A model generated the notes under the pieces. The model was not told where the DNA came from and made no database searches. It saw nothing but the letters and a program-made list of their open reading frames with translations. A program made the translations under genes and the position numbers. A stretch of DNA of 64,000 nucleotides from an uncultured Lachnospiraceae bacterium (GTDB taxonomy: Bacteria > Bacillota > Clostridia > Lachnospirales > Lachnospiraceae): assembly GCA_902794825.1 (NCBI GenBank), contig CADBIU010000008.1, forward strand, positions 50,622 to 114,621. The letters run 5' to 3'. How positions within the stretch are numbered: the stretch's first letter is position 1; every line of letters begins with the position of its first letter. Positions 1 through 64,000 of this stretch are shown one piece after another.

Positions 1-1425
1 CCGGACACTGATCCAGACCGCTACGCGGTCAAGAACAAGAATCAGTATGAACTGATGGCCGACGCTCTTTTGAAAGGGCAGATCTATCTCGAGTACGGCG
101 ACATGGACCGCCGCCTCCTTCAGATGCCCAATCCTTACGATACAAATGCAAGGAGAGCGTTGGGAGTAAGGTATCACTGGGACCATGCTTTCTATAAAGG
201 GCGCTACTATATGTATTTTGGCGTAGTGCCGGTCTTTCTGCTGTTCATACCGTTCAAACTGATCACCGGGGCGAGCCTGACGACATATCACGCGACCCAG
301 GTCTTTGTCGGCATGTCCATAATCGGGCTGTTCCTGTTCTTCAGATTATTGTCAAAGCGGTTCTTCCCGAAGCTGTCCTTTGCCGTCTACCTGTTCCTGG
401 GCGCGGCCGTGTCGGTAACGAGCATGGTGCACTGCGTCGCCAAACCGGCCATGTATATGACGGCCTTCTCGTCGGCTTTCTGCATGGAGATCTGGAGCGT
501 CTACTTCTATGTCAAAGCAGTGTGGGCCACCGATAACGAACACGAGAACCGGGCCATTTTCAGGGCTTTCCTCGGCGCGCTCTTCGGCGCGCTCGCGTTC
601 GGGTGCCGCCCGTCCATTGCACTCGGAAATCTGATCGTAATACCGTGCCTGATCGTCTTTTTGCGGGAGCACAAATTCACCTGGAAACTGTTTCTGAAAC
701 TGGTGGCAGCGGCCTCACCTTACATCATCATCGGCGCGCTGCTCATGCTCTACAACTATGTCCGGTTTGAGAATCCCTTCGAATTCGGCCAGAGCTACCA
801 GCTGACCGTTGCCGACCAGACAGCCTACGGAAGCCTGCTCTCCAGACTGAGCGTCCGCGGCCTCCTGAACGGAGCGACATATTTCCTGACCCGCTCCGAG
901 GACCTGATCGCAGACTTCCCCCACATCGTGGAGGGAGGCGTGTTCTACACCTACCCGGTGTTCGGCGTGGGGCTTTTCGCTCTCACAAACAAGAAGACAT
1001 GTTCCGCGATCCGGGCCAACAAAGTTGTCCTCTTCCTGCTGGGAGGGATCGTTACGATCGGTGTAATCATTATGATGGATATTGTCTGGACACCGTATTT
1101 GCTGGCAAGGTACAGGGAAGATATGATGTGGCTTCTGGGTATGCTTGTGTTCCTTGCGGTGGGGATGCGGTATGCGGAGATTTCCGGAGAGGAGCTTGCT
1201 GTTTCTGAGGTGGAAGAAGGGACTTCTGTGGCGGAATCTGGTGTGAAATTTGTTGTGGAACCCTGTGAGGAAGCTAAAGAATTCAGCTCGGCGGTCTGCC
1301 TGCTTTCTATCTATTCGATGCTGGTCTGCGCGTTTGTGTTCGTGCAGCTTGATATGAAGCATTTCCTGCCGGAACAGATTGAACTTATTAAAAAGATTGT
1401 GGGCGCGATGACATTCGGGCTGTGA
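1..1425 (+). CDS. Polytopic membrane protein, 5' end outside window
   Basis: The reading frame is open from the first base, so the true start lies upstream; an in-frame ATG at 55 is internal. The protein has about ten hydrophobic segments. They are preceded by a polar stretch rich in Tyr and Arg that includes a YHWDHAFYKGRYYMYFG motif. After the last long membrane block comes an acidic, soluble-looking stretch and one more hydrophobic segment before the stop. The overall look is that of the large hypothetical membrane proteins (possibly GT-C-like glycosyltransferases) found beside polysaccharide loci of Clostridia. I see no catalytic signature that fixes a function. A rho-independent terminator follows the stop, so it ends a transcription unit. 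The call as a membrane protein is firm; any enzymatic role is a guess. Confidence 0.75.
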   Translation, partial: PDTDPDRYAVKNKNQYELMADALLKGQIYLEYGDMDRRLLQMPNPYDTNARRALGVRYHWDHAFYKGRYYMYFGVVPVFLLFIPFKLITGASLTTYHATQVFVGMSIIGLFLFFRLLSKRFFPKLSFAVYLFLGAAVSVTSMVHCVAKPAMYMTAFSSAFCMEIWSVYFYVKAVWATDNEHENRAIFRAFLGALFGALAFGCRPSIALGNLIVIPCLIVFLREHKFTWKLFLKLVAAASPYIIIGALLMLYNYVRFENPFEFGQSYQLTVADQTAYGSLLSRLSVRGLLNGATYFLTRSEDLIADFPHIVEGGVFYTYPVFGVGLFALTNKKTCSAIRANKVVLFLLGGIVTIGVIIMMDIVWTPYLLARYREDMMWLLGMLVFLAVGMRYAEISGEELAVSEVEEGTSVAESGVKFVVEPCEEAKEFSSAVCLLSIYSMLVCAFVFVQLDMKHFLPEQIELIKKIVGAMTFGL

Positions 1426-1492
1426 AAAAAGGACTGCCGCAAAGGCCGCAATGTCATTAAGATAAGAATTTAGAGGTCGAAAAGAACAGAAT

Positions 1493-1530
1493 CGGGTCTC
1501 CACAAAAAAGTGGGGACCCGTTTTGTTTTG
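1493..1530 (+). terminator. Rho-independent terminator
   Basis: An 11-bp stem (1493-1503 pairing with 1510-1520, one G-U pair), an A6 loop and a following TTTTGTTTTG run. It separates the membrane-protein gene from the restriction-modification locus. Confidence 0.85.
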
Positions 1531-1597
1531 TAACAATTCAGGCATAAATCTTCATATGGTTTTGCTCTCGCTGCCTATATTTGTGTTAATATAGTTC

Positions 1598-3127
1598 ATG
1601 TCGACGGACAAAGTATTGAAAGGTTTACAACAGATGCTGAACGAGATATTAACCAAGACAAGCGAATTTCTTAAGTCTATGCCAAAGAGCAAACGTAAGA
1701 AGAAAGGTCAGTTCTTCACGTCGAAAGAGACTGCCGTTTTCATGGCGTCACTGTTTGATACGGAAAGATTTGGAAACGAGATAACAGTCCTTGACCCCGG
1801 AAGCGGGACAGGAGTGCTTTCTGCCGCCTTCATTGAGCGCATGGGAAAGGAAAGCATAGTCGATAAGATAAACCTGTACTGCTATGAGACAGACGAGGAA
1901 GTCCTCCCCGTTCTTAAAGAAAACCTTAAATTCATGAAAGAAGCCTCCCCCATCAATCTCGAATATCATGTCATGGAGGAAGACTATCTTCTGTCCCAGT
2001 ACCACGACTTCAACCATGACCTCCTCGCAGAAGAATACCCCCGCAAATATGACGCCGTTATCGGAAATCCTCCCTATCTCCGCGTCATGAGAGATAATCC
2101 TGCGGCGATGGCAATGCCAGAGATAGTCCACGGTGCCCCGAATATGTATTTTATGTTCGCAGCCATGTCCCTGTTTAACTTAAAAGACGATGCGGAGATG
2201 GTCTACATTATCCCGCGCAGCTGGACTTCCGGCGTTTACTTCAAAGCATTCAGGGATTATTTTCTGCACTATGGGAAACTGGAACATATCCACTTGTTTG
2301 TAAGCAGGGACAAGGTGTTCAGCCAGGAGCAGGTGCTGCAGGAGACTATTATTATAAAGGTCAAGAAAACACAGGTTATCCCGGAAATCGTAAGGCTGAC
2401 TTCAAGCCAGTCAAACGGCGATTTCAACGCCATAACGGAACTTTCCCTTCCATACAGCGCATTGGTAGTCGGTGATGAAAAGTACGTGTTCCTTCCAACT
2501 AGCGAAGAAGAGGTATCCGTTATCCAGAAGTTAAATCAGTATGACAATACCCTGCCGGATATAGGGCTTCGCATGAAGACCGGTATCATCGTAGATTTTC
2601 GACAGTATGATGACCTACGGGCAGAACCGGGTGAAAACATTGTCCCCCTGTTCTACAGTCAGCATATCCGCAACGGGCGCGTGAATCACAATCCATCCGG
2701 CAAAGACTTCGATTGGGTTATAACAGACAAGCCCGGGCTTATACAGAAGAACAAAAACTACCTCTTCTGTAAGCGTTTTACAGCGAAGGAAGAAAGACGT
2801 CGGCTTCAGTGCGGAATTTACCTTGCAAAAGACTTCCCTGATTATAAGAGCATAGGAACACAGAACAAGATTAACTTTGTCGACCATATAGACGGGCATG
2901 AACTCTCGGAATGTGAAGTGTATGGCATTTATGTCCTTCTGAACTCTACCTGGTTCGATATTTACTATCGTATCCTGAACGGCAGCACCCAGGTAAACAG
3001 TACGGAAGTGAACAACATGCCCGTTCCGCCTCTTTCTACTATACAGGATATGGGGCGGCGGCTTATCAAGACAGACAGCCTGACAACCGAGACCTGTGAC
3101 AGAATAATGGAGGCAGTTTATGAGTAA
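1598..3127 (+). CDS. Type II N6-adenine DNA methyltransferase, PstI/BsuBI-like
   Basis: A predicted m6A methyltransferase protecting the site of the nuclease encoded just downstream. The SAM-binding motif I is visible as LDPGSGTGVLSAAF (about residues 65-78), and the catalytic motif IV as GNPPY (about 155). The N terminus carries KGQFFTSKETAVFMASLFD, typical of the gamma-class PstI/BsuBI/Eco57I group. Length (509 aa) matches M.PstI and M.BsuBI (about 500 aa). The partner at 3120 is a PstI/BsuBI-family nuclease, so CTGCAG is the expected target by family analogy; this is inference. There is no clear ribosome site before ATG 1598. An in-frame ATG at 1634 follows AAAGGT and is an alternative start. 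The stop overlaps the nuclease start by 8 bases, indicating translational coupling. Confidence 0.9.
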   Translation: MSTDKVLKGLQQMLNEILTKTSEFLKSMPKSKRKKKGQFFTSKETAVFMASLFDTERFGNEITVLDPGSGTGVLSAAFIERMGKESIVDKINLYCYETDEEVLPVLKENLKFMKEASPINLEYHVMEEDYLLSQYHDFNHDLLAEEYPRKYDAVIGNPPYLRVMRDNPAAMAMPEIVHGAPNMYFMFAAMSLFNLKDDAEMVYIIPRSWTSGVYFKAFRDYFLHYGKLEHIHLFVSRDKVFSQEQVLQETIIIKVKKTQVIPEIVRLTSSQSNGDFNAITELSLPYSALVVGDEKYVFLPTSEEEVSVIQKLNQYDNTLPDIGLRMKTGIIVDFRQYDDLRAEPGENIVPLFYSQHIRNGRVNHNPSGKDFDWVITDKPGLIQKNKNYLFCKRFTAKEERRRLQCGIYLAKDFPDYKSIGTQNKINFVDHIDGHELSECEVYGIYVLLNSTWFDIYYRILNGSTQVNSTEVNNMPVPPLSTIQDMGRRLIKTDSLTTETCDRIMEAVYE

Positions 3128-4046
3128 GATTGATGAGGCAAAAATGTTCCTTGCAGATGTCGGCATGCCCATACAGCAGCAGACGGATATAGCGGCGCTC
3201 ACGCTGCTCACTCTCGCGCATGTTGCGCCGGATGACTCATGGAAAGACGCCAGTAATGAGTGGATTCGCATCCATGATGTTATACAGTTTGCGGAGAATA
3301 TTTACGGGCGGCACTATGCCGAAAATACGAGAGAGACTATCCGCAAGAACTGTATGCACCAGTTTCGTCTGGCGGCACTCATAGAAGACAATGGGAAAGC
3401 GACAAACAGTCCGAACTATCGCTACCGCATAACAGATGAGGCGCTTTCGCTTGTAAGAGCAATACCTGTGGACAGATATAGAGATGAACTTGCCCGTTTC
3501 AAAATGTACCACGATTCCCTTATCGAGATGTACAGGAGTAAAAAGACCATGGAAAAGATGCCTGTCCGCATCAACGGACAGGACCTTCATTTCAGTCCCG
3601 GGAAACACAACAAACTCCAGAAGGCTATCATTGAGGAATTCGCGCCTCGTTTTGCGCCGCACAGTGAATGCCTGTATGTTGGCGACACCACCAACAAAGA
3701 TATGGTAAAGAACGTGGAGAAACTGTCTGAACTAGGCTTTGAGATTACTCTTCACGACAAAATGCCTGATGTTGTCCTTTACATGCCGGACAAGAACTGG
3801 ATATATTTCATTGAAGCTGTGACCAGCGTAGGTCCTGTCAGCCCAAAGAGGATAATGGAAATAGAAGAGATGACAGAGAATGTGACCGCCGGGAAGGTCT
3901 ACGTTACTGCATTTCCCGACATCGCTACTTACAAAAAATTCGCTGCGGAACTTGCCTGGGAGACAGAGGTATGGCTTTCAGAACTTCCGGACCATATGAT
4001 ACACTTGAACGGTGACAAATTTATTGGTCCAAGAGACCAATCATAA
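3120..4046 (+). CDS. Type II restriction endonuclease, PstI/BsuBI family
   Basis: The C-terminal half carries the family's hallmark blocks: SPGKHNKLQ, LYVGDT.NK, then PDVVLY...NWIYFIEAVTSVGPVS.KR. The conserved acidic and Lys residues there form the PD-(D/E)XK-like nuclease site. The N-terminal half (residues 1-110) looks like a helical DNA-recognition region. Length (308 aa) is near PstI (326) and BsuBI (316). It starts inside the end of the methylase gene, so both are made from one message. The predicted cut site is CTGCAG or close to it, from family knowledge only. Several CTGCAG sites occur in this window, consistent with a methylated host genome. Confidence 0.9.
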   Translation: MSKIDEAKMFLADVGMPIQQQTDIAALTLLTLAHVAPDDSWKDASNEWIRIHDVIQFAENIYGRHYAENTRETIRKNCMHQFRLAALIEDNGKATNSPNYRYRITDEALSLVRAIPVDRYRDELARFKMYHDSLIEMYRSKKTMEKMPVRINGQDLHFSPGKHNKLQKAIIEEFAPRFAPHSECLYVGDTTNKDMVKNVEKLSELGFEITLHDKMPDVVLYMPDKNWIYFIEAVTSVGPVSPKRIMEIEEMTENVTAGKVYVTAFPDIATYKKFAAELAWETEVWLSELPDHMIHLNGDKFIGPRDQS

Positions 4047-4051
4047 CAAAC

Positions 4052-4084
4052 AAGACCGGAGCAGCCATAAGCCGCTCCGGTCTT
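4052..4084. terminator. Bidirectional terminator between convergent R-M loci
   Basis: A perfect 11-bp inverted repeat (4052-4062 and 4074-4084). T-rich sequence follows on both strands, most clearly on the minus strand (TTGTTTG). It ends both the PstI-like operon and the oppositely directed methylase/DUF262 operon. Confidence 0.75.
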
Positions 4085-4090
4085 CAATAT

Positions 4091-5359
4091 TTACCAGATA
4101 TTACCCTTCTGATTATTGTGGAAGCTGCAGAGCATCTGGCAATTCTCCTCTATGGTCTTTCCGCCCTTGCTCCACGGCTTAACATGGTCTGCCTGCATCT
4201 CTTTGAAAGCATACTCTTTGTTATTCCCGTCTTTAACGCAGAACGGACATTTATGCTTCTGCTTCTCGTATACAATCCTTGCTATCTTTTCTTCAAACTG
4301 TCTGAGCTGAAGATACCTTTCATCTCCATAGATGATGTACATGACAATGCCCTTCATCTTTGCGGTAATTTCATCATCGCTCATGAGATTGATGATATCT
4401 TTATTGATTTCATCTGCACTCTTGTGAATGATATTGTTATCGAAAGCACCTTTTGTGTAATCTTCGTAAACAGCACCCCAGTCAAGACCTTTCATGGTTT
4501 TATTGTATGTGGTGAACTTACTCCTGACCCATTCAAGCACACAAGAAAAATACTGCCAGAGAGCCGATGCGTCATTATCCTTACAATGCTTCAGCATATA
4601 TTCTTCAATGGCATTCTTTCCCGTAAATCCTTCGTGCCTTGCAGCCCAAAGAAGTGCGGTCTCAAGGTATTCCTGCCTGTTCCATGAACCGTTAAGAAGC
4701 GGCTCACTTGCGCCGTTATTCGGGTTAGTGTCTGCGAGAATGACCCCTCTGCCGTTTTTTGAAGAAAACCGTGCTTTTGCGTCAGAAAGCCATTTCCCCG
4801 TATAAGAAGAATTTCTGAGTTCCTGCTCATTTAATGGTTCGCCGCACGTGTTTATGCGGTGGAACCATTTGAGTTTTTCAGACGGTGTTCCTTTACAGAC
4901 ATACACTTCCAGTTCGTAATCCATGATTTTATCAGATATGTCGTGCATGTTGAAGACAAGGTTCTGAAAGTCCTGCGGAAGGTCTGTCGGGAATACATCG
5001 GATGCGACAGCGAATTCACCGGAAATATATTTGCAGATGGACAGTATTCTCTGCTGCCCGTCGAGGACTTCGAAAGTGCCGTCTTCCTTATCAACGAAAT
5101 AGATGGTATTGAGCGGGCAGTCTTCTAAAACAGTTTCAATTACCGCATCTCTTTTCGGCTGCGAATATACTGAGTTTCGCTGATAAGATGGACGGATGTT
5201 CAATTTTCCATCAAATCCAAAAACTGAATCTGTCGTATATCCGTCGTCGGAGTCTTTCATATAACCCGAGGTCAGGTCGCGGATAGTAAACCCCTTTTCT
5301 GTGTCTATGACCTGTATTTGGCCTTCTTTGATAAGGTCTCTTATTCTTTTCACCTGCAT
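4091..5359 (-). CDS. DUF262 (GmrS-like) protein with C-terminal HNH nuclease
   Basis: The N-terminal DUF262/ParB-like domain shows RPSYQRNSVYSQPKRDAVIETVL (about residues 57-79) and the diagnostic DGQQR motif (about 99-103). In GmrSD, BrxU and SspE this fold binds and hydrolyses nucleotides. The C terminus has an HNH zinc nuclease: CPFC at about 371-374, ADH, a central Asn in EENC, and CSFHNNQKG. The middle (150-340) is helical and unrecognised. GmrSD-type homologues are anti-phage nucleases, often modification-dependent. Here the gene is the last of an operon behind an EcoRI-family adenine methylase, which suggests it is the restriction half of an unusual R-M pair (inference). The AGGAG before ATG 5359 supports the start. 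Confidence 0.85.
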   Translation of the reverse strand: MQVKRIRDLIKEGQIQVIDTEKGFTIRDLTSGYMKDSDDGYTTDSVFGFDGKLNIRPSYQRNSVYSQPKRDAVIETVLEDCPLNTIYFVDKEDGTFEVLDGQQRILSICKYISGEFAVASDVFPTDLPQDFQNLVFNMHDISDKIMDYELEVYVCKGTPSEKLKWFHRINTCGEPLNEQELRNSSYTGKWLSDAKARFSSKNGRGVILADTNPNNGASEPLLNGSWNRQEYLETALLWAARHEGFTGKNAIEEYMLKHCKDNDASALWQYFSCVLEWVRSKFTTYNKTMKGLDWGAVYEDYTKGAFDNNIIHKSADEINKDIINLMSDDEITAKMKGIVMYIIYGDERYLQLRQFEEKIARIVYEKQKHKCPFCVKDGNNKEYAFKEMQADHVKPWSKGGKTIEENCQMLCSFHNNQKGNIW

Positions 5360-5361
5360 TG

Positions 5362-5463
5362 TTAATTCTCCTGTTTGTTTTTCTCTAAAAGTACAAGAAT
5401 CCAGACATTGCTAAAACGTTTTTCAAGTATGGACTCAACGTTAAGTAATTTACAGTTTTTCAT
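5362..5463 (-). CDS. Possible 33-aa small ORF between methylase and DUF262 gene
   Basis: Reading on the minus strand, an ATG at 5463 follows AAGGAAAACAGAC, a good ribosome site, and opens 33 codons ending TAA at 5362. The peptide starts MKNCKLLNVESILEKRF and ends in LLEKNKQEN. An in-frame ATG at 5484 would make it 40 aa. Its stop overlaps the spacer just before the DUF262 gene start (5359), so ribosomes could hand over directly. I recognise no family. It may be a coupling leader, a small regulator, or chance. Nothing else fills the 145-bp gap. Confidence 0.4.
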   Translation of the reverse strand: MKNCKLLNVESILEKRFSNVWILVLLEKNKQEN

Positions 5464-5504
5464 GTCTGTTTTCCTTGACTGCATATTTCGCGGAAGATGC
5501 ATTC

Positions 5505-6533
5505 TTAATACCCTATATCTTCCGATTTCTTGACAGGATGTAAATTTCGAATCAATATGCGTGGATAAATTGCTTTGTATATCTTTCCTTGCACAGAATA
5601 ATAGGGTTTGTCATGTAATGGCTTTGTAATTTCAACCACTGCGCCATCATTTGCTTTTGTTACACTTTGCGTGGTTCCGTTTGGATTATGCTGTATCTGT
5701 TTATCGAATATAAGCATTCTATACTCATTACCGATAGGCGTCTTTGTCATTGTCTGAATTTCAAATTCATCTGGATTATATTTGTCCTCGTTTCCCTCGT
5801 AATAACAATGTGCCTGCGTGTTATCGAATTTCCCGTTCCTGTGCCACAGTCCGTCATGACGGTATTTTACATCCATATTTGTAAACCAACGAATACCTGA
5901 AAGGTTGATATAATGTTTGCCGTCTTTGACAAACACATTTGAACTGTATTCTTCATAATCATCCGGTATACGGAAATCAATACCGCCTGAATGAATACTT
6001 GCGCCATACCAAATCATGTTTTCCTTGATTAAAGGAAATATATCCTGATAGGTTGCGGCGTTCTGATTCCCGAGGATGATGAACTTCTTTCCGTATTCGA
6101 TTAGTTGTGCGACGTACTCCCTGAAGAGCGAAAAAGGCGGATTAGTCGAAACGACCGTGGCCTCTTTTAGGAATCCGACACATGCATCACTGCGGAAGTC
6201 CCCGGCGTTGTATCCATCATTCCCCTTGATAGGGACCACTTCGCCCGCGCTCATGTTGAAGTCGTCCCCGCCTTCGTAAATCATAGCGTATGACGGCTCC
6301 GTGTCCTTCCTGTAGTGCGTGGCAATCAGTTTCTTCAGATTCAGTGAACCGAAGTTACTGTGAAAATACTTCCAGAAATTGCTCCACGCCGGGTCGTCGC
6401 AGTTGCAGTACACCACCTGTCCCTCAAACTGTTTGCGGTAGTGTCCCATTTCATCAGAGATTGTTCCGTACTCAGTGTAAAATTCATCATTCTTGACAGC
6501 TTTCGCCTGCTGCATCTTTTTGTTGTCTGCCAT
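5505..6533 (-). CDS. EcoRI-family N6-adenine DNA methyltransferase
   Basis: The protein carries the EcoRI-methylase (PF13651-type) pattern. It starts with NDEFYTEYGTISDEMGHYR and VVYCNCDDPAWSNFWKYF. The catalytic STNPPFSLFREYVAQLIEYGKKF block (motif IV NPPF, about residue 160) is followed by FIILGNQNA. M.EcoRI methylates the inner adenine of GAATTC; the target here is unproven. I place the start at ATG 6533, because AAGGGAAA lies 7 bases upstream. The longer form from 6548 adds only five residues and has no ribosome site. It is the first gene of an operon with the small ORF and the DUF262-HNH gene. No EcoRI-like nuclease is present, so the partner is probably the HNH protein. Confidence 0.88.
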   Translation of the reverse strand: MADNKKMQQAKAVKNDEFYTEYGTISDEMGHYRKQFEGQVVYCNCDDPAWSNFWKYFHSNFGSLNLKKLIATHYRKDTEPSYAMIYEGGDDFNMSAGEVVPIKGNDGYNAGDFRSDACVGFLKEATVVSTNPPFSLFREYVAQLIEYGKKFIILGNQNAATYQDIFPLIKENMIWYGASIHSGGIDFRIPDDYEEYSSNVFVKDGKHYINLSGIRWFTNMDVKYRHDGLWHRNGKFDNTQAHCYYEGNEDKYNPDEFEIQTMTKTPIGNEYRMLIFDKQIQHNPNGTTQSVTKANDGAVVEITKPLHDKPYYSVQGKIYKAIYPRILIRNLHPVKKSEDIGY

Positions 6534-6548
6534 ACGCTTTCCCTTCAT

Positions 6549-6812
6549 AAATCACAAAATATCGGGCTTCTAAACATCTATATGTAAGAAATTTTTGAAG
6601 AATCCGGATTTATCAGCCTTTTTGTTTCTTGTTCTTAGGGAGTATGGGAGAAAAACGTATGTTTTATCTTTTTTCTAGGAAAATGAGCAAAAAAATAACA
6701 GCGCCATTATTTCTAATGACACTGTCTTAAATCATCTGTATTTTGTGAGCATTGACCTCCCTTTTTGGTATAATGTCAGCGACCAAACCTTCACTAATCC
6801 AAAAATGAGGCA
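6549..6812. other. Intergenic region left of the insertion sequence
   Basis: About 260 AT-rich bases between the methylase start and the first transposase-like frame. I find no gene or strong promoter in it. It should contain the methylase promoter (minus strand) and the left end of the IS, but I could not match a terminal inverted repeat to the right side. Confidence 0.5.
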
Positions 6813-7020
6813 ATGCTCGTGAACATTATACTTTATCTTATTCAACTGTGCCACCAGCTTTATCAGCAAAACTGCTGGCTGATCAACTTTATCTGCAGAT
6901 ATATCCCACTCAAGCAGTGGGCCTTCGACGATTCCCATTCCCCCAAGTATCAGAAGTTCAAGGTCGATCAGCTGCCGAAGATTGTCTACCATCATCAGGA
7001 CTGGGACACAGCGTCGATCA
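6813..7020 (+). pseudogene. Out-of-frame N-terminal part of the IS transposase
   Basis: From ATG 6813 this frame encodes MLVNIILYLIQLCHQLYQQ, then a FDDSHSPKYQKFKVDQLPKIVYHHQDWD segment. The segment reads like the start of this transposase family and stops making sense at about 7010. The zinc-ribbon part (CDIPEDCSCP) continues in the next frame. The two halves overlap in different frames, so a small indel or a programmed shift lies between about 6990 and 7030. Confidence 0.6.
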
Positions 7021-8211
7021 GAATGCGATATTCCGGAAGATTGCTCCTGCCCTGCCTGCAAGGCCCCCCAGCCTTACCTGTATCGCAACAATGGTAAAGC
7101 CGGACAGCTGCTGTGTAAGGTCTGCGGAACACGCTTCTCACCAGATGAGAGCCGTTTCTCCAAGGCGCTTTCGCTCAAGTGTCCTTACTGTTCCCATACG
7201 CTGACCCGTAAGAAAGACCGGAAGCATTTCATCGTCCATAAATGCGTGAATCCCAAGTGCTCTTACTATCTCCACAACCTCAAGAAGGTTGACAAGGCAG
7301 ATCTGGATGAGGACTACGGCAAAAACAAATATAAGCTGCATTACATCTACCGTGAATTCACGATAGATTTCTTCAAGATGGATATCACCACCCTGCCGAA
7401 GAATGCATCTTCGCTGAAATTCACTAAAAACAGCGCTTACATCATGTCCCTGTGCCTCTCCTACCGGGTCAATCTCGGTCTGTCCCTCCGAAAACCCGCA
7501 CAGGCCATGAAAGACATCCATGGCATCTCCATATCCCACCAGATGGTCGCCAACTACTGTAAAACCGCCGCCGTCTGTATCAAACCGTTTGTTGACACAT
7601 ATCCTTACGAAAAAGGATCTACCTTTGCTGCTGATGAGACTTACATCAAAGTCCGCGGCGTCAAAGGCTATATCTGGCTGATCATCAATGCTGCTACCCG
7701 GGCTGTGATCGGCTATCAGGTGGCTGATAACCGTGGTGTCGGCCCCTGCATTATGGCGATGCGCATGGCCTTCCAGCATCTGAAAGAGCTGCCTGAAGAC
7801 TTCCGCTTCATCGCTGACGGTTACAGTGCATATCCCCTTGCCGCCCAACAGTTCTTCCATGAATCCGGTGAAAAGTTTAAGTTCGAGATCACCCAGGTCA
7901 TCGGCCTTACGAACGATGATGCTGTTTCGAAAGAATTCAGACCGTATAAGCAGATGATCGAACGACTTAACCGTACCTACAAAGCTTCTTACCGCCCTAC
8001 AAACGGATTTGATAACTACGACGGTGCCAACTACGATCTTGCGCTCTGGGTCGCCTACTACAACTTCCTGCGGCCGCATAAACTGCATAAGTTCCAACCG
8101 CCGGTCAAAAACGACATCATCTCAAACGGCGAAAACATGCCTGGAAAATGGCAGCTGCTGATCTTTCTTGGCCAACAAACCATCAAAAAGATGCAGGAAA
8201 CTGCTGCATAA
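6982..8211 (+). CDS. DDE transposase, IS6/IS240-like, with zinc-ribbon N terminus
   Basis: The protein has two CxxC pairs near the start (CPACKAP...CKVCGTRF, then CPYCS...C.NPKC), forming a zinc ribbon. A DDE catalytic core follows: ADETYIKVRG (first Asp, about residue 215), FIADGYSAY (second Asp, about 275) and MIERLNRTYK (Glu, about 335). This order and spacing fit DDE_Tnp_IS240/IS6-like elements. The C terminus has a basic helix. The ATG at 6982 lies inside what looks like a frame-shifted original; the real N terminus is probably encoded from 6813. The element may therefore be inactive unless the shift is programmed. Family assignment within DDE transposases is moderate. Confidence 0.8.
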   Translation: MSTIIRTGTQRRSECDIPEDCSCPACKAPQPYLYRNNGKAGQLLCKVCGTRFSPDESRFSKALSLKCPYCSHTLTRKKDRKHFIVHKCVNPKCSYYLHNLKKVDKADLDEDYGKNKYKLHYIYREFTIDFFKMDITTLPKNASSLKFTKNSAYIMSLCLSYRVNLGLSLRKPAQAMKDIHGISISHQMVANYCKTAAVCIKPFVDTYPYEKGSTFAADETYIKVRGVKGYIWLIINAATRAVIGYQVADNRGVGPCIMAMRMAFQHLKELPEDFRFIADGYSAYPLAAQQFFHESGEKFKFEITQVIGLTNDDAVSKEFRPYKQMIERLNRTYKASYRPTNGFDNYDGANYDLALWVAYYNFLRPHKLHKFQPPVKNDIISNGENMPGKWQLLIFLGQQTIKKMQETAA

Positions 8212-8225
8212 CAGGGCGCGGAACC

Positions 8226-8480
8226 GTTGTCAAGGGAACCGTGGAATACCGGAACAGGCGGCGGAGCCGTCTGTGAGGATATGCCGCGAAAGTCCCTTGA
8301 CATAAGGTTCACGGATCATCCTCTTGTAAAGGGAAAGGGGCAACTGCGCCTTTCCCTGCTTCCGGCGAGGACGGGTCCGGGCAGAGCCCGGGAGAAGGGT
8401 CAAGGGACGAGTCCCTTGCGGGTTCTTAGGGCAGCGCCCTAAGCCCTCGGAGAGCCTTCCGGCTTCAATATCTACAGATT
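8226..8480. repeat. Cluster of GC-rich inverted repeats after the transposase
   Basis: The stretch holds back-to-back hairpins. TGTCAAGGGA (8228) returns inverted near 8293. GGAAAGGGGC pairs with GCGCCTTTCC, CCGGGCAGAGCCCGG is a palindrome, AAGGGACGAGTCCCTT is another, and TTAGGGCAGCGCCCTAAG a third. No gene is convincing here. It is probably the non-coding right end of the mobile element or an inserted repeat module. Confidence 0.6.
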
Positions 8481-8489
8481 TTCAAGGTT

Positions 8490-8521
8490 CGTTAGAGCCT
8501 TTTTCTTTGGCTCTGTTTTTT
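8490..8521 (+). terminator. Terminator-like hairpin at right end of the IS region
   Basis: AGAGCC and GGCTCT flank a T-rich loop and are followed by GTTTTTTC. It probably ends transcripts coming from the transposase. Confidence 0.65.
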
Positions 8522-8561
8522 CATAGGTCACTTGACACTACCTAAAATAAAAACATCGTTC

Positions 8562-8585
8562 AAAAGTGCTTTGGAAAGCACTTTT
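8562..8585. repeat. Perfect 10-bp hairpin upstream of the pilus promoter
   Basis: AAAAGTGCTT (8562-8571) pairs with AAGCACTTTT (8576-8585) around a TGGA loop. On the minus strand a T-rich tract follows. It sits about 30 bases before the -35 box of the pilus promoter, so it could be an upstream terminator or a regulator site. Confidence 0.5.
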
Positions 8586-8615
8586 AAACCTTGCAAAAAT
8601 CAGGTCATTTTTGTC

Positions 8616-8644
8616 TTGACAGTTGAAAGTAACATAACCATAAT
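8616..8644 (+). promoter_or_regulatory. Sigma-A-type promoter of the pilus operon
   Basis: TTGACA (8616-8621), a 17-base spacer and CATAAT (8639-8644) form a near-consensus promoter. Transcription would start near 8651. This gives a roughly 150-base leader before the coiled-coil gene, in which TGCCGGC and GCCGGCA can pair over long range. Confidence 0.75.
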
Positions 8645-8799
8645 GATGAGGAAAAGCGTTTTTTAAAAACTGTCCAGAAAAAATGCCGGCGAAAGGCCGC
8701 AATGCAGGTCGAGTCAAGACGGAAAGTGTTTTTCCTCTATAGATTTTGGCCGGCAGAGAACGACTGAGCTTACCGCGTGACGCAGGCAGGAGGCACCCG

Positions 8800-9063
8800 A
8801 TGATCGATAAAGAATTGAGACGCATGAGCCGGCTCGAGCTGCTTGAGATCCTGATTGAGCAGATGGAGGAAAACGAGCGACTGCGGCAGGAATTAAATAA
8901 GGTACAGACGGAGCTGGAGCATATGCAGTTTGCGGTCAAGCGGGTGGGCACCCTGGCGGAGGCTGCCATGGAGATCAACGGGGTCTTTGAGGCGGCGGAC
9001 AAGGCGGCCAAAGAGTATCTGGAAAATGTGCGCCGTTTGGCAGAGACGGGGGGCGGCGAGTAA
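8800..9063 (+). CDS. Small coiled-coil protein at head of pilus operon
   Basis: An 87-aa protein from ATG 8800, which has AGGAGGCACCCG directly upstream; the longer frame from 8746 lacks a ribosome site. It begins MIDKELRRMSRLELLEILIEQ and is almost entirely heptad-like, with many Glu, Leu and Arg. There is no signal peptide or membrane segment. Similar small coiled-coil proteins sit before signal peptidase genes in Clostridial surface-protein loci; their job is unknown to me. The stop TAA overlaps the next ATG (TAATG), so it is coupled to the signal peptidase. Possibly a cytoplasmic scaffold for secretion of the adhesin. Confidence 0.7.
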   Translation: MIDKELRRMSRLELLEILIEQMEENERLRQELNKVQTELEHMQFAVKRVGTLAEAAMEINGVFEAADKAAKEYLENVRRLAETGGGE

Positions 9064-9653
9064 TGGCATCCGGACGACGTAATACCCATGACATTCCCGA
9101 TGTGGAGCAGCTGAGAGCGGAATTGAGCAGAGAGCAGTACAAGCAGAGATACAGGAGTGTGCTGCGCAGTACCATTTATACATTGGTAGTAGTTGCTGCC
9201 GTAGCGGTTTTGATCTCGGTTCTGTTCCTGCCTGTTTTGCAGATCTACGGCACCTCTATGACGCCTACCCTGAGCGAGGGGGATATCGTGGTCTCCGTTA
9301 AGGGAGCGGACTTTGAGAGCGGAGATCTGATTGCCTTCTATCTGGGCAACAAGATCCTGGTCAAGCGCTGCATCGCAGGGCCTGGCCAGTGGGTGGATAT
9401 CGACGAAGAGGGAAATGTATACATAGACGGCAAGCTGCTGGAGGAACCCTATCTGGAAGAGAAGGCCCTGGGCGACTGCAATATTGAGCTGCCCTATCAG
9501 GTGCCGGACAATCGTTACTTCTGTCTGGGGGACCACAGAGCTACGTCGGTAGACTCCAGAGACACAACGGTAGGCTGTGTGTCTGAGGAACAAATTGTGG
9601 GAAAGATTGTTTTTCGGATCTGGCCCCTGTCCGGACTTGGAACGCTGGAATAA
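9063..9653 (+). CDS. Type I signal peptidase of the pilus locus
   Basis: One N-terminal membrane anchor (about residues 38-60, TLVVVAAVAVLISVLFLPV) is followed by the catalytic Ser motif YGTSMTPTL (about 67). The Lys motif is ILVKRCIAGPG (about 101), and box E is GDHRATSVDSRD (about 157). Both dyad residues are present, so it should be active. It cuts signal peptides at the outer face of the membrane. Dedicated signal peptidases are common in sortase-pilus operons, where they are needed for pilin export or assembly. Start and stop of the flanking genes are tightly packed (1-base overlap upstream, 19 bases downstream). Confidence 0.92.
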   Translation: MASGRRNTHDIPDVEQLRAELSREQYKQRYRSVLRSTIYTLVVVAAVAVLISVLFLPVLQIYGTSMTPTLSEGDIVVSVKGADFESGDLIAFYLGNKILVKRCIAGPGQWVDIDEEGNVYIDGKLLEEPYLEEKALGDCNIELPYQVPDNRYFCLGDHRATSVDSRDTTVGCVSEEQIVGKIVFRIWPLSGLGTLE

Positions 9654-9672
9654 TGAGGAGGGTGATTGATAA

Positions 9673-12600
9673 GTGAAACAAGATGCGTTGCAGCAGACAT
9701 CGAAATACGCGAAGGCGCACCAGCGCAAACGGCGTTGGTACAAGGCCGTCAGCTGTCTGGCGGCAGTGGTGGTGTTTTGCACGACCTATGCGTTGATTCT
9801 GCCTGCCATTACAATGGAACAGGACGCAAAGTGCGGCATCCCGGAGCACGTCCATGACGAGAGCTGCTACATAGTGGTCTCTGAGCCTCATGTCCACGAC
9901 GAGAGCTGCTACGAGCTGGTGGGAGGCCACGCCCACACCGACGACTGCTACACCCTCCAGCGGGGCGAGCTGATCTGCGGTCAGGAGGAGCGCGAGGATC
10001 ACCACCACACCGACGCTTGCTACACCGAGACCACCCGTGAGCTGACCTGCGGTCTGGAGGAGAGCGACGGCCACCAGCATACCGATGAGTGCTACGCCTG
10101 GGAGCAGGTGCTCACCTGCGGTCAGGAGGAGTCCGAGGGCCAGCTGGTTCTGACCTGCAATCTGGAAGAGGGCAAGGTTACCACCACGATCTCCGACACC
10201 CCCGTCTGCGGACTGGAGGAGCATACCCACACCCTTGCCTGCTGCTCCGACCCCGCCGCCGATGTGGAGACTGCGCAGATCTGGGAGCGCGCCATAAAGA
10301 ATGTGGAGCTGACCGGCGACTGGCGGGAGGACGTCATTGCCATTGCCAAGACTCAGCTGGACTATCAGGAGAGCGCAAAGAATTACATTGTGCTGGAGGA
10401 CGGCGAGACCATCAAGGGCTATACCCGCTACGGCGCATGGTACGGCGACCCCTACGGCGACTGGTGCGCCATGTTTGCCTCCTTCGTCCTGAACTACGCC
10501 GAGGTGGAGGGTATCCCGCTGGACGCCAACTGTCAGCATTGGATCGAGACCCTCTCCAAGGAGGAGAACGACCTCTACCGCCCGGCGGACGAGTACCTGC
10601 CTCAGCCCGGCGACCTGGTCTTCTTCGACTTTGACATTGAGGACGAGGCGCCCACTGCCGATCACGTGGGTCTGGTGGTGGAGATCATGAACGACGAGGA
10701 CGAGAACCCCATCAAGCTCAAGACCATCGAGGGCGACTCCTCTGATAAGGTGCAGTACGTCACCTATGAGCCGGACGATCCCGCCATCCTCGGCTACGGC
10801 CAGCTGCCTGAGCAGGAGCCGGAAGACGAGGAGCCGGCGGAGCAGTTCGTCCTGACCGCCGAGAGCGAGGACGGCATTGCCGTCACCGTCACCGGCGATC
10901 CGGAGTCCCTGCCCTATCCTGTTGAGAAGATCACCCTCTCTGTCAAGCCTGTCACCGACGAGGATGTCATTGCCCTCTGGAAGCAGACGGTGGAAGAGGC
11001 GGGCGAGAACGCCGAAGAGGCATTCCTGCTGGATATTGCCCTGCTCCACGACAGAGAGGAGATCGAGCCTGCCGGCCCCGTTCAGGTCACCTTTGAGGGC
11101 GTGGAGATGGGAGACAACGATGAACTCACCGTATTCCACGTTGACGCGGAGAACGAGGAAACCGAGGACATGAACGCCGTCGTGGACGAAGCGGGCACTG
11201 TGGTGCTGGATACCGACCACTTCTCTGTCTATGGCGGACTGGTGAGTGTGTCAGGGCAAACTCAGAAGATGCCTCAGCCCGGGGAATATATATATTTGGA
11301 TCTAAGTGCGCTTCATGGATACTATCCAGATGAGGGCTATACGCTTGGATTTTTTTACCATGATTCTCGTAACGGCGAACATAAAGTCAAAGATTATGAA
11401 AATGTGGCAGAGAATCTGTTCAAAATTAAACTTGCTCATGATGTTGATGTGAACAAGGGCATCAATTTTTATCGACAAAGAAGTGATACAGAATCTTGGA
11501 TACCGGGGGGCACGACTTTTCAAGCTGGAACAAATCTATATAAAATGACAAACTGGACAGAAGTTAATCAATGGACCGGTGAATGGGATGGCTCCTGGTA
11601 TGTTGAAAGTCTGGCCGGCCAGACCATGGCCTTTGAAAACAAGAGCGGCGCAGCTCTGTCTGGGGTCAAGGCACGCTTCTATTCCAGCACAAGCAACAGC
11701 CCCATTGCAACGGTTGACGTCGGAACGGGATCAATTGCGGACGGGGCATATGCAACCTTTCAGATTCCGGAGAACTACGGTTCTTATGTCCAGTTTGTGA
11801 CGCCAGACGACAACATCCTCGGCGATCAGTTCTCCTACTTCCTCGGCGAGGGCGTGGGCGAGAGCAACGTTGAGAGCTTCGTGTATAACAACACAACGAA
11901 GTACTGCTATAAGTACAAAAACAGTGCATCCGATTCCACATGGGGCGTCCCCGGTGACGGTGTTGAGATCCACACTGCGGAAGAGTTGGAGGCGTTCCTT
12001 ACGGGCGACGGTGTCGTTGGAATTCTGGCCGCCGACTTCGCCTGCAGCAACGCCATCACGGTAAATGGCGACAAGACCCTGAACCTGAATGGCAGAACGA
12101 TTACCTCCAGTGTGGAAAAGCTCTTTACCGTAGGTTCCGGCGCAACCCTGACGATCACTGATAATGTGGATGTTACGGACAGCAAGACTACTGACGGTGG
12201 AAATAAGTATGGCAGGCAAGGTTCTATGACCGATTATGCGTTAACATACTATGTGACGGAATCCACCGCAAGCGAAACCGCAACGATGGAAACGCTTTAT
12301 CAACATACGGTCAACTTTGGTAGCGCAGGTAAAATCGTCAGCAACAGCACTGGAGACAACGTCATTAACGTGACAGGCGGTACCCTGAATCTGGAGGGCG
12401 GCGTCATTTCCAGTAGCGGCAGTCACGCAGTTGTTCTTGATACGACTAATGGCGGCACCATGAATATGTCCGGCGGCCTGATCAAGGGCAAAAATGGTAC
12501 CGCTGACGGAGCTGGAATCTACATGGGCAGCGGCAACCTTAACATGAGCGGCGGCTACATTGCAGGCGGCGCAAGCAACAAGGGCGGCGGCATTTACATG

Positions 12601-14415
12601 AATTCCGGCACCATCAACCTTACTGATCATGCGGTAATTGCCGCAAATAACGCGACTTCAAATGGCGAAGGCGGCGGTATCTACGTGAATTCCGGCGTGC
12701 TGAACCTCCATGGCGGTACAGTTGCGAGCAACTGGGTCGATAGTGGGGTCGACAGGTTCGACAGCAATGGCGGCGGTATCTATGTGAAAAGCGGTACCAT
12801 CAGCATGACGGACGGCTACGTGACCAACAACAGCCAATACGGTGGTAGAAATGATGCGTATGGTCAAAACGGCGGCGGCGGCATTGCGTTTAATGAAGCG
12901 CAGATGTATATGTCCGGCGGCTATATCACCGGTAACTATGCGCAAGAAGCCGGCGGCGGCGTATATGCTGGTTTTTGGCATGCTAATGACGTTGGAGCCA
13001 GATTCGTTATGAGTGGCGGCACTGTTGCAAGCAACTATGCTCAAAATGGCGAGGGCGGCGGCATCCGAATCTCGGGCGGCACAGAGGGCGTTGTCTCCGG
13101 CCCCTCCGGCAGCACCGTATACATCACGAACAACACGACCATGACCGAGCAAGACTGGGGCGGCGGCGGCATCATGGTTCAGACGGAAGGCACATTTAAC
13201 ATCATGGATGTGCTGATCACCGATAACCATGCCCAGGGCTTTGGCGGCGGCGTGGCCTCCTGCCCCACCGGCGATGTCGATGCTGTTTCCGATAAGGGCG
13301 CTGCGATCTTTGGTAATAAGGCAGACTGTTCTGTGGTTCGTCCTGCGGAAGGCGTGAAGAACTATGACCGTGACTTCAAATGGAGCTATGAGACATACAG
13401 TGAAGCCAAACATTTTGACCCCGATACCGATGTTCAGGATTACTTCTGCACCAATCAGCGAGATGCCAACGAACTCATGTTGGGTGGAGGCAGGGAAAAC
13501 TGGACCGGTCCGGGCCGGAGTCCGGGAGTTAGGGACAATATGCCTTGGCAAATTGGGAATCCTGGTGATTATCATGATGTTATGGCCTTGACTGCGTATC
13601 CTACAGATGAACATAAGAATGCAGCAAAGGCTGCAGCCTCCGTCATTATCTCCGGCAACTTGTCCCACACCCATGGCGGCGGCATCACCACCAACGGTAC
13701 GCTTGACATGGGCAAGACCACAAGAACAGAGAAACGTACCTCCCTCACGATCATCGCAACCAAGCAGGTGATGAAAGCTGCCGGCGACGTGCAGACAACG
13801 GGTCTTCCTACGTTTGAATTCGTGTTGCTGAACAAGAAGCCGACCTGGAATCCGGCCACCAAGCAGTTTGATTATGCTGATACCGAGGTTCTCCAGACGA
13901 AGACGAATGATGGAAACGGCAAGATTGAATTTGGCGCGATTAACTATAATATCGCTGCATATTATACTTACTATCTGATCGAGAAGCCCACCACGACGGT
14001 TGAGGGCACCTACGAACAGGATCCGACGCTCTACACGATCGGCGTCATGGTAAAGAGCACCACGACAACCAGTGGTACCACAAAGACCACGACCTACACC
14101 ATTGAGAAGGTTGAGCTGAAACTGGAGCAGAATGGCGTATCCATCGGCTCGAAGGCCGGTAATCTGGTAGACCTTGGGAATAACGAAAAGTCCATCACCC
14201 TGACCGACCTCAACGATGAGACCACTTTCAACAACAAAGAAGTCGTCCCCTACTCCCTCCCCGAAACCGGCGGTCCCGGAACCTCTATGATCTATCTTCT
14301 TGGTATAGCGCTGATCGTGCTTGCCGGGGGTGGATATATACTCCGAAACAGAAGACTTCTCGTAACCAGGCCGGGTTCCGGTCATGGCAGAAAAGGAGGT
14401 GACCCTATGGGATGA
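9673..14415 (+). CDS. Giant LPETG surface adhesin with CHAP, beta-helix and pilin-type domains
   Basis: A 1580-aa wall-anchored protein from GTG 9673 (GAGGAGG upstream). Order: signal segment with TYALILPAITM (residues 25-50); Cys/His-rich repeats of the type H-x-H-[TD]-x-x-C-Y alternating with LxCG (52-200); CHAP amidase domain with GDWCAMFASF as catalytic Cys and ADHVGLVVEI as His (215-370); two beta-sandwich-like stretches (375-520); a long right-handed beta-helix with repeated GGGIY and MSGG units (about 800-1230); a Spy0128/FctA-like domain (about 1355-1520); the sorting signal LPETGG, a hydrophobic segment and Arg tail. It is likely a pilus tip or large adhesin that may also cleave peptidoglycan during assembly. 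Base composition changes abruptly near 11,280. The assignment as a sortase substrate is firm; ligand unknown. Confidence 0.9.
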   Translation: MKQDALQQTSKYAKAHQRKRRWYKAVSCLAAVVVFCTTYALILPAITMEQDAKCGIPEHVHDESCYIVVSEPHVHDESCYELVGGHAHTDDCYTLQRGELICGQEEREDHHHTDACYTETTRELTCGLEESDGHQHTDECYAWEQVLTCGQEESEGQLVLTCNLEEGKVTTTISDTPVCGLEEHTHTLACCSDPAADVETAQIWERAIKNVELTGDWREDVIAIAKTQLDYQESAKNYIVLEDGETIKGYTRYGAWYGDPYGDWCAMFASFVLNYAEVEGIPLDANCQHWIETLSKEENDLYRPADEYLPQPGDLVFFDFDIEDEAPTADHVGLVVEIMNDEDENPIKLKTIEGDSSDKVQYVTYEPDDPAILGYGQLPEQEPEDEEPAEQFVLTAESEDGIAVTVTGDPESLPYPVEKITLSVKPVTDEDVIALWKQTVEEAGENAEEAFLLDIALLHDREEIEPAGPVQVTFEGVEMGDNDELTVFHVDAENEETEDMNAVVDEAGTVVLDTDHFSVYGGLVSVSGQTQKMPQPGEYIYLDLSALHGYYPDEGYTLGFFYHDSRNGEHKVKDYENVAENLFKIKLAHDVDVNKGINFYRQRSDTESWIPGGTTFQAGTNLYKMTNWTEVNQWTGEWDGSWYVESLAGQTMAFENKSGAALSGVKARFYSSTSNSPIATVDVGTGSIADGAYATFQIPENYGSYVQFVTPDDNILGDQFSYFLGEGVGESNVESFVYNNTTKYCYKYKNSASDSTWGVPGDGVEIHTAEELEAFLTGDGVVGILAADFACSNAITVNGDKTLNLNGRTITSSVEKLFTVGSGATLTITDNVDVTDSKTTDGGNKYGRQGSMTDYALTYYVTESTASETATMETLYQHTVNFGSAGKIVSNSTGDNVINVTGGTLNLEGGVISSSGSHAVVLDTTNGGTMNMSGGLIKGKNGTADGAGIYMGSGNLNMSGGYIAGGASNKGGGIYMNSGTINLTDHAVIAANNATSNGEGGGIYVNSGVLNLHGGTVASNWVDSGVDRFDSNGGGIYVKSGTISMTDGYVTNNSQYGGRNDAYGQNGGGGIAFNEAQMYMSGGYITGNYAQEAGGGVYAGFWHANDVGARFVMSGGTVASNYAQNGEGGGIRISGGTEGVVSGPSGSTVYITNNTTMTEQDWGGGGIMVQTEGTFNIMDVLITDNHAQGFGGGVASCPTGDVDAVSDKGAAIFGNKADCSVVRPAEGVKNYDRDFKWSYETYSEAKHFDPDTDVQDYFCTNQRDANELMLGGGRENWTGPGRSPGVRDNMPWQIGNPGDYHDVMALTAYPTDEHKNAAKAAASVIISGNLSHTHGGGITTNGTLDMGKTTRTEKRTSLTIIATKQVMKAAGDVQTTGLPTFEFVLLNKKPTWNPATKQFDYADTEVLQTKTNDGNGKIEFGAINYNIAAYYTYYLIEKPTTTVEGTYEQDPTLYTIGVMVKSTTTTSGTTKTTTYTIEKVELKLEQNGVSIGSKAGNLVDLGNNEKSITLTDLNDETTFNNKEVVPYSLPETGGPGTSMIYLLGIALIVLAGGGYILRNRRLLVTRPGSGHGRKGGDPMG

Positions 14416-14754
14416 TGAGGAAACAGACTCCTCACATCCGGGGAAAACCGCTCGAACCTTCGGTCAGGCGATTACAGCGCCGGCCGAAGGGAACAGCCTC
14501 ATCTCCTGGAGGAGGGGAGTGCAAGTCTCCGCCGCTATCATTCCGGGCGGCGAGAGTTCAGGTGAAAGGGGGGGATTCGGGGACCGGATCCACTTGAGTA
14601 AGGTGCAGGGCAGAGCGCTTTGCACCGGAAAACGGAATAATAACCGGTTGACGGTTTGCTGGTTTTGCAGCCGGATCAGGATTGCGACCGGGAAAACCAG
14701 CAATTTCAAAATCCCAAAATAATCTGTTTACAGACGAAAGAAAGGATTATGAAC
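14416..14754 (+). ncRNA. Highly structured leader before major pilin; candidate riboswitch
   Basis: These 340 bases have no convincing gene but many stems. CCTTCGG (14457-14463) pairs with CCGAAGG (14484-14490). GGAG (14516-14519) pairs with CTCC (14527-14530). CCGCC pairs with GGGCGG (14529-14549), GGTGCA with TGCACC (14602-14627), and CTGGTTTT with AAAACCAG (14659-14700). The order GGGAA (14489), GTGCAAGTC (14519), CCGCCGCTAT, GGCGAG and CCACT (14590) resembles conserved boxes of the cobalamin riboswitch, but the full consensus is not there. The resemblance is from memory and weak; a structured cis-regulatory RNA is the safer reading. Confidence 0.45.
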
Positions 14755-16437
14755 ATGAATAAGACTTTTAAGAAAATGCTTAGCCTGGTTATTGCTCTGG
14801 CAATGGTTATGGCAATGGGCCTGACTGCATTCGCAGAAGATGCACCTACTTATAAAATCACCATTACAAAAGACAGTACAGACAAAGCTGCTCATACATA
14901 TGGCGCATATCAGATTTTCAAAGGTAATCTTGCTGAAGAAAATGGCAAAAAGACATTGTCAAATATCCAGTGGGGTGACAATGTTACTTCTGCAACTGCA
15001 ATCACTGAACTGCAGAAAATTGAAGCTTTCAGTAATCTTCCTGCTGATGCTTCTGCAGCTACTGTTGCAAAGGCAATCGCTGATGCTAATCTTACTAATG
15101 ACTCTGCTGGGGCAAAGGCCATTGCAGATGCGTTTGCAGCTGCTGTTACCTCACCGAAAAAAACAGTTGATATTGCAGCTGGCGAAACAAGCGGAGAGAT
15201 TACAGGCCTCGCAGCAGGTTATTATCTGGTCAAGGACACTGCTGCAGTAAGTGGTGAAGGTGCTTCCACACGCTATATTCTGAAAGTTGTCAGTAATGTC
15301 AGCGTGACTGAAAAAGCTAACGTTCCTTCCGTTACAAAGAAAGTAAAGGAGAAGAACGATACTACTAATGCAACCACAAATTGGCAGGATGCAGCAGACT
15401 ATGATATCGGCGATGAAATTGATTATAAGCTTGAGGGTACACTTCCTTCAGAGTTTGCTGTGTTCAAGAAATATACTGTTTATAAGTTTACTGATGAATT
15501 ATCTGCAGGGCTTACTTATAAAGCAGATTCTGCAAAAGTAGTATTGAATACTGAAAATGGAACAGATATTACCGAGCTTTTCGATATCTCAGTTTCAGGT
15601 CAGATTCTTACAGTATCATTAAAGAATGGTAAAGATCTGAGAGCAGATAACAGATTTACTAAAGACAGCAAAATTATCGTCCTGTATAAAGCGACACTGA
15701 ATGAAAACGCAGAACGCGGTTCCGAAGGCAACCCTAACGAAGTAGAGCTTGAGTTCTCCAATAATCCTTACTGGAATGGTGAAGGAACACCTGATAGTGG
15801 TAAGACTCCTAAAGATAAGGTTATCGTCTTTACTTATGAAATCAAGGCTTTAAAGGTTGAGCCTACAAGTGATGCAGCTATTACTCAGAAAGCGTATGAT
15901 GCATTAACAGATACTGATAAGGCAAAGTATGTTAAAGTAGGTGAAAAGTATCAGAAGACACAAGAACTTAATGGTGCCGGATTTACCCTCTATAAAAATG
16001 TAAACGGAACTTATGAAGCAGTTGGTAAAGAAATCAAAAACACAACCACTTTCGAATTCAAAGGAACGGATGCTGGTAAGTACAAACTCGTTGAGACGAC
16101 TGTACCGACTGGATATAATAAGGCAGAGGATATTGAGATTGAAGTAACAGCTACATATGATACTGATTCTGCAGATCCTAAACTGACCGGTCTTAGAGTA
16201 ACACCTGAAACAGCTGGCTTTGTAGTAGAGAGCACAAATACAACAACAGGCGAAGGTGCCGATGCGGTTACAACAACAACCTATAGTGGCGTGATTTCCG
16301 GTAAGGTCCTTAACCAGAAGGGCGCCACACTTCCTTCCACCGGCGGCATGGGCACCACCCTGTTCTATGTCCTTGGTGCAGTCCTTGTTCTGGGCGCAGG
16401 CGTAGTCCTGATTTCCAGAAGGAGAATGGAAGCTTAA
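14755..16437 (+). CDS. Major pilin subunit (SpaA/FctA-like, LPSTG)
   Basis: A 560-aa isopeptide-type pilin. The Sec signal is MNKTFKKMLSLVIALAMVMA ending AFA-ED. An N-terminal domain runs to about residue 190, then VPSVTKKVKE supplies a pilin Lys for polymerisation (about 198-207). A middle domain (to about 370) and a C-terminal Cna-B-like domain follow. The C-terminal domain carries the E-box YKLVETTVPTGYN (about 450), whose Glu promotes Lys-Asn isopeptide bonds. The end is LPSTGG, a membrane segment and RRR. I chose ATG 14755 because AAAGGA lies about 8 bases upstream; ATG 14749 is too close. The gene is more AT-rich than the adhesin before it. It is followed by its class C sortase, the standard pilus arrangement. 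Confidence 0.93.
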   Translation: MNKTFKKMLSLVIALAMVMAMGLTAFAEDAPTYKITITKDSTDKAAHTYGAYQIFKGNLAEENGKKTLSNIQWGDNVTSATAITELQKIEAFSNLPADASAATVAKAIADANLTNDSAGAKAIADAFAAAVTSPKKTVDIAAGETSGEITGLAAGYYLVKDTAAVSGEGASTRYILKVVSNVSVTEKANVPSVTKKVKEKNDTTNATTNWQDAADYDIGDEIDYKLEGTLPSEFAVFKKYTVYKFTDELSAGLTYKADSAKVVLNTENGTDITELFDISVSGQILTVSLKNGKDLRADNRFTKDSKIIVLYKATLNENAERGSEGNPNEVELEFSNNPYWNGEGTPDSGKTPKDKVIVFTYEIKALKVEPTSDAAITQKAYDALTDTDKAKYVKVGEKYQKTQELNGAGFTLYKNVNGTYEAVGKEIKNTTTFEFKGTDAGKYKLVETTVPTGYNKAEDIEIEVTATYDTDSADPKLTGLRVTPETAGFVVESTNTTTGEGADAVTTTTYSGVISGKVLNQKGATLPSTGGMGTTLFYVLGAVLVLGAGVVLISRRRMEA

Positions 16438-16805
16438 TCTGATGGTGTATCAGACAGGATATAAATAGCTGCAGTAAATGGCACCAATAAAGGTTTAGTC
16501 ATTGTTAAGGCGGCTTATTTGCCTGAAATATAAAACGTATATATTGTCCGCGCTTCCCGCTTCGGCGGGGAGTGCGGCTGATATATAAAACAACAGGGAA
16601 AGATAGCCGGAGTGCCGGCAGTATCTGAAAAGGCTTACAGGTATAAACTGTGGACATGAATTGACTTCATGGGCAGAGTTTATAACTGCAGGCAGGTTCA
16701 CAGGGCATATTGCTTTGAATCTATAAACCTATTTTGCAGAGATGAGACTGGAGAGCAGCATGATCTGCTCGGGATATGGAACAGGCGGGCTGGAGCAGAC
16801 AGATA
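16438..16805 (+). other. Intergenic region between pilin and sortase with a strong hairpin
   Basis: No gene is seen. Its main feature is a 13-bp stem with a TTCG loop (16548-16560 and 16565-16577) extended by flanking ATATAT sequences. It lacks a following T-run. Such stems between pilin and sortase genes often limit read-through or stabilise the pilin message; that role is inferred. Confidence 0.6.
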
Positions 16806-17696
16806 ATGAAAAGATGGATTAAAGAACAAAAGGTCAACCTGATTCTGTGTCTGATCATCCTTATAGGTATTGGCCTGATCAGTTATCCCAGTGTGGCTGA
16901 CTGGTGGAACAGTTTTCACGAGTCCAGGGCAGTTGCTTCCTACGCAGCTGCGGTATCTGATTTGAGCACAGAAGATTATGACAGACTGTTCGCGGAGGCG
17001 GAAGCATATAACCAGAGGCTGGCACAGACTGGCGTGAATTGGTCTATGTCAGAAGAGGAGATTCAGGAATATAACAATATCCTTGCTGTATCTGATTCCG
17101 GAATCATGGGTTATATTGACATCCCCAAGATCCGGCAGACGCTGCCGATCTACCACGGAACAGATGATGTTATATTACAGATCGCGATAGGCCACTTGGC
17201 CTGGACTTCTTTTCCGGTCGGCGGTGAATCCACACACTGCGTAGTATCGGGACACAGGGGGCTTCCCTCAGCCAGGCTGTTCACGGATTTGGATAAGCTG
17301 GTCGTTGGAGATATCTGGACCATGACGGTTCTGAACCGTACGGTGACCTACGAAGTGGATCAGATCCTCATCGTGGAACCGGAGGACCTTTCGGAACTGC
17401 AGATCATACAGGGCAAGGATTACTGTACGCTGCTGACCTGCACGCCCTATGGAATCAATTCCCACCGTCTGCTGGTGCGGGGGCACAGAATCGCGAATTT
17501 GGATGGTTACGCCAATGTAACGGCGGATGCCATGCAGGTCGACAGAACGCTGGTGGCGATGGTACTGGCCGCGATTATGCTGCTGATCCTGTTGATCCAT
17601 CTGCTGGTCACTTCCAGCAAGTGGTATAAGGAACGTATGGACAGGCGGGAGCAGGAACGAAGGAAGAAGAGAGCACAGCGACGTAAGAAATCATGA
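16806..17696 (+). CDS. Class C (pilus-polymerising) sortase
   Basis: A 296-aa membrane transpeptidase. The N-terminal anchor is ILCLIILIGIGLISYPSV and a C-terminal anchor lies at about residues 250-270, the two-anchor layout of class C. Motifs are TLPIYHGTDD, GHLAWTSFPVGG, THCVVSGHRGLPSA with catalytic His (about 148), LLTCTPYGINSHRLLVRG with catalytic Cys (about 210) and Arg (about 219). It joins pilin subunits through the Lys of the pilin motif and the LPXTG Thr. The start at 16806 follows GGAG at 10 bases; the frame from 16776 is less likely. It lies between the two pilin genes. Confidence 0.93.
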   Translation: MKRWIKEQKVNLILCLIILIGIGLISYPSVADWWNSFHESRAVASYAAAVSDLSTEDYDRLFAEAEAYNQRLAQTGVNWSMSEEEIQEYNNILAVSDSGIMGYIDIPKIRQTLPIYHGTDDVILQIAIGHLAWTSFPVGGESTHCVVSGHRGLPSARLFTDLDKLVVGDIWTMTVLNRTVTYEVDQILIVEPEDLSELQIIQGKDYCTLLTCTPYGINSHRLLVRGHRIANLDGYANVTADAMQVDRTLVAMVLAAIMLLILLIHLLVTSSKWYKERMDRREQERRKKRAQRRKKS

Positions 17697-17806
17697 GATT
17701 CATGCGGAGGCTGAAAACGGAATAGAAACTGCTTCATTTGGCCGGTGGACAGGAGGCTGCTCCATCGGAGGAATGAAGAAAACCAATACCGGGAAGAGGA
17801 AGTAAA

Positions 17807-18571
17807 ATGAAACGATTTGCGAACATCTTCGGGAAACATGTTAATAAGAAGAAAGGCGGGTTCATAAGAAGAGCCGGCGCTCTCCTATGCGCCTTGTGTC
17901 TGGCTGCTGCCATACCTGTGATGGCTATGGCCGATACTATGGTTGATCCGGATCGGACGGATGGTTCCATTACGCTGCAGCTGTCCTATACCAATGCCAA
18001 GGGCGTTAAGAAGAGCATGAGCGGTGGCAGTATTGGTATCTTTACAGTAGCAGGCGTCAAAAGTGAAGACGGCAATCAGTTATATGATATCAGTACGGGC
18101 AAGTTTGCTGATCAGGCGGTGGTCAGGGACATCCCCGGTATGAGTGAATCCAAATTAAATTCCAAAAACAGTTCGATCGCTTCGGTTTTGGCTAAAAAAG
18201 CTTCGGAAGATGATGCGGATCAGGTGGTTTCCATTCAGAATGGCAGCGTGTCTTTTAAGGAGCTTCGTCCCGGACTTTATCTGGTCATGCAGATCGAGGA
18301 TTCCAAGGACGATGTGGCCATTAACCCGTTCCTGATTTCAGTCCCTTATGATGGTGCATTTCAGATTAGTGCGCTTCCTAAGGCCGGCGTAAAGGTCCCT
18401 GATAAACCGGAGACCCCTCCGCCCCATAAGCCGCCTAAGACACCGCCCGAGCGCCGGATTCCCAGGACCGGACAGCTGTGGTGGCCGGTGGCAGTGGGAT
18501 TATCTGCAGGCGCGGTCCTGATCGTTGCCGGTATCCTGATGCGGAAAAAGAATCAGAGTACCGCAGCCTGA
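17807..18571 (+). CDS. Minor pilin / anchor subunit with IPRTG sorting signal
   Basis: A 254-aa secreted protein: basic N terminus, signal peptide ending PVMAMA, one Cna-B-like domain (about residues 45-195; it ends SFKELRPGLYLVMQ, an E-box-like turn). A proline-rich linker (KPETPPPHKPPKTPPE, about 200-216) is followed by the sorting signal IPRTG, a membrane segment and RKK tail. Short single-domain pilins with Pro-rich tails commonly form the base of the shaft and are attached to the wall by a second sortase. GAGGAAGTAAA precedes the ATG. It ends the first part of the pilus operon at a strong terminator. Confidence 0.85.
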   Translation: MKRFANIFGKHVNKKKGGFIRRAGALLCALCLAAAIPVMAMADTMVDPDRTDGSITLQLSYTNAKGVKKSMSGGSIGIFTVAGVKSEDGNQLYDISTGKFADQAVVRDIPGMSESKLNSKNSSIASVLAKKASEDDADQVVSIQNGSVSFKELRPGLYLVMQIEDSKDDVAINPFLISVPYDGAFQISALPKAGVKVPDKPETPPPHKPPKTPPERRIPRTGQLWWPVAVGLSAGAVLIVAGILMRKKNQSTAA

Positions 18572-18600
18572 TGGCCTGAATAGATTCATGAAGCAGTATA

Positions 18601-18645
18601 AAGCAGCTGCAAGTGCCCGTCCGGGCATTTGCAGCTGCTTTTTCG
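18601..18645 (+). terminator. Strong rho-independent terminator
   Basis: An 18-bp stem (18601-18618 pairing with 18623-18640) with one G-U pair, closed by a short loop and followed by TTTTT. It ends the pilin operon before the last sortase. Confidence 0.9.
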
Positions 18646-18777
18646 GGATTATCTGCAGGCGGAATTTTGTGATTGAAGAACTGCAGACAGGTTGCAGACA
18701 GACTGAATTGCTATGGCATTACCGGAACAGCGGTTGTATGATATACAAGAGAATGAAAAGTATGCAGGAGCATTATT

Positions 18778-19404
18778 ATGAGAAATAGAATCAGTAATAT
18801 ATTGATCTTCCTGGGCATAATCCTGGTACTGGGAGCCGGCGGTCTGACGGCCTATAACATATGGGATGGCAACCGTGCGGCAAAGGCTTCCAGTGAGATC
18901 GTTGAGAAGCTCAATATCGGGGAGGACCTGATCGAGGCTCTGGATTTTGAACCGGACGGTTCATCTGAAATGCCGGTCTACACGGTAGATGGCTATAACT
19001 ACATCGGGATCCTGGAGATTCCTTCTCTGGAATTGACGCTTCCGGTCATGGACAGATGGGATTATACCAGGCTCAAGATCAGTCCCTGTGTATATTGTGG
19101 CAGTTACAAGACCAATGATCTTGTCATATGCGCTCATAATTATGCAAGGCATTTCTCGCCCGTCAAATGGATTGATATAGGTGCGGACGTATATCTGATA
19201 ACTGTCGAGCGAAAAGTTTATCACTATCAGGTCACGAACAGGGAGACTGTGCAGCCTGACTCAGTGGAGCATATGATCCAGAATACCAATAATACGAAAG
19301 ATGGTTCTGTGACCAGCGAGTGGGACCTGACCTTATTCACCTGCAACACAGGCGGGCAGACCAGGTGCGCGGTCCGGTGCAGCAGGGTCAGAAAAGAGGA
19401 ATAG
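18778..19404 (+). CDS. Second sortase, small and hard to class
   Basis: A 208-aa protein with one N-terminal membrane segment (ILIFLGIILVLGAGGLTAY). The sortase fold is recognised by YIGILEIPSLELTLPVM, the catalytic His in CAHNYARHFSP (about residue 121), the catalytic Cys in LTLFTCN (about 184) and Arg in TRCAVRC (about 193). The TLxTC motif is LFTC, and the core is shorter than class C. Extra Cys residues surround the active site. It probably anchors the minor pilin or the adhesin to peptidoglycan. It sits after the operon terminator with AGGAG before ATG, so it may be transcribed separately or by read-through. Confidence 0.82.
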   Translation: MRNRISNILIFLGIILVLGAGGLTAYNIWDGNRAAKASSEIVEKLNIGEDLIEALDFEPDGSSEMPVYTVDGYNYIGILEIPSLELTLPVMDRWDYTRLKISPCVYCGSYKTNDLVICAHNYARHFSPVKWIDIGADVYLITVERKVYHYQVTNRETVQPDSVEHMIQNTNNTKDGSVTSEWDLTLFTCNTGGQTRCAVRCSRVRKEE

Positions 19405-19421
19405 CAAATGAGAAGTAACGG

Positions 19422-19460
19422 CAGGGTCGGCGGAGAAATCCGCCGGCCCTGTTTTCTTTC
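19422..19460 (+). terminator. Rho-independent terminator after the sortase
   Basis: A 13-bp GC-rich stem (19422-19434 with 19439-19451), GAAA loop, then GTTTTCTTTCC. It closes the pilus locus. Confidence 0.88.
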
Positions 19461-19515
19461 CCCAGATTAAGAAAAAATGATTTACATTAAAGTAACCGTA
19501 AATCGGTGTTCAATC

Positions 19516-19871
19516 GTAAGCGCTTAAACATTGGGTGGTAAAACACTCTCGATTCCATGTGTGATAATGGTAGAGGGTAGCTTTTTACTCCCAACAAGAA
19601 AATACTCCAGCCGCTTCGGCTGTGGCCAGAGTACCTTGATAATTCACATATGATCGAAATGCGGCGGGAATCATACTTTTCCCTTTTCTTTCTCGTAGGA
19701 TCTGATCGCATCCTGCAGATGGCTGCTCCAGGGCATAAGTTCCTCAAAAATGGAACTGCTATCGCGAGCAAAGAGCGGAATGGTGGACATTCTTTCCAAT
19801 ACATACCGAAGGTAATAGTAGAGGTGAGACGCAATGAAAGCGATGGAACGGGGATACGATGTATACCACAC
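19516..19871 (-). mobile_element. IS66-type element remnant (terminal end plus transposase C terminus)
   Basis: On the minus strand 19671-19871 encodes a fragment with SHLYYYLRYVLERMSTIP and IFEELMPWSSHLQDAIR. This reads like the last 60 residues of IS66 transposases (the PYxYLxYLLExLP...LLPW block). The flanking GTAAGCGC at 19516 looks like an IS66 terminal repeat. Everything upstream of the C-terminal tail is gone, cut at the junction with the recombinase fragment. Non-functional. The family assignment rests on remembered motifs. Confidence 0.6.
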
Positions 19872-19954
19872 CCTGCGGCAGACTTTGGAATCGGGCTGGG
19901 AGGTACTGGCCCGTCAACCGGCGGTTCCGGTTTTGGCGGAGTGTGCCGGGCGGC

Positions 19955-20521
19955 TGCACCTCGCACCAGATACACAATGTGCAGGTGGAAAAAATCCTGC
20001 TCCGGGAACTGCGGCGGATCACCGCTTATGCCCATGAGCATGAGGATGACTTCGTGCAGCTGGTGACACGGCAGAGCGAGAAGGAGCTGAACCGACAGCT
20101 TCGGGACAGCAACCGGGAACTGGCGCAGGCCGAGGCAAGAATCCAGAAACTCGATGTGATTATGCAACGCCTCTACGAGGATAACGTGGATGGCAAGATC
20201 AGCGATGAACGGTTCGCTCGGATGGCCAAGACCTATGAGGATGAGCAGAGACAGCTTGAGAGCAGAAAGGTTGAACTGGACGCTTTCATTGCTACCGCCA
20301 AGGAGCAGCGCCTGAGTGTAGACTCCTTCCTCGATATGGTACGGAAGTACACAGATATCACAGAATTGACTGCGGAGATCATCCGCACCTTCGTGGAGAA
20401 GATCGAGGTCATGAAGCCGGAGAAGGTTCCCGGCACGAGAACGAAAAAGCAGACCATCGTGATCCACTGGAATTTCATCGGAGCTGTCGAGATCCCCGAT
20501 ACCAAAGAGAAAACGGCATAA
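19955..20521 (+). pseudogene. C-terminal fragment of a large serine recombinase (TnpX-like)
   Basis: From about 19955 the frame reads CTSHQIHNVQVEKILLRELRRI, then a coiled-coil stretch and a KYTDITELTAEIIRTFVEKIEV segment ending HWNFIGAVEIP. This is the zinc-ribbon tail, coiled coil and DUF4368 end of large serine recombinases carried by Clostridial integrative elements. The catalytic N-terminal domain with its Ser is missing, so it is dead. The upstream 90 bases of open frame are unrelated. The 3' end overlaps its own terminator. It marks a former integrative element boundary. Confidence 0.8.
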
Positions 20522-20556
20522 CCAGAACAATGCCTGATTATGCCGTTATTCTTTTC
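20512..20556. terminator. Terminator shared by recombinase remnant and ABC operon
   Basis: A perfect 10-bp stem, AACGGCATAA (20512-20521) and TTATGCCGTT (20538-20547), then ATTCTTTT. On the minus strand it is followed by TTTTCTCTTT, so it can also end the ABC transporter operon. Confidence 0.8.
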
Positions 20557-20612
20557 AGGAATTAAAATCCCTTAGTGAAGTGCCCAAATGCGGCAGTCCT
20601 TTTTTTATTGTG

Positions 20613-21416
20613 TTATTCAAGATTCAGTTTACGATCCAGCAGCAGCCAGGTAATGACGCCGAAGAAGGCAGTCTGGACCAGCAGGAAGAGGATCATGCCT
20701 CCCTGGGCGAGGTAGAGAGCCTGTGTGGTGTCGGCTTCGAAGATCTGGCCGAAGGAGTCGAAGATGCCGAAGTACACGCCTGCGCGGCTGCAGATGGTGG
20801 AGAGCGTCGTGCCGATCATGTTGAAGCCGATCAGGGCGACGATACTCATCAGGATCCTGTGGTCATTGAACTGGTGGCCGATGGCAATACCTGCGTAGAT
20901 GCGGACGATGGAAGCCGCCGCGCCCAAGATGAGCATCAGCATGAAGAGGATAGTGGTGCCAATTGCGTTGGGCAGGTATTCGAGCAGTTCCGGGTGGGAG
21001 AAGATTTCCGCAATTCCCTTGAAAATGCTGACGCCGCCGGCGCCCAGGGCGGAGAGAAAGACCGCAAGGAAGGAGACGACCGTGCTCAGCATGGACCAGA
21101 TCAGGACGCTGAGGACTTTAGAGGTGATCAGCGTTGCCGTATCTGTGGGCAGGGAGAACATCAGGTAGCCCTCAAGACCCAGAAGATTCTTATAAAAGCG
21201 GGTCACGGACAGCACGCAGGTCATGATGATGATCGACATCATCAGGATGCCGTAAAGCATGAAGATCAGGATGCCGGGAAGCCCGCTAAGGAAGTCCTGC
21301 GGCAGGAACTGGATGCTCAGGCCGGTAAGCAGCGCAAAGCCAAGCAGCGCCGCGTAAAGGGGCAGCATGATCCGCCCGAAAGCTTTCATTTCATATCCGA
21401 TTAATTTCAGAAGCAT
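20613..21416 (-). CDS. ABC-2-type exporter permease
   Basis: A 267-aa membrane protein with about six hydrophobic segments and the N-terminal MLLKLIGYEMKAFGRI amphipathic start common in ABC-2 permeases of YtrBC/bacitracin-type exporters. No enzymatic motif. It overlaps the ATPase gene by 10 bases and is the last gene of a GntR-ATPase-permease operon. The substrate is unknown; related systems respond to cell-wall-active antibiotics, which is only suggestive here. Confidence 0.85.
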   Translation of the reverse strand: MLLKLIGYEMKAFGRIMLPLYAALLGFALLTGLSIQFLPQDFLSGLPGILIFMLYGILMMSIIIMTCVLSVTRFYKNLLGLEGYLMFSLPTDTATLITSKVLSVLIWSMLSTVVSFLAVFLSALGAGGVSIFKGIAEIFSHPELLEYLPNAIGTTILFMLMLILGAAASIVRIYAGIAIGHQFNDHRILMSIVALIGFNMIGTTLSTICSRAGVYFGIFDSFGQIFEADTTQALYLAQGGMILFLLVQTAFFGVITWLLLDRKLNLE

Positions 21417-22105
21417 CTGTACACCTCCCGGAAATACCCGTCGATGCTCTTGCCGGTTCTCTCCCGCAGCGCGTCGGCGTTCTCATGCAGCGCGATCGTT
21501 CCATTCTGAAGGAAAACGACTTCGTCCAGGATCGGCTCCACATCTGTGATCAGGTGGGTGGAGATCAGGACCAGCGCGTTCTCAGAATAATTTGTCAAAA
21601 TAGTGCGCAGAATATAATCTCTTGTAGCGGGATCAACGCCCGCGATGGGCTCGTCGAGCAGGTAGACCCTGGCTTCGCGGCTCATGGTGAAGATGAGCTG
21701 TACTTTCTCCCGGGTGCCCTTGGACATCTTGCCGAGGGGCATGGTTCCGATAACGCCGAGAGCCTCGAGCATGTCGGCGGATTTAGCCGGATTGAAGTCC
21801 GAAAAGAATTCGTGGTAGAAAGCGGTCAGCTGATCGAGGTTCATCCACTGGGGAAGAAAGTCGCGGTCCGGCAGGTAGGAGACGATCGCCTTGGTCTGGG
21901 GACCGGGGAGCATGCCGTCGATGGTGATCATGCCCGCTGTAGGCGTCAGAAGGTGCTGCGCAAGCTTGATCAGAGTTGTCTTGCCGCTTCCGTTGGGGCC
22001 GACAAGGCCGACGATCCTGCCGCTCTCCAGGGACAGGTCGATATTTTTCAGAGCCTGTATGCTGCCGTAGTTCTTGGACAGGCCTCTGCATTCAAGAATA
22101 CTCAT
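21407..22105 (-). CDS. ABC transporter ATP-binding protein, YtrB-like
   Basis: A 232-aa ATPase: Walker A GPNGSGKTT (about residues 36-44), signature MSKGTREKV (about 131) in place of LSGGQ as often seen in YtrB-type exporters, Walker B VYLLDEPIAGVD (about 150), and H-loop STHL (about 184). It powers the adjacent permease. The gene begins 1 base after the GntR stop, so the three genes are one transcription unit. Confidence 0.92.
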   Translation of the reverse strand: MSILECRGLSKNYGSIQALKNIDLSLESGRIVGLVGPNGSGKTTLIKLAQHLLTPTAGMITIDGMLPGPQTKAIVSYLPDRDFLPQWMNLDQLTAFYHEFFSDFNPAKSADMLEALGVIGTMPLGKMSKGTREKVQLIFTMSREARVYLLDEPIAGVDPATRDYILRTILTNYSENALVLISTHLITDVEPILDEVVFLQNGTIALHENADALRERTGKSIDGYFREVYRCF

Positions 22106-22106
22106 T

Positions 22107-22487
22107 TCAGGTTTCCTCCTTGTGTTCGCTGTTAATCTTGTCCCGGACCGTATCCAGGATCTGTTCGTCGCTCATTCCGATGCCCCGGAGTCTTGCGATG
22201 AATTCGGATACGATCTCTTCACTCATCGATTTCCGCAGGTCCAGAAGAGCGGAAGCGTCTTCGGTTATGAAGCGTCCGGCGGTTCTCTGGGAGTTAACCA
22301 GTCCGCTCCGCTCCAGTTCGGAGAGCGCTCTCTGCATTGTGTTGGGGTTGACGCCGGCCTCCAGCGCGAGATCGCGGACGGAAGGGAGACGTGAGCCGGG
22401 CGGATAGGCTCCGCTCGCGATATTCCTCTTTAAAGTGTTCACGATCTGCAGATAGATGGGGGCGCCGTCATTGAATTTCCATGCCAT
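22107..22487 (-). CDS. GntR-family repressor, YtrA-like
   Basis: A 126-aa regulator. The winged helix carries PIYLQIVNTLKRNIASGAY, PGSRLPSVRDLA and VNPNTMQRALSELERSGLV, the GntR/YtrA DNA-binding signature. The short C-terminal region (about 50 aa) lacks a large effector domain, which is the YtrA class. I chose ATG 22487, which has GGAGGGAATC upstream, over ATG 22505. It lies at the head of the ABC operon, and a perfect inverted repeat is located just upstream, so autoregulation is likely. Confidence 0.9.
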   Translation of the reverse strand: MAWKFNDGAPIYLQIVNTLKRNIASGAYPPGSRLPSVRDLALEAGVNPNTMQRALSELERSGLVNSQRTAGRFITEDASALLDLRKSMSEEIVSEFIARLRGIGMSDEQILDTVRDKINSEHKEET

Positions 22488-22512
22488 GATTCCCTCCATA
22501 TTCATTATCGTT

Positions 22513-22546
22513 GTCTTATTGTACTAGGTGATTAATACAATAAGAC
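22513..22546. promoter_or_regulatory. Palindromic operator in divergent GntR/lipoprotein promoter region
   Basis: GTCTTATTGTA (22513-22523) and TACAATAAGAC (22536-22546) are perfect inverted arms around 12 bases. On the minus strand TACAAT could be the -10 box of the GntR operon, so repressor binding would block it. A half-site GTCTTATT recurs at 22582. Confidence 0.7.
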
Positions 22547-22577
22547 GGTAATACACTTTGTAGGGATTGTCAATAGG

Positions 22578-22607
22578 TTGCGTCTTATTTTTTATAAAGT
22601 CTATAAT
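22578..22607 (+). promoter_or_regulatory. Promoter of the lipoprotein gene
   Basis: TTGCGT (22578-22583), 18-base spacer, TATAAT (22602-22607). The operator half-site GTCTTATT overlaps the -35 end, suggesting shared control with the divergent GntR operon. Confidence 0.55.
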
Positions 22608-22625
22608 CTTAGGTGAGGTGCTGCC

Positions 22626-23850
22626 ATGAAGAATAAGAATAGAAATAAAAAGCAGATGAATACTGTATGGAAGACTCTGCTGCGGATCATATCCGCCGGG
22701 CTTACGCTTATCTGCCTTTGCGGATGCGGGAAGCAGAAAGCTCACTATGAAGAAGTGCGGCGCAAGGCGGAGAAAGTATTTCAAAGAGAAATATGGCGAA
22801 AAGGCTGAGGTGGTCGACAGCATAGTGGCGGGCAACAACGGGCTCTTCGGGTATCTGGGAGTGGACGACCGGGCTTATGAGATGAGCGACGGCACGATGG
22901 TGTACTGGAATGATAAGGAAGAGTACTTTGCCGACAATAAGCAGGCGGAGGAGATCGCCGCAGCGCTCACGAGCAAGGTAGTGGAGCCGGCGCTGGCTGC
23001 CATGGACCCGGACTGCCGCGTAAGCGACTACTCTTTTAACCGGACAAATATGGATTCTTTCGATGAGATGGTGTACAGGGAATATTTTGACGGGAATCTG
23101 GAGGAATTCGCCGGAAAAGAGGAGATCAGGCTGCGGGATTTTGAGGCGCTGGTACATGAATCCGCCTATCGCGAGGGCGTTGAAGGGTTCTTTGATTCGA
23201 TCAGCAGGTATCTGAAGGGATACGGCGGAAGAGTTGTGGTACTTCGGGAGGACACGGGAGAAGATCCGCCTTTTGAACTCGGTGTGAACTGGCCGGAGGG
23301 AGACCGGCGGGTGCGCGCGGTCGCTTATCATGAATCTGAGGGAGGAGTGTCATGGCTAGATAACACCTATGTGGAGGTGCTCCCGGGAGTGAAGATGATG
23401 AGCGCGCTCAGGGATTTTGTTTTGGAACCGGGGGATCTGACTTTTGTGGAAGCCGGCACAGCCGGGGATCTTCAGAAGATGCTCGACGAGGCCTATTACG
23501 CGATGCCGGTGGACGCCAAGGAGAATGAAAAAGGCGGGTATTCAGTGCGGGACCAGAGGCACGAGTCGAGAGCGGTGCTGACGGACCCGGAGGCGGCGAT
23601 CTGGCGTGTTCAGTTCTCGGAGCGCCTCAGGGATGAAATTGAAAAAGGGGATTTCCGCAATTCTTTCTATGTTTTGACAGATGATCCTGAGAACACGCAG
23701 TTGTGGAGCTATCTTGTCAAAGATGACAGGTACCGCTTCTGCGTCTGGAAGGTCACGGATGACAGCGTTTTGCGAGGGGCTTATAAGAGCTTCTCAGAGG
23801 GAGACCTGTTCTACCCCGGAGGCGTGACCTATGAGAAATTAGGGGAGTGA
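22626..23850 (+). pseudogene. Frameshifted lipoprotein gene
   Basis: ATG 22626 opens a signal peptide with lipobox LTLICLCGCG and continues KQKAHYEEVRRKAEKVF. It then falls out of frame at TTT 22779-22781 and stops at 22808. Removing one T restores VFKEKYGEKAEVV, which is continuous with the 23850-ending frame. That frame runs about 350 residues with no known domain. Its start at 22747 is merely the first ATG in the shifted frame. The result would be a membrane-anchored protein of about 407 aa. GTGAGGTG precedes ATG 22626. Either a recent single-base insertion or a sequencing error. It lies divergent to the GntR-ABC operon and may be co-regulated. Confidence 0.8.
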
Positions 23851-23961
23851 GCGGCGTTATAGCGCATCGGCCTTATATTTGTTACAATAGACCTGAGGCC
23901 GGCCGGGAGATGCCGGCACCGGATACACTTTGCAAGAGCACTATTTTGAAGGGGGTTAACT

Positions 23962-24849
23962 ATGATGTATTATATAGAGAATGACCGGATCAAAGTCGCG
24001 GTAGCTGATCACGGCGCTGAACTGTGCGGTATCTATGACAAGAAGAGAGGCCACGAGGTGGTCTGGCAGGCGGATCCCGCATACTGGAACCGCCACGCGC
24101 CTGTCCTGTTCCCGTTTGTGGGCAAGGTCTGCGGAGGACATTACCGCTACAAGGGAATCAGCTATCCCATGGGACAGCATGGTTTCGCCCGCGATATGGA
24201 CTTCACTCTGGTCGGCAAAACAGAGAATTCCATTACTCATGTGCTGCGCTCCGATGATGCGACATTGGCAAAATATCCCTTTGAATTTGAACTGGAGATC
24301 ACCCACCGGATCGAAGATAATAAGGTCTTTGTTGAGTGGAAGGTGACCAATCCGTCTAAAGGCGAGCCGCTCTATTTCTCCATCGGCGCGCATCCCGCTT
24401 TCAATGTTCCTGTTCTGCCGGGCACAAAGAAGGACGACTATTATGTCAGTTTCGACGGAAAAGAAGAACTGGAATATGTATTCCTTGATCCTGTCGCGGA
24501 GGCGGCGGACGCTGAGAACCCGCACAAACTTGTGCTGGACGGCGGTTTCATGAAAGTGACCATGGACTTGTTTGACAACGACGCGTATATCTTCGACCAC
24601 GGACAGGTGGAGAAGGTCGCGATCTGCTATCCGGACAAGACGCCTTATGTCACCATCGAGTGCAAGGGATTTCCGTCTGTGGGCGTCTGGTCCAAGCCTA
24701 AGACCGATGCTCCTTATATCTGCCTGGAGCCCTGGATCGGGCGCGTGGACAACAAGGGATTTGCCGGTGAGCTGCCCGAGAAGTTCGAGGAGCAGTGCGC
24801 GCAGCCCGGAGAGAGCTTCGAAGCGGTCTATACGATCACGGTGGATTAA
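23962..24849 (+). CDS. Aldose 1-epimerase family protein, LacX-like
   Basis: A 295-aa beta-sandwich enzyme of the galactose mutarotase superfamily. Visible landmarks are LFPFVGKVCGGHYRYKG, MGQHGFARDMDF (first catalytic His, about residue 74), YFSIGAHPAFNVPV (second His, about 155) and the catalytic Glu in CLEPWIGRVD (about 258). These match LacX-type members, which act on phosphorylated or unusual aldoses. AGGGGG precedes the start; ATG 23965 is equally possible. It stands before the GH3 gene (41-base gap), consistent with shared sugar metabolism. Confidence 0.88.
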   Translation: MMYYIENDRIKVAVADHGAELCGIYDKKRGHEVVWQADPAYWNRHAPVLFPFVGKVCGGHYRYKGISYPMGQHGFARDMDFTLVGKTENSITHVLRSDDATLAKYPFEFELEITHRIEDNKVFVEWKVTNPSKGEPLYFSIGAHPAFNVPVLPGTKKDDYYVSFDGKEELEYVFLDPVAEAADAENPHKLVLDGGFMKVTMDLFDNDAYIFDHGQVEKVAICYPDKTPYVTIECKGFPSVGVWSKPKTDAPYICLEPWIGRVDNKGFAGELPEKFEEQCAQPGESFEAVYTITVD

Positions 24850-24890
24850 GAGACTGCGGCGCAGCAATATTTTGATTAAGGGGGAAAAGT

Positions 24891-27815
24891 ATGCTGTCTA
24901 TTAACATGAGCGACGTTATGAACGTCATTAATTCGATCAGGACCTATCTGATCGCAATCGGGGCCATCATTGCAGCCGCAATCCTGATCCAGCTTCTGGT
25001 CAGCAGGATGAAAAAACCGGGGAGGCGCCTCATCAGGGGATCCGCTTTTATCGCGGCGGTCGCTGGCATCTGCATCTGCGTGAACCTGATCTGCATCGGA
25101 CCGATGAGCACGATGCTCGATCTTATAAGCGGAAGCGGCACGATCACGGATGAGACCTCTAAGGAGGCCTCGGCGCTGGCAGTCGAGATCGCAGAAGAGG
25201 GAACAATGCTCCTTCAGAACGATGGCGTTCTTCCTCTTGCAGCGGGGACGAAGCTCAATGTTTTCGGCTGGGCTTCCACAAATCCTATGCTGGGCGGCGG
25301 CGGATCCGGTGCTCTCAACACGGCGTATGAGTCAGTAAGCCTTCTGCAGAGTCTGAACGACGCGGGCATCGAGACCAACACCGAGCTGAGCGATTTCTAT
25401 ACGTCTTACAAGGCGGACCGTCCGGTCTGCGGCATGTGGGCGCAGGACTGGACTCTGCCCGAGCCCAATGTCAGCAAATATTCAGCCGACATGATGGCGA
25501 ACGCAAAGGCGTTCTCCGGCACAGCTATGATCGTGATTTCCCGTCCCGGCGGAGAAGGCGCAGACCTTCCCAACGATGTTCAGGCGATCATCGACGGCAC
25601 TTATCAGGACGGCACGACCTATAGAGCGGCGACCTACGACGATACGCTCAATGAAGGCAATGACTGGAACGCGGGCGACCACTATCTGCAGCTGGATAAC
25701 CGCGAGAAAGAAATGGTAGCCCTGGTCTGTCAGAATTTTGAGAACGTCATTGTCGTCTACAACGGCTCCAACGCTTTCGAGTTCGGCTTTGTCAAAGAAT
25801 ACCCGCAGATCAAGGGCCTCATCTGGGCGGCTCCCGGCGGACATGTCGGCATGACCGCTCTGGGCGAAGTCGTATCCGGCAAGGTCAATCCTTCCGCGAA
25901 GACGGTCGACACGCTGGTCTATAACCTCAAGTCGACTCCCTGGTGGAACAACTTCGGCGACTTCAACTACACTAATATGGATGAGTTCAAATACACTTCC
26001 GTCGGTTTCACAGGAACCGAGTCCACATCCATTCCTTCCTTCGTAAACTATGTGGAAGGCATCTATGTGGGCTATCGTTTCTACGAGACAGCGGCAGCGG
26101 AAGGCCTCATCAACTATGACGAGGTCGTCCAGTATCCTTTCGGCTACGGACTTTCCTATACGACGTTTACGCAGAAGATGAGTGAGATCACCGACAACGG
26201 CGATACGATTTCCTTTACGGTCGACGTCACCAATACCGGCACTGCCGCAGGAAAGGACGTCGTGGAAGTTTACTCCAATCCCCCGTATACCAACGGCGGC
26301 ATTGAAAAGGCGAGCGCAAACCTCGTGCAGTTTGAGAAGACCGGCGTGATCGAGCCCGGCGCATCCGTGACAGTTAACATCGAGATCAGCAAGGAAGAGC
26401 TGATGTCCTACGATGAGAAGAACGCCAGGGGCTATGTCCTCGAAGCGGGAGACTATGAGATCTCCATCAACACAGATTCTCACCACAAGATCGAATCCAA
26501 AGTGTTCAACGTCGCGGAGACTGCCGCTTACAGCGGTGAGAATAAGCGAGCAAGCGATCATATCACAGCGACCAACCGGTTTGATTATGCGGCCGGAAAC
26601 GTCGAGTACCTGTCCCGCGCGGATCATTTCGCGAACTACGCGGCAGCCACGGCGGCTCCTGCAAGTTTTGAGATGGCTGAAGACGCCAAGGCGGGCTTCT
26701 ACAATATCAGCAACTACCTGACAGCGGAAGCGACTGCGGCGGATGAGGATCCGAACGCGGCGGCGGTCGCTACAGGCGCTGACAACGGCCTTAAACTCGT
26801 AGATATGCGCGGACTTGATAAGAACGATCCCAAGTGGGACCAGCTGATGGATGAAATGACTTTGGACGACATGAACGCGCTGATCTCTCTGGGTGGATAC
26901 CAGACAAACTCAGTCGACAGCATTGGCAAGGTACGCACCAACGATTGTGACGGCCCTGCTTCCATCAACAACAACTTTACCGGCGTGGGTTCCATCGGCT
27001 TCCCCGTAGGCGTTACCATCGCGGCGACATGGAACAAGGATCTGGCTTACAGGTTCGGAGAGAGTATCGGCAAGATGGCGAACGAGATGGATGTCTCCGG
27101 CTGGTACGCGCCGGCTATGAACAACCACAGAACTGCTTTCGCGGGGCGCAATTTCGAGTATTACTCCGAGGATCCTGTCCTTTCCGGACACATTGCCGCA
27201 AACGCGGTCAAGGGATCCCAGGACTACGGCGTCTATGCCTACATGAAGCATTTTGCGCTCAACGACCAGGAGGGCAACCGCTGCGATATGCTCTGCACCT
27301 GGTCCAATGAGCAGGCGATCCGGGAGATCTACTTAAAGCCCTTCGAGAAGTGTGTCAAGGATGCCGACTGTCTGGCAGTCATGTCCTCCTTCAACTACAT
27401 CGGCAACCGCTGGGCCGGCGGAAGCTCATCCCTCTGCAGGAATGTCCTCCGCGACGAGTGGGGCTTCAGGGGATTTGTCGAGACAGACTATTTTGGCGTA
27501 TACGGCTACATGAGCGCGGACCAGGGCATCAGAAACGGTTCCGACCTGATGCTGGTCAACTATCCGACAGCGACCAATGATGTACAATTCCGTGAGACAG
27601 CCGGCGCGCAGCAGGCTATGCGCGAATCGGCGAAGAACATCCTTTATGTCGTCGCCAACAGCCGCCAATACGACCCTGAAAACCTCAATACAGGCATACC
27701 GAAGTGGAAGATCATCATGTACGCGGCGGACGCGGTCATTACGCTGCTCTGCCTTGCGCTGCTCTCCAAGTTCTTCAGCAACTACAGGAGAAGAAAAGCA
27801 GGAGAGATGAAGTGA
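24891..27815 (+). CDS. Membrane-anchored GH3 glycoside hydrolase with permuted domain order
   Basis: A 974-aa protein. Two N-terminal membrane segments (about residues 17-37 and 47-70) precede a GH3 C-terminal alpha/beta domain (about 88-430, LLQNDGVLPLAAGTKLNVFG...). A fibronectin III-like domain follows (about 445-545). After a linker comes the GH3 N-terminal TIM barrel (about 640-910) with MKHFALNDQEGNR and the nucleophile Asp in FVETDYFG (about 866). One more membrane segment ends the protein. The usual order is barrel first; the reversed order is known from rumen Ruminococcus and Butyrivibrio beta-glucosidases. It probably trims beta-glucosides or related oligosaccharides at the outer membrane face. 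Substrate not determinable. Confidence 0.9.
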   Translation: MLSINMSDVMNVINSIRTYLIAIGAIIAAAILIQLLVSRMKKPGRRLIRGSAFIAAVAGICICVNLICIGPMSTMLDLISGSGTITDETSKEASALAVEIAEEGTMLLQNDGVLPLAAGTKLNVFGWASTNPMLGGGGSGALNTAYESVSLLQSLNDAGIETNTELSDFYTSYKADRPVCGMWAQDWTLPEPNVSKYSADMMANAKAFSGTAMIVISRPGGEGADLPNDVQAIIDGTYQDGTTYRAATYDDTLNEGNDWNAGDHYLQLDNREKEMVALVCQNFENVIVVYNGSNAFEFGFVKEYPQIKGLIWAAPGGHVGMTALGEVVSGKVNPSAKTVDTLVYNLKSTPWWNNFGDFNYTNMDEFKYTSVGFTGTESTSIPSFVNYVEGIYVGYRFYETAAAEGLINYDEVVQYPFGYGLSYTTFTQKMSEITDNGDTISFTVDVTNTGTAAGKDVVEVYSNPPYTNGGIEKASANLVQFEKTGVIEPGASVTVNIEISKEELMSYDEKNARGYVLEAGDYEISINTDSHHKIESKVFNVAETAAYSGENKRASDHITATNRFDYAAGNVEYLSRADHFANYAAATAAPASFEMAEDAKAGFYNISNYLTAEATAADEDPNAAAVATGADNGLKLVDMRGLDKNDPKWDQLMDEMTLDDMNALISLGGYQTNSVDSIGKVRTNDCDGPASINNNFTGVGSIGFPVGVTIAATWNKDLAYRFGESIGKMANEMDVSGWYAPAMNNHRTAFAGRNFEYYSEDPVLSGHIAANAVKGSQDYGVYAYMKHFALNDQEGNRCDMLCTWSNEQAIREIYLKPFEKCVKDADCLAVMSSFNYIGNRWAGGSSSLCRNVLRDEWGFRGFVETDYFGVYGYMSADQGIRNGSDLMLVNYPTATNDVQFRETAGAQQAMRESAKNILYVVANSRQYDPENLNTGIPKWKIIMYAADAVITLLCLALLSKFFSNYRRRKAGEMK

Positions 27816-27864
27816 TCCGCAGCTAAGCGGTGCAAACGACTGATCAGAACATGGAAAAACAGGG

Positions 27865-27902
27865 AGCTCCCCGTGCAAAATACCGCGCGGGGGGCTTTTT
27901 TA
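27865..27902 (+). terminator. Rho-independent terminator after GH3 gene
   Basis: A 12-bp stem (27865-27876 with 27885-27896, two G-U pairs) followed by a run of seven T. Confidence 0.88.
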
Positions 27903-27930
27903 TTCCCCAATTCACACCGAATTGTGGAAT
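27902..27930. promoter_or_regulatory. Inverted repeat upstream of lactate permease, possible operator
   Basis: ATTCCCCAATTC (27902-27913) and GAATTGTGGAAT (27919-27930) pair with one mismatch around 5 bases. It lies 120 bases before the permease and directly after a terminator. It resembles a regulator-binding site more than a second terminator, but only TTT follows, so either is possible. Confidence 0.5.
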
Positions 27931-28030
27931 TTTCCTCAACGGCGTGAAATCTGGCAATTGAGTTCGGGAGGAGATTGCCCCATAATACCCCATATGTGGA
28001 ATAATCATTAAATGGTAATTATAAAAATTT

Positions 28031-28048
28031 GCCGCCGAAGAAGGCGGC
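28031..28048 (+). promoter_or_regulatory. Hairpin covering the permease ribosome-binding region
   Basis: GCCGCC and GGCGGC flank GAAGAA and lie directly before ATG 28052, with AAGGCGG being the nearest ribosome-site-like sequence. Folding would hide it, so translation from 28052 may be restrained; ATG 28070 with GGAGAG upstream is the alternative. Confidence 0.45.
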
Positions 28049-28051
28049 GGA

Positions 28052-29701
28052 ATGGAGAGTATCAGAGTTATGGCATACGCATTACTTGCAACAATTCCTT
28101 TTCTGACAGCGCTTGTGCTGATGGTAGGCTTTAAGTTCTCATCGGGCAAGTCCCTGATCATCTCGCTGATCGTGACGATCGTACTGGCAGTCGCGGTCTG
28201 GAAGATGGAAGTGCCGGCGGTCCTGGCATATTTTGTCTACGGCGCGCTCAAGTCTCTGGATCTGCTGCTGATCATAAGCGGCGCGATCCTGCTGCTCAAC
28301 ACGCTCAAGCAGACCGGCATCATGCAGGTCATCAACGAAGGATTTCAGAAGATCACGCCGGATCCCCGCATTCAGGCAATCATCATCGCGTATATGTTCG
28401 GAGCTTTCATTGAAGGCGCGGCCGGTTACGGCACGCCTGCAGCGCTGGCAGCCCCTCTTCTGGTAGGTCTGGGATTCCCTCCCGTGGCAGCCTGCGCAGT
28501 CGCGCTGATCTCCAACAGCACGCCGGTTCCCTTTGCTGCGGTAGGCACCCCGATGCTGACCAACATGACGAACCTTTCCAGCGCTGTGACCGAGCAGCTC
28601 GGGATCCCGCTGGATCAGTTCACAGCGGAAGTCACGCACAAGACGGTCCTTTATCTGGGACTTGCGGGCTTCATCGTACCGATCCTGCTGGTTGTGACTC
28701 TGGTAATGTTCTATTCGACGGGCAGACGGATGAAGAGTATCGTCGAAATGATCCCCTTCTGCCTGATGGCGTCCTGCTCCTTTGTGATCCCGTACTATTT
28801 CCTGGGAACTTACCTTGGACCTGAGTTCGCGTCCATTATCAGCGCCTGCATCGGACTTGTGGTGACAGTGCTGGCAGCGCGCGCCAAGATTTTCGTTCCC
28901 AAGCATGTGTGGTACTTCTACGATATCGAGCACGACGAAGTGATCATGCCCAAGGAGATCTTCGGAACAGTCAGCCGCAGGAAGCTTCTCAAGGCCTGGA
29001 CGCCTTACCTGATCATCGCGATCATCCTGCTCCTCACACGCGTCCCCCAGTTCGGACTCCGCGCGCTGCTCAACTCTATAGCCATCCATGTGAAGAACAT
29101 ACTCGGCGTAGAGGGCCTCAACTATGATTTCGCGCTGATCTACAATCCGGGTCTTACGCCTTTCATCCTGGTCGCGATCGGCACGATGCTGGCCAACCGT
29201 AAGAATCTGAGCAAAGAAGACGTTGATTATGTCTTCAGCGCGACAGGCAAACAGGTACTGACCATTGCTATGGCTCTTGTGAGCGGCATCGCGATGGTGC
29301 AGATCATGCTCGGCTCAGGCCTCAACAACTCCGGCCTTGACAGCATGATCACCCAGATCAGCACAACGATCGTCGCGAATATCGGAAGGGCCTTCCCCTT
29401 CATCGTTCCGCCGCTGGGCGTCTTCGGCGCGTTCGTGTCCGGCTCCTGCACAGTCTCAGGCGTTATGTTCGGTCCTCTGGAATTCCAGACCGCACAGATC
29501 CTGGGATTCCCCGCAGCATCCATGATCGCCCTGCAGATGGCGGGCGGCGCGATCGGCAATATGATCTGCATCCACAATGTCGTCGCGGTCTCCTCAACTA
29601 CGGAAGCGACGGGTAATGAAGGAAAGATCATTTCCATGAATATTTTGCCATGCGCGGTGTATGTGATCCTGGTATTGGCAGTCTATTGTATCTTCGGATA
29701 G
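28052..29701 (+). CDS. L-lactate permease family transporter (LctP/LldP)
   Basis: A 549-aa transporter with about twelve membrane segments. Diagnostic LctP motifs: [23 protein letters not shown] (about residues 112-134), [15 protein letters not shown] (about 150), and near the end [29 protein letters not shown] and [11 protein letters not shown]. The family moves lactate or glycolate with protons across the cytoplasmic membrane. The 549 aa length is typical. It stands alone between two terminators, so it is a single-gene unit with its own control region. Start 28052 or 28070 is undecided. Confidence 0.92.
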
Positions 29702-29717
29702 AGCAATGCTTAATAAA

Positions 29718-29762
29718 CGGCTGTCGCACTAAGAAAGGTTCTGGTGCGGCAGCCGTTTTTTA
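29718..29762 (+). terminator. Rho-independent terminator after lactate permease
   Basis: CGGCTGTCGCAC (29718-29729) pairs with GTGCGGCAGCCG (29744-29755), followed by TTTTTT. Confidence 0.92.
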
Positions 29763-29811
29763 AAGGACGGGGAGAAGGTGGTCTATAATATTCCACGGAT
29801 ATATACCTCTC

Positions 29812-29840
29812 TTGCCTATTGAATTATGATTATTTATAAT
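29812..29840 (+). promoter_or_regulatory. Promoter of the glycopolymer cluster
   Basis: TTGCCT (29812-29817), 17-base spacer, consensus TATAAT (29835-29840). It lies about 80 bases before the GT2 gene. Confidence 0.75.
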
Positions 29841-29919
29841 ATATTCTTAACTGACGCCTTTTCCGGAAAGACAGATCCGGGGATGTCAGGAACTCAAGTA
29901 TGTGACACAGGAGATAAGT

Positions 29920-30864
29920 GTGGATAAGATAGCGGTTTTGATACCATGCTATAACGAAGAGAAGACGATCGAAAAGGTAGTCCTGGACTGGCGTGAGTCT
30001 CTTCCGGAAGCGGTGATTTATGTATATGATAATAATTCCGCCGACAGGACGGCAGACATCGCCCGGGAGGCCGGCGCGGTGGTCAGGCACGAGTACCAGC
30101 AGGGAAAGGGCAATGTGATCCGCAGGATGTTCAGGGAGATCGACGCCATGTGTTATATCATGGTAGACGGCGACGACACTTATCCTGCTGAATACGGCAG
30201 GCAGATGGCGGACCTGGTCCTCTTAAAGAATGCGGATATGGTAGTAGGAGACCGGCTCTCTTCCACTTATTTTGAAGAGAACAAGAGACCCTTCCACAAT
30301 TTCGGCAACAGCCTTGTGAGAGGCAGTATCAACCGCCTGTTCAAGACCAATATAAGAGATATCATGACGGGCTACAGGGCATTCAGTTTTCTGTTTGTAA
30401 AGAGTTTCCCGGTCCTCTCCAAGGGATTTGAGATAGAGACGGAGATGAGCATTCACGCCGTCGATAAGAACATGAGGATCGAGAACGTGATCATCGAGTA
30501 CAGGGACAGACCCGAGGGAAGCGAGTCCAAGCTCAACACCTATTCGGACGGTATGAGAGTCCTCTCGACAATTTTCCGGCTCTACAAGAATTACAAGCCG
30601 ATGTATTTCTTCGGCTGGCTGAGCGTGATACTGTTCGCCCTGACAGTGATCCTGTTTGTACCCGTATTCATCGATTACACACAGACGGGTCTTGTGCCGA
30701 GGTTCCCCACGCTCATAGTCTCGGGATTTATCGGCCTGTGCGGCGTCCTGTCGCTGTTCACGGGGCTGATCCTGTCGACGCTGGCGGAGAAGGACAGGCA
30801 GGAATTCGAATTCCGGCTCACTGTCATAGAGAATATCTATCATTTTCTTTTAAAAAACCAGTAA
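29920..30864 (+). CDS. GT2 glycosyltransferase, polyprenyl-phosphate sugar synthase type
   Basis: A 314-aa enzyme from GTG 29920, which has AGGAG six bases upstream; the longer GTG 29902 form is less likely. The GT-A domain shows VLIPCYNEEKTI, VYDNNSADRT, a VDGDDTYP metal-binding Asp triad (about residue 86) and a GYRAFS motif. Two C-terminal membrane segments (about 225-250 and 265-285) follow. Such proteins load a sugar from a nucleotide donor onto undecaprenyl phosphate on the cytoplasmic face. It is the first gene of the surface-polymer cluster. Confidence 0.9.
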   Translation: MDKIAVLIPCYNEEKTIEKVVLDWRESLPEAVIYVYDNNSADRTADIAREAGAVVRHEYQQGKGNVIRRMFREIDAMCYIMVDGDDTYPAEYGRQMADLVLLKNADMVVGDRLSSTYFEENKRPFHNFGNSLVRGSINRLFKTNIRDIMTGYRAFSFLFVKSFPVLSKGFEIETEMSIHAVDKNMRIENVIIEYRDRPEGSESKLNTYSDGMRVLSTIFRLYKNYKPMYFFGWLSVILFALTVILFVPVFIDYTQTGLVPRFPTLIVSGFIGLCGVLSLFTGLILSTLAEKDRQEFEFRLTVIENIYHFLLKNQ

Positions 30865-30954
30865 TTCATTCCGGGAATGTGTGCATACTGAGGAATAGCA
30901 AAATAGCGGCGGATGTATTATAATAATACAGTTACAGAAATATCAGTGTTTTTG

Positions 30955-30963
30955 TGATATACT
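30955..30963 (+). promoter_or_regulatory. Extended -10 promoter before GT4 gene
   Basis: TGATATACT (30955-30963) is an extended -10 element (TGnTATACT). No good -35 lies 17 bases upstream. It would start transcription about 45 bases before the GT4 gene. Confidence 0.5.
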
Positions 30964-31019
30964 GAAAATGTAGCTTTTTTATAAGCGTGAGAATCTTTGA
31001 GGAACACAGGAGAGAGCGA

Positions 31020-32201
31020 GTGGCGAAGAAGGTACGTGTTTTACATATCGCGGAAGCGCCGGGCGGCGTGGAACGATACTTGGTCGCCTTGTTGACTAAG
31101 CTAAAACAGAATTATAGTGACGAGCTTGAGCATGTCCTCGTGTGTTCGGATTCCATTGACGCGAGAAAGTTTACCGACATCGTCTCCAAAGTGGAACATG
31201 TCGCGGATATGCATCATCCGATCAGCGCGAGCGCGGATCTGAGAAGCGTTATGGAAGTCAGGAAGCTGATCAGCAAATACAAGCCTGACATTGTTTACTG
31301 TCACAGTTCGAAGGCCGGGGCGATCGGACGTCTTGCTAATATAGGCCTTAAGAACAGGGAAGGGAAACGGAATATTACAGTCTATAACGCGCACGGCTGG
31401 GCCTTTAATATGAAAGGTGCCGACAAGAAACTGATCGGGTCCTATGTCATGATCGAGAAGATGCTGGCCCCTGTCACTGACAGCATTGTCTGTATATCCG
31501 AGTTTGAGAAGAACACGGCGCTGGCTCATGAGATCTGCGAGCCTTCAAAGCTTCACGTCATCTACAACGGCATTGATTTTGACGAGGAGTGCGTGGTGCA
31601 TACTAAGCCGCGGGACATGAACGTCATCCCGGACGACGCGTTTGTCGTCGGAACGGTCGGCCGTCTCGCGACGCAGAAAGCGCCCGATATCTTTGTCAAG
31701 GCCGCTTCCATTATTAAAAAACGGATTCCCGAGGCATTTTTCGTTATCGTCGGAGACGGCCTCAACAGGAAAGAGACAGAGAAACTTGTCAGGGAGTACG
31801 ATCTCAGAGACTGTTTCCTGATCACGGGATGGGTGAATGACCCTTTCAATTATATCTGCAACTTCGACGTGGCAATGCTGATGAGCAGATGGGAGGGCTT
31901 CGGCCTTGTTCTTCCCGAGTATATGCTGATCAAAAAGCCGATCGTCGCGTCAAATGTCGACGCGATCCCGGAGATCATCCAGGACGGCGTCAACGGCCTC
32001 CTCGTGGAGAGAGAGGACTACTATGGAGCCGCGGAAGCGGTGGTGAGACTTCACGATAATCCTGAACTGAGGGAGTACCTTGTCAATAATGAGGTGAAGA
32101 TCGTGAAAGACCGGTTCAATGTGGAGAGAACAGCCAGGGAGCACAGGGACCTGTTCATGAAGCTGACCGGAAGGGAAGAAGAGAGCGGGAAAATAGACTA
32201 A
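31020..32201 (+). CDS. GT4-family glycosyltransferase
   Basis: A 393-aa GT-B enzyme. The N-terminal half starts VRVLHIAEAPGGVERYLVALL, with the glycine-rich acceptor loop. The C-terminal half has VVGTVGRLATQKAPDIFVKA and the EX7E nucleotide-sugar motif in SRWEGFGLVLPEYML (about residue 291). I choose GTG 31020, which has AGGAGAG upstream, over GTG 30987. It likely adds a sugar to the lipid-linked polymer repeat in the cytoplasm. Acceptor and donor are unknown. Confidence 0.9.
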   Translation: MAKKVRVLHIAEAPGGVERYLVALLTKLKQNYSDELEHVLVCSDSIDARKFTDIVSKVEHVADMHHPISASADLRSVMEVRKLISKYKPDIVYCHSSKAGAIGRLANIGLKNREGKRNITVYNAHGWAFNMKGADKKLIGSYVMIEKMLAPVTDSIVCISEFEKNTALAHEICEPSKLHVIYNGIDFDEECVVHTKPRDMNVIPDDAFVVGTVGRLATQKAPDIFVKAASIIKKRIPEAFFVIVGDGLNRKETEKLVREYDLRDCFLITGWVNDPFNYICNFDVAMLMSRWEGFGLVLPEYMLIKKPIVASNVDAIPEIIQDGVNGLLVEREDYYGAAEAVVRLHDNPELREYLVNNEVKIVKDRFNVERTAREHRDLFMKLTGREEESGKID

Positions 32202-32262
32202 GATCCAGGGCTAAGACCCGCATCACATTTATATTTACAAATGATCTCGGCGGAATTTAAAC

Positions 32263-32319
32263 GCGGAACGGGAGAGAAGAACCATTATCTCCCGGCAGCG
32301 GGCGTTCCGCCGGCTTTTT
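32263..32319 (+). terminator. Terminator-like hairpin between GT4 and CDP-alcohol transferase genes
   Basis: GCGGAACG (32263-32270) pairs with CGTTCCGC (32303-32310) around an inner GGAGA...TCTCC stem, and CGGCTTTTTG follows. It probably splits the cluster into two transcripts. Confidence 0.6.
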
Positions 32320-32411
32320 GTGCTGTAAACAAGAATAATTTGATTATTTGCCTGAAATCTTATACACTTAACTCGGTATAGCTGCCGATACGAATTAAAT
32401 GAAAGAATACT

Positions 32412-33143
32412 ATGATAACTGTCAAAGAAATAGAAGAAAAATCAATGACGCCTGAAAAGAAGGCGATGGCCAAAAACGATATGTTTGCCTTTTATATAGG
32501 CAGACCTCTTTCCTATGTGCTGACGATCCCGTTTCTGTACACAAACCTCACGCCGAACACGATCTCTATGATCTCGATCATACCGGCGGTGCTCGGTTTT
32601 ATCGCTGCGTGCGTCACCGGATCGAAGACCGGAATGATCGTAAGCTGGATCCTCTTTTTTATGTGGAATCTTCTGGACGGCGTGGACGGAAATGTCGCCA
32701 GATACAGGAAGCAGTTCTCTAAGATGGGGAGTGTCTACGACGCAATGGCGGGCTATATCGCGTCGGCTCTTATGTTCTACGCCGGCGGGATCATGGCGGC
32801 GCACAGCGCGGGGCCTCTCGTGAGGGCAGGACTTATAACAGCGGAGGCGCTTGTGATCTGCGGAGGCCTGACGGCGATCGTTGACCTGCTTCCGAGGCTG
32901 GTCATGCACAAGGCGGTCACGACCACTATGGACAAAGAGTCCGTAAAGGATGTCATGGATAAAGCGGATTACGGGCTTGTCAGGACGATCGCGCTTAACC
33001 TGCGCTCCTGCGCGGGAGGCGCCCAGGCCCTGCTGCTCGTGGCGATACTTTTCAATATCACGGATCTTTACACAGTTTGCTATCTGCTGTTCAATACGGC
33101 GGTAATGATAGTGTCTCTTCGGTCTGTACTAAAGGAGGATTAA
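32412..33143 (+). CDS. CDP-alcohol phosphatidyltransferase family protein with altered active site
   Basis: A 243-aa membrane protein with about six segments. The CDP-alcohol motif is LLDGVDGNVAR (about residues 92-102), then eight residues, G, three residues and D (SVYD). The last Asp of the canonical D-x2-D-G-x2-A-R-x8-G-x3-D-x3-D is Gly here (DAMAGY). That Asp is the presumed general base, so chemistry may differ or use another residue. Family members move a phospho-alcohol from CDP to an acceptor in the membrane. The next gene makes a CDP-activated compound, so the two probably act in sequence. Confidence 0.82.
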   Translation: MITVKEIEEKSMTPEKKAMAKNDMFAFYIGRPLSYVLTIPFLYTNLTPNTISMISIIPAVLGFIAACVTGSKTGMIVSWILFFMWNLLDGVDGNVARYRKQFSKMGSVYDAMAGYIASALMFYAGGIMAAHSAGPLVRAGLITAEALVICGGLTAIVDLLPRLVMHKAVTTTMDKESVKDVMDKADYGLVRTIALNLRSCAGGAQALLLVAILFNITDLYTVCYLLFNTAVMIVSLRSVLKED

Positions 33144-33144
33144 T

Positions 33145-33861
33145 ATGAATGTCGCGATCATCATCGCGGGAGGATCGGGCCACAGAATGGGCTATGATAT
33201 CCCCAAACAGTTTATAAATGTATATGACAAGCCTATTCTGATCTACACGCTGGAGGGCTTTCAGAGGCATCCGGAGATCGACGCCATCGAGGTGGTCTGT
33301 ATTGACGGGTGGCACGATATCGTTTGGGCTTACGCCAGACAGTTCGGCATCGACAAGCTCAAGTGGATCGTGTCCGGCGGAGTGACCGGGCAGGAGTCGA
33401 TCCGGAACGGCGTCTACAACCTTGAAGGCAAGTGCGGCGACGACGATATCGTCATCATTCATGACGGGATCAGGCCTATGGTGGACGCGACAGTCCTCTC
33501 AGACGTCATCATCAAGTGCAGGAAATACGGGAACGCGGTGACATCTCTCCCCTATAATGAGCAGATCTTTGTGGTCGACGATGAGATCAGCACGGTCAAG
33601 TATATTCCGCGCGAGACGCTCAGGAGAGTTTCAACTCCGCAGGCCTATCGCTTCGGCAAACTGGACTGGGCTTATCACAAAGCTTTTGAGGAGGAGATCG
33701 GGATCTACGGCTCTTCTTATACCAACACGATGATGGTGGAACTCGGCGAGAGGCTCTATTTTGCCGCGGGTTCCGACAAGAATATCAAGCTCACGACCAA
33801 GGACGACCTGGAGATGTTCAAGGCTTATCTCAAAGCCGACAGGGACAATTGGGCAAAATAG
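33145..33861 (+). CDS. IspD/TarI-like cytidylyltransferase
   Basis: A 238-aa nucleotidyltransferase. The CTP-binding loop is IIIAGGSGHRMGYDIPKQF (about residues 5-23), and the substrate site has IIHDGIRPMVD (about 110). TNTMMVELG near residue 198 aligns with the TD.S.v motif. The spacing fits TarI and IspD; the YDKPILIYTLEGF block and the cluster context favour a TarI-like role, making a CDP-polyol or CDP-sugar for a surface polymer. The gene starts 1 base after the CDP-alcohol transferase stop and is followed at 11 bases by the SDR gene. Confidence 0.87.
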   Translation: MNVAIIIAGGSGHRMGYDIPKQFINVYDKPILIYTLEGFQRHPEIDAIEVVCIDGWHDIVWAYARQFGIDKLKWIVSGGVTGQESIRNGVYNLEGKCGDDDIVIIHDGIRPMVDATVLSDVIIKCRKYGNAVTSLPYNEQIFVVDDEISTVKYIPRETLRRVSTPQAYRFGKLDWAYHKAFEEEIGIYGSSYTNTMMVELGERLYFAAGSDKNIKLTTKDDLEMFKAYLKADRDNWAK

Positions 33862-33872
33862 AGGAAGAGCGG

Positions 33873-34931
33873 ATGAATTTATACGACAATACTGACTATA
33901 TGGAGGATGTCAGAAGGACAGCGCAGCTGGACCTTCCGTGGGACCGCTTAAAGGATAAGGCTGTCCTGATCTCGGGCGCGACGGGACTGGTCGGCAGTTT
34001 TCTGATCGACGTATTGATGGAAAGAAATGAGCAGTTCAGCATGAACTGCGGGATCTACGCGCTTGGACGCAGCGAAGAGAAGGCAAAGGCAAGGTTCGGC
34101 GCGAGAAGCTGCGATCCACTGTTTTCTTTTATTCCTTATGACATCAATCTTCCTTTCGTCCGGAATGATATAGGCAAAGTGGATTTTGTGCTGCATCTGG
34201 CGTCCAACACGCACCCTATGCAGTATTCTACGGATCCGATCGGAACGATCACTACTAATATCATAGGCCTTCAGAATATGCTGGAGTTTGCCTGCGCGCA
34301 CGACGCGGAGAGGTTTGCCTTTGCCTCCTCCAACGAGATCTACGGGGAGAACCGCGGCGACGCCGAGCTTTTCGATGAGGAGTACTGCGGCTATATAGAC
34401 TGCAATACCCTGAGGGCAGGATATCCGGAGAGCAAGAGGTGCGGAGAGGCGCTCTGCCAGGCTTACAGAAAGCAGAAGGGGATCGACGTATGTATCCCGA
34501 GGCTGACGCGCTCTTACGGCCCCACTATGCTGATGTCGGATACCAAGGCGATCAGCCAGTTTATCAGAAAGGGGATCGCCGGTGAGGATATCGTCCTCAA
34601 ATCGGCGGGCACCCAGTATTACAGTTATACATATGTGGCGGACGCTGTGAGCGGTCTGCTCACTGTTCTCCTTAAAGGAGAGAGCGGAGAGGCCTACAAC
34701 ATCGCGGATGAGGCCTCTGATATAAGACTCAGGGACCTCGCTGAGCTGATCGCTCAGAACGCGGGAAGAAAAGTGATCTTCGAGATCCCTGACGCCGTAG
34801 AAGCACAGGGCTACAGCAAGGCGACCAAGGCAAGGCTCGACGGCGCAAAGCTCAGGGAACTGGGATGGAAACCTTTTTATGATATCAAAGACGGTATCAG
34901 CAGAACGATGCAGATCCTTGGACAGATCTGA
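33873..34931 (+). CDS. Extended SDR: NAD-dependent epimerase/dehydratase
   Basis: A 352-aa Rossmann protein from ATG 33873 (AGGAAGAG upstream; the frame from 33849 overlaps the preceding gene). It has the NAD loop SGATGLVGSFL (about residues 34-44) and HLASNTHP. The catalytic Ser lies in FASSNEIYG and the YxxxK in YPESKRCGE (about 177-181). It resembles nucleotide-sugar 4,6-dehydratases or epimerases. In TarIJ-type pathways the partner is a reductase; this SDR could supply or modify the polyol phosphate before or after CDP activation. Substrate unknown. Confidence 0.88.
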   Translation: MNLYDNTDYMEDVRRTAQLDLPWDRLKDKAVLISGATGLVGSFLIDVLMERNEQFSMNCGIYALGRSEEKAKARFGARSCDPLFSFIPYDINLPFVRNDIGKVDFVLHLASNTHPMQYSTDPIGTITTNIIGLQNMLEFACAHDAERFAFASSNEIYGENRGDAELFDEEYCGYIDCNTLRAGYPESKRCGEALCQAYRKQKGIDVCIPRLTRSYGPTMLMSDTKAISQFIRKGIAGEDIVLKSAGTQYYSYTYVADAVSGLLTVLLKGESGEAYNIADEASDIRLRDLAELIAQNAGRKVIFEIPDAVEAQGYSKATKARLDGAKLRELGWKPFYDIKDGISRTMQILGQI

Positions 34932-34959
34932 AGGCCCCGCTGCGGGAGAATAGACAGAC

Positions 34960-36012
34960 ATGGCGAAAACATATCAATCTGATTACCCCATTGACTTCGT
35001 AATACTGTGGGTGGATGACAGTGACCCGGAGTGGAGAGAACTGAGAAAGCGCTATGCGCCGAAAGATCACTTTCTGGTAGACGACGGCGAAGCGAGGTAC
35101 CGGGACTGGGAGACGCTTCGATACTGGTTCCGGGGGGTGGAGAAATTCGCGCCGTGGGTCAACAAGATCTATTTTGTAACCTGCGGGCACGTTCCTTCCT
35201 GGCTGAACACGGACGCGGAGAAGCTGGTCCACGTCAGACACTCCGACTACATTCCGGCCGACTATCTTCCGACTTTCAGTTCCCATCCCATTGAGCTCTG
35301 CGTCAACAGGATCCCGGAACTGTCTGAGCACTTTGTATATTTTAACGACGATATGTTCATTCTGCGGAGCATACCGAAGGAACTCTTTTACCGGGATGGA
35401 AAGCCTGTTCACCAGGCGAGACTGCACGCAGTCAGGCCCGGCAGGATCGGGGCGATCATGCCCCATATCTATCTAAATAATACAGAAGTCATCAACGAGC
35501 ATTTTGACATGCACGAGGTCCTTAAGAAAGACAGGGACAAATGGTTTTCGATCCCCGGGAACGGGGTCAAAACAGTGCTGGAGAACATGTACTGCAGCCA
35601 GTTTAAGATGTTTCCGGGCTTCAAGGACGAGCACCTTCCGGTGCCGATCCTCAAGAGCACGATGGATACGATCTGGAAACTGAACGGCGACAGGCTTGAC
35701 GACACTTGCCGGCACCGCTTCAGGGATGTCAGGGATGTCAGCCAGTATGTATTCCGTTACTGGCAGTTGGCAAGCGGAAACTTTGTCCCGGAGAAGCTCG
35801 CCAATCTCGGCGCTCATTATACGATCGACGCCGACAGGGAGAAACTGAAAGCTCTCTGCAGTTATGTGGCAGGCGGGAAGTACAACCTTCTGTGTCTGAA
35901 CGACGCGGACGGGATCCACAGTTACGAGGAATTTCTCATGGCGAAGGAGCAGCTTCTTAAAGCATTTGACAGTCTGCTCCCGGAGAGATCCGTGTATGAG
36001 AAAGAGGAGTAG
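34960..36012 (+). CDS. Stealth-family sugar-phosphate transferase
   Basis: A 350-aa enzyme with the Stealth conserved regions. CR1 is PIDFVILWVDDSDPEWRELR (about residues 10-29). CR2 is RYRDWETLRYWFRGVEKFAPWVNKIYFVT, reaching PTFSSHPIEL and YFNDDMF (about 47-130). CR3 and CR4 lie in HEVLKKDR and the C-terminal half. Stealth proteins transfer hexose-1-phosphate to build phosphodiester-linked capsules or teichoic-like polymers. It supports the idea that the product is a phosphate-linked glycopolymer. Confidence 0.9.
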   Translation: MAKTYQSDYPIDFVILWVDDSDPEWRELRKRYAPKDHFLVDDGEARYRDWETLRYWFRGVEKFAPWVNKIYFVTCGHVPSWLNTDAEKLVHVRHSDYIPADYLPTFSSHPIELCVNRIPELSEHFVYFNDDMFILRSIPKELFYRDGKPVHQARLHAVRPGRIGAIMPHIYLNNTEVINEHFDMHEVLKKDRDKWFSIPGNGVKTVLENMYCSQFKMFPGFKDEHLPVPILKSTMDTIWKLNGDRLDDTCRHRFRDVRDVSQYVFRYWQLASGNFVPEKLANLGAHYTIDADREKLKALCSYVAGGKYNLLCLNDADGIHSYEEFLMAKEQLLKAFDSLLPERSVYEKEE

Positions 36013-36041
36013 AAGATAATATCCTGCGAGCGGGTGAGATT

Positions 36042-37130
36042 ATGAAGCCTATTGGTATTTTGACTTTTCACAGGGCGTCCAATTACGGAGCGGTGCTGCA
36101 GGCTTATGCTCTGCAGAAGGTTATCTCTGAACGGGGACACAAAGCTGTCATTGTAGATTACCGCTGCCCGGCTGTGGAGGAGGGCCACAGGCCGTGGGGC
36201 CTTTTCAGGCGCCACAGATTTCCCATAGTGCTTCTCAGGTGTCTTGTCGCGATCAGAAAAGACATCCTTTTTGGAACATTTCGAAAGAACAGGCTTGATC
36301 TTTCAGTACCGATGCGGGCAGAGGAACTCGAAAAGGAGAGAGACAACTACTCACTCTTTATCTCGGGATCGGACCAGGTGTGGAACGATGTTTTTTCCGG
36401 AATGGATCCCGCTTATATGCTTACCTTTGCAGATGAGAAGCAGAGGTATTCCTATGCCTGCAGTTTCGGATTCGACAGTTTCCCGGAGGGAACCGGGGAA
36501 TTGTACAGGGAATGGCTTTCCGGGATGCAGTGTGTTTCTGTGAGGGAAAACAGAGCTGCTGATCTGGCTGAAGAGATCGGATACGAGGCCAGAGTGGACC
36601 TCGACCCCACGCTTTTGCTGTCACGCGATAAGTGGGAGGAGCTCATGACGCCCGCAGAAGTCACAAAGCCGTATATATTTGTCTATACGGTGAATCCGCC
36701 CGTTCATCTGCTGGACTACGCGAGGGAGCTTTCCCGAAGGACCGGCGCCGGGATCCTGTATCTGAACAACCAGTATAAAGACAATCGCGATATCAAAAGA
36801 GTGCGGTACAAGACGCCCGAAGAGTATGTGGGACTGATCGCGGGCGCAGAGTACGTGCTGACAAATTCATTTCACGGCACAGCTTTCGCTGTTTTGTTTA
36901 AGAAAAAACTCAAGGTGGAACTGGAGACCGCGAAGAAATTCAATGTAAGGAGCAGGGATCTGCTCATGAGCTGCGGACTGCGGGAGTGCGTCCTGCGCGG
37001 CAGCGAGGAGGACTACGTATTTGACGCCGACTGGGATGAAGCGGACCGCAGGCTCGGCACGATGCGCGCAAGATCCCTGAAGTATATAGATCTGATCGCC
37101 GAAAGAGCGGATCAGATCGAGAGGGAATGA
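36042..37130 (+). CDS. Polysaccharide pyruvyl transferase family protein
   Basis: A 362-aa protein with the CsaB/WcaK-like pattern. It starts GILTFHRASNYGAVLQAYALQK, has LFISGSDQVWND (about 108), YSYACSFGFD, VDLDPTLLL and the C-terminal TNSFHGTAFAVLF (about 275). These enzymes add ketal-pyruvate to polymer sugars from phosphoenolpyruvate, and in gut Clostridia they are commonly paired with an FrhB-like gene, present two genes on. The stop overlaps the flippase start by 4 bases (ATGA). Confidence 0.88.
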   Translation: MKPIGILTFHRASNYGAVLQAYALQKVISERGHKAVIVDYRCPAVEEGHRPWGLFRRHRFPIVLLRCLVAIRKDILFGTFRKNRLDLSVPMRAEELEKERDNYSLFISGSDQVWNDVFSGMDPAYMLTFADEKQRYSYACSFGFDSFPEGTGELYREWLSGMQCVSVRENRAADLAEEIGYEARVDLDPTLLLSRDKWEELMTPAEVTKPYIFVYTVNPPVHLLDYARELSRRTGAGILYLNNQYKDNRDIKRVRYKTPEEYVGLIAGAEYVLTNSFHGTAFAVLFKKKLKVELETAKKFNVRSRDLLMSCGLRECVLRGSEEDYVFDADWDEADRRLGTMRARSLKYIDLIAERADQIERE

Positions 37131-38779
37131 TTTCTCAAATGAGCCGAGAAGGTAAATTAGCAAAAAATACACTCATATTATCAATCGGAACCTTTCTGCC
37201 CAAGCTGGCTTCGTTCATAACGCTCCCCATCCTCACCGGGTATCTGACCCACAGAGAGATGGGAACATATGACCTGATCATTATCATGGAGTCGCTCTTT
37301 CTGCCGACCGTGACTTTCCAGATCCAGACAGCGGCTTTCCGTTTTCTGATCGACGCGAGAGGAGACTCAAAGAGAGTCAAAGAGATCGTGACCAGTATAA
37401 CGGCGTTCACTGTTCCGATCTCCATTGCCGCGCTCCTTGTCCTTTATGTGTGTCTGGGAGAAGTGGACAGCACTGTGAGGATGCTGATCTGCCTGTACTT
37501 TCTGACGGACCAGCTGGTCAACGTCGCGAGACAGATCTGCAGAGGCCTCAATGACAACATGGTCTATTCGATCAGCGCGATCCTGTCCTCTCTGGGGAAA
37601 ATGATCTTTGCTGTGATCTGTGTCTACTGGATGCGCGCGGGTCTTCTGGGAACGGTCATCGCGCTTTTTATGTCGGTGCTGTTCTCACTTATCTATCTGG
37701 TCTTCAGCGCCAGGCTCTACCGGTATATTTCACCGGCTGCCTTCAGTAAAGACAAACTCATAGAAATGCTCAGGTACTCCTGGCCTATGGTGCCCAACTG
37801 CATGTCCTCCTGGGTCATGCGGGTATCAGACCGCCTGGTAGTGAACTTTTTTATGGGTGTTGAGGCCTATGCGGTGTACGCGGTTGCCAATAAGATCCCC
37901 AGCCTGTTAAACATTGCTCAGAATACTTTCACCATGGCGTGGCAGGAAAACGCGACGGTGGTCTCCAAAGACAAGGACGCCAGCGAGTATTATTCCTCCA
38001 TGTTCGGAGTCATGTTCGACCTGATGGCGGGCTTCTTCGGGCTCCTGATCGCGGTGACGCCCATTTTGTTCAAACTTTTGATCCGGGGCGATTACGGGGC
38101 GGCGTATTTTCAGATCCCAATTCTGTTCATGGGCATGTTTTTCTACAGTATGTCGATGTTCCTGGGAGGCATTTATGTCGCATACAAGGAATCGAAAAGC
38201 GTCGGCGTGACGACGACCGCGGCCGCGGCCTGCAACCTGGTCGTAGATATCGCCACGATCAGGTGGATCGGACTGTACGCGGCTTCCGGCTCTACGCTGG
38301 TGAGTTATCTGTTCTTGTTCATCTTCAGAAGCGTGGACGTGCAGCGGATCGTAAAAGTCAGATATAACCTTCGGCATGTATTGGTCGTGACGGGTATCAT
38401 GACTGCGGAGAGTATCCTGTGCTATCAGCAGAGCATGGCGCTCAACCTCGTCAATTTCGCATTGGGCTGCATTGTCTTTGCGGTGCTCAACAAGTCTTTC
38501 GTGAGGACTGTGATCGCGAAAGGAATCGCTTATCTGAAAAAAAATGAAAAGGTTTCGGGGAGCAGAATACAGACAGAACCTTCCGATCTGCCGGATCTTG
38601 CGTCGGAAAAGAAAAGCTGCTGCGGCTGCGGCGCCTGCTATGATGTATGTCCCGCGGGGGCTATTGAAATGCAAGAGGATGAGGAGGGATTTCTCTATCC
38701 TCAGATCGATCCGGACAAGTGTGTGCGCTGCCGCAGGTGTCTGCAGGCGTGTACCTTTAAAAAGGATCTGAACGACTAA
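37127..38779 (+). CDS. Wzx-type polysaccharide flippase fused to a C-terminal 2[4Fe-4S] ferredoxin domain
   Basis: Residues 1-470 form a MATE/MOP-superfamily flippase with about twelve membrane segments (NTLILSIGTFLPKLASF...). After a basic end (KGIAYLKKNEK) the frame continues with a linker and a dicluster ferredoxin (residues about 495-550): CCGCGACYDVCPAG and CVRCRRCLQACTF, eight cluster Cys. The ferredoxin is usually the N-terminal part of the FrhB-type protein that in such loci stands separately. Here it is joined to the flippase, and FrhB lacks it. Either a genuine fusion after loss of the flippase stop, or two frame errors. It would flip the lipid-linked repeat outward. Confidence 0.85.
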   Translation: MISQMSREGKLAKNTLILSIGTFLPKLASFITLPILTGYLTHREMGTYDLIIIMESLFLPTVTFQIQTAAFRFLIDARGDSKRVKEIVTSITAFTVPISIAALLVLYVCLGEVDSTVRMLICLYFLTDQLVNVARQICRGLNDNMVYSISAILSSLGKMIFAVICVYWMRAGLLGTVIALFMSVLFSLIYLVFSARLYRYISPAAFSKDKLIEMLRYSWPMVPNCMSSWVMRVSDRLVVNFFMGVEAYAVYAVANKIPSLLNIAQNTFTMAWQENATVVSKDKDASEYYSSMFGVMFDLMAGFFGLLIAVTPILFKLLIRGDYGAAYFQIPILFMGMFFYSMSMFLGGIYVAYKESKSVGVTTTAAAACNLVVDIATIRWIGLYAASGSTLVSYLFLFIFRSVDVQRIVKVRYNLRHVLVVTGIMTAESILCYQQSMALNLVNFALGCIVFAVLNKSFVRTVIAKGIAYLKKNEKVSGSRIQTEPSDLPDLASEKKSCCGCGACYDVCPAGAIEMQEDEEGFLYPQIDPDKCVRCRRCLQACTFKKDLND

Positions 38780-38787
38780 ATCTACGT

Positions 38788-39726
38788 ATGGAAAAAACAC
38801 TGGTTTACGCATGCAGAACTAAAGACAGAGAAATACTGGCGAAGAGCTCTTCCGGAGGCGCTTTTACGGCGATCTCGGACTATTTCCTGGACAGGGGAGA
38901 CGCCGTGCTCTGTTCCTCTTACGACTATGACGGGCACCGCGCCCGTTTCGGACTGGCGTTCACGAAAGAAGAGAGGGATGCGGCCCGGGGATCCATGTAC
39001 ATGCAGAGCTATGCGCTGGATTCGTGGAAGGAGAGCCTTATGTGGCTCAGAGAGAACCCGGACCGGAAGCTTCTCTTTACCGGAACAGGATGCCAGGCGG
39101 CAGCTTTCAGGAATTTCATGAAAATGAACGAAATGGAAGACAGGGCTTTTATTGTCGATCTTGTCTGCCACGGGGCGCCGAGCCCGAAGATATGGAGGGA
39201 GTATGCCCGCACCCTGGAGAAAGAGGGAAAACTCAGCGGCCTGAACTTCAAGAACAAGAAGACTGGATGGAGCAGATCCGTTGGAACGGTCAACAGAAAC
39301 GGTGAGGAGCTCTCTATTGCAAAATACAGAAGGATCTACACAGACCGCTATACGATCCGCCCTTCTTGCCACGTCTGTCCTTACACCAGGATCGACAGAG
39401 ATACGGATATCACGATCGGTGATTTCTGGCACATGGAGAAGAGTATGCCGGATTTCGTGGACGAGATGGGAACGAGCCTTGTCCTGATCCACACAGAGCG
39501 GGGAAAAGAGCTCTTTGATGATATCAAAGAGAAACTGGAACTGCGGGAGAGCAATACGAAGGACTGCTGGCAGCTGAACCTGCAGGAGCCCACAAAACCC
39601 TCGCAGATCAGGCACAAGTTCTGGAGAGATTATCGTAAACACGGGATCGACTTTGTGATGGAGCACTACGGATCGGTCACCCTTATGCGCAGGATCGAGA
39701 GGAAGATCAAAAAGATCCTCCCATGA
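38788..39726 (+). CDS. FrhB-like (coenzyme F420 hydrogenase beta family) protein without its ferredoxin
   Basis: A 312-aa protein. Start SSSGGAFTAISDYFL (about residues 20-34), TGTGCQAAAFRNF and VCHGAPSPKIWREY are FrhB N- and C-domain motifs. CHVCPYTRIDRDTDITIGDFW near residue 195 is the typical Cys pair. In other clusters the same family begins with a 2[4Fe-4S] ferredoxin, missing here and found at the end of the preceding flippase. No ribosome site lies near ATG 38788; the closest AAGGAT is 20 bases away. Role: a redox partner acting on a nucleotide sugar or lipid-linked sugar, unproven. Confidence 0.82.
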   Translation: MEKTLVYACRTKDREILAKSSSGGAFTAISDYFLDRGDAVLCSSYDYDGHRARFGLAFTKEERDAARGSMYMQSYALDSWKESLMWLRENPDRKLLFTGTGCQAAAFRNFMKMNEMEDRAFIVDLVCHGAPSPKIWREYARTLEKEGKLSGLNFKNKKTGWSRSVGTVNRNGEELSIAKYRRIYTDRYTIRPSCHVCPYTRIDRDTDITIGDFWHMEKSMPDFVDEMGTSLVLIHTERGKELFDDIKEKLELRESNTKDCWQLNLQEPTKPSQIRHKFWRDYRKHGIDFVMEHYGSVTLMRRIERKIKKILP

Positions 39727-39757
39727 CCGCTAACAATAGAAACGGAGAACAGACACA

Positions 39758-39991
39758 TTGTCAACCTATGTGATCAGCGATATACACGGCGCCCTGCCGC
39801 AGTTTCAGAAGCTTCTGAAAAAGATAAAGTTCGCCCCTGAAAAAGGAGACGAGCTCTATCTTCTGGGAGACTACATAGACTGGGGAACTTATCCTCTGGA
39901 GACGCTTCTGTTCGTGATGCACCTTGACCGCTCCAGCGACCGCGTGCACTGCCTGAGGCTTGAGGACGCGGAGGAATTCTATGTGAGATGA
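39758..39991 (+). pseudogene. N-terminal remnant of a metallophosphoesterase
   Basis: A 77-aa frame from TTG 39758: YVISDIHGALPQFQKLL (DxH metal motif), then LYLLGDYIDWG (the GDxxDRG motif with Arg replaced by Trp). It ends before GNHD, the next required motif, and the family is normally over 200 aa. It is thus a truncated and presumably inactive remnant. It lies between FrhB and a terminator. Confidence 0.72.
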
Positions 39992-39993
39992 AG

Positions 39994-40035
39994 AAAGAGA
40001 CTGCAGGGAGAGGCGCTCCGGCAGTCTCTTTTTTG
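39994..40035 (+). terminator. Rho-independent terminator closing the glycopolymer cluster
   Basis: AAAGAGACTGC (39994-40004) pairs with GCAGTCTCTTT (40021-40031), followed by further T. Confidence 0.88.
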
Positions 40036-40135
40036 ACCCGGGAGCAGATGGGCTTGCTTGACATTTAGGGGAAAAGATTCCATACTGAAGTTTGAATGTG
40101 TAAAAAGTAATAAATGGAAGGATGATCACATAAAT

Positions 40136-41020
40136 ATGATCCATTTTGCAGCAAAAATAGAGAGAAACGACCCGTGCTGGTGCGGCAGCGGCAAAAAATA
40201 CAAGAACTGCCATATGCGCTTTGACGAGAAGATCAGAGGATACCAGCTCGGCGGTTATATCGTGCCCGACCGGAGCATCATCAAGACTCCTGAGCAGATC
40301 GAGGGCATCAAAGAGAGCGCGAAGGTCAACATGGCCTGCCTGGACGCCGTCGCGGCGGCTATACATCCGGGCATGAGCACCGAGGAGATCGATAAGATCG
40401 TCTACGAGACTACTGTGTCAATGAACGCGATCCCGGCTCCGCTCCACTACGAGGGGTTCCCTAAGAGCGTGTGCACCTCCATCAACGAGGAAGTCTGCCA
40501 CGGGATTCCGGATGAAGTCCACATCCTCAAAGAGGGCGACATCATCAACGTGGACTGCTCGACTATATACAAAGGGTATTTCTCGGATTCCTCGCGAATG
40601 TACTGCATCGGCGAAGTGTCGGAGGAGAAGAAGAGACTGGTCCAGGTCACCAAAGAGTGCATGGAGATCGGACTTGAAAATGTTATTCCGTGGACGACCC
40701 TCGGCGATATGGGCAGCAAGGTCCACGAGCACGCCGTAAAGAACGGCTACACGGTAGTCAAGGAGATCGGCGGACACGGAATCGGACTGGAGTTCCACGA
40801 GGATCCTTTCGTCAGCTATGTCTCCAAGCCCGGCGAAGAGATGCTGATGGTCCCCGGCATGGTATTCACTATCGAGCCCATGGTCAACATGGGAACAGAT
40901 GAGATCTACCAGGACGACAAGAACGGCTGGACGATCTACACGGCTGACGGCAAGCCGTCCGCGCAGTGGGAGATCCAGGTGCTGGTCACGGAGACGGGGC
41001 ACGAGGTGCTTTGTTACTAA
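40136..41020 (+). CDS. map: Type I methionine aminopeptidase with SEC-C zinc motif
   Basis: A 294-aa enzyme from ATG 40136. The N terminus has a SEC-C motif, RNDPCWCGSGKKYKNCH (about residues 9-25). The peptidase core has all metal ligands: Asp in NVDCSTIYKGYFSD, His in GGHGIGLEFHEDP, Glu in FTIEPM and Glu in QWEIQVLV. It removes the start methionine from new proteins in the cytoplasm. SEC-C-bearing MAPs are a common Firmicute form. I reject the frame from 40058, since no signal supports it. metG follows at 27 bases. Confidence 0.9.
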   Translation: MIHFAAKIERNDPCWCGSGKKYKNCHMRFDEKIRGYQLGGYIVPDRSIIKTPEQIEGIKESAKVNMACLDAVAAAIHPGMSTEEIDKIVYETTVSMNAIPAPLHYEGFPKSVCTSINEEVCHGIPDEVHILKEGDIINVDCSTIYKGYFSDSSRMYCIGEVSEEKKRLVQVTKECMEIGLENVIPWTTLGDMGSKVHEHAVKNGYTVVKEIGGHGIGLEFHEDPFVSYVSKPGEEMLMVPGMVFTIEPMVNMGTDEIYQDDKNGWTIYTADGKPSAQWEIQVLVTETGHEVLCY

Positions 41021-41047
41021 AAATACTTATCAGAGGGGAAATGACCT

Positions 41048-43084
41048 ATGCAGAATAAAGGAAAATACTACATTACAACAGCGATCGCATACACTTCCGG
41101 CAAACCGCATATCGGAAACACCTATGAGATCATTCTGGCAGACTGCATCGCCAGATACAAGAAAGCGGACGGCTACGACGTGCATTTCCAGACGGGAAGC
41201 GACGAGCACGGACAGAAGATCGAGTCCAGGGCAGCGGCAGCCGGCAAGACTCCCAAGGAATTCGTCGATGAAGTGGCCGGAGAGATCAAGAGACTTTGGG
41301 ATCTGGTAAACACTTCTTATGACCGCTTTATCCGCACAACTGACGAAGACCACGAGCGCCAGGTCCAGAAGATCTTCAAGAAGCTCTACGATCAGGGCGA
41401 CATTTACCTGGGCTATTACGAGGGAATGTACTGCAGAGAGTGCGAGGCTTTCTACACTGCCTCTCAGGTCGTAGACGGCAAGTACTGCCCGGTCTGCGGC
41501 GGCGAGGTGCACCAGGCCAAGGAAGACGCGTATTTCTTCAGGATGAAGAAGTATGCCGACCGCCTGATCGAGCACATCAACACACACCCTGAGTTCATCC
41601 AGCCCGTATCCCGCAAGAACGAGATGATGAACAACTTCCTGCTGCCCGGCCTGCAGGATCTGTGCGTCTCCAGAAGCTCCTTCACATGGGGCATTCCGGT
41701 TGACTTCGCGCCCGGCCATGTTGTCTATGTGTGGCTCGACGCGCTCAGCAACTACATCACCGGCATCGGCTACGACGCGGATGGCAACAGCAGCGACCTT
41801 TACAAGAAGAACTGGCCCGCCGACCTTCACCTGATCGGCAAGGACATCGTCCGCTTCCACACCATCTACTGGCCCATCTTCCTGATGGCGCTGGGCGAGC
41901 CTCTTCCCAAGCAGGTATTCGGCCATCCCTGGCTGCTGCAGGGCGGAGAGAAGATGAGCAAGACCAAGGGCAACGTCATCTACGCGGACGATCTGGTGAA
42001 GATCTTCGGCGTTGACGCCGTGCGCTATTTTGTCGTGCACGAGATGCCTTATGAGAACGACGGCGTCATTACCTGGGAGCTCGTGGTGGAGAGGATCAAT
42101 TCCGACCTCGCCAACACAATGGGCAACCTCGTGAACCGCACCATTGCGATGAGCAATAAATATTTTGATGGCGTTGTTGCCGACAAGGGCGCGGCAGAGC
42201 CTGTTGACGACGATCTCAAGGCCTTCGTTACAGCCGCTTACAACAAGGTCGAGGCCAAGATGGACGAGCTGCGCGCGGCTGACGCCCTGACCGAGATCTT
42301 AGCGGTATTCAAGAGACTCAACAAGTATATCGACGAGACCGAGCCGTGGGTACTGGCAAGGGATGAGGCCAAGGCTGACCGTCTCTCCACAGTTCTCTAC
42401 AACCTGATCGAGGGTATCACGATCGGCACGGCCCTGATGGCTCCGTTCATGCCTGAAACCGCGGACAAGATCGTGAAGATGCTGAACACTGAGATCCGCG
42501 ATTTTGACACACTGGGTACTTTCGGCCTGTATCCTTCCGGAAATAAGGTTACAGACAAGCCCGAGATCCTCTTCGCGCGCCTCAAGGAAGCTGATGTCAT
42601 GAAGGACGTTGAGAAGATCATGGAGAAACAGCGCAAGGAGGCCCAGAAGCAGGCTAAGCTCGAGGAGAAGGCCAAGGAGAAGGTCGCCGGATCTGAGGAG
42701 AAAGCTGCGGAACCTGCCAAGGAAGCAGAAACTCCTGCGGTGGAGAAGAAGCCCGAAGTCACCATCGACGACTTCGCGAAGCTTCAGTTCCAGGTCGGCG
42801 AAGTTATCGCCTGCGAGGAAGTGAAGAAGTCCAAGAAGCTTCTTTGCAGCCAGGTCAGGATCGGTGACGAAGTGCGCCAGATCGTTTCCGGTATCCGCAA
42901 GTACTACTCAGCGGAAGAGATGGTTGGCAAAAAAGTGATGGTGATCACGAATCTTAAGCCCGCCAAACTCGCCGGGATCGTATCCGAAGGCATGCTCCTG
43001 TGCGCGGAAGGCCCCGACGGATCTCTGGCGCTGATGACGCCTGAGAGCGGAAAGGATATCCCGGCCGGTTCTGAGATCGGCTGA
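41048..43084 (+). CDS. metG: Methionyl-tRNA synthetase
   Basis: A 678-aa class I synthetase. HIGN (in KPHIGNTYE, about residue 19) is the HIGH motif, with Cys-x2-Cys zinc knuckle pairs at CRECEAF and CPVCGGE, and KMSKT (about 303). The C-terminal tRNA-binding EMAP-like domain (FAKLQFQVGEVIACEEV...NLKPAKLAGIVSEGM) follows a Lys/Ala/Glu-rich linker. It charges tRNA-Met. No T-box leader precedes it; the 27-base spacer to the aminopeptidase is too short. Confidence 0.95.
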   Translation: MQNKGKYYITTAIAYTSGKPHIGNTYEIILADCIARYKKADGYDVHFQTGSDEHGQKIESRAAAAGKTPKEFVDEVAGEIKRLWDLVNTSYDRFIRTTDEDHERQVQKIFKKLYDQGDIYLGYYEGMYCRECEAFYTASQVVDGKYCPVCGGEVHQAKEDAYFFRMKKYADRLIEHINTHPEFIQPVSRKNEMMNNFLLPGLQDLCVSRSSFTWGIPVDFAPGHVVYVWLDALSNYITGIGYDADGNSSDLYKKNWPADLHLIGKDIVRFHTIYWPIFLMALGEPLPKQVFGHPWLLQGGEKMSKTKGNVIYADDLVKIFGVDAVRYFVVHEMPYENDGVITWELVVERINSDLANTMGNLVNRTIAMSNKYFDGVVADKGAAEPVDDDLKAFVTAAYNKVEAKMDELRAADALTEILAVFKRLNKYIDETEPWVLARDEAKADRLSTVLYNLIEGITIGTALMAPFMPETADKIVKMLNTEIRDFDTLGTFGLYPSGNKVTDKPEILFARLKEADVMKDVEKIMEKQRKEAQKQAKLEEKAKEKVAGSEEKAAEPAKEAETPAVEKKPEVTIDDFAKLQFQVGEVIACEEVKKSKKLLCSQVRIGDEVRQIVSGIRKYYSAEEMVGKKVMVITNLKPAKLAGIVSEGMLLCAEGPDGSLALMTPESGKDIPAGSEIG

Positions 43085-43101
43085 TCATAGAATGGAATGT
43101 G

Positions 43102-43133
43102 CGGCTGTATTTTGTGAAAAATACAGCCGTTTT
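43102..43133 (+). terminator. Rho-independent terminator after metG
   Basis: CGGCTGTATTTT (43102-43113) pairs with AAAATACAGCCG ending at 43129 around a tiny loop, followed by TTTT. Confidence 0.85.
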
Positions 43134-43166
43134 GGAAATTAAGGACAACCCCCACGGAGGTTTTCT

Positions 43167-43709
43167 ATGATAAAGAAAAGAGTGTTTACGATCCTGATGA
43201 CTGCAGTGCTGGCCTCTACATGCGCTGCAGGACCTGTCTGTTATGCCGCGGCTTCCGAAGGGGCCACGAACGAAGTGGCCGAAGAAGTGGAAGAGAGCCT
43301 TCCTGAAGAAAAGGCCGAAGATAATTCGGACAAGAGCCTTCTCGAGCAGGGCGAGGAGATCGGTGGAGACCTGTACAAAAAAATGGACGAGGCGGTTGAC
43401 GGCGTCGACAAAGATTCGATCCGCAAATCAATAAGAGAGGCCCTGCAGCAGATGGACGAGATGGGAATCTCGCCTTCAGCCGTTGCGGAGAACGTGCTCG
43501 GGATCCGGACCACTTATAAAAGCAATGAAAAGGCGCCTGAGAATACTCTGATCAGAGATGCGCAGCACGAGGTGCAGAAGAGGACAGAAGGATTCTTTAC
43601 TGTACTTTGGAACGGCTTTCTCGATACCATCGAGAAGATGATCACTACCGGGATCAGTGTGTTCGGAAGCGGCGACGGGAACGTCGCGAAGGGAGGAGCC
43701 GCCAAGTGA
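43167..43709 (+). CDS. Secreted acidic protein of unknown function
   Basis: A 180-aa protein with a Sec signal (MIKKRVFTILMTAVLAST to about residue 28, AYAA-like cut) and an acidic, helical mature part rich in Glu and Lys, ending with a hydrophobic helix (GFFTVLWNGFLDTIEKMI). CGGAGGT precedes the ATG. I recognise no domain. Its end overlaps the next start by 4 bases, so it is co-translated with the YesL-like protein. Confidence 0.7.
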   Translation: MIKKRVFTILMTAVLASTCAAGPVCYAAASEGATNEVAEEVEESLPEEKAEDNSDKSLLEQGEEIGGDLYKKMDEAVDGVDKDSIRKSIREALQQMDEMGISPSAVAENVLGIRTTYKSNEKAPENTLIRDAQHEVQKRTEGFFTVLWNGFLDTIEKMITTGISVFGSGDGNVAKGGAAK

Positions 43710-44359
43710 GTATTTTTGAAGAGGGAAGCTCCTTTCAGGGATTTTTAAACAAAGTGACGGATCTTTTGATCCTCAATCTGGTCACGCTCCTTCTGTGCCT
43801 GCCTGTCATCACGGCGGGAGCGGCCCTGACGGCGATGCATTACGTACTTCTGAAGATGGTGAGGGGAGAAGAGGGATATATCGTAAAATCATTCTTCCGC
43901 GCCTTTAAGAGGGAATTCAGGCAGGCCACTGTGATGTGGGTCATGTTTATGGCGTTGGCAGCGCTCATGGGCTCCACCCTGGTCATGGTCCTGCAGGGAG
44001 GAGGAAGTTATCCGCTGTGGCTTCCCAGTTCCATCCTCGTGGTGGCTGTCCTCGAACTCATATGTATGATCTACGCCTTTGCGATGCAGTCGAGGTTCGA
44101 CAACAGCGTCATTCATACGATCATTAACGCTGTGACACTGACATTCGCGGAACTTCCCAGTTCGCTGGAAATGGCTGTGATCACGCTTGTTCCCATGATC
44201 GCCTTCATATTCGCGGGCGTACTGCTGCCGCTCCTTATCCTGTTCGGGCTGAGCGTCCCCGGCTATGCCTGCGCTATGATCTATGACCCGATCTTCAGAA
44301 AAGTGGAAAAGCAGATCTGGGAGCAGGAGAACTCGGAGGACCCGGACGAAGAAGAATGA
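43706..44359 (+). CDS. YesL-like DUF624 membrane protein
   Basis: A 217-aa protein from GTG 43706 (GGAGG about 8 bases upstream; GTGA overlap with the preceding stop). About five membrane segments; NKVTDLLILNLVTLLLCLPVITAGAALTAMHYVLLKM near the N terminus is the DUF624/YesL signature. YesL-like genes usually stand in sugar-uptake operons, next to ABC transporters, and an MsmK-like ATPase follows 236 bases downstream. Role unknown. Confidence 0.82.
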   Translation: MSIFEEGSSFQGFLNKVTDLLILNLVTLLLCLPVITAGAALTAMHYVLLKMVRGEEGYIVKSFFRAFKREFRQATVMWVMFMALAALMGSTLVMVLQGGGSYPLWLPSSILVVAVLELICMIYAFAMQSRFDNSVIHTIINAVTLTFAELPSSLEMAVITLVPMIAFIFAGVLLPLLILFGLSVPGYACAMIYDPIFRKVEKQIWEQENSEDPDEEE

Positions 44360-44405
44360 CGGATCTGTCAGTCTTCCCTGAAGGGACCTGTCAAAACAGA
44401 CAAAC

Positions 44406-44457
44406 AAAGAGGAAAATTCTGTACAAGTTTACGAAAAACAGAATTTTCCTCTTTTTT
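44406..44457 (+). terminator. Rho-independent terminator after the YesL-like gene
   Basis: AAAGAGGAAAATTCTGT (44406-44422) pairs with ACAGAATTTTCCTCTTTT (44438-44454), followed by T. Confidence 0.9.
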
Positions 44458-44594
44458 GATAACGAATCCTCACTAAGACCTCAAAAAAACTTTGTGTATT
44501 AGTGGCATAGCGAGGGGTGACTATTTTGACTATACTAAGTTCAGTTATTTGAAAACTGCAATCTCGCATTATATTTTTACAAAGGAGTTGTACA

Positions 44595-45701
44595 ATGGCA
44601 AGCTTATCATTAAAGGACGTATGCAAGGTTTATCCCAACGGCTACAAGGCTGTTCAGAATTTCAACATGGAGATCGCCGATAAGGAATTCATCATTTTCG
44701 TAGGCCCTTCCGGATGCGGAAAGTCCACCACTCTGAGAATGATCGCAGGTCTGGAAGACATTTCTTCCGGTGAGTTCAGGATTGACGGCAAGCTCATGAA
44801 TGACGTTGAGCCCAAGGACAGAGATATCGCGATGGTATTCCAGAACTACGCTCTGTATCCTCATATGACCGTTTATGATAACATGGCATTCGGTCTTAAG
44901 CTCCGCAAGGTGCCGAAGGATGAGATCGACAAGGCTGTTAAAGAAGCCGCAAGGATCCTTGACCTGTCACACCTGCTTGACCGCAAGCCGAAGGCTCTTT
45001 CCGGCGGCCAGAGACAGCGTGTCGCTATGGGACGTGCTATCGTTCGTAATCCTAAGGTCTTCCTTATGGACGAGCCTCTTTCCAACTTGGACGCTAAGCT
45101 GCGTGTACAGATGAGAACTGAGATCGCCAAGCTCCACCAGAGACTGGGCACCACCATCATCTACGTCACACACGACCAGACAGAGGCTATGACCCTTGGT
45201 TCCAGAATCGTCGTTATGAAGGACGGTATCGTTCAGCAGATCGATTCCCCTCAGAACCTCTATGACAAGCCCTGCAACCTGTTCGTAGCAGGCTTCATGG
45301 GATCTCCTCAGATGAACTTCGTAGATGCAGTCGCAAGAGTAGAAGGCGGCAAGGCATTCCTGGATGTCGAGGGACAGTCCATCGAGCTTCCCGCTGACAA
45401 GGCCAAGAAAGTGATCGACGGCGGCTACAACGGAAAGCCCGTAGTATTCGGTATCCGTCCCGAGAGCATCATCGAAGTCAAGGGCGATAAGAAGGCTCCT
45501 TATCAGTTCGAGTCCAAGGTCAACGTTTACGAGCTTCTCGGCGCGGAAGTATTCCTGTACTTCGATCTGGGCAACGCTAACATCACCGCGAGAGTTGAGC
45601 CTACAACGAAGGTTCGCCCCGGTGATACAGTTAAGTACACCTTCGATACCAAGAAGATCCACATCTTCGATAAGGAGACCGAGCTGACAATTGCTAACTG
45701 A
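44595..45701 (+). CDS. Sugar ABC transporter ATP-binding protein, MsmK/UgpC type
   Basis: A 368-aa ATPase: Walker A GPSGCGKST (about residues 38-46), signature LSGGQRQRVAMGR (about 135), Walker B VFLMDEPLSNLDAKL (about 157), H-loop VTHDQ. The C-terminal region has the TOBE/OB fold with VFGIRPES. It is the general ATPase that serves several carbohydrate importers in Firmicutes. No permease or binding protein is adjacent, consistent with an orphan shared ATPase. AAAGGAG precedes the ATG. A terminator isolates it. Confidence 0.93.
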   Translation: MASLSLKDVCKVYPNGYKAVQNFNMEIADKEFIIFVGPSGCGKSTTLRMIAGLEDISSGEFRIDGKLMNDVEPKDRDIAMVFQNYALYPHMTVYDNMAFGLKLRKVPKDEIDKAVKEAARILDLSHLLDRKPKALSGGQRQRVAMGRAIVRNPKVFLMDEPLSNLDAKLRVQMRTEIAKLHQRLGTTIIYVTHDQTEAMTLGSRIVVMKDGIVQQIDSPQNLYDKPCNLFVAGFMGSPQMNFVDAVARVEGGKAFLDVEGQSIELPADKAKKVIDGGYNGKPVVFGIRPESIIEVKGDKKAPYQFESKVNVYELLGAEVFLYFDLGNANITARVEPTTKVRPGDTVKYTFDTKKIHIFDKETELTIAN

Positions 45702-45746
45702 TAAATGATTGGCATTGCCTGAGGGCACAATAATCGGTTATTATGA

Positions 45747-45787
45747 GGGTGCCGCACTTAATAAAAACAGTGCGGCACCCATTTTTC
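45747..45787 (+). terminator. Rho-independent terminator after the ATPase gene
   Basis: GGGTGCCGCACT (45747-45758) pairs with AGTGCGGCACCC (45769-45780), then ATTTTTC. Confidence 0.93.
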
Positions 45788-45859
45788 GTATAGAAAGCCC
45801 GCTGTTGGCAGGCCGGAAGCGGGAGGATCTGCATAAGGAGCCTATACAGGAGGAAACAT

Positions 45860-46948
45860 ATGGTATCATCACAGATCATCAGAGGGTGTCTGGAACAGCT
45901 GCGGACCATCACCAGGATCGAATTCTGCTTACAGGATATTACAGGCAATGTTGTAGCCCAGACAGAGGGCGCTGAGGCGCCGGATAAGAGTATGGCCGCG
46001 GGTTTTGCCCAGTCGGCGGCGGACAGCCAGATCGTCGGGAACAGTTTCTACCTTAAGGTGTTGGACGACGACGAGCTGCAGTTTGTGCTGACGGCGCAGG
46101 GAACCGCTGAGCACACGTTTATGGTCGCGAAGATAGCTGCCAGCGAGATCGAAAACCTGATCGTCGCGTATAAGGAGAAGTTTGACCGCAACAATTTCTT
46201 CCAGAATCTGCTGCTGGACAATCTTTTGCTCGTGGATATCCATAACCGCTCCAAGAAGCTGCATATCGCGGGAAATGTGCGCAGGGCGATCATTCTGTTT
46301 GAAGTCAAGGCGGAGTCGGAGCAGCTCGCGTCGGAGATGCTGTCCGGGCTCTTCACCATTCAGAACGGCGACTATCTGACAGAGGTGGATGAGAACAGCG
46401 TGATCCTTATCAAGGCTCTTGAAGACAATGAGGGATATAAGGAGATCGAGGACGCCGCGAAGACGGCTGTGGATATGCTGAATATGGAGGCGATGATCAA
46501 GGTGCGCGGATCCTACGGCACCATCGTCGAGGAGCTCAAGGACCTGTCCCGTTCCTACAAGGAAGCCAGGATGGCCATGGACGTCGGCAGGATCTTCTAC
46601 GCGGGCAAGAGAGTGATCTCTTACAACGAACTCGGGATCGGGCGCCTCATCTACCAGCTTCCGCCGAGCCTGTGCAGGATGTTCATCCAGGAGATCTTTG
46701 AAGCGGGCGAGATGGCGGAATTCGATCAGGAGATCCTTACGACTATCAACACATTTTTTGACAATAACCTGAATGTGTCAGAGACGGCACGACAGCTCTT
46801 TGTTCACAGAAACACGCTGGTTTACCGCATTGAGAAACTGCAGAAGAGCACAGGCCTCGACATCAGGACCTTTGACGACGCCATGACGCTCAAGATCGCG
46901 CTGATGGTAAACGCGTACATGAAAGAACTTGAGAAACGCAGGAGATAA
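45860..46948 (+). CDS. CdaR/PucR-family transcriptional regulator
   Basis: A 362-aa protein. The last 60 residues form the PucR C-terminal helix-turn-helix: NTFFDNNLNVSETARQLFVHRNTLVYRIEKLQKSTGLDIRTF. The central part (about 120-260) resembles the GGDEF-like/CdaR domain. The N terminus is an unclassified sensor. CdaR-type regulators usually activate sugar or diacid uptake genes; here it follows an orphan MsmK-like ATPase and could regulate it or distant sugar genes (inference). Start ATG 45860 has ACAGGAGGAAACAT upstream. Confidence 0.88.
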   Translation: MVSSQIIRGCLEQLRTITRIEFCLQDITGNVVAQTEGAEAPDKSMAAGFAQSAADSQIVGNSFYLKVLDDDELQFVLTAQGTAEHTFMVAKIAASEIENLIVAYKEKFDRNNFFQNLLLDNLLLVDIHNRSKKLHIAGNVRRAIILFEVKAESEQLASEMLSGLFTIQNGDYLTEVDENSVILIKALEDNEGYKEIEDAAKTAVDMLNMEAMIKVRGSYGTIVEELKDLSRSYKEARMAMDVGRIFYAGKRVISYNELGIGRLIYQLPPSLCRMFIQEIFEAGEMAEFDQEILTTINTFFDNNLNVSETARQLFVHRNTLVYRIEKLQKSTGLDIRTFDDAMTLKIALMVNAYMKELEKRRR

Positions 46949-46960
46949 ATAAGAGACAAA

Positions 46961-46987
46961 AAAACCGCCTCAAAGGCGGTTTTTTTC
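46961..46987. terminator. Bidirectional terminator between regulator and radical SAM genes
   Basis: AAAACCGCCT (46961-46970) pairs with AGGCGGTTTT (46974-46983), with a T-run on the plus strand and an A/T-rich tail on the minus. The radical SAM stop codon (46970-46972) lies in the stem. Confidence 0.8.
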
Positions 46988-47938
46988 TCCTGAAAGGCCT
47001 GTCCCGTCGAAGGCGGGGATATAGCTTTGGGAAGCGGTCTCACCGTCCTGGATGAAACCGTTGGTGACGCCGATTGAGATCGCGTAGTTCACCAGTTCGT
47101 CGTACTCCTCAGCCGTAAGCTTGCGGCCCAGATTGGGATCGCCGTAGACCTGGGGCATAGGCGTATACTGATTCATCAGGCTGATGAAAATGCTGTCTCC
47201 GTAAGTGGAGTGGAGATAGTCCAGGATATCTCTGGAGTCCTCGGCGCAGCCAGGGAGGGCAAGGTGTCTTACAATGACGCCGCGCACCATGACCGGATCA
47301 TCAGCGTCATCCGCCGCGTCAATGGAGGATGTGCCGTCCGCGAACAGCGGCCTGGGGCACTGACGTACCATTTCGGCCAGGGCTTTGGAGGCGTACTGGA
47401 AGTAATCCGGAGTGTGAGAGTAGGCCAGCGAGATGCGGGGAGATATATACTTGAAATCGGGCATCCAGATGTCCACAAGGCCCTCCAGGGCTTTAATGGC
47501 TTCCACGCGCTCATAGGTACCGGTATTATAGACGACAGGGATCGAAAGCCCCTGTCGTTTCGCTTTCTCAATAGCGGGAATGATCAGGTAGAGATAGTGG
47601 GAGGGCGTGACCAGATTGATGTTCTCGGCATTTTGGTCCTGCAGCTCCAAAAAAATCTCGGAGAGCCTTTCGGGCTCGATCTTCATTCCGGACATCGCCT
47701 TGGCGATCGCATAATTCTGGCAGTAGACACAGCCCATATTGCAGCCTGAGAAGAACACGGCGCCGCTCCCGTGACGGCCGGAGATCACAGGCTCCTCGTC
47801 AAAATACAGGGCGGCTCTCGCGGCGTACAGCTCAGCGTCTTCTTTACAATAACCCACTTCACCTCCGGCGCGGTTCGCCCGGCAGCTCCTGGGACAGAGC
47901 GTACAGTCAGTCATATCCATAATATTGTCTAAACTCAT
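46970..47938 (-). CDS. Radical SAM protein, PflA-related
   Basis: A 322-aa enzyme from ATG 47938 (AAAGG upstream; the frame from 48061 enters the SRP RNA and is rejected). It opens with two Cys pairs (CTLCPRSC) and the radical SAM motif FFSGCNMGCVYCQN (CxxxCxxC, about residue 70). The rest is the TIM-barrel core of PflA/AmmeMemo-type radical SAM proteins without a glycyl radical partner nearby. Activity on an unknown substrate; it lies downstream of SRP RNA on the same strand. The stop lies in the terminator stem. Confidence 0.85.
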   Translation of the reverse strand: MSLDNIMDMTDCTLCPRSCRANRAGGEVGYCKEDAELYAARAALYFDEEPVISGRHGSGAVFFSGCNMGCVYCQNYAIAKAMSGMKIEPERLSEIFLELQDQNAENINLVTPSHYLYLIIPAIEKAKRQGLSIPVVYNTGTYERVEAIKALEGLVDIWMPDFKYISPRISLAYSHTPDYFQYASKALAEMVRQCPRPLFADGTSSIDAADDADDPVMVRGVIVRHLALPGCAEDSRDILDYLHSTYGDSIFISLMNQYTPMPQVYGDPNLGRKLTAEEYDELVNYAISIGVTNGFIQDGETASQSYIPAFDGTGLSGEKNRL

Positions 47939-47989
47939 AACGAACCTTTCTGAATATAAACTATCCCGATCACATGACATCTTCGACAA

Positions 47990-48200
47990 AAAATGCTCTC
48001 CGCGGCGGAACCTTAACCCGTTACTGTGCTTACTGCTCCGCCAGGCACCCTCACGGCACATGATAGGGCCCGTTTAGTGCTGCTTTGTTCCCAATCTGAC
48101 ACGGTTCGCGGGGAATCATTGCGTAAGACCCAAACTTCATCACAGCAAGCGGCAGGCAGCTGTTAAGGCTCCGTTAAATAGGGGGCGCCTTGGCGCCCAC
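47990..48200 (-). ncRNA. ffs: Signal recognition particle RNA (SRP RNA)
   Basis: On the minus strand the apical region has GTCAG...GGGAAC...AAAGCAGCA, which is the conserved GGAA tetraloop and asymmetric loop of helix 8. Just after it come ATGTGCCGTGAGGGTGCC, as in the Bacillus-type molecule. The ends pair: GGAGCCTTAAC near the 5' end with GTTAAGGTTCC near the 3' end, so an Alu-type extension is present. A T-run on the minus strand (47988-47993) ends it. Gene order tadA then ffs is conserved in Firmicutes. The exact 5' end (about 48200) is from the promoter. Confidence 0.9.
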
Positions 48201-48207
48201 ATGTGTA

Positions 48208-48236
48208 AATATAGTAGATTCAGCCGGCAAAGTCAA
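48208..48236 (-). promoter_or_regulatory. SRP RNA promoter overlapping the tadA stop
   Basis: TTGACT (48236-48231), 17-base spacer, TATATT (48213-48208) on the minus strand. The -35 box shares bases with the TGA stop of tadA. Confidence 0.85.
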
Positions 48237-48754
48237 TCAAAAGATTGATCTGCGGAGCCGGCCTTTTTGCGCATCTTGTTTCGAAGGCGAAGATCCTTGA
48301 AGAAACGCTGCAGGATCTGCGTGCACTCCTCCTGCATCAGTCCCTGATCCACCACGACCTGGTGGTTGAATTCGCTGTTTTGCAGGATGTTGAGAAGTGT
48401 TCCGCCGCAGCCTGATTTGAAACTCGGGGCTCCGATCACGACTCTGTCGATCCTTGACTGAACAAGGGCGCCGGCGCACATCTGGCAGGGCTCGAGAGTT
48501 ACGTACAGCGTACATCCCTCCAGCCGCCAGTCGCCGACTTTCTTGTTGGCCTTTCTGATCGCGGTGATCTCGGCGTGGGCCAGGGTAGTGTGATCGGTGT
48601 TGCGGCGGTTGTAACCGCGGCCGATGATGCGGCCATTTTCCACGATGACGGCGCCGATCGGAACTTCACCGATTGCCAGCGCTTTTTCGGCCTGCTTCAG
48701 GGCGGCCTTCATATATTTGATATCTTCCCGGGTAAATTCCGTATTGTCAGTCAC
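48233..48754 (-). CDS. tadA: tRNA-specific adenosine deaminase
   Basis: A 173-aa zinc deaminase. The site is TTLAHAEITAI (HAE with catalytic Glu, about residue 60) and LEPCQMCAGALV (PCxxC, about 91). It converts adenosine 34 of tRNA-Arg(ACG) to inosine. I place the start at GTG 48754, since GGAG lies 9 bases upstream; TTG 48769 has no ribosome site. SRP RNA follows on the same strand, the usual Firmicute order. Confidence 0.92.
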   Translation of the reverse strand: MTDNTEFTREDIKYMKAALKQAEKALAIGEVPIGAVIVENGRIIGRGYNRRNTDHTTLAHAEITAIRKANKKVGDWRLEGCTLYVTLEPCQMCAGALVQSRIDRVVIGAPSFKSGCGGTLLNILQNSEFNHQVVVDQGLMQEECTQILQRFFKDLRLRNKMRKKAGSADQSFD

Positions 48755-48807
48755 TTTCCATATCTCCAATCTCGGGGTGGTCGGGTGATATCATTTCATA
48801 TCCGGCG

Positions 48808-50133
48808 TCATTTGTCAAACTGAGTCAGGTTATAGAGGTTTATGATCGCCATCGTGTGGTCGACATACTGGCTTCCGGTGCAGTAGCCGTCATTCTTGAT
48901 ATTCTGCAGGTACTGTCTGGCGTTTGTGACGCCTTTGAGGTTGGCGTAGCGCTTAAGCTGAATGAATTCAAAATATCCCTTGACGCCTTCTTCCATACTG
49001 TCATAGGCGCGGAAGTTGCTCCTGATCGTGGTAAGCGTTCCTGCGGAGTACTCCTCCTTGGTGGAGAGATTTACACTCTTTCCGGTCCAGCGGGTTCCGC
49101 ACTTGAGTCCGAAGTAGTTGTGGTATTTAGCGGAGAGAGAAGATTCTCCCCAGCCGCTCTCGTGGATCGCCTGGGCGATGATGGGGCTGTAGACCTTTAT
49201 GCCGTACTGAGGTGCGTATTTGCGCACATAATTCGCGATCTGGATCACGAACTGCTTCCTGGATTCGGTGGTTTCGTTAAGTTTGCCGACAACCTTTGTA
49301 ACGGCGGCCTCAGTTGCTTTAGAGGCCTCCTCTTTTGCGGCCGCTGTCTCTTTCTGCGCGTCTTTGTCTGCGTTTTTCGCGGTAGCTGCGCTGTCTTTCT
49401 CTGTTTTGACATTCGCGGTGCCGGATTTAAGCTTTTCGGTCGTCAGAGGCGCTTTCGCGGCAGCCGCAACGGAAGAGGGGACAGCGCCGAGCAGATCGCA
49501 GGAACTGCCGAATTTGTATTCTCTGCCATCGATCTTAACGGTGCCGACTGCTGCGGTACCGTCGGCAGACATATAGTAGTAATGGTTCTTATAGAGGATC
49601 CATCTGTTTTTTACAGCTGTTCCTTCTGTGGTATAGTAATACCATTTTCCTTCTTTCAGTTCCCAGGCGTTTGCAACGTCGCCGTCGGAGGTAAAGAAGT
49701 ACCTTCCGCTGCCGATCGTAGCCCACGCGGGGCCCTGGATCATGGATCCGTCTTTTTTGAGATAGTATTTTGTGCCGGAGGGATTAAGGACCAGCCAGCC
49801 TGTCACCATTTTTCCGTCTTTGGTATTAAGATAGTACCATTTGCCGCCGTCTTTGACCCATCCCGTGAGCATGTGGCCGTCTTTTTGGTCAAAATAGTAC
49901 CAGCTTCCGGATTCACTCACCCATCCGGTCCTGTTGGATCCGTCCGCGTTTTTGCAGTAGGTCCTGCCGTTCTCAACGGCGAACTTTCCGGCGGAAAGAT
50001 CTGCGCGTACCGGGGAGGTTTCCGCGGAAGAGACCCGGGCGGCAGCCCGGACGGGGAAAGCGGGAGACAGCATAGGAGCGGCTGCCGCCAGCATCAGTAT
50101 GAGTGATAAACGGGTGTAAAATCTCTTAATCAT
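48808..50133 (-). CDS. Secreted cell-wall glucosaminidase with choline-binding-type repeats
   Basis: A 441-aa secreted enzyme from ATG 50133 (GAGGAG five bases upstream). Signal peptide, then about seven 20-residue cell-wall-binding repeats of the type GWV..GGKWYYLNTKDGKMVTGW (residues 50-200), a Lys/Ala/Thr-rich linker (210-285), and a GH73 glucosaminidase domain. The domain has the catalytic Glu in AIHESGWGESSL (about 325) followed by YHNYFGLKCG. It would cleave the glycan strand of peptidoglycan. A 791-aa paralogue lies 15 bases upstream in the same operon, suggesting gene duplication. Confidence 0.9.
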   Translation of the reverse strand: MIKRFYTRLSLILMLAAAAPMLSPAFPVRAAARVSSAETSPVRADLSAGKFAVENGRTYCKNADGSNRTGWVSESGSWYYFDQKDGHMLTGWVKDGGKWYYLNTKDGKMVTGWLVLNPSGTKYYLKKDGSMIQGPAWATIGSGRYFFTSDGDVANAWELKEGKWYYYTTEGTAVKNRWILYKNHYYYMSADGTAAVGTVKIDGREYKFGSSCDLLGAVPSSVAAAAKAPLTTEKLKSGTANVKTEKDSAATAKNADKDAQKETAAAKEEASKATEAAVTKVVGKLNETTESRKQFVIQIANYVRKYAPQYGIKVYSPIIAQAIHESGWGESSLSAKYHNYFGLKCGTRWTGKSVNLSTKEEYSAGTLTTIRSNFRAYDSMEEGVKGYFEFIQLKRYANLKGVTNARQYLQNIKNDGYCTGSQYVDHTMAIINLYNLTQFDK

Positions 50134-50148
50134 CAAAACTCCTCATAA

Positions 50149-52455
50149 TCACGGGTCAAATCTTGTCAGGTTATAGCTTTTGATCACGTTGTATACGTTC
50201 CTGACATAGTTGCTGGAGGTGGCATATCTGTCTGCCTTGATCTTTACCAGATACTCGTAAGGATCAGTTTCTCCGATCAGGTTGTTGTAGCGGGTCCTGT
50301 TTCTGAACAGGAACTCGAAATATCCTCTGACGCCTTCCTCCATAGTGTCGTAGACACGGAAGTTCGCGGAGATCGTGGTATAGGAACCGGGCGTGTATTC
50401 CTCACCTGTGCGGAGATTTACGCTCTTTCCGGTCCAGAGTGTCCCGCACTTGAGACCGAAGAAGTTGTTGTACTGTTTGCCGAGGCTCGATTCGCCGGAA
50501 GCGCTCTCCAGGATTGCCTGAGCGATGATGGGGCTGTAGACCTTGACATTGTACTGGGGCGCGTATTTGATGACCAGCGGTGCGATGCACTGTATGAACT
50601 CCTCAGTATTGCTGTAGGAATTCGTGCTGACTGCCAGAGACCCGTCGCCGTTAAAGTAATACCAGGTGCCGCCGATCTTCTGGGAGCCGGTCAGCATGGC
50701 TCCGGAGGAACCAAGATAGTACTTGGCGCCGTTCTCCTCGAGCCAGCCGTATCTCATGTCGCCGGCTTTATTGAAGTAATACCAGTTTTTGCCGTCCCAG
50801 AACCAGCCGGTCTTCATGGCGCCGTCGCTTGCGAGATAATACCAATAACCGCCGTTCCAGAGCCAGCCGGTCTTCATGGCTCCGCTGCTGTTAAGGAAAT
50901 ACCATTTCCCGCCGGTCTTCAGCCAGCCGGTCTTCATGGAACCGTCTGCGTTCAAATAATATTTTGCCTTGCCGTCAGTGAGCCAGCCGGTCTTCATGGC
51001 GCCGTCACTTGCAAGGTAATACCAATGACCGCCATTCCAAAGCCATCCTCTCTTCATATAGCCATTGGAATCCATGTAATACCATTTGCCTCCGTACCAG
51101 GCCCATCCGGTCTGCATAGCGCCGGAACTATTGAAGATGAAGGAGGAACTGCCGAGATCGAGTCGTCCGGTCTTCATGGAGCCGTCGCCCGTGAGGTAAT
51201 ACCATGTTCTGTCTTCCTTATACCAGCCCTTTTTCATATAGCCGTCGGAGTCCATGTAGTACCATTTGCCTCCGTACCAGGCCCATCCGGTCTGCATAGC
51301 GCCGGAATTGTTGAAAAGGAAAGAGGAACTGCCGAGATCGAGCCGCCCGGTCTTCATGGAGCCGTCGCCCGTGAGGTAATACCATGTTCTGCCTTCTTTG
51401 TACCAGCCCTTTTTCGCCTCTCCGCTGCGCTCGAGATAGTACCAGGCATTCCCGTAATAGGTCCATCCGGTGCACATTTCTCCGGCAGAATTAAAAATAT
51501 AGATCTTTCCGTCGATCGTCATTTTTCCGGTAGATTTGGTACCGTCGTTCTTGATGTAGCGCCAGCCGGAGGAATAGCTTCCCTCCCAGTGGGGCGTCAC
51601 GAGAGCGCCTTGAGCGGGACTGACTTTGGAAGAAGTGTTTCCGGTCTCTACCGCCGCGTTCATCGCGATGGCGGCTGCAGATGACTCTGTGGGTTCTGCA
51701 GCGGCAGCAGCGGTCGGATCGCCTGATACAGTTGCTTCAGGAGCCGCGGCTGCTTCGTCAGCTGCTGTCTCTACAGCTTCGGGTTCTGCGGCGGCGACAG
51801 GTTCTGTTTCGGGAGCAGCAGCCGGGTCGCCGGATACTGTTGCTTCCGCGGAATCTGCGGCTTCTGCAGCGGGCTCTGCGGTTTCTTCTTTCGTCTCGGC
51901 AGCGGGCTCTGCTTCGGGAGCCGCGGCTGCTTCATCGGTTGTCTCTGCCGGCGCAGGAGCAGAATCTTCCGTCACCGCAGTTATTTCTTCGGAAACCACA
52001 ATTTCAGGCTCCAGGACAAGAATCTCATATTTAAACTCCGTAGGATTTTGGCTTATATCGCTGGATATGCTAAGTGAGATCAGACCTGCGCCTGCAGATT
52101 TGGCTGTTATGAACCCGTCGTCATCTATATCAATGATCTCGGGAGTTTCGCTGTTCCAGACAGAAAGAGCGGGAAATTCTTCGCCCTGCTCTATGAGAGC
52201 GGTGAGCTGCCGGGTCTCCCCGACGGACATGCTGTATTTTGCTGTATCTTCTTCCTGCCCGGCGTCATTACTGATCGCGCTCAGGACGGTCTCATTCTCG
52301 TCTTTGACTGATACTGATATTTTGGCCGGAACCGGATCGCCGGACTCAGATCCGGCGTCTGTCTCAGCCGCCAAAGCCTGAGCGGGATAATAACCCGCCG
52401 CAGCGGGAGAAATTGCTAAGCATCCTGCAAGAAGTAAAGCGAGTTTGCGTTTCAT
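50149..52455 (-). CDS. Large secreted glucosaminidase with Ig-like domain and many wall-binding repeats
   Basis: A 768-aa protein from ATG 52455 (AAGGAG seven bases upstream). Signal peptide to about residue 30; a BIG2-like domain (about 45-145: SVKDENETVLSAISNDAG... SAGAGLISLSISSD); an Ala/Glu/Pro-rich linker (150-270); about eighteen 20-residue cell-wall-binding repeats (275-620); then GH73 with AILESASGESSLGKQYNNFFGLKCG. The family binds and cuts peptidoglycan. It is co-transcribed with its smaller paralogue. Three-repeat blocks are duplicated at near-identical DNA level (51057-51416). Confidence 0.9.
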   Translation of the reverse strand: MKRKLALLLAGCLAISPAAAGYYPAQALAAETDAGSESGDPVPAKISVSVKDENETVLSAISNDAGQEEDTAKYSMSVGETRQLTALIEQGEEFPALSVWNSETPEIIDIDDDGFITAKSAGAGLISLSISSDISQNPTEFKYEILVLEPEIVVSEEITAVTEDSAPAPAETTDEAAAAPEAEPAAETKEETAEPAAEAADSAEATVSGDPAAAPETEPVAAAEPEAVETAADEAAAAPEATVSGDPTAAAAAEPTESSAAAIAMNAAVETGNTSSKVSPAQGALVTPHWEGSYSSGWRYIKNDGTKSTGKMTIDGKIYIFNSAGEMCTGWTYYGNAWYYLERSGEAKKGWYKEGRTWYYLTGDGSMKTGRLDLGSSSFLFNNSGAMQTGWAWYGGKWYYMDSDGYMKKGWYKEDRTWYYLTGDGSMKTGRLDLGSSSFIFNSSGAMQTGWAWYGGKWYYMDSNGYMKRGWLWNGGHWYYLASDGAMKTGWLTDGKAKYYLNADGSMKTGWLKTGGKWYFLNSSGAMKTGWLWNGGYWYYLASDGAMKTGWFWDGKNWYYFNKAGDMRYGWLEENGAKYYLGSSGAMLTGSQKIGGTWYYFNGDGSLAVSTNSYSNTEEFIQCIAPLVIKYAPQYNVKVYSPIIAQAILESASGESSLGKQYNNFFGLKCGTLWTGKSVNLRTGEEYTPGSYTTISANFRVYDTMEEGVRGYFEFLFRNRTRYNNLIGETDPYEYLVKIKADRYATSSNYVRNVYNVIKSYNLTRFDP
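51057..51416 (-). repeat. Two tandem 180-bp near-identical units in the wall-binding region
   Basis: Unit 51057-51236 and unit 51237-51416 differ at only a few positions. Each encodes three 20-residue repeats. This points to a recent duplication and to a region likely to vary in copy number between strains. Confidence 0.85.
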
Positions 52456-52495
52456 AATGGAACTCCTTCCACAAATTATTAACCTTTTTACGATG

Positions 52496-52524
52496 ATTAT
52501 AACGAATAAATGACGATAATGCAA
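52496..52524 (-). promoter_or_regulatory. Promoter of the glucosaminidase operon
   Basis: On the minus strand TTGCAT (52524-52519), 17-base spacer, TATAAT (52501-52496). It lies 41 bases before the start of the larger gene. Confidence 0.82.
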
Positions 52525-52587
52525 ATATATTATTCATAATTTGTAACAAATTCTTAATAAATGTGGAGAAGACGTGAATTCAGGCAA

Positions 52588-52633
52588 TAAAAAAACTGCT
52601 GTGATTACTGAAACATCAGTAATTACAACAGTT
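52588..52633 (-). terminator. Terminator after tRNA-Lys
   Basis: On the minus strand a long imperfect stem (ACTGTTGTAATTACTGA with TCAGTAATCACAGCAGT), followed by TTTTTTT. Confidence 0.85.
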
Positions 52634-52640
52634 TGACGAG

Positions 52641-52713
52641 TGCGCCTCCAGGGACTCGAACCCTGGACACCCTGATTAAGAGTCAGGTGCTCTACCAGCT
52701 GAGCTAGAAGCGC
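52641..52713 (-). tRNA. tRNA-Lys (anticodon CTT)
   Basis: A 73-base cloverleaf on the minus strand. Acceptor stem GCGCTTC with GAGGCGC, D-arm AGCTCAGCTGGTAGAGC, anticodon loop CTCTTAA (CTT), T-arm with GGTTCGAGTCC, discriminator A. CCA is not encoded. A good promoter lies upstream. Confidence 0.95.
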
Positions 52714-52763
52714 ATATTGTATTTGTGCGACGAAATTGTTTTCTTATTCGTGACGCAAGTGTT

Positions 52764-52792
52764 ATTATAGGGGAAGAGTTTTGGAAATGCAA
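52764..52792 (-). promoter_or_regulatory. tRNA-Lys promoter
   Basis: On the minus strand TTGCAT (52792-52787), 17-base spacer, TATAAT (52769-52764), about 50 bases before the tRNA. Confidence 0.82.
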
Positions 52793-52827
52793 GGCTTTTT
52801 TATTATTTTTTCTAAAAGAGGACAGAG

Positions 52828-53592
52828 ATGATTTTTGATACACATGCACATTATGACGACGAAGCTTTTGACGGCGACAGGGATGAGCTGCTGGCGGGAC
52901 TTCCGGCGGCAGGGATCGGACGCGTGGTGAATATTGCCGCGTCGCCCCGGAGTATAGACGAGTGCCTTGATCTGGCTCACCGGTTTCCACATGTTTACTG
53001 CGCCCTGGGAATTCACCCGGAGCACTGCGCGGAAATGACGGAAGAACTGCTGGAGGAGATCAGGGGAAAGCTCGCGGATGATAAGGCTGTGGCAGTGGGA
53101 GAGATCGGACTTGATTATTACTGGCCGGAGCCCGACAGAGAAATTCAGAAACATTGGTTTGCAAGGCAGCTGCAGCTGGCGCGGGAGGTGGATATGCCGG
53201 TCGTTGTACACTCCAGGGAAGCGGCCGCGGACACGATGAGGATCATGAAAGAAAATCACGCAGAGGAAGTCGGAGGCGTGGTGCACTGCTTTTCCTACAG
53301 TGTGGAGATGGCGAGAGAATTTGTGAAGATGGGATTCTACATCGGTATTGGAGGAGTCCTTACTTTTAAGAATGCCAGAAAACTTGTCGAGGTCGCGAGA
53401 GAGATTCCGCTGGAGCGCCTGATCCTGGAAACGGACTGCCCGTACCTGGCTCCGGTGCCGTACAGAGGAAAGAGAAATTCCTCGCTTTATCTTCCCCATG
53501 TTGTCGGAAAACTTGCGGAGATAAAGGGAATTTCGGAAGAGGAAGTGATTCAGGTGACAGAGCAGAACGCTGTGACGATGTACCGGTTATAA
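52828..53592 (+). CDS. TatD-family metal-dependent hydrolase
   Basis: A 254-aa TIM-barrel nuclease. The metal ligands are visible: DTHAHYDD (HxH), GEIGLDYYW (Glu), VVHSRE (His), VVHCFS (His) and LETDCPYLAP (Asp). TatD proteins degrade DNA ends or act in quality control. GAGGAC before the ATG. It precedes rsmA, an arrangement common in Firmicutes. Confidence 0.93.
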   Translation: MIFDTHAHYDDEAFDGDRDELLAGLPAAGIGRVVNIAASPRSIDECLDLAHRFPHVYCALGIHPEHCAEMTEELLEEIRGKLADDKAVAVGEIGLDYYWPEPDREIQKHWFARQLQLAREVDMPVVVHSREAAADTMRIMKENHAEEVGGVVHCFSYSVEMAREFVKMGFYIGIGGVLTFKNARKLVEVAREIPLERLILETDCPYLAPVPYRGKRNSSLYLPHVVGKLAEIKGISEEEVIQVTEQNAVTMYRL

Positions 53593-53648
53593 ACGGCCTC
53601 GCAGCGCAGAGCAAAATACCTGCCGCTTATTAACAGAAAGAGGAATAC

Positions 53649-54545
53649 ATGAGAGAAGTATTAGCGACACCGGGAGCTACCCGGTATATTTTGGAAAAAT
53701 ACGGGATCAGGGCGCGCAAGAAGTATGGCCAGAACTTTCTGATCGACGCGAATGTGATCAGGGGGATCATTGACGCCGCGCAGATCACGCAGGACGACTG
53801 TGTGCTGGAGATCGGGCCCGGGATAGGGAGCATGACGCAGCTTTTGTCCGGGGCGGCGGGAAAGGTGATATGCGTCGAGATCGACGAGAGCCTGCGGCCG
53901 GTGCTGGAGGAGACGCTGGAAGACTGCGATAATGTCAAAATACTGTGGCAGGATATTCTAAAGACTGACCTTCGGGCAATATGCGACGAATACAATGAAG
54001 GCAAGCCGCTCAAGGTGGTGGCCAATCTTCCTTATTATGTGACTACGCCGATCCTGATGCAGCTTTTGGAGCAGAAGAATGTGTTCCGGAGCATCACTGT
54101 AATGGTCCAGAAAGAGGTGGCGGACAGGATCCGCTCAGGCCCTGAGAACAAAGAGTACGGAGCTCTGTCCCTGGCTGTTCAGTATTATGCGGAACCCGAA
54201 GCGGTGATGACGGTGAGTCCGTCGTGCTTTATCCCGAGGCCCGGTGTGGACAGCAGTGTTCTGTGCCTTAAGGCTTACGCGGAACCGCCTGTGGAGTGCA
54301 GCGAAAAGGTAATGTTCGGCCTGATCCGGGCGGCTTTCAACCAGCGGCGAAAGACGCTCGCCAATGCGATATCCCACGGCTATTGCCTCGGCGGGAAACA
54401 GTATACAAGGGAGGAAGTGACAGAGGCGCTGGAAGAGATAGGGATGCCTGCAGCCGTGAGAGGAGAAGCCCTTTCCCTGGAGCAGTTCGCGCAGCTGTCC
54501 CTTAAACTGGATCCGGATCAGAAAGTGAAGGAACAGGGCATTTGA
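53649..54545 (+). CDS. rsmA: 16S rRNA (adenine-1518/1519-N6) dimethyltransferase
   Basis: A 298-aa KsgA-type enzyme. KYGQNFLID at the start, SAM motif VLEIGPGIGSMTQLL (about residue 56), VVANLPYYVTTPIL (motif IV, NLPY, about 125), SPSCFIPRPGVDSSVL and FNQRRKTLAN near the end. It dimethylates two adenines in the 16S rRNA 3' hairpin. AGAAAGAGGAAT precedes ATG. Confidence 0.95.
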   Translation: MREVLATPGATRYILEKYGIRARKKYGQNFLIDANVIRGIIDAAQITQDDCVLEIGPGIGSMTQLLSGAAGKVICVEIDESLRPVLEETLEDCDNVKILWQDILKTDLRAICDEYNEGKPLKVVANLPYYVTTPILMQLLEQKNVFRSITVMVQKEVADRIRSGPENKEYGALSLAVQYYAEPEAVMTVSPSCFIPRPGVDSSVLCLKAYAEPPVECSEKVMFGLIRAAFNQRRKTLANAISHGYCLGGKQYTREEVTEALEEIGMPAAVRGEALSLEQFAQLSLKLDPDQKVKEQGI

Positions 54546-54567
54546 AGCCGTCAGGAAGGCATTGCTT

Positions 54568-54596
54568 TTGACATTGCTATAGGCGTATGATAAACT
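54568..54596 (+). promoter_or_regulatory. Promoter of the TPR/AAA-like gene
   Basis: Consensus TTGACA (54568-54573), 17-base spacer, TGA-TAAACT (extended -10, 54591-54596), about 85 bases before the start. Confidence 0.78.
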
Positions 54597-54679
54597 GAAA
54601 TTAGTGAATTTGCCCTGTTTTTGGACAGGTGAGGACCGGTTTGTAGTAAATTGTGACGAGTAACAGCCGAGGTCTAAAG

Positions 54680-57067
54680 TTGGATAAATATGAACTGAAA
54701 GTTACGATCAGCGAGATCGATTCGCTGATCTCCAAGCGTCGATTCAGGGAGGCGGCGGAGGTCGCCGATTCTGTGGACTGGCGCAGAGTGAAGAATGTAA
54801 GGACACTCTGCAGGATCAGCGACGTCTATAAATTAAACCGAAGATATCATGACAGCAAGCGGGTACTGGAACTGGCTTACGCCAAGAGTCCGTACGGAAG
54901 GCAGATCATCTTTTCTCTCTGTGAGCTTGAACTCAAACTCGGGAATTATGTGAGAGCGCTGCAGCTCTACAACGAGTATATCAATGTGGCACCGAGAGAC
55001 GCGGACCGCTATGTACTTCAGTACAAACTCTATAAGGCACAGAATGTCAGCGTGAACGAGAGGATCGCCGTCCTGGAGGATCTGGCCAAGCATGACTTCC
55101 GCGATAAATGGGCCTATGAGCTTGCGAAGCTGTATCTGGAAGCCGGAGAGAGGACTTTGTGCGCGTCCGAGTGTGATGAGATCATCGCCTTTTTCGGGTA
55201 CGGCAGATATGTGTACAAGGCTCTGGAACTCAAGGCCTCTTTCACGGAACTGACCGTGAAACAGAAAGCCCTTTTCAGGAAGATGAACGGGGAAGAGGAA
55301 GAAGAGGAAGAGAGCGGCGCGGAAAGCGGCAGCACACCGGATGCGGAGACCATCAGGATACCCGCGCGTTCCGACAGTCCCGAAGCGGACGCGGAGAAAG
55401 GGGCTGCCCGCGGGGAAGATAGCGATGATACCGGCGAAGAACCGGATCTGGACACCGGGAAGGAGCAGGTCAGGGCTCCGGAAGAAGGGACTGATCTTTC
55501 GGAAACGGAACAGGATAAAGAGGACGGGCAGGCGCAGGGAGGTTCTGCGGCAGCAGCTGATGAGTCCGGCGATTCCGTAAGCGGACAAACTCCTGAACCG
55601 GCACAGAAGGAGGAGATGATCCCTGCGCTCAACCGGGAGCCGGCGGCGGAGATCCCCTGGGAATATGAGGATTACAGGATCAGTCCCGGGGAACTGAAGA
55701 AGAAGCCGGCGAAGAAGAGCCGCGACAGTGAGCGCGGACAGGAAGACAGCAGTGCGGGCAGGCCGGACATACAGAAGAAGCCGGCGAGATCCGGAACGAC
55801 AGCGCCGGCGCCTGCAGCGGATCACGCTGTATTTGAAGACCGGTCCTTTGAAGTGAGTTCTGTGGAAGAGTCTATATTTTCACAGGAGAGAATGCAGGAG
55901 ACGATCGCGAAAGGGCTCAGGAATCTGGAAAATTATGACCCTTACCTGCGCCAGGAAACTGACGGACAGTACGCGATGGTAATACAGGAGGACCCGAAAC
56001 CGGAGAAGCAGATCACCGGCCAGCTCAATCTTGAAGAGATCATGACCGAGTGGGAGAAGGTGAAACGGGATTTCTACGAGTATAACGGACTCGAGGACGA
56101 CGCTCCGCCGCAGAAGCCTGCCGCGGGCATGAAGAAAGCTCCGTTCAGCGGCGCGAACCGGGAGAACGCCGGCTCGACCAAATCCTGGGACCCGGGAGAA
56201 GTGCACAAGGCGCTTGAGATCAGAGACAATGATGAAGAGAGCGCCGGATACGACACGAGCCTGTTCGTTACGGAAGGCGGAGGAGTATTCCCGAAAGAGT
56301 TTGCCGTGGAGCAGATGACGCTGACCAGAACGGATGGGAAGGGCAGCAAGGGGCAGATGTATCTTCACTCCGAGGACTCCATCAGGCAGCTCACGGACGC
56401 GCTCGACAGGATCTTCTTAGAGGGAGGAAGAGGCAATGTCGTGATCACCGGCGACGAGGGAGCGGGAACGCTCAGCCTGGCAAGGGAACTGGTACTGAGG
56501 TACCGGCGGAAGAATCCCAATTTCGTCGGCCAGATCGCGAAATCGGAAGGAAGGTATATAACCAGGGAGAATGTTCTTCGCGTGATCCCGAGAATGCCTT
56601 TCGGAGCCCTGATCATTGAGAAGGCCTCCATGATGAGCGAGGAAGGAGCCGCGGCGCTCTGTGAGATGATCGCTGTGCCGGAGCGCAGCATCCTGATCAT
56701 CATGATCGACAGAAAGGGCGTCATGGACGCGTTTTTGAACGACCATCCGAGAATGAAAGAGATGTTCCCGGCCAGGGTCGATATTGCGGCCCTGAGCGTT
56801 GATACTCTTCTTGGCTACGCAAGAGAGTACGCGGGGAAACTGCAGTGCGAGATCGACGAGTACGGGATCAGCGCTCTTGAGAGCAGGATCATGTCCATGC
56901 AGACCGTGGATCACAGCGTGACTCTTGAAGATATCCGGGATATCGTGGACGAGGCGCTTTACTACGCGAGCCGCAAGACGATCTCGAGCCTTGTGGATTC
57001 TTTCTCAAGGAGAAAGACAGGAGCTCAGAGAATTATACTGAGGGATAAGGATTTCCTTCATTATTGA
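54680..57067 (+). CDS. TPR protein with long acidic linker and degenerate AAA+-like domain
   Basis: A 795-aa protein. I prefer TTG 54680 as start, as GAGGTCTAAAG lies upstream; GTG 54653 has no ribosome site. Residues 10-200 are TPR-like helices (ALQLYNEYINVAPRDADRY). Residues 205-480 are acidic, low-complexity and probably disordered. The C-terminal part (about 560-795) looks like an AAA+ fold with a reduced P-loop GDEGAGTLSLA (no GK[TS]) and GALIIEKAS in place of Walker B, so ATP binding is doubtful. No membrane segment. It may be a scaffold. Uncharacterised; I know such a layout only from Lachnospiraceae-like genomes, from memory. Confidence 0.72.
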   Translation: MDKYELKVTISEIDSLISKRRFREAAEVADSVDWRRVKNVRTLCRISDVYKLNRRYHDSKRVLELAYAKSPYGRQIIFSLCELELKLGNYVRALQLYNEYINVAPRDADRYVLQYKLYKAQNVSVNERIAVLEDLAKHDFRDKWAYELAKLYLEAGERTLCASECDEIIAFFGYGRYVYKALELKASFTELTVKQKALFRKMNGEEEEEEESGAESGSTPDAETIRIPARSDSPEADAEKGAARGEDSDDTGEEPDLDTGKEQVRAPEEGTDLSETEQDKEDGQAQGGSAAAADESGDSVSGQTPEPAQKEEMIPALNREPAAEIPWEYEDYRISPGELKKKPAKKSRDSERGQEDSSAGRPDIQKKPARSGTTAPAPAADHAVFEDRSFEVSSVEESIFSQERMQETIAKGLRNLENYDPYLRQETDGQYAMVIQEDPKPEKQITGQLNLEEIMTEWEKVKRDFYEYNGLEDDAPPQKPAAGMKKAPFSGANRENAGSTKSWDPGEVHKALEIRDNDEESAGYDTSLFVTEGGGVFPKEFAVEQMTLTRTDGKGSKGQMYLHSEDSIRQLTDALDRIFLEGGRGNVVITGDEGAGTLSLARELVLRYRRKNPNFVGQIAKSEGRYITRENVLRVIPRMPFGALIIEKASMMSEEGAAALCEMIAVPERSILIIMIDRKGVMDAFLNDHPRMKEMFPARVDIAALSVDTLLGYAREYAGKLQCEIDEYGISALESRIMSMQTVDHSVTLEDIRDIVDEALYYASRKTISSLVDSFSRRKTGAQRIILRDKDFLHY

Positions 57068-57195
57068 GATATATAAACAGTTCGCAGGACCGGTACAGGG
57101 GATAAGATTTCCGGACACCACGGCAGCAGCCGGACTTAGCGCGGCATCTTCCGCGTAAGACGTCTGCAGAAACAAGTATCAGGAGGTATGGTAAG

Positions 57196-59232
57196 ATGGC
57201 AGTGAAGAAAACAACTACAACCAAGAAGAGCAGCGCGGCGCCTGCAAAGAAAACTACAGCTGCGAAGGCTGCTCCCAAGGCAGTAAAGAGAGCCGCGGCG
57301 GCGAAGCCGGAGGACAAGAGGGTCTACATTTCCAATGATGACGCCTATTGGTTCGGAAACGGCACGCATTACCAGATTTATAAGAAACTGGGCGCGCATC
57401 CTTCAGAGGAAAACGGGGAGAAGGGAATCTTCTTCGCGGTCTGGGCGCCTAACGCCAAGGCAGTCCACGTCGTCGGAACATTCAACGGATGGAATGAAGA
57501 ACAGCATTCGATGACGAAATACAACGCGGGCGGAATCTGGACACTGTTCATTCCCGGACTCGGTGAAGGCGAACTTTACAAATACTGCATCACTACGCAG
57601 GACGGATCCAAGAAATATAAAGCTGACCCTTATGCAAACTGGGCGGAGATGCGTCCCGGCACAGCGTCCAAGACCGTCGACATTTCCGGTTACAAGTGGG
57701 GAGACGCGCGCTGGATGAAGGCCCGCGCCGGCAAGGATCCCAATCGCGAACCTCTGGCGATCTACGAGTGCCATATCGGCTCCTGGATGAAACATCCCGA
57801 CGGATCCGCGGACGGCTTCTATAATTACAGAGAGTTTGCTGATCGTCTCGCTGAGTATCTCAAGGTCATGAAATTCACGCACGTGGAGCTCATGGGCATT
57901 TCCGAGCATCCCTTCGACGGATCCTGGGGTTATCAGGTGACAGGTTACTATGCACCCACCTCCAGATACGGACATCCCAAGGATTTCATGTATCTGGTAG
58001 ACACACTGCACAAGAACAATATCGGCGTTATCCTTGACTGGGTGCCCGCGCACTTCTGCCCTGACGCGTTCGGCCTTGCTGAATTCGACGGCACCTGCAT
58101 TTACGAAGATCCCGATCCGCGCCGCGGACAGCATCCCGACTGGGGCACCAGGATCTTCAACCTTGCGAAGAAAGAGGTCTCCAACTTCCTGATCGCCAAC
58201 GTCAACTACTGGATCAACGAGTACCATATCGACGGAATCCGCGTTGACGCCGTTGCTTCCATGCTGTATCTGGACTACGGCAAGAAGGAAGGACAGTGGC
58301 TTGCCAACAAGTACGGCGGAAATGAGAACCTCGACGCTATCGAGTTCTTCAAGCACCTCAATTCCGAGCTGCACGGGGCTTATCCCGGATTTTTGACGAT
58401 CGCCGAGGAGTCTACCGCATGGCCCAAGATCACGGCGAAACCCGAGGACGGCGGCCTTGGCTTCTCCTTCAAGTGGAACATGGGCTGGATGCACGACTTC
58501 TGCGAATACATGAAGCTGGATCCGATCATGAGAAAGGGCGACCACAACGGGCTCACCTTCGCGATGAGCTACAACAGCGCTGAGAAGTATATTCTGCCTC
58601 TGTCCCACGACGAGGTCGTACATCTGAAGTGCTCCATGGTCAACAAGATGCCCGGTTACAAGGTAGATAAGTACGCCAACCTCCGCGTGGGCTATACTTT
58701 CATGTTCGGCCACGAAGGCAAAAAACTGCTGTTCATGGGCCAGGAATTCGGCCAGGAGCATGAGTGGAACGAGGCGACGGAGCTCGAGTGGTGGAGACTT
58801 GAAGAGGGCAAGGACGACAACTATCTCAACATCGGCATGAAGTACTATGTGCAGAGACTTCTTGAGATCTACAGAAGCCACAAGTGCCTGTATGAGATCG
58901 ACGACGACTGGTCCGGATTTGAGTGGATCAACGCGGACGACGCTGACAGAAGCATCTATTCCTTCTTCCGCAAGTGCCCTTCCCAGAAGAAGGCCCTCCT
59001 GTTCGTACTGAACATGACGCCTATGAAGAGAGAAGGCTACAGAGTCGGCGTTCCGGTACGCAAGCAGTACAAGCTTCTGCTCAACAGCACGGAGCTGGTA
59101 TTCGGCGGCGCCGGCGAGACAAGCGTGCCCGAAGTGCTCAAGGCCCAGAAAGGCGAATGCGACAGAAGAGACCAGTACATTGAATTTGATCTCCCGGCAT
59201 ACGGCGCGGTGATCTTTGAGTTTTCATTATGA
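57196..59232 (+). CDS. glgB: 1,4-alpha-glucan branching enzyme with Lys/Ala-rich N-terminal tail
   Basis: A 678-aa GH13 enzyme. Residues 1-38 are a basic tail of Lys, Ala and Thr resembling histone H1 tails. Then a CBM48 domain (about 70-165, FFAVWAPNAKAVHVVGTFNGW) and the GH13 barrel with GYQVTGYYAPTSRYG, DGIRVDAVASM (nucleophile Asp, about 351), TIAEESTAWP (acid Glu, about 400) and LSHDEVVH (Asp, about 473). The C-terminal beta domain follows. It makes alpha-1,6 branches in glycogen. No other glg genes are adjacent. AGGAGGTATGGTAAG precedes the ATG. Confidence 0.93.
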   Translation: MAVKKTTTTKKSSAAPAKKTTAAKAAPKAVKRAAAAKPEDKRVYISNDDAYWFGNGTHYQIYKKLGAHPSEENGEKGIFFAVWAPNAKAVHVVGTFNGWNEEQHSMTKYNAGGIWTLFIPGLGEGELYKYCITTQDGSKKYKADPYANWAEMRPGTASKTVDISGYKWGDARWMKARAGKDPNREPLAIYECHIGSWMKHPDGSADGFYNYREFADRLAEYLKVMKFTHVELMGISEHPFDGSWGYQVTGYYAPTSRYGHPKDFMYLVDTLHKNNIGVILDWVPAHFCPDAFGLAEFDGTCIYEDPDPRRGQHPDWGTRIFNLAKKEVSNFLIANVNYWINEYHIDGIRVDAVASMLYLDYGKKEGQWLANKYGGNENLDAIEFFKHLNSELHGAYPGFLTIAEESTAWPKITAKPEDGGLGFSFKWNMGWMHDFCEYMKLDPIMRKGDHNGLTFAMSYNSAEKYILPLSHDEVVHLKCSMVNKMPGYKVDKYANLRVGYTFMFGHEGKKLLFMGQEFGQEHEWNEATELEWWRLEEGKDDNYLNIGMKYYVQRLLEIYRSHKCLYEIDDDWSGFEWINADDADRSIYSFFRKCPSQKKALLFVLNMTPMKREGYRVGVPVRKQYKLLLNSTELVFGGAGETSVPEVLKAQKGECDRRDQYIEFDLPAYGAVIFEFSL

Positions 59233-59264
59233 TCCTCCGGTCATTTAAACGAGGTATTTAGAAT

Positions 59265-59648
59265 ATGAAGAAAAGCCATGAGTCGTCTGAAGACTATCTT
59301 GAGACGATCCTGATACTGCGCGAGCAGAACGGAAACGTCAGATCTATTGACATCGTCAATAAGATGAACTATTCCAAACCGAGCATCAGCATTGCGATGA
59401 AGAAACTGAAGTCGGAAGGTATGGTGGAGATGGACCTGAACGGGTACATCACATTAACTGCCAGGGGAGAAGAGATCGCGAAGAGGATCTATTCCAGGCA
59501 CAAACTTTTGGAGAAATGCCTGGTCGCGATCGGCGTGGATCCCGGAACAGCAGAGGAGGAAGCCTGCCGGATCGAGCACGTGATCGACGACGACACTTAT
59601 GACAAGATCAACGCTTTTTACGAGAGGCACGCGCAGGGCAGCTGGTGA
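59265..59648 (+). CDS. DtxR/MntR-family metal-dependent regulator
   Basis: A 127-aa protein. The N-terminal winged helix (SSEDYLETILILREQNGNVRSIDIVNKMNYSKPSISIAMKKLKSEGMV) and the dimerisation helix with metal ligands (HKLLEKCLVAIGVDPGTAEEEACRIEHVID) are the MntR/DtxR pattern without the SH3-like third domain. It likely represses Mn or Fe uptake genes in metal-replete cells. It follows glgB by 32 bases. Confidence 0.9.
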   Translation: MKKSHESSEDYLETILILREQNGNVRSIDIVNKMNYSKPSISIAMKKLKSEGMVEMDLNGYITLTARGEEIAKRIYSRHKLLEKCLVAIGVDPGTAEEEACRIEHVIDDDTYDKINAFYERHAQGSW

Positions 59649-59675
59649 GAGACAGACGAAAGCAAGGAGGCAGTC

Positions 59676-60287
59676 GTGGGAACAGTATTAAAGGTTCCGC
59701 ATATTGAACAGACAGATGAATGGCCGGCCGGTGACGAGTGCCTGTGCGCGGTAATGCTTCTGAGGTATCTGGGGATCAGGATCACAGTGAACGAATTCGT
59801 GGATTTCTTCCTGCCCCAGGGCCAGATGAGCCGCAAGGAAGGGCAGCTGCGAGGGTGCGATCCGGACAAAGAATTCGCGGGAAGCCCTTATGAGAAGAAT
59901 TCTTTCGGGTGCTATCCGGGCGTGCTTGTTAAGGCGATGAATGACTGTTTCCTGCAGAAAGGAGTTCCATACAGGGCGGAAGACGCCACCGGAAAGTCTA
60001 CTGACGAACTCCTGACGGAAGGCATAGGCAAGGGTGTTCCGGTAATCTACTGGGCAAGTGAGGATATGAAACCGACACACCCCGGCTACAGCTGGGTGTG
60101 TAAAAAGGACGGAAAGATAATCCGGTGGACTGCGGGAACCCAGTGTATGCTCCTGATCGGCAGCGATGTCAATGAGCTCGTGTTCAACGACCCCATGATG
60201 CCGGAGGGCGCGGTGCACTATTCCCGTATGACCGCAGTGAAGAGGCACGCGGAACTCGATAAGCGCGCCGTGATGGTAAGGCTCTGA
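59676..60287 (+). CDS. C39-like protein lacking catalytic Cys and His (pseudo-peptidase)
   Basis: A 203-aa protein from GTG 59676 (GGAGG upstream). The layout is that of C39_2 peptidases: VPHIEQTDEWPAG, AVMLLRYLGIRITVNEFVDFFLP, CDPDKEFAGSPYEKNSFGCYPGV, GVPVIYWAS, and RWTAGTQCMLLIGSD...FNDPMMP. In the usual GCESVSAVM the catalytic Cys is Asp here (GDECLCAVM), and in EHCLVLIGYD the His is Gln (TQCMLLIGSD). Two nearby Cys residues are new. Alignment is from memory of the family. No signal peptide, so cytoplasmic unless exported another way. It may bind a peptide or act as an inactive partner. Confidence 0.8.
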   Translation: MGTVLKVPHIEQTDEWPAGDECLCAVMLLRYLGIRITVNEFVDFFLPQGQMSRKEGQLRGCDPDKEFAGSPYEKNSFGCYPGVLVKAMNDCFLQKGVPYRAEDATGKSTDELLTEGIGKGVPVIYWASEDMKPTHPGYSWVCKKDGKIIRWTAGTQCMLLIGSDVNELVFNDPMMPEGAVHYSRMTAVKRHAELDKRAVMVRL

Positions 60288-60366
60288 AGCCGGGGAAACG
60301 CCGGCTTTCAGCGGGACGACTATATTTTGACCGGGAAAGCCCGGCGATGAAAGGAAACTGATCGAT

Positions 60367-60846
60367 ATGATTCGTATAACTATGAAAGACGGCGGCGTGA
60401 TCGACCTTGAGCTTGACAAAAAAGCGGCGCCCGTCACGGTGGAGAACTTTGAGAAGCTGGTGAAGGACGAATTCTACGACGGCCTGATCTTCCACAGGGT
60501 CATTCCCGGATTCATGATCCAGGGCGGTGATCCGGAGGGGACCGGAATGGGAGGACCCGGCTGGCACATCAAAGGAGAGTTCGCGGCAAACGGCTGGGAC
60601 AATCCGATCGCTCACAAGAGGGGCGTGATCAGTATGGCAAGGGCCCAGGATCCCAACAGCGCGGGAAGCCAGTTCTTTATCATGCATGGAGACGCTTCCT
60701 ATCTGGATGGGCAGTACGCGGCGTTCGGCAAAGTTGTCAGGGGCATAGAAGTCGTTGATAAAATTGCCGGAGTTCCCGCCAGCAGATGGAACAACAGACC
60801 TTATGAGGACCAGGTAATAGATACCATCAGAATTGTGGAAGAATAA
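60367..60846 (+). CDS. Cyclophilin-type peptidyl-prolyl isomerase
   Basis: A 159-aa cytoplasmic cyclophilin. FHRVIPGFMIQGGDPEGTGMGGPGW and GVISMARAQDPNSAGSQFFIMHGDASYLDGQYAAFGKVV carry the active-site Arg, Phe, Gln and His-like residues. It speeds proline isomerisation in folding proteins. AAAGGAAACTGATCGAT lies before the ATG. A terminator follows. Confidence 0.95.
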   Translation: MIRITMKDGGVIDLELDKKAAPVTVENFEKLVKDEFYDGLIFHRVIPGFMIQGGDPEGTGMGGPGWHIKGEFAANGWDNPIAHKRGVISMARAQDPNSAGSQFFIMHGDASYLDGQYAAFGKVVRGIEVVDKIAGVPASRWNNRPYEDQVIDTIRIVEE

Positions 60847-60857
60847 CCAAATAACTG

Positions 60858-60917
60858 AGGGGAGTCATGTTCGGGGGGCAGCGCAAAGGCGTTCCGGCCG
60901 GACTGACTCCTTTTTTT
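60858..60917 (+). terminator. Rho-independent terminator after cyclophilin
   Basis: AGGGGAGTCA (60858-60867) pairs with TGACTCCT (60904-60911) with an inner GTTCCGGCC stem, followed by seven T. Confidence 0.85.
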
Positions 60918-61009
60918 GTTGAAGGGCGGGAATTTTCTATGGATTTCGGACAACATCGGAGTATAACTATAAAGAGAACCGAATTCTTGCGTTAACGGAG
61001 AACACAATT

Positions 61010-62293
61010 ATGATGGAATTTGTTCAGAAGCATAAAAAGTGGATCGCCGCAGCCGCAGTCGCTGTGATCGCGGCGACTCTATTGATCTACAGACAAGCGG
61101 GAGCAGGCAGCACAGACGCGGGAACAGCATATGTTGAAACTGTGGCGAACCTGACGGGACAGAACGCGTCCCTTGGCATGATCAACCGGTTTGCCGGGGT
61201 CGTAGAGCCCCAGGGAACCTGGTCAGTGAATAAGAATGCTGACGCGGAGGTCGAAGAGATCTACGTATCAGAGGGCGATGAGGTCGAGGAAGGCCAGGCT
61301 CTCTTTATTTACAGTACAACGAAATATGAGGAGGACCTGCAGCAGGCGAAGATCGATCTTGAGCGTCTTCACAACGAATACGACAGCACGGTAGAGACGA
61401 TCGCGCAGCTGGAGAAGGAGAAAAAAAGCGCGTCCTCTTCCGAACAGGCCGATTATACGGTGCAGATCAAGGAACAGAATCTGACTCTCAAGGACAAAGA
61501 TCTGGATATCCAGATGAAAGAAGCCGAGATCGAGAAGCTGGAGAGCAACATTGAGAACGCGGAAGTAAAGAGCGGAATTTCGGGAGTTGTCAAGAGCATC
61601 AATGAGAAGGGATCATCCTCTTCGGGATCAGGAGACAACAGTTTTATCACTGTCATGAAGGTAGGAACTTTCAGGGTGAAGGGAACGGTCAATGAGCAGA
61701 ACATCGGCGACATCTATGTCGACGCGCCTGTCCTTGTGCACTCGAGAGTCAATGACAGCGTATGGAAGGGAAAGATCACTAAGATCGATACGGAAAACGC
61801 GCTCACAAACGAAAATGCAGGCTTTGGAGCCGCCAATTCGGAAAGCAAGAGCTCCAAGTATCCATTCTATGTGGATCTGGAGAGCAGCGAAGGCCTGATC
61901 ATGGGCCAGCATGTATATATGGAACCTGATCTTGAACAGGGAGAGGAGAATACCGGTGAAGGTATCTGGCTGGCCGCCTATATGGTGGATCAGACAGACC
62001 CTGATCATCCTTTTGTGTGGAAGGACGTCAGGGGAAGGCTCCAGAAGCAGGAAGTCACGATCTCTGAGGTGAGAGAGGAACTCGGGAAAGTTAAGATAAC
62101 CGAGGGGCTTTCTACCGAAGACTCCATCTGCATTCCGGACGGAACGCTCACCCCGGGCATGAAGACCGCGCCTATGAGCGAGAAGCCCGCAGAGAACGAA
62201 AGCATGGAAACAATGCCCGAGGAAGGCTCGGAGCCGATGCCTGATGAAGGCGTGGGAGCGGAGCCTGTCGGGGCGGCCGGAGGTCAGGGATGA
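61010..62293 (+). CDS. HlyD/MacA-like membrane fusion adaptor
   Basis: A 427-aa protein. N-terminal membrane anchor (WIAAAAVAVIAATLLIY), a biotinyl-lipoyl-like half (VEEIYVSEGDEVEEGQALF), a long coiled coil (about residues 105-190), the other lipoyl half (VKSGISGVVKSINEKG) and a beta-barrel. The C terminus is acidic and Met/Glu-rich. Works with the MacB-type ATPase that overlaps it by 4 bases (ATGA) as part of an ABC exporter. GGAG precedes the ATG. Confidence 0.88.
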   Translation: MMEFVQKHKKWIAAAAVAVIAATLLIYRQAGAGSTDAGTAYVETVANLTGQNASLGMINRFAGVVEPQGTWSVNKNADAEVEEIYVSEGDEVEEGQALFIYSTTKYEEDLQQAKIDLERLHNEYDSTVETIAQLEKEKKSASSSEQADYTVQIKEQNLTLKDKDLDIQMKEAEIEKLESNIENAEVKSGISGVVKSINEKGSSSSGSGDNSFITVMKVGTFRVKGTVNEQNIGDIYVDAPVLVHSRVNDSVWKGKITKIDTENALTNENAGFGAANSESKSSKYPFYVDLESSEGLIMGQHVYMEPDLEQGEENTGEGIWLAAYMVDQTDPDHPFVWKDVRGRLQKQEVTISEVREELGKVKITEGLSTEDSICIPDGTLTPGMKTAPMSEKPAENESMETMPEEGSEPMPDEGVGAEPVGAAGGQG

Positions 62294-62973
62294 AGAAGAT
62301 AGTAGAGTGCATAAATATCTATAAGAACTACTATCAGGGCAAAATAGAGATTCCTGTGCTGAAGGACATCAATTTTGTAATGAATGAGGGAGACTATACA
62401 GCGGTCATAGGTCCTTCCGGGTCAGGCAAATCGACGCTGATGAACCTGATCGGATGCCTTGATAAGGCCACGAGCGGAAGCCTTCTGATCGACGGGAGAG
62501 AAGTCGGAAGTCTTTCAAGGAATGAATTGGCGGACCTGCGGCTCGAAAAGATAGGTTTCGTGTTTCAGAATTTCCAGCTTTTGGGAGGACAGACTGCATT
62601 GGAAAATGTAGAACTGCCGCTGACTTACGCGAATATCCCGAGGAAGCTGAGAAGGGAAAGAGCGGAGGAAGCCCTGAGCCGGGTCGGTCTGGCTGACAGA
62701 ATGGATTTTATGCCCAATCAGCTGTCCGGCGGACAGAAGCAGAGGGTCGCCATCGCAAGGGCTCTGGTCAACAATCCCAGGATCGTTCTCGCGGACGAGC
62801 CGACGGGAGCGCTGGATTCACGCTCCGGCGCGCAGGTCATGGATCTCTTTGAAGAACTGAACTCCCAAGGAGTCACGGTACTTATGATCACCCATGACAG
62901 CGGGATCGCCAAACGGGCTTCAAACAGAGTGGAGATCAAAGACGGCGTACTGGGGCATTTGGAGGAAAACTGA
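62290..62973 (+). CDS. ABC exporter ATP-binding protein, MacB/LolD type
   Basis: A 227-aa ATPase: Walker A GPSGSGKST (about residues 40-48), signature LSGGQKQRVAIAR (about 142), Walker B IVLADEPTGALDSRSG (about 162), H-loop ITHDSG. The nearest family is MacB/LolD, which powers export of peptides or lipoproteins. Start ATG 62290 overlaps the adaptor stop. Confidence 0.95.
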   Translation: MKKIVECINIYKNYYQGKIEIPVLKDINFVMNEGDYTAVIGPSGSGKSTLMNLIGCLDKATSGSLLIDGREVGSLSRNELADLRLEKIGFVFQNFQLLGGQTALENVELPLTYANIPRKLRRERAEEALSRVGLADRMDFMPNQLSGGQKQRVAIARALVNNPRIVLADEPTGALDSRSGAQVMDLFEELNSQGVTVLMITHDSGIAKRASNRVEIKDGVLGHLEEN

Positions 62974-62976
62974 GAA

Positions 62977-64000
62977 ATGATGGATAAGCTTACGGGCAGT
63001 AAAAAGAGAATAACAGCAGCGCTGATCGCCATTGTGCTTACATTTGCCGCGGTCGCAGGTATTGCCGCAGCTGTCCGCGCAACCACAGCTTCCACTGTGG
63101 CTGTGATTCCTGTGTCAGATCTCAACTATGGAAACTATCTGGACTGGCAGAACAACGTGACGGGAAAGATCACCACGGAAGCGGAGCAGAATATATATCT
63201 CTCGGACACGGAGAAAGTTCAGGAAGTTGCCGTACAGGAAGGACAGGTCGTCCGCAAGGGCGATGTGCTGCTTCGCTATGACACGGAGAGCACCAGGCTG
63301 AGCCTTGAAAAGGAAAAGGTAAAGCGGGAGAAAATTGAGCTGGACATCGAGGTCGCTAAGGAGAATATCAAGACGCTGGAAAACGCTTCCGCGGATTCCG
63401 ACGGCGGCGATTTCGGCCTCATCGGAGACTTTATAGAGACAGATCCGGCAGAAGTTCTGGCAAAGGCCTCTGTTCACGAGAAGGTCCTGAGGGCTGACGC
63501 AAAGCCTGTCAGCGAGGGATCGGAATACGAAATTCTGGGAACGGAATTTGCCCCTTATGTTTTTCTTTGCAAAGGGGACTCCGTGATCATGACCAAAGAT
63601 TTCATTAAGAAATGGCAGAAAGTAGCGGAGAAACTGCAGTTTAAGCAGCTCTATATCGAACTGGCCGTCCTGGACGAGGCTCAGAAACTTCAGAAAGCGT
63701 GGATCCAGGACATCATGCTGCTGGATCCGAACTATGACATTGAGGTCGATCTCAGAACAGGAAAGACCAGTTACGCCGCGATGAACGACCCGGAGCAGAT
63801 GGCGGCCCTTCTGAGGAAGATCCTGCTGGACGTGCCCGAAAACGAGCGCGGCGCCTGGCTTGCTGCTATGTTTGACAAGCTCATGGTCCTCACGGAGAAA
63901 GAAGAGGAACAGACGGAGCGGGGAGCGCTTTTCGCGGCTATGCTCAATGAACTGGGCAAAGAAGAGCAGGCGGATTTTGCCGCGGAGTTCGCGGCGGCAG
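62977..64000 (+). CDS. Second adaptor-like protein, 3' end outside window
   Basis: From ATG 62977 (or 62980) the frame stays open to the window end, giving at least 341 residues. It has an N-terminal membrane segment (ITAALIAIVLTFAAVAGIAAAV), then TEAEQNIYLSDTEKVQEVAVQEGQVVRKGDVLLRYD, a lipoyl-like half as in HlyD proteins, followed by a coiled coil (LEKEKVKREKIELDIEVAKENIK). An unusual acidic helical insertion runs on to the window end (about residue 341) where the second lipoyl half is expected. It starts 3 bases after the ATPase stop, so the operon has two adaptor-like genes; the permease is not yet seen. The function of the insertion is unknown. Confidence 0.78.
   Translation, partial: MMDKLTGSKKRITAALIAIVLTFAAVAGIAAAVRATTASTVAVIPVSDLNYGNYLDWQNNVTGKITTEAEQNIYLSDTEKVQEVAVQEGQVVRKGDVLLRYDTESTRLSLEKEKVKREKIELDIEVAKENIKTLENASADSDGGDFGLIGDFIETDPAEVLAKASVHEKVLRADAKPVSEGSEYEILGTEFAPYVFLCKGDSVIMTKDFIKKWQKVAEKLQFKQLYIELAVLDEAQKLQKAWIQDIMLLDPNYDIEVDLRTGKTSYAAMNDPEQMAALLRKILLDVPENERGAWLAAMFDKLMVLTEKEEEQTERGALFAAMLNELGKEEQADFAAEFAAA

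Follow-up and report, generated by a model that had tools for sequence, protein, structure and literature searches.

The window analysed here (the whole 64,000-nucleotide stretch, from an uncultured Lachnospiraceae bacterium) contains two neighboring genes on the reverse strand, the first encoding an adenine methylase of the EcoRI family (M) and the second a protein combining a DUF262 domain with an HNH nuclease domain (R). Both lie where the original prediction, made from the sequence alone, had placed them, with corresponding family matches, and the DGQQR, HNH, and NPPF motifs it named are all present (Table 1); an alternative start of M, the ATG at 6533, agrees with the coordinate given there. 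In family searches R matched PF03235 (GmrSD_N, DUF262; E 1.2e-19), PF01844 (HNH; E 1.9e-7), and the PADLOC model REase_II (E 9e-99); DUF262 and HNH were the only families above cut-off, and no helicase or ATPase motor of the Res type was among them. The type nearest to V1 of the window methylase is ASIHSGDREFRVPDYYPL (51% to L150).

Table 1. Features of the methylase-nuclease locus and of the adjoining system (positions are those of the window).
Feature	Position	Strand	Basis or remark
R: DUF262 (ParB/Srx-like) + HNH nuclease, 422 aa	4091..5359	-	PF03235, PF01844, PADLOC PDLC03418
R DGQQR motif, residues 100-104	5048..5062	-	read in sequence; kept in 145/145 loci
R HNH domain, residues 371-418, with CPFC, ADH, and NCQMLC...N motifs	4106..4249	-	family match and motifs
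M: EcoRI-family adenine methylase, 347 aa	5505..6548	-	PF13651 (E 7.4e-83); PADLOC PDLC03297 MTase_II
M NPPF catalytic motif, residues 136-139	6132..6143	-	read in sequence
M V1 segment, residues 183-220, putative target-recognition cassette	5889..6002	-	segment typing
M segment C, 44 residues, shortened in window copy	5757..5888	-	alignment
M V2 segment, residues 265-335, putative target-recognition cassette	5544..5756	-	39% to L123
33-aa ORF between M and R	about 5362..5463	-	no family match; probably not a component
BsuBI/PstI-type methylase	1598-3127	+	
BsuBI/PstI-type nuclease	3120-4046	+	

The statement that no EcoRI nuclease lies nearby was borne out, as a profile of six EcoRI-type REases, run against all six reading frames of the entire window, had no match at E<=1. 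The small ORF that had been counted as part of the operon does exist, but it had no match in four family libraries, and at the same position the two nearest relatives carry a different, longer ORF (L049) or have no room for one (L050); it is thus probably not a third component. A convergent BsuBI/PstI-type system adjoins the pair, as does an IS-like transposase.

Conservation of the pair, which the original prediction had proposed as a check, was evident in several bacterial phyla, on plasmids, and on viral contigs. Among the best 80 of at least 573 genome loci, 78 carry all or part of M upstream of R in the same orientation, 69 of them with no more than 600 bp in between; of the remaining two, L053 is at a contig edge and L073 has no M in 4.5 kb upstream. 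Among the best 80 of 132 viral R loci, a full or partial M is located upstream in 73 and directly downstream in four (three of which are identical over the pair), and in the other three R is at a contig edge. Starting from M, 51 of the best 80 of 169 viral loci carried a DUF262-HNH R, three carried an EcoRI-type REase, and 24 were scored as nuclease-free, four of which keep a short R remnant. All seven of the 398 genomes of the phylum with a strong R (E<1e-70; the window's own genome included) are within the eight with PF13651 above cut-off (hypergeometric 2.7e-14). Strain-level comparison in E. coli returned a match in one of 5426 genomes, covering 49% of the query. The pair is undescribed in the titles and abstracts of the open-access papers found, which does not by itself prove that a description is absent.

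For further analysis 172 R-led loci were scored (145 with full M, 17 with partial M, and 10 with no M within limits; L133 was omitted as it has no usable R). No M-R fusion ORF was found among the 145 loci with full M, so that a fusion protein was discarded as a form of the system in these loci, and in six of the 145 two methylases differing in V1 and V2 accompany a single R. ORFs inserted between M and R differ, including putative Fic-like ORFs, so named for a motif (L080, L095, L096, L120), and other, unrelated ORFs (L054, L062, L076, L079, L107, L126). A constant third gene was therefore rejected, and the inserts are best regarded as cargo.

Whereas R is nearly constant among close relatives, two segments of M are exchanged. 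The 139 loci retained for typing (four redundant loci and two with short segments were dropped from the 145) hold 34 V1 types (mostly 34-41 residues), 64 V2 types (33-75 residues), and 110 combinations. Where R is at least 90% identical (29 locus pairs), the V1 type is the same in nine, the V2 type in three, and both in three, although these pairs are not independent (a single six-locus group accounts for 14, and 11 groups for the others, two of these 11 keeping both types). In L095 and L096, for example, R differs at four scattered residues of 360, while V1 and V2 are 27% and 35% identical. At the DNA level, identity dips at V1 and V2 in L087/L101 and at V2 only in L109/L111. R is under purifying selection (dN/dS 0.02-0.06) in four pairs, in each of which both V1 and V2 types are different, and it has no hypervariable block (lowest 20-column identity 0.34 vs 0.16 in M). 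In L055/L064, and in L078 compared with L109 and L111, the N part of M also differs (47-52%), so the whole methylase was swapped there.

Mapping of segment types on a quick tree of R (143 loci, two of the 145 with short segments being omitted; 30 shuffles per mean) gave 42 changes for the N part of M at 70% types (minimum 34, shuffle mean 86), 85 for V1 (minimum 33, shuffle mean 102), and 116 for V2 (minimum 63, shuffle mean 127). The catalytic part of M thus appears to track the R tree largely, and V1 and V2 hardly, although both retain some tie to it, with fewer changes than when shuffled. Tracking by the N part is imperfect, since at a 65% threshold it required 30 changes (18 types, minimum 17); for segment C, most types are small, which makes the same test weak. 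Combinations of V1 and V2 recur above shuffling (29 vs 15), and identical V1 and V2 types turn up in loci of different phyla.

Methylases linked to an EcoRI REase served as the control set. In six plasmid systems (R 60-92% identical), V1 is 62-95% identical in 15/15 pairs and at least as conserved as the catalytic part in all 15, and V2 exceeds 50% in 10/15, the Rhodococcus V2 falling below 50% in all five of its pairs; it is important to note that just two pairs reach 90% identity in R, and that segments were scored as kept by a 50% rule. Two phage EcoRI-linked systems carry the same V1 and V2 motifs as the plasmid ones. Among DUF262-linked methylases, an EcoRI-type V1 occurs with another V2 in four (L045, L116, L195, L205) and an EcoRI-type V2 with another V1 in four (L063, L091, L101, L119); the two EcoRI types occur together in none of 151. 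The BsuBI/PstI family was considered as a type II control in place of these: searching viral sequences with the PstI-like nuclease of the window gave no matches, and the 398 genomes yielded four others, three of which were compared, methylase and nuclease identity dropping without a cassette-like mosaic. This control is weak because one nuclease is partial and none are near-identical.

Repeat tracts, A/T runs excluded, number five in 157 kb of M, none in 176 kb of R, and four in 892 kb elsewhere (Fisher p 0.003, in a test run after the tracts had been noticed). In L057, L078, and L136 the reading frame of M is lost at a G tract while the adjoining R is intact; in L085, L121, L126, and L204 M is frameshifted with no long G tract. 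As most loci are from metagenome assemblies, tracts and frameshifts there can be errors.

The model of R (pLDDT 90.6) is composed of ParB-like, helical, and HNH parts, and the nearest solved folds are BrxU, ParB, and HNH proteins, the best being BrxU (7p9k, E 1.1e-4); a sequence search of solved structures with R matched the HNH part only, apart from weak, chance-like hits. To judge by this fold and the DGQQR motif, R is probably an NTP-using nuclease. For M, neither a sequence search of solved structures nor a fold search with its model (PDB, E<=0.001) gave a match, and V1 and V2 could consequently not be placed on DNA.

We propose, with a probability of roughly 60%, that M is the sole specificity module and that the DUF262-HNH protein, a nuclease, has no target specificity itself and is directed by M. 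This proposal draws on the conserved pairing, on V1 and V2 being exchanged while R hardly changes, on the likeness of both segments among EcoRI-linked relatives, on the repeat tracts present in M and absent from R, and on the conserved motifs of R. The conserved frame of M would carry exchangeable V1 and V2 segments, each reading part of the target; R would be directed by M, most likely through binding M at unmethylated sites, and its DUF262 domain, of ParB/Srx fold, would bind NTP and, working as a sliding clamp or switch, set off cleavage by HNH. One target supplied by M would then serve both modification and restriction, by a Type I/III logic assembled (in its Type III-like form) from unrelated parts. 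The setting of the DNA target by V1/V2, the M-R complex, NTP use, methylation of one strand of asymmetric sites, and restriction itself are all inferred steps of this scheme. Counting against it are the lack of M-R fusion ORFs in the loci analysed, the recurrence of V1-V2 combinations above shuffling, and the residual tie of both segments to the R tree. A more elaborate version, which we hold tentatively and with somewhat less than even odds, is a distinct R-M type in which an EcoRI-family methylase with two independently exchangeable part-site cassettes loads a ParB-like, NTP-driven HNH nuclease and is its sole source of specificity; the nuclease would be clamped at unmethylated, mostly asymmetric sites and would cut after sliding or collision. 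If so, classical EcoRI would be the branch where one pair of cassettes was frozen by a nuclease acting alone.

The idea in the original prediction of an R-M type distinct from classical type II agrees with the near-constancy of R beneath changing, specificity-like segments of M, which is why the pair appears to depart from that type. That R alone recognises the site of M, as in EcoRI, and that the type II filing in PADLOC is correct, would suit the matches of both proteins to type II models, the tight linkage, and a methylase frame that largely tracks R; we nevertheless regard it as highly improbable, given near-identical R proteins beside differing V1 and V2, segments that remain alike in EcoRI-linked relatives, out-of-frame methylases beside intact R, and the lack of a hypervariable block in R. 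Only slightly less improbable is that V1 and V2 have no part in setting the target and vary for another reason (e.g. escape from phage inhibitors) or neutrally, with R and M sharing a conserved target. The role of V1 and V2 is deduced from sequence and the model of M was not placed on DNA, which leaves room for this reading, but the conservation of EcoRI-linked V1 at or above that of the catalytic part (15/15 pairs) and the recurrence of the same V1 and V2 types across phyla speak against it. A mechanism resembling that of SspE, in which M does not recruit R and DUF262 instead senses methylation itself, either any m6A or a hemi-methylated site, with nucleotide-switched and otherwise sequence-unspecific cutting, is unlikely, if less so. 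It too accounts for a constant R under changing V1/V2 and for out-of-frame M beside intact R, and is in keeping with the DUF262-HNH architecture, the BrxU-like fold, and the near absence of R without M (in the best 80 of at least 573 genome loci and the best 80 of 132 viral loci). However, m6A from other methylases is common in bacteria and would mislead a reader of m6A that ignores sequence context, and the HNH of R is PF01844 rather than DUF1524. SspE itself, a DUF262-DUF1524 homologue, is tied to a DNA mark according to PMC12707154.

Whatever the family does, the window copy may be inactive or impaired, as its methylase lacks part of a conserved segment (about 35 residues). Segment C has a median of 67 residues over 157 methylases, only one other falling below 60, and the spacing from the WFTNLD-like to the QFEI-like motif is 34 residues in the window, compared to 57-69 in the other 65 methylases parsed by motif pattern among 82 aligned. 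We consider the odds about even that this copy is a decaying remnant that no longer methylates, as the short spacing and the adjoining IS-like transposase would suggest, when weighed against a methylase open over 347 codons, the retained motifs of R, and the possibility of an artefact in a single assembly.

The exchangeable V1/V2, the shortened window methylase, the REase_II filing, and the likelihood that R depends on M go beyond what had originally been predicted. Changing the target of a type II system is considered difficult, because it takes a joint change in nuclease and methylase; the present pair, a common system of two genes that occurs in several phyla, in phages, and on small plasmids, appears to manage it via one or two short segments of one gene. 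If our reading is correct, it adds a class of R-M systems with shared specificity, in which a ParB-fold nuclease is joined to a methylase of the EcoRI type. It would also offer a natural library of target-recognition segments (the V1 and V2 types typed in 139 loci) decodable by methylome sequencing, hint at the relation between flexible systems and frozen type II ones such as EcoRI, and imply that a plain type II annotation of the pair may mislead.

With respect to known systems, both proteins match the PADLOC models PDLC03418 and PDLC03297 over nearly their full length, and the parts are therefore already catalogued; what appears to be new is behaviour unlike classical type II, as that label implies an independent specificity of R, against which the exchange data speak. 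GmrSD and BrxU (type IV) likewise join DUF262 with DGQQR to a His-Me-finger-type nuclease, BrxU being the best PDB fold match, but their nuclease is DUF1524 and not PF01844 HNH, and R here almost always has a methylase neighbor. SspE (PMC12707154) also links DUF262 and an HNH-type nuclease to a DNA-marking system, whereas the mark-maker here is of an adenine-methylase family; phosphorothioation genes were absent among annotated features of four regions, including a 7.5-kb plasmid whose gene table is possibly incomplete. M shares PF13651, its frame, and some V1/V2 types with EcoRI systems, yet its partner is DUF262-HNH rather than an EcoRI nuclease, its order is M then R (R then M in the six EcoRI plasmid systems), and its segments are exchanged where those of EcoRI-linked systems remain alike; in a system of the EcoRI kind, R would read the site independently and its specificity would be expected to evolve together with that of M, but by sequence both types are kept here in only 3/29 pairs. 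Type I HsdS and HsdR were not annotated beside the pair on the two plasmids examined. A further likeness is to Type III Mod/Res and to the TRD exchange of Type I HsdS, in which target-recognition segments also move between genes under a near-constant nuclease, although no helicase Res was found, R is ParB-fold plus HNH, and M, an EcoRI-family methylase, has two variable segments. The mod genes of Type III systems carry phase-variable tracts and, as in those systems, comparative sequence data suggest a specificity that is carried by the methylase and exchanged under a constant nuclease.

The original prediction of an operon joining an EcoRI-family adenine methylase (M) to a DUF262 (ParB/Srx-like) plus HNH protein (R) was borne out by family matches, with M preceding R on the minus strand. 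The claimed absence of an EcoRI nuclease also held, as a profile built from six EcoRI-type nucleases gave no match in the window at E<=1. The proposed small ORF does exist between M and R (33 aa), but it has no match in four family libraries and is not kept in the window pair's two nearest relatives. Together with a BsuBI/PstI-type system, the pair makes up a two-system restriction-modification (R-M) patch.

Features of the window in and around the M/R pair
Feature	Position	Strand	Evidence or remark
BsuBI/PstI-type R-M system	1598-4046	+	convergent with M/R pair
R, DUF262+HNH protein	4091-5359	minus	PF03235 E 1.2e-19, PF01844 E 1.9e-7
M, EcoRI-family adenine methylase	5505-6548	minus	PF13651 E 7.4e-83
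Transposase ORF	6982-8211	+	adjoins pair; DDE_Tnp_IS240 match
Presumed signal-peptidase-like ORF	9063-9653		precedes 1580-aa protein; named from motif
Presumed surface-type protein, 1580 aa	9673-14415	+	LPxTG-like C-terminus; named from motif

Counting conserved pairs, the check that had been proposed, gave 78 of 80 genome loci (best 80 of at least 573) with a same-strand M upstream of R, whole or as the part held by the contig, at no more than 600 bp in 69 and up to 1.6 kb in 9; at the two exceptions, R starts at the contig end (L053; L numbers denote compared loci) or no M occurs within 4.5 kb (L073). By their record titles, these relatives belong to Clostridia, Bacteroidales, Treponema, Vibrio, Massilia, Patescibacteria, Chloroflexi, Bifidobacterium, a Woesearchaeon and others. 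Among the best 80 of 132 viral R loci, 73 have a full or partial M upstream, and in the remaining seven M lies directly downstream of R (four, three of them with identical M/R pairs) or R is at a contig edge (three). The best 80 of 169 viral M loci comprise 51 with a DUF262-HNH R, 3 with an EcoRI-type REase, 24 with neither nuclease, a short R remnant being left in 4 of them, and 2 that end too soon. R is therefore rarely found without M, and M often without R. In a survey of 398 genomes of the phylum, R was detected at E < 1e-70 in seven, the window's own included, all of which fall among the eight with PF13651 above its cut-off (hypergeometric 2.7e-14), and M is directly upstream of R in all six others; another surveyed genome, G159, lacks a PF13651 match and its R is split in two. 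The pair is also carried by small plasmids, among them one of 7.5 kb from Ligilactobacillus agilis whose annotated genes are MerR, M, R and rep, and by Flavobacterium phage laban6-1. On an Enterococcus dispar plasmid (L129, 61-4699), M and R are separated by a predicted optrA gene, and R-less methylases of the M family adjoin ORFs rich in GDVS-type repeats in three viral contigs (L239, L269, L299).

In the alignment, M has a catalytic part conserved at its N-terminus and two hypervariable segments, V1 lying between 'WLG' and 'WFTNLD' and V2 following 'QFEI'; segment C, which separates the two, is conserved. Typed at 50% identity (145 loci, 141 non-redundant, 139 scored), the segments made up 34 V1 types and 64 V2 types, which occur in 110 combinations. 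Among 29 non-redundant pairs of loci whose R proteins share at least 90% identity, the V1 type was common in 9, V2 in 3 and both in 3; these pairs are not independent, as 14 lie within one six-locus group (L061, L080, L095, L096, L120, L125) and the other 15 are spread over 11 further groups. A segment change was found in 10 of the 12 near-identical-R groups, L071/L072 and L165/L206 having none. Since the N part also differs (47-52%) in L055/L064 and in L078 versus L109 and L111, the whole of M was replaced there. In L095/L096, R mismatches amount to 4 scattered residues of 360, with V1 27% and V2 35% identical, while DNA identity falls at both V1 and V2 in L087/L101 and at V2 alone in L109/L111. 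In each of four pairs examined, dN/dS for R was 0.02-0.06, showing purifying selection, and two methylases with unlike V1 and V2 stand next to a single R in 6 of 145 loci. In L080, L095, L096 and L120, a near-identical ORF that we take to be Fic-like (309 aa, 4000-4929) lies between M and R, and M differs among these loci in V1 and V2.

When types were mapped onto a quick tree of R from 143 loci (30 shuffles, scored as fewest type changes), the N part of M required 42 changes for 35 types at 70% identity (minimum 34, shuffled 86) and 30 for 18 types at 65% (minimum 17, shuffled 73); the latter indicates that the N part follows R well, if imperfectly. The 34 V1 types required 85 changes (minimum 33, shuffled 102) and the 64 V2 types 116 (minimum 63, shuffled 127), both retaining some tie to R; segment C at 75% (50 types, 49 changes, minimum 49, shuffled 64) is a weak test. 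V1-V2 combinations recur above the shuffled level (29 vs 15), which, with the residual tie, is what descent would give.

As a control, we compared six EcoRI-nuclease plasmid systems (E. coli, two Klebsiella, Leuconostoc, Staphylococcus rostri, Rhodococcus). With nucleases 60-92% identical, V1 was kept in 15 of 15 pairs (62-95%), and V2 identity was 39-43% in the five pairs involving Rhodococcus and 67-97% in the other ten, the Rhodococcus V2 having a longer tail and a similar core motif; only 2 of the 15 pairs reach 90% nuclease identity, and both retain V1 and V2. The V1 and V2 motifs of the plasmid set also occur in two EcoRI systems of phages (L273, L291). Among 151 DUF262-linked methylases, four combine an EcoRI-type V1 with another V2, four an EcoRI-type V2 with another V1, and none has both. 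The comparison supports, without proving, the view that the DNA target is set by V1 and V2. BsuBI/PstI, as a second control, offered three relatives only and is weak. The Rhodococcus plasmid (L306, 3001-6825) has another DUF262 gene downstream of its EcoRI-type pair, and an Acinetobacter plasmid (L307, 1917-3807) has an EcoRI-type nuclease following a gene whose sole annotation is DNA methyltransferase.

In the window's R, DGQQR is intact, as are the cysteines and HNH residues. In its M, the WFTNLD-like and QFEI-like motifs are 34 residues apart, against 69 in both nearest relatives and 57-69 in the remaining 63 of 66 parsable methylases (82 aligned), and segment C falls below 60 residues in one further case (L086) among 157 methylases; because this segment is unusually short, the window methylase may be inactive. 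The closest R relatives among the matches listed are L049, from a Lachnospiraceae MAG and with 87% identity, and L050, with 66%; against L049, V1 is 40% and V2 21% identical, so both segments differ here too.

Repeat tracts (G/C runs of at least 9 or repeated 2-6-base units, A/T runs excluded) in 160 loci found with R numbered 5 in 157 kb of M, 0 in 176 kb of R and 4 in 892 kb elsewhere (Fisher p 0.003, computed post hoc once tracts had been noticed). M is out of frame at a G tract beside an intact R in L057 (G10), L078 (G12) and L136 (G11), and in L085, L121, L126 and L204 it is split between reading frames next to R with no G tract of at least 9, although assembly error is possible for every such M; L077 carries an in-frame (CAGA)22 within V2. 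At L248, (CGGCA)12 (2893-2952) lies directly upstream of a methylase start, a possible expression switch. As a nuclease acting by itself at unmethylated sites should harm cells with a broken M, R may, on this indirect evidence, depend on M. A classical type II system, in which R has its own specificity, fits badly; R has no hypervariable block, its lowest 20-column identity being 0.34 vs 0.16 in M.

The main rival to the reading favoured below has R as an SspE-like reader of the methyl mark. A predicted R structure (L095, 70 sequences, pLDDT 90.6, pTM 0.72) matched BrxU (7p9k, E 1.1e-4), CDP-bound ParB (6sdk, 2.5e-3) and an HNH structure (4h9d, 0.011), of which BrxU alone passes E 0.001, with low whole-chain TM-scores; the M model (L101, pLDDT 86.3) had no fold match at E<=0.001. 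The simplest reading is that M would supply the target for both modification and restriction, recruiting R as a specificity-free nuclease gated by NTP in its ParB-fold domain. Should V1 and V2 each read part of the site, most combinations would specify asymmetric targets methylated on one strand, and two-site logic would be needed to spare newly replicated DNA.

Because M matches PADLOC model PDLC03297 ('MTase_II', E 7e-77) and R residues 20-420 match PDLC03418 ('REase_II', E 9e-99), the parts of the pair are already catalogued; its behaviour, of which we found no description in the open-access literature searched, would be the new element. The one-strand methylation proposed for M would be shared with Type III methylases, of which it is a trait according to PMC3983042.
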